Assembly (NCBI GenBank): GCA_964036195.1
Contig: OZ038452.1
Location: forward strand, 20,471,785-20,535,784
Reading direction: 5' to 3'
Length of the DNA: 64,000 nt
DNA from: Sphaerolaimus hirsutus
Lineage: Eukaryota; Nematoda; Chromadorea; Monhysterida; Sphaerolaimidae
A model generated the notes under the pieces. It saw nothing but the letters and a program-made list of their open reading frames with translations, did no database searches and was not told the origin of the DNA. The translations under genes and the position numbers were made by a program. Shown here one piece after another: positions 1-64,000 of the stretch (position 1 is its first letter; every line of letters begins with the position of its first letter).

Positions 1-1403
1 CCGCTCGTAGAATACACAATAAAATATACACATGAGCCGGGGCGCTGTGGTCACCAGTCTTATTGTCTTGAAGGTTGTGTAACGATTGTGTTTTGCCCTG
101 TGATCTGTGCTTTATTAGTTTTTGCTGATCAAATTTGCAAATATACAACTGGTTTTACCGCGCTGAGTGCACTTCGTGGCTATTAGTATTTTATTTCGAC
201 TGAACCGATGTTTTAATTTTTAATTCTATCGGCCGATGATTCCAATTACCTACCCCAATCGATTCGCCCACTCGTCGTACATTAGTCGGTGACAAGTTGA
301 TATTATTTGATTTCATTTCACCTCATGTCGAATTCAGGGCAATTTTCCATAGTGCCCACCCGACTGCTCACAATTGATTTTTCGCCTGGTCATAGAATAT
401 AAATAATTGTGCAGTTTTACACGATGTACGCGGGGGGGGGGGGCTATTTTACATTTTTCTGATTGTAGTCAGCTGCGTAGTGTTGGTCGCTGGAATGAAT
501 GCATGCAATTTTTAATATAAAATATGCGACAGTCATGCTCGCCTGCCCGTTTGCAATGTCCACATTTTTACGCTGTGCGTGCGTCATGGTGCCGCCTTGT
601 TTCTTTTGTAGGCGGGTGTGGGACTGGGTTGCCGTTATTTATCTTGTCGCAGTGGTAACTGGCCTTGAAAAGCGGCCACGTCGGGCTGCATTAGCGGCCG
701 ACCTGCTTGATCGTGTTGCGCCACCTGAAAATGCGCTCGGTGTTGCAGCTGCAGCAGTTGCACAAAGCCCAGCGCTTGGCGAGTCGAAATTGCGCTCCGC
801 TGATTTGTTACCTGCGGCGCGCCTGCCTGCACGCGCTGTAACTAAATACGGCCGTGATATGGATTGCCTCCATTTCGTTCATTAGTCGGGCGTCACATGC
901 GCAATGGACGGTGGTCTAATATTTGTGCGCGAGTCCTATCAGTTACACAATTCGTGTATTTATCCACGCGGCTGGGGGTATGTCTCTGCGGGCGGGCGCT
1001 CGCTGCACTGATGAGTAACCGTTTCGTGCGCGTAAACAATGGTCCTGGGGTCAGATTAAATTGGAAGGTAAGGCGCCCGCAAGGGAGTGCACGCTGTAAT
1101 TGCGGGCGTACAATTCCATGCGGTTTCCTACTCTCGCTTTGGACGCCTCAGGCGCGCCTTACGACTTCTCATTGGATTTGGGCCCAGGGAGCGCATGCGC
1201 GCGCGTGATCAGACTGAGTCATCTCGTCTCAGTTGCATGCATGATGCGGCGCTGCCGCCAGTGCCGCTGGTGCTTTGTAATTCAAATGATCACAGTTTCG
1301 AACACGTCACAGCTTCTGGTTTTGCGTTAATATTTGCGAAATTTTATACACCTGACATGTTTGTCTTAGGTTGTCCGATTTAATGTGGTTCTGGTTGTGG
1401 TTG
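1..1403. other. No firm gene; one possible exon
   Basis: No feature can be supported with confidence here. A GC-richer stretch around 612-843 follows a good acceptor (ttcttttgtag) and is open in the forward frame that ends in a stop at 883-885. It could be an exon of a gene that starts outside the window, but the alternative frames look equally plausible and I recognise no domain. The remainder shows no coding bias. A run of ten G lies at about 432-442. Confidence 0.25.
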
Positions 1404-1597
1404 GTGCCTGGTAAAGTGCGAGCCCTGTAAAGTGTAAAGTCAAGTGTCAAATGTCATGTAAAATGTAAATCAAAACAAAAAAAAATTTTATTACTGAAAC
1501 TTTTACACTTTGCATGACACTTGACAAATTTGTCTTGACTTGACAAATGACATTTTATATCAAACTTTGCACGTTCAGGGCTCGGGACTGCCCCCTG
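1404..1597 (+). mobile_element. Introner-family palindromic element, intergenic copy
   Basis: The element begins gtgcctggtaaagtgcgagc and ends ctcgggactgccccctg. Between these, the AAATGTCATG and TTGCATGACA blocks are arranged as inverted repeats. These are the same building blocks as the intron-forming copies at 23599, 40627, 51941 and 53835. Here no coding sequence can be seen on either side, so this copy is either intergenic or in an unseen intron. It ends in CTG, not CAG. Confidence 0.6.
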
Positions 1598-2343
1598 ATT
1601 CCAAGCAGTACATATCGAAACGGGTAGCGCAAAATTTCAGGCACAATTCATCCTGTGACCGAAAAAGTTATCCGCCTAGTAAAGTTTTATGCCTGATCAG
1701 GGGTCCCCAATGGGGGTGCGGAGGTTTCCCTTCCCACATCGCCCAGCTATATCTCCTTATCCCTTTTAGTTATCCCGAATGATTTTTGAGAAATTTTGCT
1801 CAAAATCGCTAATTTTCATGTCTTTGCTCATTTTCACATTCAAAATCACTAGTTCATTCCATTGTCTGATAGCTTATTTTGAATTATTTTTAGCAATTTT
1901 TCCCTTTTTCTGCCTTCTACACCTTGAAAAGGCCTTGGTAACTGTACATTTGACACATTCATCATATTTTAAACAAGCTCAAAAATAATTTCCCTTATTT
2001 CGAAGTCGCACTGTTAAGGCTGTTACCTAAATATTTGTAACTCTTTGCCATGTGTCGAGATCCAATTATTTGTGGAAATGAAAATCAGCGTAATTTGATA
2101 CATCTTATCATCGATGTTGATTACAATGTATTGCGGCCGTTCGTGCCAGTGCACTTAAATATAGATATGGATATTTACTATCATTCAAATATAAATACAT
2201 GTGGTAAACATTCGTGTATTATCTATCGTTGTTTTCGCTTTTTAAGATGGCTTTCTTTCTAGTCCGACGCATCTCAAAAATTCCATTTATTTAGCATTCC
2301 GATAGGGAAAGTCAATCTAAAGTTTTGTTGTGTCTGTCCATAC

Positions 2344-4298
2344 TAGGGTGTCAAAAAATAATTTTACGGAAAATGGAAAACGGAAAGGTAAAAATTTTGC
2401 ACTTGCCAGAACAGAGAATTACCGTATTACCTTGAATTAACCCCCCCCCCCCTCGAAATACCCCCCTAAAATTCGGCTGAGGAAATCATACCCCCCCCCC
2501 CTCGAAATACCCCCCCTAAAATTGAGTGTAAAGAGAACGTAAATGACAAATACCGCAGTTTGTCATATGTAAACACCTTCCCGGTCACGTCCGGCAGCCA
2601 TTTTTTGATTGTACTTATATCCTATCCCCAGTTCTAGAGCGCCCCCGAGGCTGAAACTTGGGGGAGATATTGTCGCAACCACCCTCTACTTTGCATGAGT
2701 TTGGGGGTCGCCCTAAGTGCAATTTTTTGGTGGCTTTTTTGGTGTCCCACAGCAGGTCCGGCACCCGCTGATTTCTGAGCTGTGGGAGGGGTATGAGTCT
2801 AAAATTTTGGGGATGTGTTACCAACACCACTCCCCTACTATACAATATTCAATAATGTGAGATTAATGTGAAAAATTTCTCAAAAATTCGCTTATTCTCT
2901 AAAAAACACCACTCCCCAATAGATGGATGACAAAAAAATCACTTTTTGGAACTTTTTTATTAGACACTTGAAGAGCTGGTTTACAATACTTTGAAGGGAA
3001 GGGTTTAATGTTTAAAGTTATGTAAAGAACCATACCTCAAAATGCCTGCATTGCAAAATTTACTTAGGGTGAATATTATGACATCATAATGACATCATCG
3101 CAGGAAGAAAAATTTACAGAATTTACACTTTGAAATTCCCCCCAAGTAAATTTTGCAATGCAGGTATTTTAGAGGTATGGTTCTTTACATAACTTTAAAC
3201 ATCAAACCATTCCCTTTAAAGTATTGTAAACCAGCTCTTCAAGTGTCTAATAAAAAAGTTCCAGAAAGTGAATTTTTTGTCATCCATCTATTGTGGTGGT
3301 GTGGTGTTTTTTAGAGAATAAGCAAATTTTTGATAAATTTTTCACATTAATTTCACATTTTTTGAATAGTGTATAGTAGGGGAGTGGTGTTGGTAACACA
3401 TCCCCAAAATTTTAGACTCATACCCCTCCCACAGCTCAGAAATCAGCGGGTGCCGGACCTGCTGTGGGACACACTAAAAAGGCACACAAAAATTGCACTT
3501 AGGGTGACCCACCCAGAGAGGGGTCGCCACGACCCCCCCAATTCATGCGAAGTAGAGGGGGGTTGCGCCAATATCTCCCCCAAGTTTCAGCCTCGGGGGC
3601 GCCATAGAACTGGGGATAGGATATAAGAAGTAAAAACAAAATGGCTGCCGGACGTGACCGGGAAGGTGTTTACAATGCAGAACACACGTTAAAAATGATG
3701 ATCGAGTGACGTGAGGAGTAGGGTTTATGTGTATATACAGTTATGTATGCCTATAAACACACATACATCTATGTAATTGTTTGATTTTTCTACATCTGAG
3801 TATGGGTAATCTCCAAAAATTTCTGGTGAAATAATAGGCCCACCCTCGAATAAACCCACCCTCGAATAAACCCCCCCTCGAATTATCCCCCCCTCAAATT
3901 TTGCTGGCAAAATAATAAACCCCCTGGGGGTATTTTGAGGTAATACGGTACATAGAATAGGTGAAAAAATAAAATATGGATTGCAGCAATATATGAAACA
4001 AAAATTGAGCCAGAATATGGAAAATGAGCTGGAAACACAGACATGGGAAGGTAAAAAATTTGCAACTGCTGGAAAATGGAAAACAAAAAGTTAAAAAATT
4101 TCAGCTGCCAGAAATAAAAAAATCAACAAAAAAATTCAGCTGCCGGGAAATAAATTTTTTTAATTTGCCTTCGAAAAATATCAACAAAAATCGGAAAAAT
4201 AAAAGTTGACAACCTGATCCATACTATTTATGTAATTGTTTTTTTGATTTCGGAAAAAGTAGGTAAACGGAAAACGGAAAATGGAGAGTTGACACCTA
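2344..4298. mobile_element. hAT-like non-autonomous element with nested fold-back
   Basis: The left end is TAGGGTGTCAAA and the right end is TTGACACCTA. The flanking 8 bp are gtccatac (2336-2343) and atccatac (4299-4306), a near-perfect 8 bp target duplication as made by hAT transposases. The body has short tandem units of the type cggaaaacgg near both ends. A large inverted repeat (2571-3673) and C-rich repeat patches are nested inside. No transposase is visible. The same terminal sequence bounds the element at 24169-26098. Confidence 0.7.
2571..3673. repeat. 1.1 kb fold-back inverted repeat
   Basis: The outer arms are caccttcccggtcacgtccg (about 2574) and its reverse complement (about 3645-3668). 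The arms stay complementary for roughly 500 bp towards a centre near 3120. This symmetry produces two near-identical ORFs of opposite strand (2615-2845 and 3369-3626), which are therefore not genes. The element is nested in the hAT-like element 2344-4298. Confidence 0.8.
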
Positions 4299-6823
4299 AT
4301 CCATACTAATTGTTTTATCATCACTGAACTTTATTGCCGCTGGTCAACACTTTCGCAGTGGCCGGGCGTGAACGCGGCGATGTTTTGACGCCCGCCCGCG
4401 TGGCCGCAGTCCGCCCGCCGGGTTGTTGCACTCGCGCCACCCTCTGCCCGCGCGTATCCTTATGATGATTGTGTGATTGTGTGTACTCAACATTTCCATC
4501 TCGAGTGTTGTGATCAACTTTGTGCCCCAACACTGCCAAACTGGATGCATTTCGGCCGGATACGAGCAGCTTCTCGGCAAACAAGCCCTCCTTTCTGCGT
4601 TCGCGCTGCGCTGCACACATCCGCCGACGTGGCCGCACTGCGATGCGATTGCGCCAACCGAACGTTTCATCCAATTTGTTGTCCATTCCAATTTTCAGCC
4701 ATTACATCTCGTTTTCAATGCTCTTATTGGGCATTGTAAATTTCTTGGGCTGTTTACGGTGTCTTTCATCTTTGCCGCCCGCCGTACTGACCGGAAGCTA
4801 ACGAATAGTTAGCTAATATTTTATTCACTCGACTGCACCTTGCGGTCGCCAGTGCCAGGCCCGGCGGTTTCCATCTCTCGCATTTTTCCACTTTTATTTG
4901 CATTTTTGCCCGATTTAGCCGCCGATTTTCGCCGCACAGTTCGCCCATGTTTGGACACACGTTTTATGGCGCCGCCGGATAAAAGATAGATTGATAGACT
5001 GATGTGGGAAAACGATGGCTGTTGCAGGATCGCAACCGCATTAAACGCGCATCGGCGGGGAAGCGATTTGACGCGCAACGGCCCTGCACACTAGTTTTCT
5101 ATCGAAAGTTAAAAAATTTAGAATACTCATAAATCAGTTTTTGAGGCTACCGGGCTGAGGTGCCCGTCAACTACGGAGATAAAAAATAACTCATTCCGGT
5201 GAACGCAAATGCGTTCAAACCTGACTTCAATGTGTTTTCAATTTTTTTGTTTTGTGGTAAAAAACAGTGGTGTGGTGTGGTGTTATGTCTATTTTGCAAC
5301 TATATTTACCTATTTTCTTTTTTTCAAATGCCACCTTACCCGCCCAGCGCGGGCAGCGTGTACGATATTTTGCTTAACATACTACAGAAAATTGTTGGAC
5401 GGTTATCTATGGCCAGGCCGCTACAGTGTGTGTGTAAAATAGTATAATTTTGCCATTTCGTCCGCATGTATTGCTGTCGTTTTCTGGGCGGCATGGCAGC
5501 CGACTGAACGATCGCTCTATTTATACAGACTTGTTTTAGGCTTAGCCGGTCTTGTCTTGCTTTTAGCCAGACGCTGTCATGCGTGAATCATACCTTCGGC
5601 AACCAAATGCATGGCCCCGGCGGCTGCGTTCAATCGCAGGACAAGCTAATTTTGCAGAAATGTTTTTCGTTCATTTTCATCTTTCTGTAAAATTGCAGTC
5701 CCAATTGCTACGGATGCGACCGTTTTTCATTGCCGCGCGATAAAACCCAGTCATTATTTCCTGGGTGCGTCACAGCGGGCGCTTTTTACTGATAAGCCAT
5801 GTAGATTGATGCTTGAGTGCCCCCCGTTTGTGTGCTTTTTACATGAATCACTCAATCATGTGAAAGTGTTTTGTCATCCTGTTTATGAAGAAATGCGTGT
5901 TTGATATTCCGATGGCATGCAATGCATCATCGATGTGCCCGTTGTGAACGAAACAGCGTGTCGCTGGCAGCATAGTGCAGTCGTGCAGGAAAGTGTTTCA
6001 AAGGTCGCATACATGGCCTACATTTTTTTGCTGCAATTTTTCAAGTTATACTTGGCAGACACGATACTCTACAAACAGATAGGAGTTATGTCTTCGGCTG
6101 GCAGACGGCCAGCCGAGAACTTATGGAAGGCGTGATGAAAACGACGTGATGGCGAGAGATGATGATGGGGACGAATGTGATGACGTCATGATGGAGTGTT
6201 TCCCCCGGAAAAATGTACGGTGTAATGTCATCCGAGTATATGATTGTCAGTGAGAAATTTGTCAAGTGTGGACCTTTTTTAACTTTTCGCGTCACTCAAA
6301 TTTTCCGTCAGCTTGATTGTGGAATGTGGCGTTTCAAGTGCGTTCATTTTTCCCCCAGTTCCCCGTTTCCTACCATTTTTATTCATTTCGGAATTTCGTT
6401 GGCTCGTTATGCGGGGCACCCCTGCAAATGGGCACAGGTGCGCGCCGGTTTCGAGTGCGAACAACGGACGCTTAAAACGACCCGTGTTCGTTATTTTACA
6501 GTTTGCAATAAGCGCTCCCAACCCGCGGTAATGTGCCGCCGCCGTCGCGCATTCCGGCATACGATTTGGCCCGCGCGATTCGCTGGAATGCGGCTGGCGC
6601 CGACACGTGCCGTTTTCGCGGTGGTGGAATAGCGCCATTAAATTACCATGGCGTTGGCGTCTTTTAATGGTCGCTTTCTGGCGTGGCGCAAGTTAACATT
6701 CAGCGTCAGTTCAGGCGTACTCCACTACGCCATATATCTTTCACTCCCGCACTGGCGCTTGGCGCCATAAATATCTCCATCGGTGCCTCATGCCATTTCT
6801 CCGGTGCGTTTCCACCACTACGC
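4299..6823. other. GC-richer non-repetitive stretch, no gene resolved
   Basis: This is less AT-rich than the repeat regions, with many CpG. Several overlapping ORFs on both strands compete (4321-4812, 6213-6638), and none has a recognisable domain or a convincing splice context. The region lies directly upstream of the PDZ gene and may hold its promoter, 5' UTR or first exons. At 5090-5215 there is a copy of a small inverted-repeat element (cacactagttttc family) also seen at 30471 and 48427. Confidence 0.3.
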
Positions 6824-7069
6824 TGCAGCTGCCCGATTATCACCACACCCGCGCTTCAAAAACACTGCTAATCGTGCCGCCCGCTGCTCGAGCTGCCGCC
6901 GCCGCTCCCCTCATTTCCGCACTGCCGCAGAAGTTACCAGCGGTGACTTCAAAGCCAGTGTTCACGACTTCCAAGACCATTGAAACGACCGCTTCCCCGC
7001 CAATGCGCGCCGAGGATGTCCCAATGTCGCGTGTTTGCCGGGCGGCAGCGAAAGTTATTGAAAAACTGG
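6824..7069 (+). other. Possible upstream exon of the PDZ gene
   Basis: An open frame starts after ctacgctgcag and stops being usable at a gtaaag donor after ...VIEKL. It is rich in Ala, Pro, Ser and Thr, like the linker exons of the PDZ gene that starts at 7365. Its end phase (0) does not match the next exon, which needs one incoming base. Either another exon lies between or this is not coding. Confidence 0.3.
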
Positions 7070-7364
7070 TAAAGTGCACAACATTGGGCGCATGTGCTCC
7101 GCCCCGGCTGCAGTAGCCCCCCGAGCACGAATCTATTCTTCGCGTATTAAATATCACGCCACGTGAAATATATTCACGCGCAAATCCGTGAAGTGCGCAG
7201 TAAGAAAATCCTTCGACGTTCGTTCAATGCATTTTTAGCGTTGTTGTGACCGCGCCGCAGTGAGCACTGTGAACAATATTTCTACTGCCGGCAACCGACC
7301 GTGAATTTTCCCCACATTTTCGCCTCTTTTCTCTTCCAATAATACCTTCATTCTCCGCTCGCAG

Positions 7365-10300
7365 ACTCGCCGCCTACTAAAGATCGCCCGGAGGCCGCGA
7401 CGGAGGGCGCGCTCTCTAGCACGCCGAATTCCAACTCGAAGCCCACGTCCGACGGATGCGACACTATGCGCGGCGGCAGCGGCGGCCACCTGCGTCTGGA
7501 CGATGCGCAGCAGCAGCACCAGATGCCGCACCAGCAGCCGTCGAACCCGTCGCCCACCAGCAGCGACGACTCGGGCTTCCTGAGCACGCAGGACGCGGCC
7601 GGCCGCGCCGTGCTGCTGCCGCCCGTCGCGTCCGACGGCGCTATTGGGAGGAATGCCTTTGCTGAGCGGCTCAGGAAGTTTCAGAGCGGCGCGGCTGGTG
7701 TAGAGCAGCAGCCAGTGCTCAAGCCGAATGCCTCGGGTTGGTGGGTTGTGGTGTGTTTGGCGTTCTAGAAATTTCGGAGATGTTTATATATTTTTAAATA
7801 TAAGAAAATATAAAAAAATCTTATCCATATTTATTTATATTTTCTCCAGATTTTTCAAGGAGAGCATGTAAAAAATTCATTTTATTATCGTATATTTATT
7901 TATATTTTCTTCCAGAGACATTTTTCAGAGACATTTAATAATTTTTTTTATTTTTGAGATATTTTCTGAGATTGTATTTAATTATATTTGTTCGCTAATT
8001 CACCACCTCCCACCCTCAGCTACCGGCCTGCTCAAACGTGACCCGTCCTTCCCCGCGGCCGGATCATGGCAGCCGCACCAGCAGGAATCCAGCCCGCCGC
8101 AGCAGCCCCCGGCCGGCCGCATGCACAACGGCGCCAAGGCTCCCGTTAGCACGACCACGAGCACGCACGCGGCAGAGTCGAGCTTGTTGTCGCCGCGCCG
8201 CGTCGACGCTTACTCCACCGGCAGCAGCTCGCGCAGCACGTCGCCCTCGCTCGTGATGTGTAGGAATGCCCCGGTTGGTGGACTTGTGCTGGGTGGGGAT
8301 GTGTGGATTTGCCGGTTAAACGGATACTGCGTCGGTTATGACGAATAGCATTGGAAAAATCTCGGGAGATTTTTATTTTTAGATACAAGAAATTTCTATA
8401 AAAATCTTTTTTATATTTTCTCCAGTTATTTTCCAGAAAGATTTAATTATATTTTGCTTATGAGAAGAAAATCTAAAAAATCTCACGAATATTTCCTCTG
8501 CATTTTCTCAGAGTGATTTTATGATACTTTTTTTTTCTTTTTAGAGATTTTCTGAATGTTTTTCCCTCAAAATCACCCATTTTTTCAATGCTAAAGACGA
8601 TTGAGCAACAAGGTTGTGGCTTTGCCGGCCCCGAGCGAACAAAATGGTAGTGATGACAGTTCAAATCTAGTCTGTTCAAATCTAGTCTGTTCAAATCTAA
8701 CCCGCAATAGACAATAAATAAAACCGCACCACCTCTTCCAGTCAACAAAAGCGACCAGTACATCGGGCGTGGGCTCGTCCACGGACCGGTCGCGCACGAG
8801 TTCCGCCTGCGACGATTTGCACCCGGTGATGGAAGCGCCCGCGCCCCCGGTGGACTTGAGCAGCCTGCCGCCGCCCTCGTTGGATTTCGACCGCTTTGGA
8901 ACGGTGGAGACTATTGGTAGGTTTAGGGATGGCGTTTTTCAATGGTTTTAAAAACTAGGTTTTTTATTTTAAAAAACAAATGCAGTGACACAGGTGTGTC
9001 AACTCCGATTTCGGCTTCACGTATCGCAGAGCGATCTTCCAATGCACTCGCCGTAATATTTTTTTTTCAACATTGCCGCGTGTGCATTTGGAGTTCGCTG
9101 TGCGACAGGTGATGCCGAAATATGAGTTGACACAGACCAGTTGACACACATGTGTCAACTACATAGTTGAAACCGTTTTTAGAAAACTTTTAGATTTTAG
9201 ACATTTATGTACTCTGCATTCACTACATATTTACACGTCCGTCTGCAGGCCGCACGCACGCGTCTGACGACTCCGACGACAACATGGCCGCGTGCAGCAG
9301 CTCCGGCGGCCGGCCGGCGCCCTTGCGGTTGCGCGACCCGCCCACGCGCTCGCAGCGCCAACGCACGCCGCCCAGCCCGCGCAGGGTCTCGCCGGTCAAG
9401 CACGATTTGAGGTCGTTGTCGCCGCCCAAGTTGGACATGATGGCTGATTTTGATTGCGCTAAGTGAGTTATAGTGCCTAAAATGTTTTGAAAACTTATAG
9501 ACCAGCTTTGAATGCGTTTGGGTTTACCACAGTGAGTAATTTTTAATACCCAAACTAGTTGATGCCGTTAATGGCCACCTCATTGTGGTAAACTCCAAAA
9601 TGCATTGATTTGTGAGTTTTCAAAATTTCGGTTAGAAACTAGTGTACCGTATTACCTCGAATTATCCCCCCCTTGAATTAACCCCCCCCCCCTCGAATTA
9701 ACCCCCCCTCAAAATGGGCTGGGGAAATAATAACCCCCCTCGAAATACCCCCCCTCCGGATTGATGTACATCATGTATGCAATGTACATGATGTATTTAA
9801 TACTACTTATTTGCATCGCAGCTACACTTATACGCTCATTTGTGTACAGACGTACATCGATAGCCCCAATATAACCTATTTTCTCACATTTATTACCGTT
9901 TTTGTGTAGGAAAAAGCGTGATCTTTAGTATGAATTTCACGAAATTTTCTGGCGAAAAAAAAAAACCTCGAATAAACCCCCCCCCTCGAATTAACCCCCC
10001 CCCCCTCGCATTAACCCCCCCCTCAAATTTTGCTGGCGAAATAATAAACCCCCATGGGGGTATTTCGAGGTAATACGGTATGTAGTGTAAGCCACCCTGA
10101 GGAAAAAGAATTAAGAAAAGTGGGGAAAAAGAATTATGGCTGCTTCCCATCAAAATTCAACCTTCCATGCTCCAGGCCATCACGCACGACCCGCGACGAA
10201 TCCACGGACACAGTTCGGCGCTGCAACGACTCACCGCCATCACCATCAACAGCGCCTGTTACCTGCAGTCCGGCAGTTAACAGCGCGCAATCTCCCGATC

Positions 10301-12150
10301 CCGCCGCGGCGGCGCCATCGAAAACTGCAGTGCGGCAGTCCGTTTCCGCCGGCTGTTTAGAGGGTCGGGCGATAGCGACCAATCATTCTGTTGCGGATCA
10401 GATGTCCGACCTGCATGTCCATACTGAAGAAGTGCCTGATAGTGTGGTTGGTTTTTTGTTGATTAGCGTTTACTGTGTAGAACGCATACTTTGCGTAGAA
10501 TCCTACCATAACTTTATGAATCAAATTCGGATAAATTTCGTAATTGAGTATTCAACTATTCAATTGTCAAAACAAAATATTATGATGGAGAACTGTATAA
10601 TTTTTGGTTCGTTATTCAGATCGGTAGGTTTCCATACTAAGTGTGATTGATGTCCGCCGAGTAGGCTATATTACATATTTATTAATAACAATAGGAATGC
10701 TGATCTAAACGGTTTGCACGTTCACGCAGATGCGATCGTGTCGGACGCTTTTGGGTGCTGCAACGGCGCAATTATTTTCCGTATCATTCACCGTGAATGA
10801 TTTCAATCCATTAGGTATCATTTTATCCGGACGCGACAGCTGCATCGTGGTACGTCCTACACTGAAACTTCTCACCATTGGCAACCATCCAACAAATAAT
10901 AACAACCACTTCAGATCGCTAAAATCACGCCTGGCTCCGTGGCCTCGTCCACCGCCCGGGTGCAGTGCGGCGACCGAGTTCTGGCCATCGGCGCGCAGGT
11001 GTGCAACAGCGGCATGCCGCCGGCGGCGGCGCGCGCCGCGCTCAAAGCGGCCACTGCCAGAGGCGCCGTGCAGTTGGTGCTGGCCCGACATGGCGGCGAT
11101 GGCCCTCCACCCATGGCTCTTAGTGCTGCTATGGCCAAACAGTCGGTCGCCAGGCGAGCCAGCGAGATGAGTCTTACGAGCGGTTGGTTGCTTTGTAGGT
11201 GGCTTCATGTTGTGGTGCCACGGCGGGTCCTTGTAAAATGTAAAATGTCATGCAAAGTGTCAAAAGTCATGTAAAATGTCCTGAAATGTCAAACAACCGT
11301 TTGAAAATAAAATAAAATTTTACATTTTACAGGGTTTCGTAGTGGCCCCCGGTTCAGCCATTTATATTCCAGCGACGAACTGATACGACGACGTAACATT
11401 ATACCACTTTCAACCTCGCAGAGTCTAGCGGCGTGACCGGTTCCCTGTGCGCCTACGAGCACAGCAGCGAGCCGCGCACGGTCATGTTGGACAAGACCGA
11501 CGCCGGTCTGGGCTTCTCGCTCGAGGGCGGCCGCACCGACGACGCCGGCAACAACGCGCCCATCGTTATCAAGCGCATTTTCCCCGGTTCGTGGAATTTT
11601 TAGTGACTTGTGTCTGCTAGGAACGTTAATTACCCTGGTAATTGATAATTGTCGCTCAGTGACGTGTTCAATTCAAAATTCTTTTTTCGTTCTGTTTAAC
11701 TGTATACAGAAGAAATGTTACCTAATTTACAGTGTGGTTCAGTTCTCCCGTATTTTTCGATACCTATTTATACGTTCATTAGGTGCAGTGTTGGATTTGA
11801 GGAGTGGTACATCAAGTGGCAATTGTTTCCATTCATGAATTTATCTGCCACTATAACTTTACTTGTCACTTGACTTAATAACTTTACGTATTACTTGCCA
11901 CTTTGTTTCACTTTGCCACTTGCGGAATTGGCACTAATCACTATTGCGCGAAAATCGACGTGGTTTACAAATTTCGCACCCATCCGCAGAGGGCCCGGCG
12001 GACAAGAGCGGAGCGTTGAGCGTGGGCGACCGCCTGGTGCGCGTCAACGGCGTGGACACGTCGGCCATGAGCCGCATGGGCGCCTGGTCGCTGCTGCGCG
12101 GCCTGCCCACCGGCCGGGTGGCCGTCACCGTGCTGCCGGTGCTCAAGTGA
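7365..12150 (+). CDS. Two-PDZ scaffold protein, pro-interleukin-16-like (3' part of gene)
   Basis: Nine exons join in phase: 7365-7736, 8020-8252, 8742-8916, 9249-9462, 10176-10446, 10730-10849, 10915-11182, 11422-11586 and 11990-12150 (stop TGA). The first exon needs one incoming base, so the gene starts upstream. Exons 1-5 encode a low-complexity linker rich in Ser, Pro and Gln. Exons 6-7 form a PDZ domain whose binding loop reads PLGI, followed by IAKITPGS and CGDRVLAIGA. Exons 8-9 form a C-terminal PDZ with the canonical GLGFSLEGG loop, IKRIFPEGPA, and VGDRLVRVNG. This matches the arrangement of the last PDZ of pro-IL-16 (GLGFSLEGG, then the GDEILQLGG-like strand), and the protein ends just after the domain. 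PDZ domains bind C-terminal peptides of partner proteins at membranes or the cytoskeleton. Three donors are GTTGGT, a non-consensus form. The assignment to IL-16 or PDZD2 relatives is by motif only. Confidence 0.85.
8970..9165. repeat. MITE-like inverted repeat in PDZ-gene intron 3
   Basis: The termini read cacaggtgtgtcaactccga and, inverted, ttgacacacatgtgtcaact. The internal core catttggagttcgctgtgcg mirrors gcagagcgatcttccaatgc. A second copy lies at about 39640-39812 in an intron of the four-TM gene. Confidence 0.6.
9648..10085. repeat. C-rich CCGTATTACCTCGAA repeat pair in PDZ-gene intron 4
   Basis: The left edge is accgtattacctcgaatta and the right edge is ttcgaggtaatacggta, which is its inverse. 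Between them are runs of CCCCCCCC separated by TCGAATTAA units. Many copies and fragments of this family are scattered through the window, for example at 2424, 3830, 15110, 17235, 19500, 22795, 23970, 26220, 38770, 45000, 49010, 55770, 56330 and 58815. Confidence 0.6.
10484..10668. repeat. MITE family with tccgccgagta termini
   Basis: The sequence runs from gcatactttgcgtagaatcc to tgatgtccgccgagta and has internal ttcattattcaga-like blocks. Related copies lie at about 47803-47930, 52262-52465, 53470-53600 and 59715-59895, in both orientations. It sits in PDZ-gene intron 5. Confidence 0.6.
11222..11345 (+). mobile_element. Degenerate introner-family element inside a PDZ-gene intron
   Basis: The sequence ccttgtaaaatgtaaaatgt begins this copy and attttacagggtttcgtagt ends it, with the diagnostic ATGCAAAGTGTCAAAAGTCA block. 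It lies within the intron 11183-11421 and does not define both splice sites itself. It is probably a decayed introner or a later insertion. Confidence 0.55.
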
Positions 12151-13602
12151 AGCGCCCGCTCCAGACACTGCCGTGTGATGTTGTGTGATTCTCGGCTCAG
12201 CAAATACCCACAGCCATTCATGGGGATGCGCGCTGGCGTTCACCGACTCGTCGGAAATTGAACCTGCTCGTTGTTATCTGGCAGACTTCATTCGCTTTGC
12301 CTGACATTTTGTTGCACTCTGATGCAGATCGGGTCAGGTGCCAGTTCCAGACCCTGTAAAATGTCTGATGTCATGCAAAGTGTCAAAAGTCATGGAAAAT
12401 GCCCTGCAAAAGGCTAATCGAGTTGCCATTTTGCATGACATTTACATGATGTTTGACACTTAACGGGGTCTGGGACTGCTCCCTGTGCCATATTTTCAGG
12501 GCCAGCGAATCTGGCTGCCAAAGTTATAGCTCAGGCTACGAAAATTACTCGGGCTCGCGCCCAGTTTGACAAATTTTCGAAGTAACTTTTCGCCATTCCC
12601 ATGAAGGTATTGCAAGTGGCCTTCTATGATAAAACGGTGATTCAACAAGTTCATTTATTGATGATCATGCCTACGCTTGTACTGGTTTTATGTCTTTTTT
12701 TAAAATTAAAATAGGAAATTGATTTCTCTATTGCTTCCAATGAAACTCGTTCAGTGTTTTTCCTTCAAGTTATTTGTGTATAGAATGTTATAGTATGTCC
12801 TGTGGGGTGGTTTGCTTGCGATAAATACAAATATTAAGTATTATTTGATGTGTCACTATTGTGTTGTGTACTCATGTATTTACATTCATCCTTGTTGCAT
12901 TTTATTCGCCCACAACTAATAATTATAGTCTTATATGTGAGCGTGTAATAATATTAACTTGTCCTACCCAATTTCGCTTTGCACCCGCGCATTAGAACCA
13001 TGAAATCAATTCACTTTAGATATTTAGAACCCTAAATTATTCGCTATGTTGCTGTGCTATCGAACCATTTCCGTCATCTTTCAAAATTGCTTCAAAACGA
13101 ATATTTTGTTAGAAATGAAGTCATGTGTTATGTACTTCGCATATTATTTTGATAAAAATAAACACGCTGCCAGTCTTAGTTAGGTGAGAGGAATTTATTT
13201 TATCAGTGTCTTTGCGAGTGATAGATGTATTTATGTCATGTGCTGTGACCTAATTTCGGTAGTGGTAAAGTGAAAAACTCTTATTTTATATGAAACGCGA
13301 AAACATGTCTAGGTAGCAATCCCATGCCTTATCTGGTGTAGTGTCAAGTGACAAATTTCCGACAGGTTTTCAAAATACAGGTATAACTTAAATGTAAAAA
13401 GTTACCCTTCAAGTAAAAATCGAAAAAAAATTGAACCTTTACTTGCATATAAAAGTTGTGTCTTTTTTTACTTATGAAAAATTTGTTGGTAGTGTAAGAA
13501 CTTCTACTTGTGAGTTGACAGAACACTTGAAAATTCGTCTGAATTTTGTCACTTGTCTGGGCACTTGACACGGTGTGGGAATGGCCTTTGGTTGCTTTCC
13601 AG
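12151..13602 (+). other. Probable 3' UTR and intergenic gap after the PDZ gene
   Basis: AT-rich sequence without supported exons. AATAAA occurs near 13156 and is a plausible polyadenylation signal for the PDZ gene. An introner-family copy is inserted at 12338-12485. Nothing else is recognised. Confidence 0.4.
12338..12485 (+). mobile_element. Introner-family element downstream of the PDZ stop codon
   Basis: It starts gtgccagttccagaccctg, directly preceded by CAG, and ends ggggtctgggactgctccctg. The internal inverted repeat uses ATGTCATGCAAAGTGTCAAA. It lies about 190 bp after the stop codon. If transcribed in the 3' UTR it could be an intron, but its right end is CTG rather than CAG. Confidence 0.65.
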
Positions 13603-16600
13603 CGTTTGGCAGCCTAGCAGGCAGATACGGACGTTCATAATCCGCACGTTGGAGGTTTGTAAGCACTCAAACATTAGTCACGACAAATACTAAAATAACC
13701 CATACTAAATTCTTCCAAATGTGAAAATGTCAACACTGCCGTCGTGTGACAGGATGTGCGCGCCGAGGGCAACATAAAGGAGGTGATACCGGGCAAATGC
13801 TACAGCCGGCGGTATATACTCCGCAAGGACGGGTTGGGTTTCTCCATGCACGAAACTGTCATCAAAAAGGTGTGACCGGACACTGTTTTCCTTGTGACTG
13901 TCACTGACCATGTTGCTTTGCAGGGCCAGCGGTGCTTCTTCCACTACAAAAACCACTTGGAAGCGGTCTTCATCACCAAGGGCACTGGTTGGGTAGAGCT
14001 GGTCGATAAGAAAGAGCGCCTTGGGTCTGGTACAAGGTAAAATGCAACCCAAATCACAGAGAATCATTCTCAAGGCTGGCCTATTGCAGGCACTCACTCG
14101 CTCCTGGTCCAAATTCAATCAGTACGTAAGGGTCTCGGCACGCGAGGAACCGCTGAGATTGTGAGTGTCAGTACAATTCTCCATGGGACGTAGGCTCCCT
14201 AGACATGTAAGCCAGCTCGACATCTAGACCCGTTGCAGGTCCCTCCTATGAGGGGAGGGGCTGCCCCCTAAATCGGCCAGCTCACTATCTATCTCAGAGG
14301 CCCACTCAGCTTTCTATCTATCCGAGGCAAATTTTTGGGCTACTTTCCGTTCAGCCCCCCCCCCCAAATCGCTCAGCTATCTGTCTATTTACGTGGAGCA
14401 AAAAGTTCGAGCGATTTTTCTGAAATTTTCACTCAAAATGGCTAATTCTTGTTCCATGTTGTCAATTTTTATTTTAAAATCACTACATTGTGATATACCT
14501 ACACATGGTTATATACCTACCTATTTTTGCTATATTTTACCTACATACCGAGCGGGTTTACATGTCTACAGGCACAGGGCCACTCTCGTTTCATGCGCCT
14601 ACTCTCGTGTCATGTCCTTTACATTCTAATTGAATCTGGCCCCTGGTACCTGTTATGCCTTAGACCAGCACGATTCTCATTGGCTGAGGGCGAGTGATTC
14701 CCAGGATATGCATGTGGTGTGCACGTTTTGTCCCCCGTGCGACGGGGCTGAGGTGGTCAACGAAGAAGGTTAGAAGATTGCATTGCTAATAGTCACAATC
14801 GGGAACTGAGTTGAATAGGATAGCTCGTAAGTACTTTGACCTGGAGTTGGGAACTAGACCTGGACCCGATACCCGTACATTTTTTGCAATCGATATCCGA
14901 ACCCGTACCCGATACCCCACACCAATAACCAAGCCCACACACAATACCTGAAAATACCCGCCAAATTTCTCATAGTTCAATCAGTTAAGCAGTACATAAT
15001 AAGTGTTGCGAATATTTACAATTTTCAGTTGTTGTTTGTGCAGTTGTAATTTAGCCATTTTCGTCTAATTGATAAAGCTTATGACATTCATATGCACCTT
15101 AAACAGATACCGTATTACCTCGAAACACCCCCATGGGGGTTTATTTTTTCGCCAGCAAACTTTGAGGGGGGTTTATCGAGGGGGGGTTTATTCAAGAGGA
15201 GGAATTATTCTTCCTCGCTTCTTTCACTTTATTCATTGTATTAATGCATTCCATCAACTCATGTAATCGAGGTATTCAGCAGTTAAATGACAACCAAAAT
15301 GAGGTATTCATGCTAAAATTTGTGTTCATCGGCATCTGAATCATTTGAATACACATTGTGGATACACATGCCAAATACTCAAATGGGGGAGTTATTCAAG
15401 GGGAGGAGTTATTTTTTCCTAACCTGGCCAACGGGATGGAGTTGTTTAAGGGGTGTTATTCAAGGATCCTGAATCCTTCATGTTTAACGATTTTTTATCT
15501 CCATAAATATTTGTTGATGACAATCCTCAATCTTGGTAAGTTCAAGGTACTAAACCCGCAACATTTACGTTTCACGAAACATGCAGTGTCATCCCAAAAC
15601 ACCTTCCTGTATCGCTTCTCGGCCTTTTGGCTAAGATCAAAGTGTAGTATCTGTTCTTATCAGCTTAATCTCTGATATGCAACCTATTGGTTGCACTGAG
15701 ATTAGTCGATTTTTGGGACCAAGGCGTGGAGCCACAGCTCGCTGTGCCCTGCCGCGGGTTGGCCCAGCGCTGCACTGCTGCTGGGAACGGCCCACACCCC
15801 CGGGGGTGCCTTTGAACTGTTGTTGTGTTTTGCTGTGGCAACGCTTGTTCCATGTGCAAGTGCAAGAAGTCATGCAAAATGTTATTAAATATTTACGTCA
15901 AATGCGGGAAATTAAATAAATATTTGACGTTTCACAGGGCAAATTACTGTATATCCTCAAATAAGACCCCAGGGGAGTTATTATTTCGTCATAAGTAGTG
16001 ATGTAAAAGCGCCATGGCGCTGGCTCCTGGCGCTAGTGCCAAACTAAAAAGCGCCATGACGCTTTGGGTGCTTAGCGCTACGATGCTGTGGCGCCATGGC
16101 CTTGAAAAGCACCATGGTGCTGTTGGCGCTTGGCGCTATTTTCATCTGGCGTTAGTGACAAAATGCCTGGCGCTGGCGCTTGGCGCTAGTGCCAAAGCAA
16201 AAAGCACCATGGCGCTTCTGGCGCTTGGCACCATTGGTGCTTAGCACTGGGGGTCGGAAAAGCGCCATGGCGCTTTTGGCGTTTAACGCCAAAATCCTGG
16301 CGCTTTTCACATCGCTAGTCATAAGTTAGGGAGAGGGGCAGTTATTCAAGGGGAGGAATACTTTTTTCCTTGGTTCTTTCACTTTATTCATTGTATGAAT
16401 GCATTCCATCAACTCATGTAATCAAGGCATTCAGCAGTTAAATAACAACCAAATGAGGTATTCATGCTAAATATTGTGTTCATCAGCATCTGAATCATTT
16501 GAATACACATTGTGGATACACATGCCAAATACCCTGATGGGGGAGTTATTCAAGAGGGGGGTAAGAGTTAATCAAGGGGAGGAGTTATTTTTTCCTAACC

Positions 16601-19600
16601 TGGCCAACAGGGTGGACTTGTTGAACGGGTGTTATTCAAGGATCCTGAATCCTTCATATATGTTTAGGTAATGATTTTTCATCTCCATTAATATTAGTTA
16701 ACAATCCTCAATCTTGGTTTTAAGTTCAAGGTATTTTTGCACACATCATGAAACGGTACTAAACCCGCAACATTTACGTTTCACGAAACATGCAGTACCT
16801 TCCCAAGACACCTTCCAGTATCGCTTCTCGGCCTTTTGGCTAAGATCAAAGTGTAGTATCTGTTCTTATCAGCTTAATCTCTGATATGCAACCTATTGGT
16901 TGCACTGAGATTAGTCGATTTTTGGGACCAAGGCGTGGAGCCACAGCTCGCTGTGCCCTGCCGCGGGTTGGCCCAGCGCTGCACTGCTGCTGGGAACGGC
17001 CCACACCCCCGGGGGTGCCTTTGAACTGTTGTTGTGTTTTGCTGTGGCAGCGCTTGTTCCGTGTGCATATGCCGCTCCCGTCCTTGTAAAGTGCGAGAAG
17101 TCATGCAAAATGTTTACGTCAAATGCAGGAAATTAAATAAATATTTGAGATTTCACAGGGCAAATCCTGGTGCTTTTCACATCACTAGTCATAAGTTAGG
17201 GAGGGGGTAGTTATTCAAGAGGAGGAATTATTTTTTCCGTATTACCATAGGGGAGGTACCATATTACCTCGAATTACCTCCCTTGAATCAACCCCCCCCC
17301 TTGGATTAATCCCCTCGAATAAACCCCCCCCTCAAAATGGGATGGGGAAATAATAACCCCCCCCCCTCGAATTACCCCAGGGGTCTTGAATGGGGGGGGG
17401 AGGTTACCCCCCCAAACCACCCAGCTTTCTGTCTATCCCGGAAGCTGCTCAGCAATCTATCTATCGCAGACGCAAAATTTTGGGGCTACTACCCCCTAAA
17501 CCCCCCTCCCCCCAAATCGCCCAGCTATCTACCTATCTGGAGCGATTTTTGAGAAACTATACCCCAATTTCCGCTCAAAATCACATTTTTTCATACCTTT
17601 TTATAGATTTTCACTTCCAAAATGATAGTTCTGGTTCCTTTTGCCTATTTTCAGCTTTTTCAGTACTATGTGCTCTTGTATACTCATTTTGAGTTATTTT
17701 CAGAGTTGTTAAAATACCGGTATTTTTGGAAAGCGTAAGCGTAAGCGTAAATACACTTTCCAAATTTTCCGTATGGATACTTAAAGCGTAAGGTATTTTT
17801 AAAATACCCGGGAAAGCGTAAATAAAAGCGTAAGCGTAAATTAGTTTTCGGAGTTCTACTTTGAAGTCTGCCCTCATATGTTGTTTGGCAATTCATCGGC
17901 AGCGGCACTTACGGTATTTCTTCTAATAGAAGAGCACCGTTCAATTTTTTTCGTCAACTTTATTTGCCTGCCATTCTATGGGAGGTGCCGTTCTATTGGA
18001 GGCTGCCGTTCTATTAGAAAAAACATGGTAAGTCATCTTTTTATCTTCCAACTTGGAGTGAGTGCTGTCGACGGGGACAACATCGTCGTCGGAATCCATT
18101 TTCATCCCAAAATTTCTTATGTGAAGCCACGATTTTGCTCGGAGACACAGTATTAGAAATACATTCATACTACACAATTTGTAAATGTGCCACTATTTCC
18201 AGCACATTACTGCACGCACGCAGTATTTCTTTTGTACGCAGTTTCGTTCACTCTTTTTTGTGGTTTTAAGCTTTTTCAAAAGTGAAAAACTGAACCGCGT
18301 GAAAAGCTTTTTTACGCTTTTAGTACCCGGGTATTTTGGCCGGGAAAGCGTAAAAAAGCGTACGGGTATTTTATGAAAGCGTAAGCGTAAGCGTAAGTAT
18401 AAATACCCATTTACCCGGGTATTTCGGGTAAGCGTAAATACGCTTTCGCAACTCTGGTTATTTTACACCTACTTTTAGCGATTTTTCTCCCTTTTTTTCT
18501 ATGCCCTGAAAACGCTTATATATCGAACCACCACAACCCCCCCAACCCCCCGAAACCCCCCCAACCCGCCCCCCCCCCAGAAAACTTTTCAGCTATATGG
18601 CCCAGCGCTGCACTGCTGCTGGGAACGGCCCACACCCCCGGGGGGGTACCTTTGAACTGTTGTGTGTTTTGCTGTGGCAGCGCTTGTTCCATGTGCAAAT
18701 GCCGCTCCCGTCCTTGTAAAGTGCAAGAAGTCATGCAGAATGTCATTAAATGTTTACGTCAAATGCAGGAAATTAAATAAATATTTGAGATTTCACAGGG
18801 CAAATCATGGTGCTTTTCACATCACTAGTCATAAGTTAGGGAGGGGGGTAGTTATTCAAGAGAAGGAATTATTTTTTCCGTATTACCATAGGGGAGGTAC
18901 CATATTACCTCGAATTACCTCCCTTGAATCAACCCCCCCCCCTTGGATTAACTCCCCTCGAATTAACCCCCCCTCAAAATGCTCAGCAATCTATCTATCG
19001 CAGACGCAAAATTTTGGGGCTACTACCCCCTAAACCCCCCCTCCCCCCAAATCGCCCAGCTATCTACCTATCTGGAGCGATTTTTGAGAAACTATACCCC
19101 AATTTCCGCTCAAAATCACATTTTTTCATACCTTTTTACAGATTTTCACTTCCAAAATGAAAGTTCTGGTTCCTTTTTGCCTATTTTCAGCTTTTTCAGT
19201 ACTATGTGCTCTTGTATACTCATTTTGAGTTATTTTACACCTACTTTTAGCGATTTTTCTCCCTTTTTTTCTATGCCCTGGAAACGCTTATATATCTAAC
19301 CACCACAACCCCCCCAACCCCCCGAAACCCCCTCAACCCGCCCCCCAGAAAACTTTTCAGCTATATATCCCTCCGTAGGAGCGATTTGCTATCTATCCAA
19401 CCACTCAGAGAATCGAAATTCAAGATACCCCTGAATTACCCCCCCCCCCCCCCTCCAGAATGATGTACATCATGTATGCAATTTACACGATGTATTTTTT
19501 ACTGCTTACTGTACATCCTCAAATAAGTCCACTTCATCGAATAACTCCCCCCCCCCCTCGAATAACCCCCCCCCTCAAAAAATTCTGATGAACAAATCAC

Positions 19601-22600
19601 TCCCCTGGCGACTTATTTGAGGATTTACAGTATTTGTATCGCAGCTACACAGACTTGTTCGTGTAGCAATCTACATTTTTATGTCCAAATATATCCTATT
19701 TAGACACATTTATTACCTGTTTTGGGTACAAAAATGCCTTCTCTTCACTATGATCCTTTACGAAAATTTCCAATGAATTAATAAAACCTCCCTTGAATAG
19801 ACCCCCTCGAAGTAACCCACCCTCACATTTTGTTGGCAAAAAAGTAATATGGGGGTATTTTGAGGTAATATGGTATTCATGCTAAAATTTGTGTTCAACT
19901 GCATCTGAATCATTTAAATAGTATACGTTGTGGATACACATGCCAAATACCCAGATGGGGAAGTTATTCAAGGGGAGGAGTCTTTTTCCTCACCTAGCCA
20001 ACAGGGGGGAGTTGTTCAAGCGGGTTTTATTCAAGAGGGAGTCTTATTCAAGGATCCCGAATCCTTCATTTATAACGATTTTTTATCGCCATAAGTATTA
20101 GTCGACAATCCTCAATCTTAGTAAATTCAAGGTATTTTTGCACACATCATGAAACGGTACTAAACCCGCAACATTTACGTTTCACGAAACATACAGTACC
20201 ATCCCAAGACACCTTCCAGTATCGCTTCTCGGCCTTTTGGCTAAGATCAAAGTGTAGTATCTGTTCTTATCAGCTTAATCTCTGATATGCAACCTATTGG
20301 TTGCACTGAGATTAGTCGATTTTTGGGACCAAGGCGTGGAGCCACAGCTCGCTGTGCCCTGCCGCGGGTTGGCCCAGCGCTGCACTGCTGCTGGGAACGG
20401 CCCACACCCCCGGGGGTGCCTTTGAACTGTTGTTGTGTTTTGCTGTGGCAGCGCTTGTTCCGTGTGCATATGCCGCTCCCGTCCTTGTAAAGTGCAAGAA
20501 GTCATGCAAAATGTCATTAAATGTTTACGTCAAATGCGGGAAATTAAATAAATATTTGAGATTTCACAGGGCAAATCCTGGTGCTTTTCACATCACTAGT
20601 CATAAGTTAGGGAGGGGGGTAGTTATTCAAGGGGAGGAATTATTTTTTCCGTATTACCGTAGGGGAGGTACCATATTACCTCGAATTACCTCCCTTGAAT
20701 AAACCCCCCCCCCCCTTGGATTAACCCCCCTCGAATTAACCCCCCCTCAAAATGGGATGGGAAAATAATAACCCCCCCCCTTTGAATTACCCCAGGGGTC
20801 TTGAATGGGGGGTTGAAGGGGGAGGTTACCCCCCCCAAACCACCCAGCTATCTGTCTATCCCGGAGGCTGCTCAGCAATCTATCTATCGCAGACGCAAAA
20901 TTTTGGGGCTACTACCCCCTAAACCCCCCCCCCCCCAAATCGCCCAGCTATCTACCTATCTGGAGCGATTTTTGAGAAACATTACCCCAATTTCCGTTCA
21001 AAATCACTATTTTTCCTACCTTTTTATAGATTTTCACTTCCAAAATGATAGTTCTGGTTCCTTTTAGCCTATTTTCAGCTTTTTTAGTACTATATGCTTA
21101 TACTCATTTTGAGTTATTTTACACCTACTTTTAGCGATTTTTCTCCCTTTTTTTCCTTCTATGCCCCGAAAACGCCTATATATCTAACCACCACAACCCC
21201 CCAACCCCCCCAACCCCCCAGAAAACTTTTCAGCTATATATCCCTCGGTAGGAGCGATTTGCTATCTATCCAACCACTCAGAGGGTCGAGATTCAAGATA
21301 CCCCTGAATTACCCCCCCCCCTCCAGAATGATGTACATCATGTATGCAATTTACACGATGTATTTATTACTGCTTACTGTACATCGTCAAATAAGTCCAC
21401 CCCATCGAATAATTCCCCCCCTCGAATAACCCCCCCTCAAAAAATTCTGATGAACAAATCACTCCCCTGGTGACTTATTTGAGGATTTACAGTATTTGTA
21501 TCGCAGCTAAATACACAGACTTGTTTGTGTAGCAATCTACGTTTTTATGTCCAAATATATCCTATTTAGACGCATTTATTACCTGTTTTGGGTACAAAAA
21601 TGCCTACTCTTTACTATGATCCTTTACGAAAATTTCCACCGGATTAATAAAACCGCCCTTGAATAGACCCCCTCGAATTAACCCCCCCACTCAAATTTTG
21701 TTGGCAAAATAATAATATGGGTGTATTTTGAGGTAATATGGTATTCATGCTAAAATTTGTGTTCATCTGCATCTGAATCATTTAAATAGTATACGTTGTG
21801 GGTACACATGCCAAATACCCAGATGGGGAAGTTATTCAAGTGGAGGAGTTTTTTTCCTCACCTAGCCAACAGGGGGGAGTATTAGTCGACAATCCTCAAT
21901 CTTGGTAAATTCAAGGTATTTTTGCACACATCATGAAACGGTACTAAACCCGCAACATTTACGTTTCACGAAACATGCAGTGCCATCCCAAAACGCCTTC
22001 CAGTATCGCTTCTCGGCCTTTTGGCTAAGATCAAAGTGTAGTATCTGTTCTTATCAGCTTAATCTCTGATATGCAACCTATTGGTTGCACTGAGATTAGT
22101 CGATTTTTGGGACCAAGGCGTGGAGCCACAGCTCGCTGTGCCCTGCCGCGGGTTGGCCCAGCGCTGCACTGCTGCTGGGAACGGCCCACACCCCCGGGGG
22201 GTACCTTTGAACTGTTGTGTGTTCCTAGCGGTTCTTCCATGTGGAAACAGTACTGGCCCCACTGGCGGGCCCTGGCAAAATGTCAAAAGTAATCAGATAG
22301 GACAAACGTGCAGTGAAGCGCTTTTATTGAATAGACTTTATTCCACACGCAAAGGTGTGCTGGCGCCACTATCAGCGGTATATAAGAGACGACCACTTCA
22401 GCTGGTTCTCATTTATGTAAGTACCACAGGGCTACGAGTTGGTAAAATACATGCAGTTTCACATTCACATTTGATTCCATCACTGGTAAATAGTAAATAG
22501 CCAGCCACATTCAGATTTTTAGTAGTTGATAAGGTAAACCTAGTTTTCGTAGTAAAACTGATAAACCAAGTGTAATTAACTGATAGACATTGTCAACTTT

Positions 22601-22760
22601 GATTTACCTATCGATAGTCCGTGTAAAACCGGTGCACACGTATTTAGGTGTCTTCCCCTACATCGGCGACGATGGGATACCGCAGTACGATCATTGGGTG
22701 TACAAGCGTGACACAGCTGGTGCTAGTGAACATGTCAAAGAGGAGCTGAAGAAGTGGTGA
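13603..22760 (+). CDS. ectC: Ectoine synthase EctC, split by introns
   Basis: EctC closes N-gamma-acetyl-diaminobutyrate to the osmolyte ectoine. It is an iron-dependent cupin enzyme of about 130 residues, known mainly from bacteria. Proposed exons are about 13603-13654 (start not resolved), 13753-13869, 13924-14029, 14646-14768 and 22648-22760 (stop TGA). The joined frame reads like the family from end to end: FIIRTLEDV, then RDGLGFS-like KDGLGFSMHETVI, then HYKNHLEAV, then YALDQHDSHWLRA, then VCTFCPP..GAEV and NEEGVFP. The residues matching the iron ligands are present: the Glu of HLEAV, the Tyr of YALD and the second His of QHDSH. The His usually found after the GxE motif is Val here. The C-terminus is extended by about 30 residues. 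No initiator ATG is visible in exon 1, so an upstream exon is likely. Intron 3 lacks AG. Intron 4 spans 7.9 kb and contains four U2 genes. Bacterial contamination is excluded by the introns and the flanking animal genes. Confidence 0.85.
14030..14645 (+). other. Non-canonical ectC intron bounded by CTGGTAC direct repeats
   Basis: CTGGTAC occurs at 14027-14033 and again at 14643-14649. Joining anywhere within this repeat restores the EctC frame (..RLGSG + TCYALDQ..). The most intron-like reading is GTACAAG at the left and ..GGCCCCTG at the right, a GT-TG intron. There is no AG between 14582 and 14661 in the right-hand part. Its right end (tttacattc..ggcccctg) resembles the 3' end of the introner family. 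The body includes a copy of the ctatctatct low-complexity repeat. Confidence 0.6.
14240..14620. repeat. Low-complexity ctatctatct / cccccc repeat family
   Basis: Runs of agctatctatctat-type motifs alternate with poly-C blocks and with gcgatttttctgaaattttc. Related copies occur at 1690-1980, 17380-17690, 18960-19430, 20810-21310 and 43030-43560. No coding potential is visible. Confidence 0.5.
15551..15586 (+). promoter_or_regulatory. Putative U2 proximal sequence element
   Basis: The block taaacccgcaacatttacgt plus ttcacgaaac sits 25-60 bp before U2 copy 1. It recurs almost unchanged at the same distance before copies 2-11, for example at 16758, 20160, 21944, 26512, 31185, 32370, 33550, 34727 and 35907. 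Position and conservation match a snRNA proximal sequence element. No TATA box is seen, as expected for RNA polymerase II snRNA genes. Confidence 0.65.
15611..15796 (+). ncRNA. U2: U2 snRNA, copy 1
   Basis: The RNA starts ATCGCTTCTCGGCCTTTTGG and contains the branch-site recognition sequence GTAGTATCTG, the stem IIa segment and the Sm site GATTTTTGGG. It ends near GGGAACGGCCCACA. U2 pairs with the intron branch point in the spliceosome. The copy is full length (about 186 nt) and lies in the same orientation as the host gene, inside ectC intron 4. Confidence 0.95.
15995..16315. repeat. GCGCCATGGCGC fold-back element downstream of U2 copy 1
   Basis: The termini are agtgatgtaaaagcgcc and ggcgcttttcacatc. 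The body is a series of self-complementary gcgccatggcgctt units. The same element follows most U2 copies (26985-27243, 30135-30765, 31650-31930, 32840-33112, 34020-34290, 35195-35470) and also occurs alone at 51105-51345, 52655-52775 and 62815-62905. Confidence 0.7.
16820..17005 (+). ncRNA. U2: U2 snRNA, copy 2
   Basis: Identical to copy 1 through the branch-recognition and Sm-site regions, with an intact 5' end and 3' stem. It starts 1209 bp after copy 1. The upstream promoter block is conserved. It lies in ectC intron 4. Confidence 0.95.
17701..18456. mobile_element. hAT-type MITE with CAGAGTTG ends
   Basis: The ends CAGAGTTG (17701) and CAACTCTG (18449-18456) are inverted, and both sides carry the 8 bp duplication gttatttt (17693-17700 and 18457-18464). 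The empty site is present in this same window near 19222 (tgagttattttacacc), which proves the insertion. The body has tandem gcgtaagcgtaa units near both ends. No transposase is present. Confidence 0.85.
18598..18700 (+). pseudogene. U2 snRNA 3' fragment
   Basis: The sequence from ggcccagcgctgcactgctg through the U2 3' end and its usual downstream flank is present, but the first roughly 145 nt of U2 are missing. The left side joins directly to the low-complexity repeat. It is a truncated, non-functional copy. Confidence 0.85.
20221..20406 (+). ncRNA. U2: U2 snRNA, copy 3
   Basis: Full-length copy with branch-recognition GTAGTA and Sm site intact, preceded by the conserved promoter block. It lies in ectC intron 4. 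Both flanks repeat those of copy 2 for hundreds of bases, showing segmental duplication. Confidence 0.95.
22005..22190 (+). ncRNA. U2: U2 snRNA, copy 4
   Basis: Full-length copy. The downstream flank diverges from the others after cgggggg, about 10 bp beyond the RNA end. It is the last U2 inside ectC intron 4, 457 bp before the last ectC exon. Confidence 0.93.
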
Positions 22761-23575
22761 TGTGTGATGATTGATTGAGTGCCAGTTACCTATACCCTAA
22801 ATCCTCGAATATGTCCCAGGGGGATTTATTTTTTCTTTACGCTCGCGACAGGAGGAGTTATTCGAGGATTTATGGTATTTATGTACCTACATAAGTAACT
22901 GGTGAAAATGAGGCTTGTCCTATGCCCTGTCAATGTCAAATGAAATTAAAATGTAAAATGTCATGAAAATTTTCAAATGACTGGTAACTTTTTACGTTTT
23001 ACATGATCAGGTCGTTTTGCACTTTTAACACTTTTGCAAGATACCTATTTAACATATACAGTGTCCTGAAGTGGCACAATGTTGCTTTTCTTCACGTATA
23101 AAATGAATATTGTAGCATACCTAAATATCAATCTGATGTCAACTCTCTGTCTCTGTCCAATTTGAAAGAAACAGTTGGCACGTGCCATCGACTAACAAAA
23201 CATAACAAAGATCACATTTTCCAAACTGCCCGAGTAACGTTTTGTTGCGTCATTTCATTTTCTCGTAGCGGAGCAGGGCGCCGCAGTTGGTAGCCGCCCG
23301 GACAAGGAATAATGGCAGTTGAGCTTTTCCATCCAGCCGTGACGTCTTTTTAACTGGCCTTCTTATGTCTTTTAACTTTGCACCCTATTGCCGCATCGGA
23401 TTACTAAAACAACGCTTTCTAAATTCGTTTCCACGGCCCAGTAAAATAAATATGGCATTTGAATGCAGGCGCTGATGGGCGACCCCGCGAACTACGAATG
23501 AACCTCATTTAAATACCTACTACCAAAACTTTAATCGTTAGCTAATCTTCATGATCTAGCGTCGAGTGCGGCGTG
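22761..23575. other. Gap between ectC and the four-TM gene
   Basis: This holds a short C-rich CCTCGAA repeat pair (about 22795-22880), an introner-like fragment (22925-23040) and probable promoter sequence for the next gene. No exon is supported. Confidence 0.4.
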
Positions 23576-26500
23576 ATGAGCGTGTACACTAGCTCCAGGT
23601 GCTAGTCCCAGACTCTGTAAAATGTCAAATGTCATGCAAAGTGTCAAAAGTCATGTAAAAGGTCCTGCAAAATGACAACCCGGTTGCCATTTTCAGGGCA
23701 TTTTCCATGACCTTTGACACTTTGCATGCCATTTGACATTTTACAGGGTCTGGGAGTGCCCGCAGTTCGAGCTCGAGCGCGGCGCCCAGGTCGGCCGGCA
23801 CCAGCTCCAGCGGCTCCACCACCGACGACATGTGCAAAGGTGAGCGTGGGCTTAGGCTAATGATTTGTGTTTTTGATGATTTTTGCCTGTTCACGTTGGG
23901 TTTTTTTTTCATTTGTGAACCTGATGAGATCCGATTGTAAAATCCAGCCGCTCGTGAAAGAGTTGTTTACCGTATTTCCTCGAAATACCCCCCGGGGGGT
24001 GATTGTTTCATAGTGGTCCCGAGAGGGGGGGGGGTTAAACGAGGGGGGGGGGGTATTTCGAGGGGGGGGGGTTATTATTTCACAAGAAAATTTTTGAAAA
24101 CCAAGTACAAAATTGTCGTCTGAAACGTACGCAGACGTCGAAAAATGCAACAAAAACTGCCTTCTGTATAGGGTGTCAAAAAAAATTTTTTACGGAAAAC
24201 GGAAAACGGAAAGGTAAAATTTTTTCACTTTACGGAAAACGGAAAACGGAAAGGTAAAAAAAAAATTTCTGCCGGAAAACGGAAAACGGAAAGGTAAAAA
24301 AATTTCACTCAGCTGAGAAAACGGAAAACGGAAAGGTAAAAAAAATTGTCAGCCGGAAAACGGAAAACGGAAAAATGAAATGCCGGAAAACGGAAAACGG
24401 AAAGCAAAATTTTCACGGAAACGGAAAAAAATAAAGTGAAATTAGCACGGTAATAGACAAATTTCAGAAGGAAAACCTGCATGCAGGTTTGCCTGTTTGG
24501 CTTTGATTGTGGTAGCTGTACATTCTGCAACTATGGATCATGCCTGTAACTTCACTTGTAGTTCAAGCTTAACTGAACCAACAAAAAATCATCAAAAAGT
24601 AGCCATAGTGGCCATAGGAAAGGAAACACTACCACAATTTCACAGTCTAGAAGCAGTGGGAATCACTGATGACCCCTATGCAATTGATGACAACATTGCA
24701 GAGGAGATGATAATAAATAGCATAAAATTCAACAACAACAACAAACAATACTATATTGACTGGCCGTATAAAGAGAGTATCAGTGACCTGCCCACGGGAA
24801 AAGGAGAAGCCTTGGTGCAGTTTAAATCACTGATAAGAAGATTCAACAAAGATCCAAACTTATTCGAACAATACCAGAAAGTTTTGGATGACCAACTAGA
24901 AAAGGGAATAATTGAGATCTGTGATGACAAAACAGACAACAAGGGGATTCATTACCTGCCACACCAGCCAGTAATCACACCGGGCAAATCAACATCATGC
25001 AGAATCGTGTACAATGGGTCGTCAGGTAAGCCCAGTTTCAACGAGTGCCTTTTTAGAGGACCAATTACAACACCATTAGCACTGGGCCTACTCCTGAGGT
25101 TCAGGGCAGGCAATCTAGCATTCATTGCTGATATTGAAAAGGCATTTTTGCAAATAGGATTGCATGACCAAGCTAGAGACTACACACGATTTTTCTGGCT
25201 GAAAGATGCCTCAAAACCAGTAACTGAAAATAACTTAATAGTACTTCTTTTTAAACGTGTACTGTTTGGACTTCAAGTCTGTTTGGACTTGGAGCAGTCA
25301 TAAAATACCATTTAAATGTGACAATAAACAACATGAATGAATATGAAGAAAATGAAGGGGAACAAAACCAGTTGGCAATGATAATAAACAGCATTTACAT
25401 TGATAACTTCATCATGAGTGTCACAAATGAAGTTGAAGCTTTAGAACTATATTACAAAGTCAAAGCTTTATTTAACCAATGTTCTATGAACATGAGGGAA
25501 TGGCTGTCAAACTCCAGATCAGTCATGAATGAAATAGCAGAAAACGACAGGAGTCCAAAGGTGAATAAAATTGTCGCAGTAATGGGCATGAAATAAAATC
25601 ACCGAACGGACATGCTGGCAATATCAACACCAAAATTGCAAATTGACAGCATCACAACACCAACCAGACGAAACTTGAATAAATTATTGGTGTCAGCATA
25701 TGACCCAATTGGGTTCACAGCACCTGTTTCACTGACCCTGAAATCCCAGTTGTCAATGCTGCTCCAAGAGACAAAAACAACACAATGGGATGAGCCAATT
25801 GAAGATAAATACAGATTGGAAAAACAATGGAAAAATGCAAGAAAACTGAAAATCGAGCCTGAAAATGGAAAAATGGCCTGGTAAAACGGAAACGGAAAGG
25901 TAAAAATTTTTCAGCCGGAAAACGGAAAAATGGGCTGGAAAAACGGAAAACGGAAAGGTAAAAATTTTTCGGCTGCCGGAAAACGGAAAACGGAAAGGTA
26001 AAAATTTTTCGGCTGCCGGAAAACGGAAAACGGAAAGGTAAAAAATTTTCCTGCGGAAAGGAGGAAACGGAAAACGGAAACGGAAATTTGACACCCTACT
26101 TCTGTAAGGTTCTGTAGACTAATATTAGTACGTAGATGGTATAAACACTGTTCTAACGTGATTCCGACATTGTTTTAACGTGTGTTCTGCACTACGCAGA
26201 ACATAAACTGCCGTATTTGTCATGTACGTTCTCTTTACACTCAATTGGGGGGGGGGTATTTCGAGGGGGGGGGGTGAGTGTTTCATAGTGGTCTCGAGAG
26301 GGGGGGGTCAAACGAGGGGGGGGGGGGTTATTTCAAGGGGGGGGTATTTCGAGGAAATACGGTAGTTAACAAAATTTCAGTCTTTGTGTCTGCTGCGCAA
26401 ATCAGAGCATCGCTTCAATTCAAATAAATTTCAATGAAAATCATCCGTATCTACCTATATGAATTGCAAATGTGGGCCACCTCGTATTTTTGCACACGTC

Positions 26501-29500
26501 ACGAAACGGTACTGAACCCGCAACATTTACGTTTCACGAAACATGCAGTGCCATCCCAAAACACTTCCCAGTATCGCTTCTCGGCCTTTTGGCTAAGATC
26601 AAAGTGTAGTATCTGTTCTTATCAGCTTAATCTCTGATATGCAACCTATTGGTTGCACTGAGATTAGTCGATTTTTGGGACCAAGGCGTGGAGCCACAGC
26701 TCGCTGTGCCCTGCCGCGGGTTGGCCCAGCGCTGCACTGCTGCTGGGAACGGCCCACACCCCCGGGGGTGCCTTTGAACTGTTGTTGTGTTTTGCTGTGG
26801 CAGTGCTTGTTCCGTGTGCAAACGCCGCTCCCGGCTTTGGTAAAGTGCAAGAAGTCATGCAAAGTGTCATTAAATATTTACATTAAATGCGGAAAAATTA
26901 AATAAATATCTGACATTTCACAGGGCAAATTACTATATACCCTCAAATAAGACCCCAGGTGAGTTTTTTCGTCAAAAGTAGTGATGTAAAAGCGCCATGG
27001 CGCTTGCGCCTGGCGCTAGCGCCATGATGCTGTTGGTGCTTGGTGCTATTTTTGCCTGGCGCCAGGGACTAAATTCCTGGCGCTGGCACTTGGCGCTAGT
27101 GCCAAAGCAAAAAGCGCCATGGCGCTTCTGGCGCTTGGCGTTATTTTGCTCTGACGGCATTGGTGCTTGGCGCTGGGGGTCGGAAAAGCGCCATGGCGCT
27201 TTTGGCGCTTGGCGCCAATGTCCTGGTGCATTTCACATCACTAGTCATAAGTTAGGGAGGGGGGGGCAGTTATTCGAGTGGAGGAATAATTTTTTCCTCG
27301 GGTCTTTCACTTTATTCATTGTATGAATGCATTCCATCAACTCATGTAATCGAGGTATTCAGCAGTTAAATAACAACCAAAATGATGTATTCATGCTAAA
27401 ATTTGTGTTCATCAGCATCTGAATCATTCAAATACACATTGTGGATACACATGCCAAATACCCAGATGGGGGAGTTATTCCAAAGGGGGTGGGAGTTATT
27501 CAAGGGGAGGAGTTATTTTTCCTAACCCGGCCAACAGGGTGGAGTTGTTCAAGGGCTCCAAGGATCCTGAATCCTTTATGTTTAATGATTTTTTATCTCC
27601 ATAAATATTAGTTGATAATCCCCAATCTTGGTAAATTCAAGGTATTTTTGCACACATCATGAAACGGTACTTAACCCGCAACATTTACGTTTCACGAAAC
27701 ATTCCGTACCATATCAAAACGGCTCCCAGTATCGCTTCTCAACCTTTTGGCTTAAGGGTCGTTTACACGGTTTCGTGTGCCGACAAAAAAGTTAAGCGAG
27801 AAAGTTCCATAATTCCGGAATAAAGTTCCGTATCTGCGGGAAAAGCCAGTGAAGTATACTCACTAGTTAAGTTTACACACATGCCAATTTGCATATAATT
27901 TGAGCCTGTCGTTCAAAACTTATTTGCATTTGAAGATGAATTTCAGTTGTCGGTTCGGTTTCAAAATGAAAACCGAACCGACAACTAAAATTCATTTTCA
28001 ATTGCCTATAATTCGTGAACGACATGCTCAAATTATCTGCAATTTGGCATGTGTTTACACATAACTAGTGAGCACAATTCACCGTTTTTTCTTGCATATA
28101 TGAAACTTAATTCCAGAATTATGGAACTTTTCCACCAAACTTTTTTGTCGGCACACGAAAGCGTGTAAACGCTGCTTAAGATCAAAGTGTAGTATCTGTT
28201 CTTATCAGCTTAATCTCTGATATGCAACCTATTGGTTGCACTGAGATTAGTCGATTTTTGGGACCAAGGCGTGGACCACAGCTCGCTGTGCCCTGCCGCG
28301 GGTTGGCCCAGCGCTGCACTGCTGCTGGGAACGGCCCACACCCCCGGGGAGTGTGGTCATTATGACATGTTGTGTACTTTAACATGTTGTGGAATATAAC
28401 ATGCCATCATGGGAATATTACATGTTGTGGAAAGTGACATGCCAAAAGGTGAAAGTAACATGTCAAGCGTGAAAGTAACATGCCACAGCCCAAAGGTGAA
28501 TGTAACATGCAAAGCGTGAAAGTAACATGTCATGCACATGTGGTCGCAAGTTGTAACTCATGCATGTGAAAAAGTTATCAGTGATTGATCATTATCATCA
28601 TGTTTGTCAAGGTGTGAATTCTATGCACGTTCACGCGCGCAAATCAAACCCACACCATGTCGATAAATAGACCACAAATTGTTAATCGATACAATCTGTT
28701 GTTTTTTAGTTTGGCAAATGGTTTTTAGCTTTATCCTTGTGACGCTGTTAAAATGATAAGGATTATAGCTTGTTAATATTATTCATCAATATAAAAATAT
28801 ATCTTTCTCTAGACAGCACAGCACACACAAGTTAGTAAATATATTAGTACACATGACTAAGAAGATAAGAAAAATAGCAACAAACATTCACAATACATTC
28901 AATGTAAACTTCAAAGCAAAATATGCAAGTAACAAGTAAATTTTAACAAAAAAGCAAGCTGTGCAGAAATTTTCCATCATAACAAAAAATACTTCATATT
29001 TTCCAAAATGACATTTCACAAAATTTTTGACTTTAGAATTTTTCTAGAAAAAATTGGACGTTTTTCTAGGAGTTAAATAAAAAGTCTGAAAGCAAAATTA
29101 AATTTTGAAATTAGCCATCGTAAATGCTACCAGAACTCACTAATTACCGTATTTGCTTGAATAAATCCCCTTGAATAATTCCTCCCCTTGAATAATTCCC
29201 TGTCAAATATGACATGATAAAAATAATTCCCATGCAGAAACATTTAAATACAGTAAAATAAAACCAAATAAATTCAACCAATGTTAGGCACATGTTGTGG
29301 CTGCTGCAGTGCTTGCAATTGCTGCAAAGCGGCAGCCAACTGCGCCTGAAGAAATTGATTTTGTACTTGCACATCAAAAACGTGTGCCATAGGTCCAGCC
29401 AGCAGGACCAATACCTGCCCAGCATCACTTATGACAAAAAATCAATGTCAAAAACTACAATATTTGTCCAAACTCACCGTACCGCTATCAGCCATGACTT

Positions 29501-32500
29501 CCAAGTTAACCCATTCGACAAAAAAAAACGACAACAGATTGTATCAGATGATTAAAAAACAACAGATTGTATCAATTAACAATTTGGCCTATTTATCGAC
29601 ATGGTGTGGGTTTGATTTGCGCGCGTGAACGTGCATAGAATTCACACCTTGACAAACATGATGATAATGATCAATCACTGATAACTTTTTCACACACATG
29701 AGTTACAACTTGCGACTGCATGTGCATGACATGTTACTTTCACGCTTTGCATGTTACATTCACCTTTGGGCTGTGGCATGTTACTTTCACGCTTGACATG
29801 TTACTTTCACCTTTTGGCATGTCACTTTCCACAACATGTAATATTCCCATGATGGCATGTTATATTCCACAACATGTTAAAGTACACAACATGTCAAAGT
29901 GGATTGACCCCCCCCGGGGGTGCCTTTGAACTGTTGTTGTGTTTTGCTGTGGCAGTGCTTGTTCCGTGTGCAAACGCCGCTCCCGGCTTTGGTAAAGTGC
30001 AAGAAGTCATGCAAAGTGTCATTAAATATTTAACTAAAATGCAGAAAAATTAAATAAATATCTGACATTTCACAGGGCAAATTAGTATATACCCTCAAAT
30101 AAGACCCCAGGTGAGTTTTTTCGTCACAAGTAGTGATGTAAAAGCGACATGGCTCTGGCGCCTGGCACTAGCACCATACTAAAAAGCGCCATTGTTGGAT
30201 TTCCCCTTTTGTGCACGTGATGTGCTTATCCTTGTGTTTTGTGATTTAAGTCTCGTTCGCACGTATCATAGGGGTCGCCATAAATATACACATCCACAAC
30301 ACAATCTTCGGACCCCCTCGGACACGGCACCATGGTGCTGTTGGTGCTTGGTGCTATTTTTGCCTGGCGCCAGGGACTAAATTCCTGGCGCTGGCACTTG
30401 ACGCTAGTGCCAAAGCAAAAAGCGCCATGGCGCTTCTGGCGCTTGGCGCCATTTTGCTCTGACGGCATTGTGGCCACACAAGCTAGTTTTCAATGTTCCT
30501 TTTTGAAAACTCGTAAATCAGCATTGAACGCGTTGAGTTTTCTAGAATGAGTCGTTTTTACTCTCCGTCAACTGTAGATGACGGGCACCTCATTCTAGAA
30601 AACTCAAATGCATTCAATGCAGATCTACAAGTTTTCAAAATTTTAGTTGAAAACTAGCTTGTGTGGCCACATTGGTGCTTGGCGCTGGGGGTCAGAAAAG
30701 CGTCATGGTGCTTTTGGCGCTTGGCGCCAATGTCCTGGCGCATTTCACATCACTAGTCATAAGTTAGGGAGGGGGGGCAGTTATTCGAGTGGAGGAATCA
30801 TTTTTTCCTTGGGTCTTTCACTTTATTCATTGTATGAATGCATTCCATTAACTCATGTAATCGAGGTATTCAGCAGTTAAATAACAACCAAAATGATTTA
30901 TTCATGCTAAAATTTGTGTTCATCAGCATCTGAATCATTCAAATACACATTGTGGATACACATGCCGAATACCCAGATGGGGGAGTTATTCAAGAGGGGG
31001 GTCCGAGTTATTCAAGGGGAGGAGTTACTTTTTCCTAACCTGGCCAACAGGGTGGAGTTGTTCAAGGGCTTCAAGGATCCTGAATCCTTCATGTTTAACG
31101 ATTTTTTATCGCCATAAATATTAGTTGATAATCCCCAATCTTGGTAAATTCACGGTATTTTTGCACACATCATGAAACGGTACTTAACCCGCAACATTTA
31201 CGTTTCACGAAACATGCAGTACCATCCCAAAACGGCTCCCAGTATCGCTTCTCGGCCTTTTGGCTAAGATCAAAGTGTAGTATCTGTTCTTATCAGCTTA
31301 ATCTCTGATATGCAACCTATTGGTTGCACTGAGATTAGTCGATTTTTGGGACCAAGGCGTGGAGCCACAGCTCGCTGTGCCCTGCCGCGGGTTGGCCCAG
31401 CGCTGCACTGCTGCTGCGAACGGCCCACACCCCTGGGGGTGCCTTTGAACTGTTGTTGTGTTTTGCTGTGGCAGTGCTTCTTCCATGTGGACACGCCACT
31501 CCCAGTCTTGGTAAAGTGCAAGAAGTCATGCAAAGTGTCATTAAATATTTACATAAAATGCGGAAAAATTGTCTAAATATCAGACATGTCACAGGGCAAA
31601 TTACTATATACCCTCGAATAAGACCCCAGGTGAGTTTTTTCGTCACAAGTAGTGATGTAAAAGCGCCATGGCGCTGGCGCCTGGCGCTAGCGCCATACTA
31701 AAAAGCGCCATGGTGCTGTTGGTGCTTGGTGCTATTTTCGCCTGGCGCCAGGGACTAAATTCCTGGCGCTGGCACTTGGCGCTAGTGCCAAAGCAAAAAG
31801 CGCCATGGCGCTTCTGGCGCTTGGCGCCATTTTGCTCTGACGGCATTGGTGCTTGGCGCTGGGGGTCGGAAAAGCGCCATGGCGCTTTTGGCGCTTGGCG
31901 CCAATGTCCTGGTGCATTTCACATCACTAGTCATAAGTTAGGGAGGTGGGGGGCAGTTATTCGAGTGGAGGAATAACTTTTTCCTCGGGTCTTTCACTTT
32001 ATTCATTGTATGAATGCATTCCATCAACTCATGTAATCGAGGTATTCAGCAGTTAAATAACAACCAAAATGATTTATTCATGCTAAAATTTGTGTTCATC
32101 AGCATCTGACACATTCAGCATTCAAATACACATTGTGGATACACATGCCGAATACCCAGATGGGGGAGTTATTCAAGAGGGGGGTCCGAGTTATTCAAGG
32201 GGAGGAGTTATTTTTTCCTAACCTGGCCAACAGGGTGGAGTTGTTCAAGGGCTTCAAGGATCCTGAATCCTTCATGTTTAAAGATTTTTTATTTCCATAA
32301 ATATTAGTTGATAATCCCCAATCTTGGTAAATTCAAGGTATTTTTTGCACACATCATGAAACGATACTTAACCCGCAACATTTACGTTTCACGAAACATG
32401 CAGTACCATCCCAAAACGGCTCCCAGTATCGCTTCTCGGCCTTTTGGCTAAGATCAAAGTGTAGTATCTGTTCTTATCAGCTTAATCTCTGATATGCAAC

Positions 32501-35500
32501 CTATTGGTTGCACTGAGATTAGTTGATTTTTGGGACCAAGGCGTGGACCACAGCTCGCTGTGCCCTGCCGCGGGTTGGCCCAGCGCTGCACTGCTGCTGG
32601 GAACGGCCCACACCCCTGGGGGTGCCTTTGAACTGTTGTTGTGTTTTGCTGTGGCAGTGCTTCTTCCATGTGGACACGCCACTCCCAGCCTTGGTAAAGT
32701 GCAAGAAGTCATGCAAAGTGTCATTAAATATTTACATAAAATGCGGAAAAATTGTCTAAATATCAGACATTTCACAGGGCAAATTACTATATACCCTCGA
32801 ATAAGACCCCAGGTGAGTTTTTTCGTCACAAGTAGTGATGTAAAAGCGCCATGGCGCTGGCGCCTGGCGCTAGCGCCATACTAAAAAGCGCCATGGTACT
32901 GTTGGTGCTTGGTGCTATTTTCGCCTGGCGCCACGGACTAAATTCCTGGCGCTGGCACTTGGCGCTAGTGCCAAAGCAAAAAGCGCCATGGCGCTTCTGG
33001 CGCTTGGCGCCATTTTGCTCTGACGGCATTGGTGCTTGGCGCTGGGGGTCGGAAAAGCGCCATGGCGCTTTTGGCGCTTGGCGCCAATGTCCTGGTGCAT
33101 TTCACATCACTAGTCATAAGTTAGGGAGGTGGGGGGCAGTTATTCGAGTGGAGGAATAACTTTTTCCTCGGGTCTTTCACTTTATTCATTGTATGAATGC
33201 ATTCCATCAACTCATGTAATCGAGGTATTCAGCAGTTAAATAACAACCAAAATGATTTATTCATGCTAAAATTTGTGTTCATCAGCATCTGACACATTCA
33301 GCATTCAAATACACATTGTGGATACACATGCCGAATACCCAGATGGGGGAGTTATTCAAGAGGGGGGTCCGAGTTATTCAAGGGGAGGAGTTATTTTTTC
33401 CTAACCTGGCCAACAGGGTGGAGTTGTTCAAGGGCTTCAAGGATCCTGAATCCTTCATGTTTAAAGATTTTTTATTTCCATAAATATTAGTTGATAATCC
33501 CCAATCTTGGTAAATTCAAGGTATTTTTTGCACACATCATGAAACGATACTTAACCCGCAACATTTACGTTTCACGAAACGTGCAGTACCATCCCAAAAC
33601 GGCTCCCAGCATCGCTTCTCGGCCTTTTGGCTAAGATCAAAGTGTAGTATCTGTTCTTATCAGCTTAATCTCTGATATGCAACCTATTGGTTGCACTGAG
33701 ATTAGTCGGTTTTTGGGACCAAGGCGTGGAGCCACAGCTCGCTGTGCCCTGCCGCGGGTTGGCCCAGCGCTGCACTGCTGCTGGGAACGGCCCACACCCC
33801 TGGGGGTGCCTTTGAACTGTTGTTGTGTTTTGCTGTGGCAGTGCTTCTTCCATGTGGACACGCCACTCCCAGTCTTGGTAAAGTGCAAGAAGTCATGCAA
33901 AGTGTCATTAAATATTTACATAAAATGCGGAAAAATTGTCTAAATATCAGACATTTCACAGGGCAAATTACTATATACCCTCGAATAAGACCCCAGGTGA
34001 GTTTTTTCGTCACAAGTAGTGATGTAAAAGCGCCATGGCGCTGGCGCCTGGCGCTAGCGCCATACTAAAAAGCGCCATGGTGCTGTTGGTGCTTGGTGCT
34101 ATTTTCGCCTGGCGCCAGGGACTAAATTCCTGGCGCTGGCACTTGGCGCTAGTGCCAAAGCAAAAAGCGCCATGGCGCTTCTGGCGCTTGGCGCCATTTT
34201 GCTCTGACGGCATTGGTGCTTGGCGCTGGGGGTCAGAAAAGCGCCATGGCGCTTGGCGCCAATGTCCTGGTGCATTTCACATCACTAGTCATAAGTTAGG
34301 GAGGTGGGGGGCAGTTATTCGAGTGGAGGAATAACTTTTTCCTCGGGTCTTTCACTTTATTCATTGTATGAATGCATTCCATCAACTCATGTAATCGAGG
34401 TATTCAGCAGTTAAATAACAACCAAAATGATTTATTCATGCTAAAATTTGTGTTCATCAGCATCTGACACATTCAGCATTCAAATACACATTGTGGATAC
34501 ACATGCCGAATACCCAGATGGGGGAGTTATTCAAGAGGGGGTCCGAGTTATTCAAGGGGAGGAGTTATTTTTTCCTAACCTGGCCAACAGGGTGGAGTTG
34601 TTCAAGGGCTTCAAGGATCCTGAATCCTTCACGTTTAAAGATTTTTTATTTCCATAAATATTAGTTGATAATCCCCAATCTTGGTAAATTCAAGGTATTT
34701 TTGCACACATCATGAAACGATACTTAACCCGCAACATTTACGTTTCACGAAACATGCAGTACCATCCCAAAACGGCTCCCAGTATCGCTTCTCGGCCTTT
34801 TGGCTAAGATCAAAGTGTAGTATCTGTTCTTATCAGCTTAATCTCTGATATGCAACCTATTGGTTGCACTGAGATTAGTCGATTTTTGGGACCAAGGTGT
34901 GGAGCCACAGCTCGCTGTGCCCTGCCGCGGGTTGGCCCAGCGCTGCACTGCTGCTGGGAACGGCCCACACCCCCGGGGGTGCCTTTGAACTGTTGTTGTG
35001 TTTTGCTGTGGCAGTGCTTCTTCCATGTGGACACGCCACTCCCAGCCTTGGTAAAGTGCAAGAATTCATGCAAAGTGTCATTAAATATTTACATAAAATG
35101 CGGAAAAATTGTCTAAATATCAGACATTTCACAGGGCAAATTACTATATACCCTCGAATAAGGCCCCAGGTTAGTTTTTTCGTCACAAGTAGTGATGTAA
35201 AAGCGCCATGGCGCTGGCGCCTGGCACTAGCGCCATACTAAAAAGTGCCATGGTGCTGTTGGTGCTTGGTGCTATTTTCGCCTGGCGCCATGGACTAAAT
35301 TCCTGGCGCTGGCACTTGGCGCTAGTGCCAAAGCAAAAAGCGCCATGGCGCTTCTGGCGCTTGGCGCCATTTTGCTCTGACGGCATTGGTGCTTGGCGCT
35401 GGGGGTCGGAAAAGCGCCATGGCGCTTTTGGCGCTTGGCGCCAATGTCCTGGTGCATTTCACATCACTAGTCATAAGTTAGGGAGGTGGGGGGCAGTTAT

Positions 35501-38500
35501 TCGAGTGGAGGAATAACTTTTTCCTCGGGTCTTTCACTTTATTCATTGTATGAATGCATTCCATCAACTCATGTAATCGAGGTATTCAGCAGTTAAATAA
35601 CAACCAAAATGATTTATTCATGCTAAAATTTGTGTTCATCAGCATCTGACACATTCAGCATTCAAATACACATTGTGGATACACATGCCGAATACCCAGA
35701 TGGGGGAGTTATTCAAGAGGGGGGTCCGAGTTATTCAAGGGGAGGAGTTATTTTTTCCTAACCTGGCCAACAGGGTGGAGTTGTTCAAGGGCTTCAAGGA
35801 TCCTGAATCCTTCATGTTTAAAGATTTTTTATTTCCATAAATATTAGTTGATAATCCCCAATCTTGGTAAATTCAAGGTATTTTTGCACACATCATGAAA
35901 CGATACTTAACCCGCAACATTTACGTTTCACGAAACATGCAGTACCATCCCAAAACGGCTCCCAGTATCGCTTCTCGGCCTTTTGGCTAAGATCAAAGTG
36001 TAGTATCTGTTCTTATCAGCTTAATCTCTGATATGCAACCTATTGGTTGCACTGAGATTAGTCGATTTTTGGGACCAAGGCGTGGAGCCACAGCTCGCTG
36101 TGCCCTGCCGCGGGTTGGCCCAGCGCTGCACTGCTGCTGGGAACGGCCCACACCCCCGGGGGTGCCTTTGAACTGTTATGTTTTGTTGTGGTAGTGCCTG
36201 TTCCAGGTGCAAACTCGCTACTGGTTCCATGTGCAAACGCAGTGCTGACCACTCCGGATCTTGGTAAATGGCAAACGTGCAGGAAAAAAATTACCTAAAT
36301 ATTTGACGTTTTACAGGGCAATTTACCATATATCCTGGAATAAGTACCCAGGGGAGTTATTATTTCATCAGAAGTTTTGGAGGGAGTAGTTATTCAAGGG
36401 GAGGAGTTATTTTTTCCTCGGAACTTTCACTTTATTCATTGTATGAATAGATTTCTGGCCTTGCATTTTTCCATTGTCAGTTTTCTGGCAAGTGGACTGA
36501 ATTTTCCGATTTCTGCCAAGTACGAAATTTGTTTTCCGTATCCGTATTCCTGAAAGTGCCAAAAATTTATCCGATTCCGTTTTCCGTAAAATTTTTTTTG
36601 ACACCCTAGTCAAAGGTGCAGTAACAAAAACTTGGACGTTTTACAGGGCAATTGAAATACATGACATTTGACATTCACGGGGTATTTTACAGGGTTTCGG
36701 AGTATCCGTTTGTTGCACATCAATCAACAACCTAATTTCCGAAGCTGAAGGATCTTTTTTCAACACACTTGCGTGCATCAAAATGAATGATTTTTCCTCC
36801 ATCTATAGTATTTGACGCACTCCTCAATCTGGTTAACTGAAGGTATTGAAAACAGATTCACCTATCAGCATTGGAAATTTCGACATAAACTGTAAATCTG
36901 TTTTTGAAGACATTTGAGTTTACTCGTTTTAGATCCTCGTCAACAGCAGTTAACGGACTGCTCATTCGGTAATTCGGATTTCTTCAAAATTGAGTGTGTT
37001 TGTAAAAAAGGCACAGTGGGTAGCCAGATATTTATTAGCAGAAAAGCGAAGCATGCTCTATATTTTGTTGAGTGAACACTCAACTTTTACTGTCCAAGTT
37101 TGTTGGCAAACTCGAGGTATTCAGAGTGACAACTGACTTCTTCAAAATTGATGTTCGTAATTACCGTTTAGATTAGCTGTGATCGCGGTGCGAAAATGCA
37201 ATGTGGCAACTGTTGTGGGCAAAAGTAAACCGGAATTTACCTAGAGCGATATAAGACCTACGAACGCAATTAGATGGTGACGCAATTTAAGGTAAAAGTT
37301 GAAAAGCTGTTTTACACCTGACATGAAGTATTTTCGTTGTGACAGAGCTGCGCGCAAATTCTCCATAAAATGGTGTAACTAGATATAAACCAAAGTTACG
37401 TGCCAATGTTCTTATCTTGAACCCAATCGACAATTAGCTCCGAGCGATTCCCAGACTAGGTAATAGTTGGACCCCCGACAATTGATTTATTCACGGTTGC
37501 TTTAACGTTGGATCTCTTGAAAAGGTAATAAAATAAGATGCAACGATGCTTAGAGAAGTCGTAAAAACGTATGTAAGCACATAGGTGCGGAGAGGAGTCA
37601 TTCCTACAGTTCAGTGACTGTGAGTTCCACCTAATACGTTGTGGCCACTATGAAAGCAACTACCTATATGAATCCATCACAAAATATGAAGCCTAGAACT
37701 GCGACACACAGAAATCCAACCGAGTTGCGTAAGTATCACATTTCGTATAACCGCAACTTCTTTTAGTAGAGCTTTTCCGGAAACACGTGTTTCCGGGCAC
37801 TAAGATTCGCATTCTACACATTTTCGTTTCCCACAAAAAAACATGTCGCAGGTGCGCCGCTCTTCCCACTGACGGCGTTAGACAGGGAGGCGACGCCCTT
37901 AGCGCAGTCGGGCGGCGGCATGCGGCCGACGGCGAACTCTAGCGGCAGCGCGGCCACTATTGGGCCCGGCGCCGGCACCGGCACCGTCGGCAGATCGGCG
38001 CTGCAGCTGAAGCCCGCACAGCCGGACAGGACTGCGCATGGCAGCTTCGACCCGGTCAGCGCTGGTGACATGTGAAATTCCCTGTGAAATGTAAAATGTC
38101 ATGCAAAGTGTCAATGGTCATGTGAAGTCATGTAATGCCCTGCTAAATAGCAAACGTGTTACATTACTTTTGACACTTTGCATGACATTTTACATTTTAC
38201 GGGACATTTTACAGTGTCTGGGTCTGGGAGTGCCCCCTGGTGCCAGTCCCAAGCCCTGCAAAGTGTGAAGTCAAGTGTTAAATGTCATGTGAAATGTCAC
38301 AAATTTAGCAATTGGCATGTAAATTGTCTTGTCATACAAATTTGTCAATTGTCATGCCGTGTCACATTTTCAGTAATAAAATCTTTCTTTTTGTTTTGTT
38401 TGACATTTTACATGACATTTCACACATGACATTACACTTTACAGGGCTTTGGACTGCTCGTCCCCAGGCATGCGTTAGCACACGGCTCACACCCATCCAC

Positions 38501-40844
38501 TGACAGGCTAGCGCGCAGCTGCACGACGCGCGTTTCATCGACTCGGTGGCCTCGACGGTGACCAGCTGCACGGGCAGCACGCTCGACACGGCTAGTTCGT
38601 CCACCAGCACGATAAAGGTCGTCCTGTTCCAGGGGCAGCCGCAGCCGGCCTTCAGAGGCTCTGGTTACCAACAAACCACCAGGACGCTGTTTGATGACAT
38701 GTCAGTCAGTCAATCGTATCAGGTTGGTATTATATGCATGGTTTGCAAGCCAAAACTACCTACCTATATACCGTTTCTCCTCGAAATACTCCCTTGAATT
38801 GACCCACCTCTCGAAATAAATCCAGGTCTTTTCGAGTTTGGGAAACATGATCCCCCTCGGAACGCCCCCGGTCTGGAATAAGGTTCATCAAGTATACAAT
38901 GTATAAATTGCTTCCAATTTGCATCTCAGCTACACATAAATAGATAAGATTGTGTAGCTATTTATCTAGGTATGTTGTCTTAATATTTATATCCAGTACG
39001 TTCACGTTTATTGCCAGTTTTGAGTGTATAAAAAGCTATTCTTTGCTAAAATACGATCCTTCATGAAAATTTCTGGCGAAATAATAACCCCCTCGAATTA
39101 CCCCCCTCTAAACTTTCACTCTGTTATAATAAACCCCCGGGGGTATTTCGAGAAAATACTGTACCTAGTCAACGGTACCGGTACGTAGCAAAATAGCCCC
39201 GTTTGCAAACTCGCAGATCGACACGGTGCTGACGGACGACGTGTTGCACCGGCACCCGCGCGCCACGTTCGTGCTCGCGTGCGTCCAGGCGGCGCTCGGA
39301 CTGCACATTCTGCTGTTCGGCGTCATTTGCACCATATACGGCGGCTGCCCCTATCTGTCCGCAGTGTGGATGCCCGTGGTGTTCGTGCTCAACGCTGCTG
39401 CGGGAGTGGTGGGTTGCTTGCGTTGGAATTATTGAACAGGGGCTACGAGTGCGTGCCAAGCTGGCACGCTAACGTTTCTGCACCAAAAAGCTTACATATG
39501 TGCCGACTGCATGTTCACAAAAAAGCCGATAAGTTGAATGTTGGCAGTAGAATGCAATGTCATGAAAAGCTTGCGCACGCACTTGTGGACTCTCATCGAC
39601 CGAACAACTTACATTTAAATTCAGCATATTCCATCTGAATGACTGCCCGCACACTAGTTGACATTTGTGTGTCAAGTCAGATGTCGCCTTCACGTGACGC
39701 AGAGCGATCTTCCATTGCAGTTGCCGTAATATTTATTTTTCAACATTGCCGCATGTGCATTTGGAGATCGCTCTGCGACACGCGAAACTGAAATCATTGT
39801 TGAGACACAAGTGAAGCATGCAGTCGGATGAGTTTTTATGAACTGCGTGGAAAGTACGTGCGCGTCGCAGGTGCTCGTGCGGTTCTACTCGCGGCGACCC
39901 CTTCTGCTGGTCTACCTGGCGGGCACGCTCACGTGCATGTTCATGTCGGCGCTGCTGTTCGTGCTCACGTTGATACTGGTGCAAGCGGAGGACACCTACG
40001 ACAGGCAGGGCGGCACCGCGCCCCACGCTGGCGCTGGAAAGGGGCGGCTGGTGCGCAGCACACGCGCCGCCATGTACGCCATGCACTTGATACTCACTCC
40101 GATCCTCTGTAAGTGCTGGCGAGTGATAGACTTGACAACCAGTGCTCCAAGCAACTGAGACATCTAAACCCATTACACATCTAAACCGGCCACCCATCAA
40201 TTCTACCCATCACACATCGATGATAAAGATATTAGCATATTATTTGACACACCCGCTATACAGTGGGCGGAAAACACAGAGACTTTTGCGTTTACCGCCC
40301 ATTGTAGAGCTGGCCTGTCCACTAATATCATTATGATCCAACCAAATTCGGTTGCACCGGCGATGGAAATAATGCATGCCTCCAGTACAACTGAATAACG
40401 AGCTATGTTGAATGAGTGATAAATGTCGATCATCTCGCCGCTCACCGCAGGCGTGTGCTGCTGCTGCAGCACCGTACTGCTGTACGGCACGTGGCGGGAC
40501 ATGGACACGGGCCGGATCAGCCGCGCCTACTACCTGTCGCAGTCACCGCACACGCACCAGCAGGTGCTCGTGCCCATACGCCTGCAGCAGGTGAAGCGGC
40601 TGCCGCCCGAGGTGGCCCGCGCGCAGGTGCCAGTCCCAGACCCTGTAAAATGTCAAATGGCAATGCAGTGTCAAAAGTCACGTAAAATGCCCGGTAAAAT
40701 GGCAAACGTACGTTTTACCGGGCAATTTACATGACTTTTGACACTCTGCATGACATTAGACATTTTACAGGGTCTGGGACTGGCCCCCAGGCCGGCATCA
40801 AACTGGTGAATGCGGGCGTGCAGACCAATGGACTGTTTGCGTAG
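23576..40844 (+). CDS. Four-transmembrane protein, unrecognised family
   Basis: Exons in matching phase are 23576-23598 (ATG), 23766-23839, 37852-38054, 38507-38722, 39217-39408, 39871-40108, 40451-40626 and 40791-40844 (TAG). The N-terminal half is a Ser, Thr, Gly and Pro-rich tail (MSVYTSSSSSSS at the start). Four hydrophobic segments follow: about 39270-39345, 39352-39408, 39895-39985 and 40069-40108 continuing at 40451. The fourth contains CVCCCC. A short polar C-terminus follows. Introns 1 and 7 are introner elements. Intron 2 is 14 kb and contains U2 copies 5-11, a Bel-Pao fragment and several DNA transposons. AATAAA lies at 41279, downstream of the stop. A cytoplasmic, Ser-rich N-tail with four TMs is inferred. 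I do not recognise the family. The exon-3 donor (GTCAGC) is weak and was chosen for phase. Confidence 0.75.
23599..23765 (+). mobile_element. Introner forming intron 1 of the four-TM gene
   Basis: This 167 bp palindromic element is exactly the intron between ATGAGC..TCCAG and TTCGAGCTCG. Its left end is gtgctagtcccagactctg and its right end is ggtctgggagtgcccgcag. The joined codons give an uninterrupted Ser run, so the insertion split a run of Ser codons in phase 2. Internally ATGTCATGCAAAGTGTCAAA is mirrored by TTTGACACTTTGCATGCC. CAG flanks both sides. Confidence 0.85.
24169..26098. mobile_element. hAT-like composite element carrying Bel-Pao fragment
   Basis: The ends TAGGGTGTCAAA (24169) and TTTGACACCCTA (to 26098) are inverted. 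They are flanked by a perfect 8 bp duplication cttctgta (24161-24168 and 26099-26106). Both subterminal regions are tandem arrays of ggaaaacggaaa units. The interior is a retrotransposon pol fragment. No hAT transposase is seen, so mobilisation must have been in trans. Confidence 0.8.
24497..25884 (+). pseudogene. Bel-Pao retrotransposon pol fragment (reverse transcriptase)
   Basis: Three consecutive pieces (24497-25303, 25318-25596, 25612-25884) form a broken pol region. The first contains FHSLEAVGI near a protease-RT linker, YLPHQPV, CRIVYNGSSG, RFRAGNLAFIADIEKAFLQI (RT motif A with its Asp) and RFFWL. All of these are typical of Bel-Pao. The second has YIDNFIMS where the family has YVDDF, so a catalytic Asp is replaced by Asn. 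A stop and frame breaks lie between the pieces. There are no LTRs, gag or integrase, so it is a dead fragment. Confidence 0.85.
26573..26758 (+). ncRNA. U2: U2 snRNA, copy 5
   Basis: Full-length copy with conserved promoter block, branch-recognition region and Sm site. It is the first U2 in the 14 kb intron of the four-TM gene. Its downstream unit carries the GCGCCATGG fold-back. Confidence 0.95.
27731..28340 (+). pseudogene. U2 snRNA copy 6, disrupted by an insertion
   Basis: The first 25 nt of U2 (27731-27755, with two changes in the 5' stem) are separated from the remainder (28181-28340) by a 420 bp TTAA-flanked fold-back element. The 3' part also lacks one base in the ggagccac segment. 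The copy cannot make normal U2. A second insertion follows 9 bp after its 3' end. Confidence 0.9.
27756..28175. mobile_element. TTAA-flanked fold-back MITE (piggyBac-like target) inside U2
   Basis: TTAA occurs at both borders (27752-27755 and 28176-28179). The ends are inverted: gtcgtttacacggtttcgtg against cacgaaagcgtgtaaacgct. The element folds around a centre near 27970, where ttcggtttcaaaatgaaaac reads palindromically. The TTAA duplication is typical of piggyBac transposition. No ORF is present. Confidence 0.75.
28350..29910. mobile_element. MULE-like element with about 350 bp terminal inverted repeats
   Basis: Left arm 28355-28710 (gacatgttgtgtactttaac..) and right arm 29548-29905 are reverse complements. 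The flanking CCCCCGGGG (28341-28349 and 29911-29919) is a 9 bp duplication of the normal U2 flank. The sequence on each side continues as an ordinary U2 unit. Long inverted repeats and a 9 bp duplication fit Mutator-like elements. The core (28711-29547) carries a small spliced reading frame on the minus strand. Confidence 0.75.
29274..29496 (-). CDS. Small two-exon gene inside the MULE-like element
   Basis: On the minus strand, ATG (29494-29496) opens MADSGT and is followed by a consensus GTGAGT donor at 29478. After an acceptor gctgggcag, exon 2 (29414-29274) continues in frame for 46 residues to a TGA. The peptide is about 52 residues: a hydrophobic stretch (VLVLLAGPMAHVF) and then a Gln/Ala-rich heptad-like tail (FLQAQLAAALQQLQALQQPQ). 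It may be a coiled-coil accessory protein or a captured host fragment. The acceptor is chosen for phase only. Confidence 0.4.
30471..30669. mobile_element. 199 bp MITE inserted in a U2 repeat unit
   Basis: The termini TGGCCACACAAGCTAGTTTT and AAAACTAGCTTGTGTGGCCA are perfect inverse copies. The flanking CATTG (30466-30470 and 30670-30674) is a 5 bp duplication, and the unmodified unit (gacggcattggtgc) occurs in neighbouring repeats. Related older copies lie at about 5085-5215 and 48427-48625. Confidence 0.8.
31244..31429 (+). ncRNA. U2: U2 snRNA, copy 7
   Basis: Full-length. One substitution near the 3' stem (gctgctgcgaacgg instead of gctgctgggaacgg) distinguishes it. Branch-recognition and Sm regions are intact. 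First unit of the regular array. Confidence 0.93.
32428..32612 (+). ncRNA. U2: U2 snRNA, copy 8
   Basis: 185 nt. One base is missing in the ggagccac loop, and the base before the Sm site is changed (agttgatttttggg). Both changes are outside the branch-recognition region, so it may still be functional. Confidence 0.9.
33611..33796 (+). ncRNA. U2: U2 snRNA, copy 9
   Basis: Full-length, but the Sm-site region reads gtcggtttttggg instead of gtcgatttttggg. This replaces the A that opens the canonical AUUUUUG site, which could weaken Sm-ring assembly. The base before the 5' end is also changed (cccagc). Confidence 0.9.
34784..34969 (+). ncRNA. U2: U2 snRNA, copy 10
   Basis: Full-length with intact branch-recognition and Sm sites and one change in the variable stem (aaggtgtgg). 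Conserved promoter block upstream. Confidence 0.94.
35967..36152 (+). ncRNA. U2: U2 snRNA, copy 11
   Basis: Full-length and identical to the consensus. It is the last copy of the array. Its downstream flank departs from the unit consensus after ctttgaactgtta and leads into a remnant of the cggaaaacgg family ending at a TTTGACACCCTA terminus (36612). Confidence 0.95.
36620..37851. other. Unique intronic sequence
   Basis: End of the large intron of the four-TM gene. Apart from an introner-like fragment at 36630-36705 (ttttacagggcaattg, ttttacagggtttcgg), I see no repeat, RNA or exon. Confidence 0.4.
38065..38467 (+). mobile_element. Two introner-family elements head-to-tail in one intron
   Basis: The first copy (about 38065-38239) ends gggagtgccccctg. 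The second (38240-38467) begins directly with gtgccagtcccaagccctg and ends ggactgctcgtccccag. Both have internal inverted ATGTCATG/CATGACAT blocks. They fill most of the intron between the exons ending near 38054 and starting at 38507. The true acceptor seems to be the older cactgacag at 38506, because the second element's own CAG leads into a stop. Confidence 0.65.
39640..39812. repeat. MITE copy in an intron of the four-TM gene
   Basis: Inverted ends ttgacatttgtgtgtcaagt and acacaagtg, with the core gcagagcgatcttccattgc mirrored by catttggagatcgctctgcg. Same family as 8970-9165. Confidence 0.6.
40627..40790 (+). mobile_element. Introner forming the last intron of the four-TM gene
   Basis: This 164 bp element runs from GTGCCAGTCCCAGACCCTGT to GGTCTGGGACTGGCCCCCAG. 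The left exon ends ..GCGCAG in phase 0, and the right exon resumes GCCGGCATC and runs 17 codons to a stop. Read without splicing the frame meets the element's own sequence, so the element defines both splice sites. The interior is a near-perfect hairpin (tgtcaaatggcaatgcagtg / cactctgcatgacattagac). Confidence 0.9.
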
Positions 40845-41601
40845 GGAGGGTGGATCTTGTGATGTACGGTGATAACTATCCGATGAGCGTAGACGATTAC
40901 TATGTATTCTGATTGATCGGATAGTAAAAACTGCGTTTTTACGCCTCTAACGGGTCAGTGTTGAACTTTCATTATCAAAACTCCAATGACTTTACACCTT
41001 GCACGCGTGTTTCCCGCTGGAAATGTGCCAATAATATTTTACAGATACTTTCATAAAACGACGGGAACTTCGTTGCTGTTATAACGTTTTACATTAACGT
41101 ATACACAACAATAATTTTTTTCACATTTTCACAAAATCGCATGCCTTAAAATCATTGGCAACCTTCCAACGTGGGACATGAATAACTGCGGGTGCAAAGT
41201 GCCATGTCATTGGAGCACATCAGAGGACTTAGGAGAAGCAGACTCGGGACAGGACTTGCCTAAGTATTATAAGTTTGAAATAAATTTTCATCAGAACCCG
41301 TAGCAACAATAATCGTCAACTAAACAATCGTCGGCAAAGTTGGAGTGACATTTCACAATAAAAAATGTTTACGGCCAAATAAATACATCTATGATAGATA
41401 ATAACCAAAATCAAACACTGTCTACAATGTGTTGATTACATATAGTTATTTATATTTAAATTTACAGAACCACATTTTTTGACTAACTGCGCAGGGCAAA
41501 AAATCTCTGGGGATAAACATAAGTTCATATTTACGTCAAAATGAACAGGTGATACAGTAGCCGGCACTAGGGATGGTGCTTAATTTTTAAACTGATTTGA
41601 A

Positions 41602-42211
41602 GTACCGTAAATTTTCTAATAATGCGACAGGTCTCCAATAATACGACATCTCCAATAGTGCGACACCCTTGGGCACGTTGTGCGAGTACAATGCGACAGT
41701 CTCCAATGGCCCCACACACACTAGTTGTCACCGTGACCGATGTAAAAACTGAAATGGCGACATGGCGACATTCAGCCTACTCTTTTTGTATGCTATACGT
41801 GTTTTAGTTTTCAAATTTTCAAATTTTAACTTTCATTAATTTAATTTCTAATTGAAATAAAATAAAATAATTCAACCGTGTTCATTAAATTGCATTTGAA
41901 AAAAATTCAGTTTTCACACGAAGTCACGGTGAAAACTAGTGTGTGTAGGCACATTAATGCGACCCCCTGTAGAAAAAAACATAAACCACGACGTAACGTT
42001 GTCCCAATCTGCTGAAGCCGCGGAGTCCGCGCTTTCAGGCAAAGCGGCGAGCAGTTACCAAGATCGACGTTTATCGCTTTACGATGCCATGCTCACATTT
42101 GAGTTATGTGGACACTGAAGTTTATGATTCGAGGAAAATACAATACGACACTCCCCAATAATGCGACATCTCCAATAGTACGACAGTCGCATTATTAGAG
42201 AATTTACGGTA
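41602..42211. mobile_element. Fold-back element with aataatgcgac repeats
   Basis: The left end taccgtaaattttctaataa is mirrored by the right end ttattagagaatttacggta. Near both ends the motif ctccaata(a/g)t(a/g)cgaca repeats in direct tandem. It appears nested in an older TAGGGATGG-ended element (about 41571-42432). Confidence 0.7.
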
Positions 42212-42623
42212 TGACTTTTTAAATTAAAGGGGTTAATCAGATGTTATAAAAAATTAGAACGTCAAAATGTTTAGCGATTCACCGTAAATTTTGCAATTAT
42301 AAACTTTATATTCTAGGCTTACTGATTACTATCATGCCTCATGTCAAGGCTATTAAAAAGACTGAAATATAAAAAATGTGGTTAAAAAAAAATCGAGCAG
42401 CTAGAGAAAATTGATTTTTTCAATCCCTAGCCAGTATCGTGTTGTGTGATGCATTCAAGTATTGAACCTTATCTGAGCGTTCACACTTCACAGGAAAACA
42501 TGAAAATTAAAAGTATTTGAAGAAAAGGTCATCATAAATATTTATTTCAAGTAAAGATTTAGTGTTATCGTGCCCACAAATGCACTCATCTTAGCAAAAG
42601 AAAGCTGTCCCTTCGATGATCAT

Positions 42624-45600
42624 TCAATCATCGAGGATATACTTCCAATCAATTTGCACATCGCACCAGGCGGCGGCAGGCCGCACTACGAAATCGTCGC
42701 ACGTAGCCGCCGGTGCCGCCACCGTCGCGGCAGATTGTCGCGCTAACGCTTCCTTGCTCACGTCGCCAGTGTTGTCCACTGACTGCGATTAGAGAGGGCT
42801 ATTTGGGGAGATACCGTAAATGATCATGTAGTTTCAAAATTTAAATTTCTATAAAAAAACTTAGTTAAGTTTCTCAAGAATCGCCCGTCAATTTTTTTTT
42901 GGGGGGGGGGGGGCGGTGGTTCATGGGATAGTAGCCCAAAATTTTGCCCCGTGATAAATAGATAGCTGTGCGGCTTCGTGGATAGATGGAGCGATTTTTT
43001 TGGGGGGGCCTCACATCGGAGACCCCTGCGCAGGGGTCTCACATGGGGGAGTTGGGGGGAGTTGGGGGGGGGGGGGGTTACCCCCCCAAACCGCCCAGCT
43101 ATCTATCTATCCCGGAGGCCGCTCAGCTATCTATCTATCCCGGAGGCTAAATTTTGGGCTACTACCCCCTAAGCCCCCCCCCCCCCCGAATAGCTCAGCT
43201 ATCTACCTATCTGGAGCGATTTTTGAGAAACCATACCCCAATTTTCGCTCAAAATCGCTATTTTTCATACCTTTTTATAGATTTTCACCTCCAAAATACT
43301 AGTTTTTGTTCCTATTTACCTATTTTCAACTCTTTTTCGTACTATATGCCCTTGTATACCCATTTTGAGCTATTTTACACCTACTTTTAGCGATTTTTCT
43401 CCCTTTTCTTCCTTCTACACCCTGAAATAGCGTATATATCGAACCACCACAACCCCCCCCCCCAAATTTTTTCCAGCTATCTATCTACCCCGACGGCCGC
43501 TCAGCTATCTATCCAACCACTCGGAGGGTCAAAATTCAAGATACCCCCGCCCCTGCGGGAGCGGATTCAACCCCTCCATTGAAACCCCTGTAAATAAATA
43601 AATCGTAATGTCGACTGTTCACACCGATCCATGAGTAATATCGGGCAGACACCAACAACAAACCAGAAAATGGCATGAACAAGCTAACCATGTGAGAATC
43701 ATTAGCTGGCTCAGGGGGCGGCTGGCACACGCGCAGCTTATCCCACACTGAATTAGCCTCCTTTTCCGACCCATCTGCGTTTGCGTTCGAACTCGACTGG
43801 CCACTAGTATTTGTCTGCGCCGGCGCGCGACTGCTGGGCTGCTTTGTGCCCTTGGCTTTGGCTTGTTTGGCGGCTGATCGGCCGCCTTGTGTCTGTGGTG
43901 AACGCCTGAAAAGGAAATTGGTTGTACTCGTGAGTTATTATAGTTATTTTGAACATTTTCGCTGTGTAGGATAGTCTTCCAAGTTGTAAAAAAAAATTTT
44001 ATGGGGGGTTGGGGAGATAGGCGGTTATGGGCAAAGTAGAGGGCCCACCACAGCACGTACATACTTTCTGGCCAAATATTTATAAATTCGAGGAAAGCTC
44101 TCGTTATCTTCCGGCGTGTTTTATTTTCTCTCTCATCATTTAGCCGAATATCTGCCTATTCAGAACTTATCAATCAAATCACAGCTATTTATTCCAATTC
44201 TATAACAAAGTCCATCACCTGGGCTTAGCCTGCCCTGAAGTGGGCGTGAAGAAAGCGCTATTGAGCTGCTCATCAGCGCCGGCACCCGAGTGCAGCCGGG
44301 TTCTGCTGCTCTGCTGCCGCGCGGGCGTCTGCCGCTGCGCCGTGTTCGTCGACGAGGAGCACGCGGCGTTTTGATGCCCGTGTGCCTGCGGCCGCGCGGC
44401 CACGCCGCCCGGGCCGCGTCGCCGCTTTTGGGTTTTCACTGCAAATGGTTGGTATTGAAGCTGCATTGGACTACGGCAACGGATTGGTGAAATATACCGT
44501 ATTTACTAGAATACACCCCCACTTGAATAGTTCCCTGTTAGACGAGTGAAGAGAAAGCAAGATAATGCATATATCTTTCAAAAAACAATCGATGAAAACG
44601 TCAGACCAAGCAACAGAGCTGTCTTGTTTCATTTATTGAATGCAAATGAACCCGGTGACACAAAATTTTTTACTTTGATGAAATATTTTTATGAAATAAT
44701 AATTCCCTCACTTGAATAGTTGCCCCCTCAAAAAAGGTCCGATGAAAAAAACAATTCCCCGGGGGAATTATTAGAGTAAATACGGTATATGCCAAATTAA
44801 CATACCCCAGTAAAGCCAATCACGCAGCTCGTTCACAAACGGAGAAACCATGAAAAAGTTGTGCGCGTGCATGCCGCGCGCCGCGCCACTCGTGTCCTGT
44901 CGGGTTGGATTATCGACGTTAGCTAATTTGCCGCCGGGCTCGGCAATTACTGTGTTTGCTCGAAATGGTGAGTTATTCATAGTGCAAATTTTGAGGGGGG
45001 TTAAACGAGGGGGGGTATTCCAAGGGGGTTTATTATTTCGTCAGAAATTTTCGTGAAAATCATAGTAAATATGCTTTTAAGTATATCAAAGTACCCAAAA
45101 CCGGTAATAAATGTTCAAATATAACTGTGGTTATTAATTCCTAGTGACTACTTTGAGGGGGGGGGGGGATATTTCGAGAAAACACAATAAAACAAGTTAA
45201 CCTGTTTGTGCGCAGGAATATCGCTTATAGCGAACCACTGAATCTTTTTAATTTCATTGCGCGTGCGCGGCTCAAAAGCGAAGTCCGAAGGAACATTCTG
45301 CACTATAAACAACTGTACATAGCTGTCGCCGAAGGTGCGCTCCAAGTAGCACTCGGGGTCGAGTAAACTGGAACAATCGAATCCAGTCTCTTCGTAGACT
45401 TCGCGCACCGCGCAACGCTCGGGGCTCTCGCTCTCGTTTACCTGGAAAAAGGCATTGAGCTAGGGATGAAAGGTAGACAATACTAAAAATGCAGCCCAGC
45501 AATGAGAAACTTGACCCAGAAAAACGCAAACCATGTGCCAATACAGCAAGTGGAGAAGTAAAACAAATTTTCAGGATTGAGAAGTAAAAAATTCAAAAAG

Positions 45601-46749
45601 AGAAATTGGTTCATAAATGAGAAGGCAGAAATAAAAAGAGAAAATTGATTCATTAATGAGAAGTAAGAAATTTAAAGAACAGTTAGAAATGAAATAAGAA
45701 GTGAAAAGTTTAAAAACAAGGTGGAAGTGTCAAGAAAACGCTTTAAAATAAATATGATGAAACATATTTTTAAGCGTTTTTTGTCGGTTGCACTTTTATT
45801 TTAAACTTTGTACTTCTCATTCCACTTCTCACTTTACGTCTTTTAAACTTATCACATCTAAGATAGTCGTCTAATTCTCAAGTATTCTCAATCGACCCCA
45901 CGAAACCACGTCAACAACTCACTTTCCCCTTCGGGAAGCCCCACGAATTCTTCGCATAATACCCCTGCACCAGTAGCACGTTCTGCTTGGCCTTGTCCAA
46001 CAGGATGGCGCCGTAGGTGGGCACGTTGGACTTGTACGACCTCCAAGCATCTATGATCGCGTCCACATCGTGGGCGTCCTTGCGTAGCATGGGGCAGTGG
46101 TGGAACAGTGTCCGGATGAAGTCCCGCACGCCGACTTGAGGGCAGTTGGGGTGCCGGGACGGCTCGCTAGAGTAGTAGTCCGTGTAGAACCAGTGAGCCT
46201 GGGGGGGTGGGGGTTGGAATGTGTCATTAGTGTCGGTTTTTAATTATGAGTGACTCATGAATTACTATGTTCATGATTGTTGAATTATCGGCAAAGATGG
46301 GAAATAATTTTTCTAGTTTATTGATTATAAAGTTCTTAGAATGTAGAATCGGTTTTTATAAAAATGCCGCATAAGTTGGTGTATAGAAAGAATAACTGTA
46401 GGTATGTGAAGTGGAACGATATTTGTGCTTAGCGCGATTTGCATATTCACGCGCGAATATTTCACAGATTTCACATTTCCGCAAGCAAGCGTTCAAATGC
46501 GGAACACAAATATTCAGTCGATCGTGCACCGAAAAAGTAATATAATTCAAACAATTTACAATACAACCGAGCGCACAGGCTGTTTGGCACAATGCCAAAA
46601 CATTCATTATGACTAACCAATTCAGCTTGAAAGCACACACGGACAGGGTCACATCGCTCTGACTCGGGTAAGTTGACCAGAAATCTTACAGAGAGATCAT
46701 CCAAAATGTCAGCTGGGATAGCACCGCTGCCTCCTGCCCGCGCAGCCAT
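42624..46749 (-). CDS. DCP2: mRNA-decapping enzyme Dcp2
   Basis: Dcp2 removes the 5' cap of mRNA in the cytoplasm, releasing m7GDP and committing the RNA to decay. Minus-strand exons are 46749-46618, 46198-45923, 45441-45202, about 44938-44806 (or from 44949), 44438-44219, 43905-43689 and 42782-42624 (TGA). The N-terminal regulatory domain reads [27 protein letters not shown] and the RDF segment. The Nudix domain starts [10 protein letters not shown], has [17 protein letters not shown], and carries the Nudix box G-x5-E-x7[10 protein letters not shown] split by an intron after GK. Box B-like sequence is [15 protein letters not shown]. The C-terminal tail is Ser, Ala and Gln rich. The exon 3/4 junction is not certain: the better-looking acceptor is out of phase, and the one at 44938 fits. 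All catalytic Glu residues of the Nudix box are present. Confidence 0.95.
43030..43560. repeat. ctatctatct / poly-C repeat inside DCP2
   Basis: Copy of the low-complexity family (agctatctatctatcccgg, poly-C, gcgatttttgagaaacc) lying in the intron between DCP2 exons 6 and 7. Short ORFs here are repeat artefacts. Confidence 0.6.
44500..44790. repeat. CCGTATT C-rich repeat pair in DCP2 intron 4
   Basis: accgtatttactagaataca on the left and attagagtaaatacggtat on the right are inverted, enclosing ccctcacttgaatag units. This is the AT-richer branch of the CCTCGAA family. Further pieces lie at 44970-45190 around exon 4. Confidence 0.55.
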
Positions 46750-47576
46750 TGAGAACTACTATTAAATTACTGACCACTGAACTGTTAGTGCGGGCCTTCG
46801 GTAATAGAACGATCGGGGTTAGGCGCTGTTGGCGTGGTGCCAGAGCTACGCGAAGTAAATCGCGTTACGCGAGCTGCGTGATTTGCGCAGGCGCCAATCA
46901 CGCAACCACAGGGTCACGCGACTTGCGCAGGCGCAAATTTCGCAACCACAGGGTCACGCGACTTGCGCAAATGCGCAAACTTCGCAGCTCTGGGCCGCAC
47001 CTCAATGGCGAAAAGCTCAGAGCCGGTCTTTCAACCAGGCTCCTGGCTGGCTGGGTGTGAGCGCAAGTGAACCTCTAGGTGTACTTGCGTTGCAACGTTA
47101 AAATTGCGGGTTGAAATGTGGGTAGGTAGGATTTGTTCCCGCGTTTTGTCGTGAATGGTTTTCGAACCAGGAATAACAAAACGACACTGCGCCATCTGCC
47201 GTAGGTCGGAAAACTGAAAATTTTGCGTGTCGCTCAGAACATGCAAACTTTGAACATCAATAACTTGACTATTTCTGGGCCGATTTTAGTAATTTCACTT
47301 TTAAAATGATGACAAATGCTTGGAGAGTTCATTTCTGAGGTCAAATAGGCGATACAACGTTGTGTATATATCGATTTGGCCGGATTTCGAAATGCGAAAT
47401 TTATGGAATATTTTTCTACAAAAATGAATCAAAATATTTCATATTTCATAAATCATATTTCATCAGTTTTCATATTTCATGGAAAAGTTTCTGTATTTTT
47501 GTGAGAAAAGGTTATGAAGTATACATACTGCTTGCATACTCACTTATTCTTCCTGTAAACACCGTCTTCAATTCAG
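46750..47576. other. Divergent intergenic region upstream of DCP2
   Basis: The DCP2 ATG lies at 46749 on the minus strand, and the next gene on the plus strand starts near or after 47577, so the promoters may be shared. A direct repeat of ggtcacgcgacttgcgcagg units (46890-46990) is the only pattern noted. Confidence 0.4.
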
Positions 47577-48816
47577 GTTTCTGCCGCCACAATTCTATTG
47601 TACTCGCAGACAAAGCGCCCGAAAAACCTGCGCGACCCGCTAGAAAACGTGTCAACGGCAATGTTGGCCTTATGTCAAAAGCTGTAAAGGGTAGCCCTGT
47701 ATCAGCAGCCTGCAGCGGAAGAAGGCTGACGATGCACAAACTTTGGCACCGCACAATATCAACGTTGGTTTCTTACATTGTGTTGCTTTAATGAATATAC
47801 CGAGTGGAGAGCATACTTTGCGCACAATCCTACCATAATTAAATGAATAAAATCTTGTGAAATTTTTTTCATTATTCAGATGGGTTATGGTGGCCTTCTA
47901 TACAAAGTGTGATATCCGCCGAGTATACCAGTCGTTCGACGGGCTCAAAATCAAATTCAATCATCATTTCAGTCACAACCACCGCCAACACTCCGCGCAC
48001 CCAACCCGCCCTCTCTGACTCCGCCCACCGCCAACCGCATTAGTCCGCGGTCCGGTGTTGACGCGGATTCACTGGGCGACGGGAACTTGTCCGTGGGCAG
48101 TTTGAACGACACGACGGGCGACAACCGGCTCGACGCGCTAGTCAGCAAGCACATGGAGGCCACCAAGTGGAGGAGAGTGTGCGCTGATTCGTGGAAGGGT
48201 GCGGAACAGCAGCAACAGGGGTTGCTCGATTTTGGACAGACACAGGTGGGTGGGGTGGAGTTGTGAATAGGTTTTGAGAAATATTTACCTAGGTTGTTTC
48301 GATATCGAAAAATGGAAATAATATCAACTGTCAACATAAAAATATCAAGATAGCGTAAGTTTTTCGAATGGAATATCTATTCGAAAATGAAGACTATTGA
48401 AAACTAATTTCATTCAAAGCTATTGCTGAATGGCCCTGCCCACACTAGTTTTCAACCGAAATTTCGAGAACTCATAAATCGGCTCATTAGAGAAGTTATC
48501 TAGACTGGGTTATTTTTTATCTCCGTCAACTTTAGTTGACACCTTACTCTAGTAAACTCAAATGCATTTAAAGCTGTGTTTTTCAGTTTTCAAAATTGTT
48601 TTTGAAAACAAGTGTACGCAGGCACAATCGCCCCTAATCCCCACAGTTTCATCCGCCCCACCCCATTCCCAGCTTTCCGCACCGCTGGTCAACACGGACT
48701 TCACCTACATGATCCCCGGCACCCAGCCCGACCCCGGCGCGGTGCACACCCCACTCGTGCAAAGCGACATGTTCTCGCAACCGTTGTTTGATCACGGCGA
48801 TTTGTTGGATTTGTGA
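47577..48816 (+). CDS. Unrecognised protein, 3' part of gene
   Basis: Exons 47577-47683, 47973-48245 and 48673-48816 (TGA) join in phase 0. The first has a good acceptor (cttcaattcag) and two leading bases, so the gene may begin upstream. The first exon is basic (EKPARPARKRVNGNVG). The second is Pro-rich (PPPTLRAPNPPSLTPP), then SVGSLNDTTGDNRLDALVSKHMEATKWRR and QQQQGLLDFGQ. The last is acidic and hydrophobic, ending DHGDLLDL. No TM segment or signal peptide is visible, so an intracellular, probably largely disordered adaptor is likely. No family is recognised. Confidence 0.65.
48427..48625. repeat. MITE copy in intron of the 47.6-48.8 kb gene
   Basis: The left end cacactagttttcaaccgaa and right end tttttgaaaacaagtgtacg are inverted, with the core tatctccgtcaactttagtt shared with 30471-30669 and 5085-5215. 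Confidence 0.6.
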
Positions 48817-49502
48817 AATTGAGTTTAATTGTCCATTGTAGATACAGTGTGTTCGTCAGATCTGAAAAGTGCACCTACCTAACCGCTTACGTTTACTGTC
48901 GCTCTTGTCTACGGGTACTGTGGCGCGCTGGCTCTTTTTATGTTTGTATGGCGTCACCTCATATTTATGTATGTTTGTACATTTGAAATTCAGCGTTGGT
49001 TTGCTCGAATAATTCCCCATGGGAGAACTTTTCGAGGGGGGTATTTTTTCGACAAATTTTTAAAGAATGTTTCCGTCAAGTCATTTCACGAAAAATGCTT
49101 ATTTCACAAAAAAAACGTGCCATTTTTGTTCAAATTGGAGAAAAGAAATTGATCTAATGCTTTAAGGGGGTATTTTTTCCTCACTCGCCTAACAGGAGGG
49201 GGGTTATTCAAGAGGAGGAATTATTCAGTCAAAATACGGTATTTATATTCATTTATAGCTAACAGTTATGTATCATTACAGTATGTTTGTGAAATATTTT
49301 TTGTTTTAGTTGGTTTCAGGCAGAACTCTGCGATTTGTTTGTGGATGGTCAATGGAGGTTGAGATGCAAATGCGGAAAAATAAAGATGTAACCGAAATGA
49401 CCGTTGGCTTCTGGGCTCTTGAGCACATGCACAACAAATAAAGCATTCATAAAATGAACTGAAGTCGTCTGACTGAAGCGCCCACCTAGCCTGATTATGC
49501 AT

Positions 49503-49629
49503 GGGGGCAGTCCCAGACCCTGTAAAATGTCAAATGTTATGCAAACAAGTTGCCATTTTGCAGGGCATTTTCCATGACTTTTGACACTTTGCATGACATT
49601 TGACATTTTACAGGGTCTGGGACAGACAC
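49503..49629. mobile_element. Introner-family element, intergenic
   Basis: gggggcagtcccagaccctg on the left and cagggtctgggacagacacc on the right are inverted ends. The internal tgacttttgacactttgcat block is diagnostic. The orientation suggests the intron sense would be minus, but no flanking exon is recognised. Confidence 0.6.
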
Positions 49630-49920
49630 CAGATCACCAAGCACTTCACGGCCCATGATCACAGTTCAGAGCGTGATCATGCCAGACAGATGACCGATGA
49701 CACGCACTTCACAAATTTCATTACTTAATTCTTTACATTTGAAGTGCTTGGAAATTTGTAAAGTGTTTTAAAGTGTCTGTGTGAACACACTTCACCACAT
49801 ATCATTGCAGATAAGCAGCACAGTTTCGCTGTGATGGAACATTAAATTAGCTGGCAGAAGAAATGTGTCGGGCTAAACAAACGCCACAGTTTGATTTTGT
49901 GCTTGTATTTGCGCGGGGTT

Positions 49921-50400
49921 TGAAGAATAAGCGAAGGTGAACAGATTGCAAAGTGTTTGGCTTCAGATAGGAAATTAGTGCCGGAGGAATGTGCTCAGTT
50001 GGCTGAATTTTTGCGCTCAAATTGTGATGTTTGAACCTCGCGGGTTCGGCAACATGGTTTTTGCCCAACTGTATCAAGGTAACTACCATAGTGGTGATAT
50101 TATTTATCACCACTGTGGTAGTTACCTTGATACAGTTGGGTAAAAACAACCTGGTAGCAATCCCAATGTTTGAGATGAAACATAAACCTCGCGGGTTTGG
50201 CAACATGGTCTTTGCCCAACTGTATCAAGGTAACTACCATAGTGGTGATATTATTTATCACCACTGTGGTAGTTACCTTGATACAGTTGGGTAAAAACAA
50301 CCTGGTAGCAATCCCAAGCCCATTAAAGTGTAAAGTAAAGTGTCAAATGGAAGGTCAAATGCAAAGTCAAATGTGCAATTACAGTTACTTTACATTTGAC
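49921..50400. repeat. Double-palindrome repeat, copy A
   Basis: Two tandem hairpins, each made of caactgtatcaaggtaactaccatagtggtgat and its reverse around a central tatttatc, separated by agcaatcccaatgtttgaga. The whole block is duplicated nearly identically at 52926-53400, along with the cctcgcgggttcggcaacat sequence. Confidence 0.75.
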
Positions 50401-50703
50401 AGTTCACAAATCAAAAGCAAATACAGATTTATTTGTTTAGGATGGCAAGATTATTTTCACAGAAATGCAACGTTAATTTTTTTGTGTATACATTTCATCG
50501 CTAAGATAAAATGTACGGTCAAGATCAGAACAGCTTTTGCCATTTTGTACACTTTTTTAAACGGTGTTTGTAATTATAATATTCGTTTACATCGTTTTAC
50601 ATGCTGCCAGAAAATTCAGTACAATCGCTAACTTAGTGCAATCGCTTCGCTGGCCTCACAGTTTAGAAATGGCTAAGTCGCTTCTGGCTAATGGGCAATT
50701 CAA

Positions 50704-52260
50704 ATGAGCACAAACGAGGGCGCCCTGTTGCTGCCGCACACACCATTTGACAATAACATCGGCTGTCAACTGGACGTTTTGGTTTCTATTGACATTTTAG
50801 TTGACGAAGCATGGAGTTGTGTTCTAATGCGCATCAATTCACCAGTATCAATTCCCTTTCAACATTACCGCATGTGCACTAGGAAATTACCTTGTGGGTA
50901 TTGCCATGGAAATCGGTTGACGCCCAGTGAGTTGACACCCGCTGTAGCATTTGCCAATCGGATGGGGGATGGCCTCATGGATCGGATGGGGGATGGGAAG
51001 TTACCTCAATACGCATGGGTAAAAACACCTACCACGAACCCCCGAAATTTCTGAAACGTGTGCTCTACGGGTTTAATGTGAGGATGGGGATTATTATCTG
51101 GCTAAAAAATTCCATGGCCATGGCGCTTTTTGGAACGCCAGCACCAAGCGCCAATGGCGCCAGGGCAAAATAGCGCCAAGCACCAGAAGCGCCATGGCTT
51201 TTTTGCTTTGGCGCTAGCGCCAAGCAGCCAGCACCAGGCGTTTTGTTCCTGGCACCACGCAAAAATAGCGTCAAGTGCCAAAAGCGCCATGGCGCTTTTC
51301 CGACCACTAGCGCCAAGCGCCAATAGCGCCAGAGCAAACATTCGACCAGACCCTTAAATAACATTTGACACTTTACAGGGTCTTTTACATGACACCTCAC
51401 ATTTTACATGGTCTTTTACATGACACGTGACATTTTACAGAGTCTTTTACACGTTACATGGTCTTTTACAGGGTCTGGGACTGCCCCCTGGGCATCGCAC
51501 TGGGCGCTTTGATCGGAGTGCAGTTGGTACTGACAGCCGAGCCACTGGCGCATCAATACCGACTTTTGTTGTTCAGCGGCAGCTGGCCCATGGCGTTTGT
51601 GTGGCTGGGCGTGCTCAGTTTGATCTTTCCGCGTTGGCGGCACTTGTCGCCATTTTACACATTTTACAAATCTGTTCATGCCATCATGTAGCATGCCCGC
51701 TTAACCTATCTTTTTTCAGTTTACTTTGCATTTTACGTTTTACGTGGCATTTTACATTTCACATGACACTCGACCCATCACGCCATCAAATGCAAAGCTC
51801 CTTATCAAACTGTTGTTCAAAAATACGACGTCGGAACGACAGCACAAATCCCCACACCACGCAGGCAACCGAAACCAGCGCCAAAACACCAACACCGAAA
51901 CCTACACGCGTGCTACACCGGCGTCATTGGAGGCCTTCTGGTGCCAGTCCCAGACATTGTGAAGAGCCCTGGAAGATGGAAAATGTCACGCAAAGTGTCA
52001 AAAGTCATGGAAAATCCCTGCGAAATGGCAACCGAGTTGCCATTTTGCAGGGCATTTTCCATGACTTTTGACACTTTGCATGACACTTGACGCTTTACAG
52101 GGCATTTTACAGGGTCTGGGACTGCCCCCAGGGCGGCTTGTCGCGCCACTTCAGCGAGAGTTCTTATGGGCGGCACAGCGGCGCTTCTGAACAACACGAG
52201 GGTGGACATAGTTCGAATGAGTCTGTGGGCAGCGCGGCGCACGAATCTGGCTGCTCGTAA
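50704..52260 (+). CDS. Fragmentary membrane-protein gene
   Basis: Three exon-like pieces are seen. 50704 opens MSTNEGALLLPHTPFDNNIG after possible 5' UTR. 51491-51632 encodes two hydrophobic segments (GIALGALIGVQLVL and MAFVWLGVLSLIF). A piece ending at 51940 (GVIGGLL) joins in phase 0 across an introner to 52132-52260, a Ser/His-rich tail (GLSRHFSESSYGRHS..) ending in TAA. The last junction is well supported; the others are not resolved in phase. The 51491 piece follows an introner end that is CTG, not CAG. No family is recognised. Confidence 0.45.
51105..51345. repeat. GCGCCATGG fold-back, solo copy
   Basis: Repeated self-complementary ggcgcttt/aagcgccatgg units as in the U2 units, here inside the fragmentary membrane-protein gene. 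ORFs on both strands (51102-51357) come from this repeat. Confidence 0.65.
51358..51490 (+). mobile_element. Rearranged introner-family element
   Basis: Several tandem half-units (tttgacactttacagggtc, cattttacatggtcttttac) end in the standard ggtctgggactgccccctg. It directly precedes the hydrophobic exon at 51491. If it is the intron's 3' end, the acceptor is TG rather than AG. Confidence 0.55.
51941..52131 (+). mobile_element. Introner forming an intron (191 bp)
   Basis: It runs gtgccagtcccagacattg to ggtctgggactgcccccag and lies between ..GGCCTTCTG and GGCGGCTTG in phase 0. The hairpin core is tgtcacgcaaagtgtcaaaa against ttttgacactttgcatgaca. The right exon then reads 42 codons to a stop, which supports the junction. 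Confidence 0.8.
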
Positions 52261-52261
52261 A

Positions 52262-52465
52262 AAATTTTGAGCCATACTCGGCGGACATCCACTTAGTATG
52301 GAAACCTACCATAACCAATCTGAATAGTGAACCAAAATTTTTGTTTTTCAATTCATCATAAAAGTTCGTTCTTACTATGGAATAATTAATTACGAAATTT
52401 ATCACAAGATTTACTTCATTCAATTATAGTAGGATTATGCGCATACTTTGCGGCTAGCCGAGTAT
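52262..52465. repeat. tccgccgagta MITE copy
   Basis: It begins just after the stop codon at 52260 (ccatactcggcggacatcca) and ends near gcggctagccgagtata. It shares the ttcattcaattatagtagga core with the copies listed under 10484. Confidence 0.6.
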
Positions 52466-52654
52466 AATAAAATTATCAATAAATTGAAGTGCAAATCCAG
52501 AAATTACACAAGGATGGAAGCCTGTGGCAGTGGTGGAAGTTAGGACAAAAAGTCGCAGAAATTTGGCGCGGCAGGCGCTCCGCAAATGTACTCATTCCTT
52601 TCGTAACGATGTTTCCGACAGTACATTTGGAAAGATTTGGAGAGATCGATGCTA

Positions 52655-52775
52655 GTGATGTAAGAAGCGTCGAGACGCCAAACGCCAATGGCGCCACACA
52701 AAACATACCAGCGCCAAGCGCCATGAAGCTTTTCGTTTTGGCGCCAGCGCCACCGCGCTCCCACATCACTAGTCG
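52655..52775. repeat. Short GCGCC fold-back, solo copy
   Basis: gctagtgatgtaagaagcg and cgctcccacatcactagtc are inverted ends enclosing acgccaaacgccaatggcgc. A short version of the element found in the U2 units. Confidence 0.6.
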
Positions 52776-52792
52776 ACGCTAAACAGTAGCAT

Positions 52793-52935
52793 CAACTCAT
52801 TCCACGCAGCGACCTTGTCCTTGGGGTCGGACGTGAGCTTGTAGGTGCCCTTGGTGGTCATGGTGCCGCGCTGGCTGCAGTCGACAAGCTGCCGTGCGAC
52901 AAGCTGCAGAACATGCTCGAGGCTTCTGGTGAACA
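52793..52935 (-). CDS. Terminal exon of an unrecognised minus-strand gene
   Basis: On the minus strand the frame VDCSQRGTMTTKGTYKLTSD continues PKDKVAAWNELMLLF and then a stop at about 52780-52785. Codon use is GC-rich, as in the real exons of this window. Acceptors near 52920 (gcctcgag or ctgcag) are possible. It may belong to the same gene as the minus-strand exons at 55150-55570. No family is recognised. Confidence 0.45.
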
Positions 52936-53400
52936 GATTGCAAAGTGTTTGGTTTCAGATAGGAAATTAGCGCCGGGGGAATGTGCTCAGTTGGCTGAAT
53001 TTTTGCGCTCAAATTGTGATGTTTGAACCTCGCGGGTTCGGCAACATGGTTTTTGCCCAACTGTATCAAGGTAACTACCATAGTGGTGATATTATTTATC
53101 ACCACTGTGGTAGTTACCTTGATACAGTTGGGTAAAAACAACCTGTAGCAATCCCAATGTTTGAGATGAAACATGAACCTCGCGGGTTTGGCAACATGGT
53201 CTTTGCTCAACTGTATCAAGGTAACTACCATAGTGGTGATATTATTTATCACCACTATGGTAGTTACCTTGATACAGTTGGGTAAAAACAACGTGGTAGC
53301 AATCCCAAGCCCATTAAAGTGTAAAGTAAAGTGTAAAATGGAAGGTCAAATGCAAAGTCAAATGTGAAATTACAGTTACTTTACATTTGACAGTTCACTT
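52926..53400. repeat. Double-palindrome repeat, copy B
   Basis: Near-identical to 49921-50400, including flanks (ggtgaacagattgcaaagtg and tttacatttgacagttcac). Differences are single bases. See copy A for the structure. Confidence 0.75.
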
Positions 53401-53760
53401 TACATTTGACATTTGACTTTACCACTACCTGACGCTGCGCCTAAGCCGCTTAGGCTCTCTTCGCTGTGAAAGTTTGCGCAGAATCCTACCATAATTTAAT
53501 GAATAAAATGTTGTGATAAATTTCGTAATTAGGTACCTAATTATTCCATAGTAAAAACGAAATATTATGATGGAAAAATATACAATTTTTAGTTCACTAC
53601 GTGTGAACTACGGGTTTAATGTAAGTACTGGGTTTAATGTACTTCATGTGGACAGACAAGTCTCAGCGTGAAGACACTTCACTGTGCCTCAAGACGCTTC
53701 ACAGTGCTTCACGAACGCTGCAATGCATTCTGCAATACCTTGTAAATCTTTGCCCAACAG

Positions 53761-54131
53761 CCCACCCTACTCGCAGGGCGCCCAGTGAACTCGTGAACGG
53801 CAACGAAGCGAATGCGCACAGCTGGCCCTGGCAGGTGCCACTCTCAGACGCTGTAAAATGCCCTGCAAAATGGCAAATGTCATGTAAAGTGTATAAGTAA
53901 TGGAAAATGGCAAAAGTCATGCAAAGCGTCTCAAGTGATGTAAAATGTCCTTGAAAGTGGGAAACGTACACATGTGCATTACACTTGGCATTTCACAGGG
54001 CATTTATTTTACAGGGTCCGGGACTGCCCCAGGTGTTCATCTCTAGCACGCACGGCTATAAGTGGAATGAGTGCGGCTCGACCATTCTGAATGAGAAATG
54101 GATCGTCACCGCCACGCACTGTGTAGAGTCT
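53761..54131 (+). CDS. Chymotrypsin-like serine protease, N-terminal part
   Basis: The left exon (from 53761 or 53777 to 53834) encodes ELVNGNEANAHSWPWQ, matching the activation site and N-terminus of S1 proteases (IVGG..A..HSWPWQV). The right exon (54033-54131) continues in phase 0: VFISSTHGYKWNECGSTIL, then NEKWIVTATHCVES, which contains the catalytic His in TATHC. The intron between them is an introner. Asp102 and Ser195 exons were not found downstream before repeats begin, so the gene is incomplete here or dead. The first residue of the mature chain would be Leu instead of Ile, as LVNG. Confidence 0.8.
53835..54032 (+). mobile_element. Introner forming an intron in the serine protease
   Basis: 198 bp from gtgccactctcagacgctgt to gggtccgggactgccccag. 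CAG precedes the left edge and ends the right edge. The protein on either side (SWPWQ / VFISSTHG) is an aligned region of S1 proteases with no insertion, so the element is removed precisely. The inner hairpin is longer and more decayed than in other copies. Confidence 0.88.
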
Positions 54132-54361
54132 GTTCGGGATCGGTTTTCGGTTTGCATTTTTATAGCGATGATTAGAAGGGTGTTTTTTGCAAGTGATAAG
54201 TTGTTGTGAATTGTGACTTCAGTGATGTGTCAAGTAAACTGATCAATGACAAGTACCGCCAGTTACAAATTTATTACTTGGTTTATGGCTGACAATTATC
54301 ATTGACACTATGAACTTATAAACTCCCCTCGAAATACCCCCCCCCCCAAATTTAGTGTATA

Positions 54362-55165
54362 GAGCTGCGGTTTGTAAATACAGAACCGAAATTGAAACTC
54401 AAATTTCGATTTCGATTCCGTTTCCACTAAACAAAAAAAATAGTTCAGACATTTTTGTTTTCTGAACATGTTTTCGAATTGGAACCGGAACCAAAATTTG
54501 AGTTAAAATTTCGGTTCTGTATTTACAACAGTAGTAGTTGCACAACTAGTGTTGTAAACACTGAACAAAATTCAAACTCAAATTTTGGTTCCGGTTCCCG
54601 TTTCAGTAAACAAAAAATATTTTTTTATTTTATTTTCTTATTATTTTTTAGAAATGGAACCGGGACCGAAATTCAAGTTTCAATTTCGGTTCTGTATTTA
54701 CAACACTAGTAATGCACAACTAGTGTTGTAAATGCAGAACCGGAACCGAAAATTTGAGTTTAAATTTCGGTTCTGTGTTTACAACACTAGTAGTTGCACA
54801 ACTAGTGTTGTAAATACTGAACCGAAATTTAAACTTAAATTTCGGTTCCGGTTCCCGTTTCAGTAAACATAATAAAGATTGAAAAAATTTTATTTTCTCA
54901 ACATTTTTTTCTAAATGGAACCGGAACCGAAATTCAAGTTTCAATTTCGGTTCTGTATTTACAACACTAGTAATGCACAACTAGTGTTGTTAATGCAGAA
55001 CCGGAACCAAAAATTTTAGTTTAAATTTCGGTTCTGTATTTACAACACTAGTAGTTGCACAACTAGTGTTGTAAACACTGAACCGAAATTTTAAATTTGA
55101 GTTTAAATTTCGGTTCTGTGTTTACAACACTAGTTGTCCAACTACTAGTGTTGTAAATGCTATCA
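54362..55165. repeat. Alternating inverted repeats, gaaccgaaattt family
   Basis: At least six arms alternate between aaatttcggttctgtattta and its reverse complement, separated by caactagtgttgtaaa or acaacactagtagttgcaca. The unit cactagt..actagtg recurs. All ORFs here translate the repeat. It lies between two exon-like minus-strand segments. Confidence 0.7.
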
Positions 55166-55570
55166 TGCTTTCGATGAAGTTGAACTCCTTGGGCATGCGC
55201 TCGACCGGCACCATCAGCTTGGCCTCCACGTGGTGCCGCCGCTGAGGGCCCTGCGTCGACCGGGGGCCAGTCCCCGACCCTGTAAAATGCCCTGTAAAAT
55301 GTCTTATGTCATGTAAAGGGTAAAAAGTCATGTGAAGTCCCCAATGAAATGGCAAACATGTTTGCCATTTTACATGACTTTTGACACTTCCCATGGCATT
55401 TTACATTCTACAGGGCATGTACCAGGATCTGGAAGTGGCACCAGTACGTGTACTCGATGTCCGGCTGCTCGTCGCAGTCGTGCTGCTGGCGCGGCGAGCC
55501 GGCGGTGCGCCCGTGCTGCGAGCTCAGCCCCAGCGGCGAGCGCAGCACCTGCGGCCGCGGCGCGCTGGGC
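55150..55570 (-). CDS. Two exons of an unrecognised minus-strand gene, split by an introner
   Basis: Upstream exon (about 55570 down to 55442) reads SALPSAPRPQVLRSPLGLSS.. and CDEQPDIEYTYW. After the element, STQGPQRRHHVEAKLMVPVE and RMPKEFNFIESMI follow (55260-55150). Joining in phase 2 at TG|G keeps the frame open. The element's right end reads CCCCCGG rather than CCCCCAG, so the acceptor would not be AG. The plus strand also has an open Cys-rich frame here, so strand is not certain. Confidence 0.4.
55261..55441 (-). mobile_element. Introner-family element, minus orientation
   Basis: Read on the minus strand it starts gtgccacttccagatcctg and ends ttacagggtcggggactgg + cccccgg. The inner arms aatgtcttatgtcatgtaaa and ttacatgacttttgacactt are typical. 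Its orientation, GTGCC-first on the minus strand, agrees with the minus-strand exons flanking it. Confidence 0.7.
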
Positions 55571-55749
55571 AGCGCCGAGGACACGCGTGACGTTTACACC
55601 TGCGGGCGGACACCTTTGCCACTGTCGGCAACTGGTGCTCTCGCATCATCATGCATGTTTGAAAGACTTAAATTATAGTTTTTTAGAATATTTTTTCAAA
55701 TCAACTGGTCAGCAAGCTTGGTATTGGGATAGGAACAAGTTGACATTTA

Positions 55750-58700
55750 GCGTCATTGTCAACTACCGTAATTCCTCCAATTACCCCCAGGGGTACAATT
55801 TTTCAGAGTGAAAATGGGGGGGGGGGTAATTCAAGGGAGTTATTATTTCGCCAGTATCTTTTTGAATTCCTACCACTTAATCGTGGTTTGTTAACGTGCG
55901 CGAATAATGCGTGGATATTTCGAGGATATAGGTGTAGGGCCAATAAGTGCACCTAGTGGCAGCCCCACGATGGAAGAACGCGAGAGTACCCCTCCACCTG
56001 TTCAGTGCAAGAGCTAGTAGGCATCATGTCGGCGTTCCGAAAGAGTGTCACTAATGTCCGCTTTCCGCTCAGCTCCCTTTTGCTTTAACTTCGCTGCAAT
56101 ATCGATGTGCTTAGGATTCTCTGCTCGCGCCACTTTTATTCGGTTCAAGTGGAAGAATAGTTTTTTTGTTGTTTCTGTGGAACTTGAACTAAGATTGTTT
56201 GTTTTTTGGCGATTCATTTATTTTCAACAATGACCATCACAGGTGTACGTCGATATGAATATTACATTATATTTACATTTACCGCACTGTAGATTTGGGC
56301 ACTATAGATAATAGATACGGTAAATCCTCGAATAAGTCCCCAGGGGAGTTATTTTTTCATCAGAATATTTTGAGGGGGGAGTTAATCGAGGGGGTTATTC
56401 GAGGGTGGAGTTGTTTTTTCGTCAGAATATTCAGTCCATAAGCAGGTCTGAGGCCACTGTAGTAAAGCATTCTTTTGTGTTTAGGTTACATACGCAGCAC
56501 AGGCTACACTGCATTTGCATTCGATGAATCAGAGACCATGGCTTTTTGGTCTGTCTGGCTTCATCGAATTGTTTTTTCAATGTGACACAACTGGTTTGCG
56601 TTGATCATAGGGGGAGTTATTCGAGGGGGGACTTGTTTGAGGATTTACGGTAGACATGCAGTGAAAGTGATGGTGCTATGCAGCATAGACATTATCAACA
56701 TGAAATTAGCAGTACTTGACTCGGCCAGAACTCTCTCTTAAGTTCGCTCAAAAATATTTTTATAGAAAGTGAGGCTCCCATTTCAAAGGTGTATGAATGC
56801 AAAATACAGAAAGAATTTACTTGGCCATAAATTTAACATCGAATGGGCAGAAAAGTCATTGAAAGGACAGTTTGAAATATCCAAAGGACCCTTCCACGAA
56901 TTTCAAGGATAATCTTCATGTGTATCCGAGGAAGCACCTAGGCTGGCACTGACATATTTTTGTGGCCCGTTTCGACATACACCGTTGAGACAAGTGTTTC
57001 CGAGCGCAGAAAACTGCGTAACACGCGCGACGCTCATGTTTAACTACCCAGCCAATCACTGATCACTACCGCCGGAACTTGGATTCCTGGTGCGCTGTTT
57101 CTTCGCCAGCAGTCGATCATCGACAAGTCAGGGAAATACACTGTAGCAGGCTAAGGCCACAAATGTCAGAAAACCTCCAAGCAGCACCAACAACATCAAT
57201 GAAAATCTACTAACCTGTCAATCATCCAATACTCATCCACGAATGAGAGGGCACCAAAGGCATTTATACAGCTACACTTGAACAAGCATCTTTAGAATTA
57301 TTTCTCAAACAAATTTCTTCAACTAACAAGCCATGCAGAGGCCAGCTTCACACCCTGTAAAATGTTATGTAGCGTCACCAAAATCTCAAATGAACAGTAA
57401 AAGACAAATATCACTGATAATTTGATATTTTGGTGACACTAGTGACATTTTACAGTGTGTGGGAAGAACCTTCTGTAGGGATTTTGCCTGGACACTGCTC
57501 AACAAAATGTTCTTAACATTGAATCATGGTCCTGTCCACCACCTGTTTGGTGACCCAAATTGACCCAGCTCTTGCCAGTTGCACCCAAGCGCCACAAACG
57601 CAGTTGTTAACAGCCAATTGGGAGGACCAGCAAGCATTTAACAGGCTAGTATGAAGGTCAACAGTACCGTGGTCAGGACCATGATAAGAATCAGATAGAC
57701 ACCCAAAGGATTGTTCATATGAGCCCATTAAAATGGTCATATGTTCAAAGGATTGACCCCATTAGTCATAACAGAAGATTTTAACAAAACTTGCTAATGA
57801 ATGAAATAATTCTAATAGCTTGTGTGAGGAATGCAAATTTTGTATCTTGTAAACTGCACAGCCAGCAGTGCATTTAGTCTGCCTCCTGAAAAAACTGCAA
57901 GGAACGCAAAAAAAAACAGAATATGTGCCTAGGGTTGGCAATTTTGAAATTTCCAGCACCTACTCTGATTTTTTAAACTGCTGGCAAAAATTGTTCTGCT
58001 ATGCATAAGGTAACTGTAAAGATTTCCAAGTATCAACAATAAATAAATAATAATAAAAGGAATATCATAACAAGAAATAGACGGATGGAGCAGCAGGAAA
58101 TAGCATAACTCAATGCAACTAGGGATGGCAGATGTTTTCCTAAGTCTTTAAAAAAAATGTTTGTTTTTTAAACAGAGGCATCTAAACCGTTTTTTTAAAA
58201 ACAGCAGCTAAAATGTTTAGTACTAAGCACTAGGTATTTTGCAATTTTTTTGCGCGCGAGGGTGCAATTTCACATACACATTACCAATGTATTAGCCTTT
58301 TCTTTTAACCTTATTTAAGCACTATTCCATGCAAAAATTGACTTGAAGTCACAAACATTCCACAAAAGACGATATACTAACAAGTCAACAAAAAATGGGT
58401 ATTTTTGACATAAATTGCCACTTATAATGCTATCCCATGGCTCCACAGCTATTCTATGGCTATATCTCACATCACAAAGTACTTATATACATATATATGT
58501 TGACCCATAACCATATCTGAGAGCTTTTAGTTAAATCATTAATTATTTTTATTTAAAAACGTTGTTTTTTAAACAGGGTTGTGTAAAAAAATTTTGGCCA
58601 TCCCTACGTGCAACTACTGCAATATGCAAAATTTCCACAATCATAAAATTTCCACAATCATAACTGTAGTAAACTAATTCAGTAGGCATTTTGGGAAAAT

Positions 58701-59281
58701 TATAAAAGAAAAAAATCAATTATTTACCAACTCTACACAGCAAAGTGGACAATCAACAGGCTATATTTTATAACAAAACCTTAAGAACAGAGAAAATAAC
58801 AAGAATGTATGTGCTTGAATAATTCCCCCAACGAATCAGCCTTTTAAGGGGGGGATTTAATCAAGGGGATACTTTTTTTCATAATTTTCAAGCATGTTTC
58901 TATCAACCCATTTCATTAAATTTGGTGTATTAACAACATAAGATGCCATTTTTGTTCAAATTTTTCACAACAAATTTATCATATTCATAAAGGGGGGATT
59001 ATTTGAGGGGTAATAATTTTTTCCTCACTCATCTAACATGGGGGAGTATTTGTGAGGGGGAATTGTTTAAGGTGGAATTTTTCAAGCAAATACCATTCAA
59101 AGAAAATATGACCAAAAACAGGATCACCAGGATTCTGAGCTTCATGTGGTTCTGTGACAAAAGTAGCTAAAGTTGGTAAATAAATGGCAATGTTTTCAAA
59201 TTTTTTCAAACAACAACAAAAACAACAATGTGCAAGTATGTATCAACCATTTAAAAAAAGACAGCGTGTATTTATCAAATT
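55750..59281. other. AT-rich repeat region without genes
   Basis: It contains C-rich CCTCGAA pairs (55765-55850, 56320-56655, 58815-59095), a small hairpin with caccctgtaaaatgttatgt / gtgacattttacagtgtgtg ends (57350-57465) and the TAGGGATGGC element (58120-58606). No exon or RNA gene is supported. Confidence 0.4.
58120..58606. mobile_element. TAGGGATGGC-ended hAT-like element
   Basis: Ends TAGGGATGGCA and GGCCATCCCTA are inverted, with runs of tttttaaacag-like sequence inside both ends. The flanking octamers aatgcaac and cgtgcaac match at six positions, suggesting an old 8 bp duplication. No ORF. Confidence 0.55.
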
Positions 59282-60780
59282 TTAATGTAGATGCATAGGG
59301 GTCTCCAAAGGGTACAGAGCGCAGAGGCGCAGAGGTAGCAGCACGTAGCAGATGTCCTGCGGTGTTTGGGTGGATTGACACGATGGTTGACGAGCGCAAT
59401 TTCGGAGACAAATAGGATTGCGTTTGAGTTTACTGGAATGGCCGCACACTAGCTGATATCGAACCCACATGTCAACTGGCCCTGATCACAATTCAAAGTT
59501 GGCTGACAAGCCAATGAACGACGTTCAGATGCAAGCTTGGAATTGGGATGAGGACCAGTTGACAATTGGTGTCGACATCAACTAATGTGTTTGTGGGGCC
59601 AATGTGGTATCCATCAACTATAGTTAACCAAGATAATTCATGGAAACTGAAATGTACTTAGCACTGATCAATTTTTGAGGCGTCGCGCTGAGCGAAAGCG
59701 ACGCGACAGCTACTCGGCGGACACTACACTTAGTACGGAAACCTACCATAACCCGTCTGAATAATGAACCAAAATTTTACAGTTTTTTCCATCATAACAT
59801 TTCGTTTTTACAATGAAAAAAGTAATCAATTGGAAAATTTATCGCAAAATTTTATTCATTAAATTATGGTAGGATTCTGCGCAGTATGCACTCCACCCGG
59901 TATACCACCGCGCGCGTGCACTAACCGGGTTGGCCAGTTCCTCCAGCAATTCCAAGCAGCTCGCGTCGGCGGTCACCGTGCCGTTGCTGCGCGCCGTATG
60001 ACATTATTTGCACTCAAACGTGGAAATAGCATAGAGCGGCAAATAATTATTAAATCTAGTAGAGTGGACTCACGGAATATTGCCGACTACCTCAGCCAAC
60101 TTCGTTACCAGCTTGTCATATCGACTTTCCCACTGAAAACAGGTGAAGGTTTCTGTAGCTACTCCGCGTGAATTTGGTGTACAATGTTTCACGTGATTTC
60201 ATTACTCAAAATACGGTAACACTCTTTGTATAGCATTCGATCGCGTTACTGTACATCCAATATCATTTCAAACATATACTCCAGAACTTTACACCTTGCA
60301 TGCGTGGTTTACACTGGAAGCGTGCCAACCATCGAGCACATGCGATTTTCATAAAAAGATGAAAAATACAGTTCTTTTATTACGTTTTAAATTAGCCTAT
60401 TTACAGCAAAAAATCTTTTTCGCTTTTTCACAAAAATCGTGGCTTTAATTATCCTTGGCACACTTCCAACGTGGGACATAAATAACTACGCGTGTCGCGT
60501 CACTGGAGTAGCTGAGTGTATGTCACCAGAGTATTTATACGCTCATTCAAAGACACAACCAACGACCCCCTCGCAGCACCCGGCCAACCTGCACGGCATC
60601 AGCCTGGGCATTCGACCTGGCGCTAATAGCATCCGCGCAGACGGCGGTCAACTCATCAAGTTTGAACTGCAATCGATCCTTCTCGGCCCTGAGCGCTTCC
60701 AGCTGGTTGGACGAGAAGCCGTTCGACTCGGCCAGTGGGCAGAAACTGGTTTCCAGCCGCTCTCGCTGCAACTCTTGCAT
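59282..60780 (-). CDS. Coiled-coil protein, C-terminal part
   Basis: Four exons join in phase on the minus strand: 60780-60589, 60132-60074, 59986-59926 and 59356-59282 (TAA). The first follows the acceptor cttcccaacccag and starts with ATG, but could be internal. Residues 1-64 are strongly helical with heptads (MQELQRERLETS, SSNQLEALRAEKDRLQFKLDEL). WESRYDKLVTKLAEVVGNI and ASCLELLEELANP follow, and the protein ends LYPLETPMHLH. A cytoskeletal or vesicle-tethering coiled-coil protein is likely, but I do not recognise the family. Confidence 0.65.
59715..59895. repeat. tccgccgagta MITE copy in an intron
   Basis: ctcggcggacactacactta through attctgcgcagtatgcactc. It inserts between exons 3 and 4 of the coiled-coil gene. 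Same family as 10484. Confidence 0.55.
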
Positions 60781-60949
60781 CTGGGTTGGGAAGGGGAAGT
60801 GAGTGTCAGGGTTAGCGATGGAAACGGTCACTTTTTTTAAACGCCTTGAGTTTTTCAAATTGATTTTTTTTCTTCCTTAAAATCTGATTTTTTGAAAATC
60901 GTCCAAAATGGATCATCTTATGACTGTGACTTTGGGATAGCATTATAAG

Positions 60950-61804
60950 TAGGGTTCAAACGGGACCAGTTTTTCGGACCGGGACCGGGACCGGGACCAG
61001 AAATTTTCTAATGTCGGGACCGGGACCGGGACCGGGACTGGGTGGTCCGGACCGGGACCGGGACCGGGACTGGCTTTTTTCAATTGTCGGGACCGGGACC
61101 GGGACCGGGACTGGGGGGTCGGGACCGGGACTGGGATTTGCCGAACCATGTACCTGGACCGGGGTCTCGTTTGAACCCTATTGGTACGTAATATCCAGCC
61201 AATGTTGTTCCACACACCTCCATTGTGTGAAGGAACACTCTCAATGTATTAGCCTTTTCTTATAACATTATTCAAGCACTATTCCAATCCCATCTTCACT
61301 TGAAGTCATGGAAAAACGATGTATTTATGTAACAAGTTACGCAAGATACTTGTAATAACACCTAAAATAGATTTTTTGGCAAAAATCACCACTTATAATA
61401 CTACAACATGGCTCCAAAGCCATTGTATTGCCATATAGACATCATAAGATACTGCTATTTGTCAGACATTATTTACATGTACATGTTGACCACATAGTAA
61501 CTATATTTGGGAGCTGTTGAGAAAAACATTTTATGAAAAAAACATATTTCTTTAAACCCAGGTCATTGAAAAATACGTTACTTTCCATCCCTTGTCGGGA
61601 CCGCTATAAAATTCCGGGACCGGGACCGGGACCGGGACTGGGTGGTCGGGACCGGGACCGGGACCGGGACTGGCTTTTTGTAAATGTCGGGACCGGGACC
61701 GGGACCGGGACTGGGGTGTCGGGACCGGGACCGGGACCGGGACCGCCCCAGTCCCGACTTTTTGCCGAACCATGTACCGGGACCGCGGTCCCGTTTGAAC
61801 CCTA
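60950..61804. mobile_element. hAT-like element built of gggacc repeats
   Basis: Ends TAGGGTTCAAACGGGACC and GGTCCCGTTTGAACCCTA are inverted and flanked by attataag on both sides (60942-60949 and 61805-61812). Four blocks of tandem gggacc hexamers occupy the subterminal thirds. An internal tcgtttgaaccctattggta (61167) shows a second, internal terminus. No transposase. Confidence 0.85.
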
Positions 61805-62027
61805 ATTATAAGCAGTGATTTCTTTCAAAAATATCCATTTTTATGTTGACTTATTACGTATTTCGCCTTTTGTTGAACATTCGTGACTTCAAGTTCAGCA
61901 TGGAAAAGTGCTTAAATAAGGTTGTGAGCATAATACATAGACAGTGATATTTCACACTGTAGAAGTATGTGGGAACACATTGGCTGGGTATTATATACTA
62001 CACTAGCATATCACGGCATATTATTAC

Positions 62028-62560
62028 TAGGGTTCAAACGGGATCCCGATCCCGGATCCCATGAAATTCCGGGATTTAGCTGTCTCGATCCCGATCCCGA
62101 AACCCCAATCCTGATCCCGAAATCCAAAAATACCAATCCCGATCCCGAAAACTTTCAAATTCCGATCCCGATCCCGAGAATCTCCCAAGTCCGGAATCCC
62201 GATCCCGGAAAAAATAGTGGAAATTATAAAAAGTGAAAAAAATGACATTTTTGCGTGCAAAAATGTGAACGCAAACCCCCAGCGTTCATTTTATGTCACT
62301 TTTCTGGCATCCAACAGTGTTTTGAGACCATTACGAACAACTGTGAATGCCAGAACAGTGACGAAAATCTCTATCCCTAGACCCCAATCCCGATCCCGAA
62401 AAAATGCCAATCCCGATCCCATGACCCCAATCCCGGCCAATCCCGAAATCTCAAAATACCAATCCCGATCCCGAAACCCCAATCCTGATCCCGAAACCCC
62501 GATCCCGAAATCTCAAAAAGTGAATCCCGATCACGAAAGGTCAATCCCGTTTGAACCCGA
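62028..62560. mobile_element. hAT-like element built of gatccc repeats
   Basis: Ends TAGGGTTCAAACGGGATCCC and GGTCAATCCCGTTTGAACCC+GA are inverted and flanked by a perfect 8 bp duplication attattac (62020-62027 and 62561-62568). The body is tandem gatcccgatcccgaaa units. The same termini as 60950-61804 enclose a different repeat sequence. Confidence 0.85.
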
Positions 62561-62814
62561 ATTATTACATGGTAGCATGAATAAATGGAAGCTTTTACAC
62601 TAAAAACGCACCAAAACCCATGAAAACTACAATGGTAATGTGTAGGAGAAATTGTGCGCTTGCGCGCAAAAAATTGAAAATTACCTAGTGCAAGGCTACC
62701 AGAAATTTTGCCTTTTGATTTTTTAGATTAAAATCATTTTCCACCCTGTGATTTAAAAAAAATCAGATTAAAAAAATCGGTAAAAAAATCAAAGCCCCCC
62801 CCTAAAATTTTAGC

Positions 62815-62905
62815 TACATAGTGGCGGAATGGCGCTGGCGCCATTAGTAGGCGCCACGCCATGGCGCGATAGACGTTGGCGCCAGTGCCATGAAACGCTG
62901 TATAT
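62815..62905. repeat. GCGCC fold-back remnant
   Basis: Self-complementary ggcgctggcgccattagtag / gccatggcgcgatagacgtt sequence, a decayed solo copy of the element in the U2 units. Confidence 0.5.
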
Positions 62906-63603
62906 GTATGTAAATATACATACAAAACAGCAAAAAGCACAACATTGAGTGTATTTATAGCGATTTGTGGCCACTTGGGGCAAATTTGATGATAACACCT
63001 TGTCTGGTGAAGAATGCGCGCTTGCGCACAAAATTTTTTACGCTGACGTGAAAAAAGTCGCATTTTCCGGTCACTTTCTGGTCTCGCCCCGGGAGGGGGG
63101 GGGCTGCAGCCCCCCCACCCCCCCCCCCCTGGATACGGCCCTGAACCTTAGTCAGGGTAATCTTGAATTTTGACCCTCTGGCTGTTTGGATATATTTATA
63201 GCAAATCGCTTGACAGCGGAATTTTTTTTGGGGTTAACACTGGTTCAATATATAGGCGTTTTCAAGGTGTAGAAGAAAGATAGCTAAGATAGCTAAAAAT
63301 TGTGAACATGAACTAGTGATTTTGAAGGTGAAAATGTATAAAATGTAAAATAAAACGAAATTGAGTGATTTTCAGCTACACTTGCGGGAAAATTTCACAG
63401 AAATGGGAGCGATATTTCAGGGGATATTTTGTGCTACTATTCATTACTTCTCAACATTTGCATCCAGGATAGATATATAAATAGCTGGGCGATTTGGAAG
63501 GGGGTTACCACACTTTACCCCTGGGTCTAGCGTTCACTTCTTCAACTGGACACGGCTAAAAACTAAACGGACCAAAGCTTTGAGCCTGAGTAACTCGGCT
63601 GCC

Positions 63604-63875
63604 ATTGGCGCACCGCACACTGAAATTTTGCATTCAGCGTTCGAACGTTTTTGCACGCTGAACTACAAACGCTGAAATCAATATCTAAAGAACACAACAT
63701 TTTTGAAGTGTAAAAAATTATACTCGCATGTGAATTGCGCGAATAATTGCAAATTCCGAAATTTTTACGCTTCAAAAACGTTGCGTTCTTTAGATTTTGA
63801 TTTCAGCGTCTGTAGTTCAGCGTGCAAAAACGTTCGAACGCTGAACGCAAAATTTCAGTGTGCGGTGCGCCACTG
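63604..63875. repeat. 272 bp fold-back with near-perfect arms
   Basis: Left tggcgcaccgcacactgaaa and right tttcagtgtgcggtgcgcca mirror each other, with further pairing of ttcgaacgtttttgcacgct. The centre is near 63740. Two mirrored ORFs (63563-63775 and 63703-63942) arise from it. Confidence 0.75.
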
Positions 63876-64000
63876 GATCTTGGTTGACGATCGGTTTCGT
63901 TTTGATACGTTTCGCCCTCTCCGCATATCGCAGCGTGTTTAGAGTTTCCTCGAAATTCGTGTCGGCTGGCGATACGCAGGCGATCAGTGAAGTAGCTGCA

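Follow-up and report, generated by a model that had tools for sequence, protein, structure and literature searches.

A family of palindromic MITEs in Sphaerolaimus hirsutus very probably makes introns directly, in that a NuwaI-type element inserts into the CWG trinucleotide of coding exons and is spliced out as a ready-made intron. On the strength of the genomic sequence, its status as an introner is well supported, because conserved domains span 12 junctions, the GT end always lies on the 5′ side, the antisense control yielded nothing and a paralogous site is empty. Similar sequences reach both putative intron ends at many gene positions, the empty site points to insertion into a once continuous exon, and the copies possess terminal inverted repeats (TIRs) and a target site duplication (TSD). 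The preliminary description had already proposed transposons that are themselves introns; the termini, the CWG duplications, the empty site and the domains running through 12 positions support that proposal, and splicing is inferred from the continuity of the proteins.

The consensus element measures 168 bp, to which the 3-bp CWG target duplication is added, and the 348-Mb assembly contains 1,572 exact GTG ends and 1,721 exact GGG ends. The left terminus begins with GT (GTGCCAGTCCC) and the right terminus, read inward, with GG (GGGGCAGTCCC), so that one orientation reads ...CWG^GTGCC...CCCCCWG^.... As the two termini differ at position 2 (GT vs GG), a terminal GT donor is available in one orientation only, and, the interior being palindromic, orientation is carried almost solely by the two termini. 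The hairpin noted previously is far beyond chance: the single copy folded has base-paired terminal repeats, as SOS substrates do, and a minimum free energy of -111.4 kcal/mol, compared with -39.8 (sd 4.4) in 200 shuffles (z -16.5). The 3′ intron end is the right-hand CWG, a copy of the target duplication, and is often CTG; the claim that the acceptor side is always CAG therefore has to be dropped, as does the claim that the same element supplies donor and acceptor, since the element provides the donor GT only and the duplicated target furnishes the acceptor dinucleotide. The W agrees between the two sides in 38 of the 42 sampled C1 copies with CWG on both sides and in 74 of 87 rows overall (73/86 without copy L040, which was entered twice), and CTG and CAG duplications are roughly equally frequent. 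Because the retrieval pattern included the GT terminus, GT is present in every copy by construction, and the evidence lies solely in its orientation relative to the gene.

All four elements first reported in the window (the whole 64,000-nucleotide stretch analysed) are present at their positions with the described kind of ends (Table 1). A BLAST search of the window with 40627-40790 recovered 23599-23765 over its full length (82% identity, E 3e-40), 51967-52131 (E 2e-24) and parts of the copies at 12338, 49503 and 55290; the copy at 53835-54032 has diverged further, its best-matching piece reaching E 1e-6. Of the three dispersed copies claimed outside recognised genes, those at 12338 and 49503 are borne out, and the one at 1404 is reduced to a partial match (1423-1465). 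Each of the four elements had been said to split a reading frame. This is verified for 53835-54032, as its joined flanks match Pfam Trypsin (1e-12) over the junction; it is the only one of the four sites with a recognised homologue. At 40627-40790 two open frames are joined and a family search gave no match. The elements at 23599 and 51941 are plausible frame-splitting introns, though not proven, since their joined frames are open and match no family. Behind the joined frame at 23599..23765 lies a normal-looking donor (CAAAG^GTGAGC). The longer copy at 38240..38467 (+) abuts the right end of another copy (~38225-38237).

Table 1. Element copies and adjoining features in the window (positions are those of the window; target copies are given as left/right).
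Position	Strand	Feature	Target copies	Remark
40423..40626	+	Open frame upstream, phase 0		Membrane-protein-like gene, no recognised family
40624..40626	+	Left copy of the 3-bp target duplication	CAG (left)	Last codon of the putative upstream exon
40627..40790	+	Putative element intron, 164 nt	CAG (right)	Donor GTGCC, end CCCCCAG; the final CAG is the right target copy
40791..40844	+	Putative downstream terminal exon		AGIKLVNAGVQTNGLFA-stop
53835..54032	+	Putative element intron in an S1 serine protease	CAG/CAG	SWPWQ^VFISS; Trypsin matches across the junction
51941..52131	+	Element	CTG/CAG	Joined frame open, GVIGGLL^GGLSRHF; no family match
23599..23765	+	Element	CAG/CAG	Joined frame open, VYTSS^SSSSSAAP
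12338..12485	+	Element	CAG/CTG	Outside recognised exons
49501..49629	-	Element, GTG end on the minus strand	CTG/CAT	Outside recognised exons
38240..38467	+	Longer element copy	CTG/CAG	
55261..55441	-	Element copy, GTG end on the minus strand	CTG/no CWG (CCG or CGG)	
51472..51490	+	Isolated right end, GGTCTGGGACTGCCCCCTG		Joined to open frame GIALGALIGVQ...

Conserved domains align through the element as though it were not there at 12 positions, which fall in 11 genes. Eight of these junction-spanning matches come from the unselected C1 sample (SLC23, BCKDHA, cyclin Y, a STRAD-like kinase, OSCP1 twice, a GPCR and PAN). The further four are ACSL (a weak match, E 1.3e-3, below the Pfam cut-off), a kinase in which just 6 residues match on the left side of the junction, COLGALT1 and the S1 protease. 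Alignments with solved chains of SLC23A1, BCKDHA, COLGALT1 and cyclin Y are gapless at the junction. The GT end of the element lies on the 5′ side of the gene in all 12 verified copies (12:0, p 0.0005), and a scan of 22 opposite-strand peptides gave no domain match. Among C1 peptides, 8/31 sense and 0/21 antisense peptides matched (Fisher p 0.016), a value that is indicative only, because the sense set was picked by eye and the antisense set by length. Retention of the element would interrupt the reading frame with a stop in each of the 11 copies checked (10 verified copies and L030). A codon-usage score favoured the sense strand in 28/40 CAG/CAG and 11/21 CTG/CTG copies, and was abandoned as a strand test owing to its poor separation and its noise in GC-rich flanks.

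In a lectin-like paralogue (92% identity) the site is empty, an open frame holding just one CAG there, which shows an apparent insertion into a previously continuous exon; taken alone, this site could also reflect a precise loss in the paralogue. For the GPCR, four paralogous places are uninterrupted at the element position, and a further paralogue has an element of its own a few codons from this position.

If removal is exact, the verified introns end in AG in 7/12 cases and in TG in 5/12 (SLC23, BCKDHA, OSCP1 intron 2, the GPCR and COLGALT1). The first four of these make up half of the eight verified cases in the unselected sample and lack any AG that would restore the protein. They would have the GT donor of a U2 spliceosomal intron without its AG acceptor, in contradiction to the AG rule. 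This suggests either a relaxed choice of the 3′ splice site here or help from hairpin-directed (SOS-like) excision.

Based on these features, we propose the following hypothetical multistep mechanism, in which (i) a non-autonomous, almost fully palindromic NuwaI-type MITE inserts at an exonic CWG and duplicates it; (ii) the spliceosome would take the element’s own GT as donor, with branching at the A of TTTTAC, roughly 22 nt short of the end, and the C-run as a short pyrimidine tract; (iii) the right-hand CWG would serve as the 3′ end, so that excision restores the exact pre-insertion message; and (iv) other orientations and unspliced insertions would be purged from conserved regions. A CAG target would accordingly yield a GT-AG intron and a CTG target a GT-TG intron, the latter seemingly tolerated by the host. 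In its broader form, namely that transposons have created a large class of introns in which the target base fixes the 3′ end and GT-TG without a usable AG works about as well as GT-AG, through a relaxed 3′ step or routine SOS-like removal, we give the proposal an even chance on the present sequence comparisons.

It is improbable that splicing is solely canonical, with CTG copies using other AGs or the inner donor GTAAAA, which would leave 18 in-frame nt and slightly altered proteins. GTAAAA is indeed present in both arms of the element, in COLGALT1 the frame would survive use of an AG located 9 nt before or 6 nt after the junction, and two opposite-orientation copies (L041 and L103), which lie between coding-looking open frames with no Pfam match and count against the main reading, could use the inner donor. 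However, in SLC23, BCKDHA, OSCP1 and the GPCR, use of the AG lying 19 nt upstream would break the frame, and the frame-preserving AGs within 60 nt would lengthen the protein by 15-19 residues or shorten it by 6-20. The GTAAAA donor would insert 6 extra residues into regions that align gaplessly, and it is missing from three open-frame copies (L024, L025 and L092). Somewhat less likely still, CTG copies in conserved genes could be unspliced, disruptive alleles caught by chance in an assembly that covers few haplotypes. They constitute four of the eight verified unselected cases, which speaks against this reading, and their median divergence from the consensus (9.5%, CTG/CTG, n=23) is like that of CAG/CAG copies (7.3%, n=42), so that CTG copies are not unusually young.

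SOS splicing is triggered by paired terminal repeats and is independent of the spliceosome. If it acted here, the palindrome, not GT/AG, would define the part removed, RTCB would ligate the mRNA, and CTG would be tolerated about as often as CAG because the palindrome sets the excision. The long near-perfect hairpin, the TG ends in half of the verified unselected cases and the similar abundance of CTG and CAG duplications agree with this, and SOS splicing is described as a metazoan defence in which transposons are excised from mRNA, with RTCB ligation (PMC13247085). A mechanism based on structure only should nevertheless ignore orientation, whereas every verified copy has its GT end 5′ (the two opposite copies are unverified); we consider this reading as improbable as purely canonical splicing. 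That the elements are ordinary MITEs secondarily lodged in old introns, with coincidental coding flanks, is very improbable, and we reject it for the verified genes. Many copies do lie outside recognised exons (for instance those at 12338 and 49503), and degenerate copies occur within an ordinary OSCP1 intron. In the verified genes, however, the coding frame reaches both element ends, the empty site lies in an open frame, and the ordinary introns of DCP2 and OSCP1 have their own canonical sites, separate from the element.

Introners are a leading explanation for bursts of intron gain. With a family this numerous, and with empty and filled paralogues side by side, intron birth could become traceable step by step. 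Since it is the target base that determines the 3′ end, CAG and CTG acceptors of the same element at many sites form a natural matched experiment, and comparing them would show directly how far the AG rule is needed. The family also links work on NuwaI-type MITEs with work on the hairpin-directed excision of transposons from mRNA.

The CWG duplications and the GGG terminus fit NuwaI DNA transposons of the PIF/Harbinger superfamily, which are described as having a CWG TSD and TIRs usually starting with GGG (PMC4482050). Here the same W recurs on both sides of most copies and the empty site is CAG; one end starts with GGGGC and the other with GTGCC. Like NuwaI (placed in PHIS, i.e. PIF/Harbinger, ISL2EU and Spy, in PMC4482050), the family combines the CWG duplication and, at one end, the GGG start with an animal host, but differs from the published description in its GTG terminus and its palindromic structure throughout. 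NuwaI elements are mobilised by a DDE transposase with a Myb/SANT partner. A partner NuwaI transposase would carry the flanks GGGGCAGTCCCAGACC. A search for the autonomous partner gave 163 DDE_Tnp_4 matches in the genome, of which the one copy read (L048) had no matching terminal repeat. No inward-facing pairs of exact G-ends 1-8 kb apart were seen by eye among the first 100 listed C1 G-ends, and a pattern scan of viral contigs gave no match.

Searches of an open-access library on introners, CWG duplications, non-canonical introns, TG acceptors and SOS splicing did not show this family. It shares with the introners described by Gozashti et al. 2022 (PMC9860276) a multi-copy, TE-like nature, ends that coincide with intron ends, TIRs with a TSD, one splice site from the element and the other from the target duplication, and an animal host, as some of those introners have; introners are rare in animals, with two animal groups in that survey. 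It differs from those described there in that its orientation depends on two bases of the terminal repeats and either CAG or CTG acts as acceptor, and the main text of that study does not mention PIF, Harbinger, Nuwa or CWG. Introner elements of the dinoflagellate Amoebophrya, as described in PMC7789003, likewise have hairpin inverted repeats, direct repeats of 3-5 nt across the borders and non-canonical ends; their borders are very variable, whereas here all start with GT and the penultimate base alone varies. In SOS splicing as reported in PMC13247085, a DNA transposon is also removed from mRNA, but the verified copies here are directional and carry GT. TG also serves as a 3′ end in human U2 introns, where the account in PMC2374985 has it only as an alternative to a nearby AG and never as the sole site; here it would be the sole end that restores the protein. 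The nearest precedent for the TG ends is the tunicate Fritillaria borealis with its non-canonical 3′ ends, where 95% of introns are reported as non-canonical (PMC13326754). In S. hirsutus only the element introns would end in TG, and the four ordinary introns read are all GT-AG. The mitochondrial code also differs from the tunicate type: judged by eye against conserved residues, COX1 is sensible with the invertebrate code (AGR = Ser), not with the tunicate code.

In the verified cases, copies of the element divide protein-coding genes in one orientation. For each copy, the segment from GTGCC through the right-hand CWG (CAG or CTG) was deleted and the joined frames were inspected. In the sense direction (GTG end on the 5' side), one peptide per copy was picked by eye for 31 of the 39 non-duplicate copies of a C1 contig sample taken by GT terminus and not by gene, and eight of these 31 peptides gave a Pfam domain match across the junction (E-value limit 0.05 in the first scans, 0.01 in later ones); two further weak matches, Drf_FH1 and TUDOR, were left out of the count. 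Antisense peptides, one per copy and picked by length, gave no Pfam match in 22 attempts (21 C1 copies, two of which are the OSCP1 copies with a sense match, and one copy from outside that set). The GTG end lies on the gene's 5' side in all 12 junction-spanning cases (p 0.0005).

Genes with a match across the point where the flanks of an element copy meet (L numbers are single loci)
Gene	Locus	Match	Sample
SLC23	L109	Xan_ur_permease across junction	unselected
BCKDHA	L107	E1_dh across junction	unselected
Cyclin	L108	cyclin domain across junction	unselected
Protein kinase, STRAD-like by eye	L098	domain across junction	unselected
7TM receptor	L100	domain across junction	unselected
OSCP1, two introns of one gene	L065, L064	Oscp1 across both junctions	unselected
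PAN-domain gene	L075	PAN across junction	unselected
Kinase	L037	across junction; only 6 matched residues left of it	outside unselected sample
ACSL	L029	weak, across junction	outside unselected sample
Serine protease	53835 in window	across junction	outside unselected sample
COLGALT1	L023	across junction, among solved structures	outside unselected sample

No gap interrupts the alignments at the junction with the solved chains of SLC23A1, BCKDHA, COLGALT1 and cyclin Y; ACSL had no match among solved structures. A PTPMT1-like phosphatase with two element copies (L016) was left out because its DSPc match ends at the second junction, and a patched-like gene (L030, by eye) had no match in the domain scan or a further search. 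As 8 of 60 sampled C1 copies split a recognised domain, extrapolation from this one contig gives roughly 200 such introns among 1,572 exact ends, probably a lower bound, as Pfam leaves much coding sequence without a match.

BLAST and end scans recovered the four window copies named in the preliminary description, together with further ones. The copy at 40627-40790 starts with GTGCCAGTCCCAGACCCTGTAAAATG, ends with GGTCTGGGACTGGCCCCCAG and, as the one copy folded, is nearly completely self-folding (MFE -111.4 kcal/mol, z -16.5). Across the assembly (348.5 Mb, 762 contigs), in which the window lies at C3:20471785-20535784, CWGGTGCCAGTCCCAGACC has 1,572 and CWGGGGGCAGTCCCAGACC 1,721 exact matches, while the reversed control patterns of both have none. 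The consensus of 76 aligned copies (length 120-205) is 171 nt including the right-hand CAG, and its two ends differ at positions 2 and 4 of the five terminal bases of the repeats (left GTGCC; right, read inward, GGGGC).

Flanking triplets were read at the first 60 of 100 listed C1 places, the right end being unrecognisable in 12: CAG/CAG occurred 20 times, CTG/CTG 18, CAG/CTG and CTG/CAG twice each, and others six times. Of the 42 copies flanked by CWG at both ends, 38 have the same W in the two triplets, which is a CWG target duplication. According to PMC4482050, this duplication marks NuwaI transposons, whose terminal inverted repeats usually start with GGG; the element and NuwaI have the duplication in common. 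No transposase with the element's ends was found among the genome's DDE_Tnp_4 matches, of which one copy (L048) was read. In that abundant family (e.g. L048, C7:3244940-3245572), the domain match is ~190 bp longer than the profile and includes in-frame TGAs in most copies listed, possibly owing to an intron of the transposase gene. At 38225-38467 in the window, one element copy adjoins another's end with a CTG common to both, as if it had taken the other's target duplication as its target.

Empty sites suggest how such introns may have arisen. The joined flanks of L092, a copy in a gene that is lectin-like by eye and has no Pfam match, align without interruption to C1:7909085-7909407 at 92% and to two places on C15 at 74-75%. 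The gene lacking the element has the sequence CAAACCAGGCTGG and the one carrying it CAAACCAG[GTGCC...CCCCCAG]GCTGG, for which gain with CAG duplication is the simplest reading; the empty site alone is also compatible with precise loss from the paralogues. At a third C15 place (C15:3657893-3658610) the flanks match in two pieces ~430 bp apart, the gap lying near the junction position and not identical to it; this may be another insertion. The element of the C1 receptor is flanked by CTG/CTG, and four paralogous places, two of them on C2 and the others on C6 and C691, are uninterrupted there. Another C6 receptor paralogue carries a separate copy of ~380 bp close by, CAG/CAG and in the same orientation, and the receptor-family insertions are independent gains within one gene family.

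We propose that, in the GT-first orientation, the element would supply the donor, TTTTAC (21-24 nt before the element end in 8 of the 11 copies inspected) would be a suitable branch point, and the right-hand CWG would supply the 3' intron end. Since a terminal GT was part of the copy-retrieval pattern, only the way it points relative to the gene, and not its presence, counts as evidence. Retention of the element brings a stop into the frame in use in all 11 copies checked. Elements inserted the other way round begin with GG. Both arms contain an inner GTAAAA, which could as donor leave 18 in-frame nt; the six added residues would fall within gap-free stretches of the alignments. The motif has been lost from L024, L025 and L092, open-frame copies without a family match. 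Two opposite-orientation copies, L041 and L103, lie between frames that look coding and have no Pfam match (by eye, L103 looks like a LITAF-type protein). They would have to use GG or an inner GTGAAA/GTAAAA as donor and, if they are real, the inner donor may be used where the protein tolerates this.

Assuming exact removal, the 3' end is TG in four of the eight verified unselected cases (SLC23, BCKDHA, OSCP1 intron 2 and the receptor) and in 5 of 12 overall with COLGALT1, which has in-frame AGs close by and does not make a clean case. Within 60 nt, the only in-frame AG is downstream in SLC23 and the receptor, at a cost of 11 and 20 residues, respectively; the sole one in BCKDHA would add 19, and those in OSCP1 would lead to a gain of 15 residues or a loss of at least 6. 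The ordinary introns read are GT-AG by eye (DCP2 3/3, OSCP1 1/1). CTG/CTG copies are no younger than CAG/CAG copies (median divergence 9.5%, n=23, versus 7.3%, n=42), and on the acceptor side CAG is only slightly commoner than CTG (59:41 among 100 listed G-ends, the exact GGG termini; 52:48 on the donor side among 100 listed T-ends, the exact GTG termini; both counted by hand, p 0.39). Human TG acceptors occur only next to an AG and never alone (PMC2374985); among animals, the closest parallel for 3' ends other than AG comes from Fritillaria borealis, in which U2AF is duplicated (PMC13326754). This suggests either relaxed 3' splice-site choice or excision aided by the paired arms. SOS splicing (PMC13247085) is the obvious candidate for arm-aided excision, but the 12:0 orientation counts against it and argues that the GT matters.

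The ordinary OSCP1 intron, which sits between the two element introns (L110/L064/L065, C1:3591745-3593230), holds degenerate copies of the element family, one with the end CCCCCAG. Elsewhere in the window, dispersed and tandem repeat units of ~1.18 kb lie within 15525-36180 (a 300-nt core occurs in 10 copies, several of which stand in tandem between 31 and 36 kb), and open frames at 24446-25884 resemble a BEL/Pao-type retrotransposon reverse transcriptase by eye, the first of them having no Pfam match. On the mitochondrial contig (L089, C762), an atp6-like frame closely follows cox1, and tandem repeats come next, as judged by eye.
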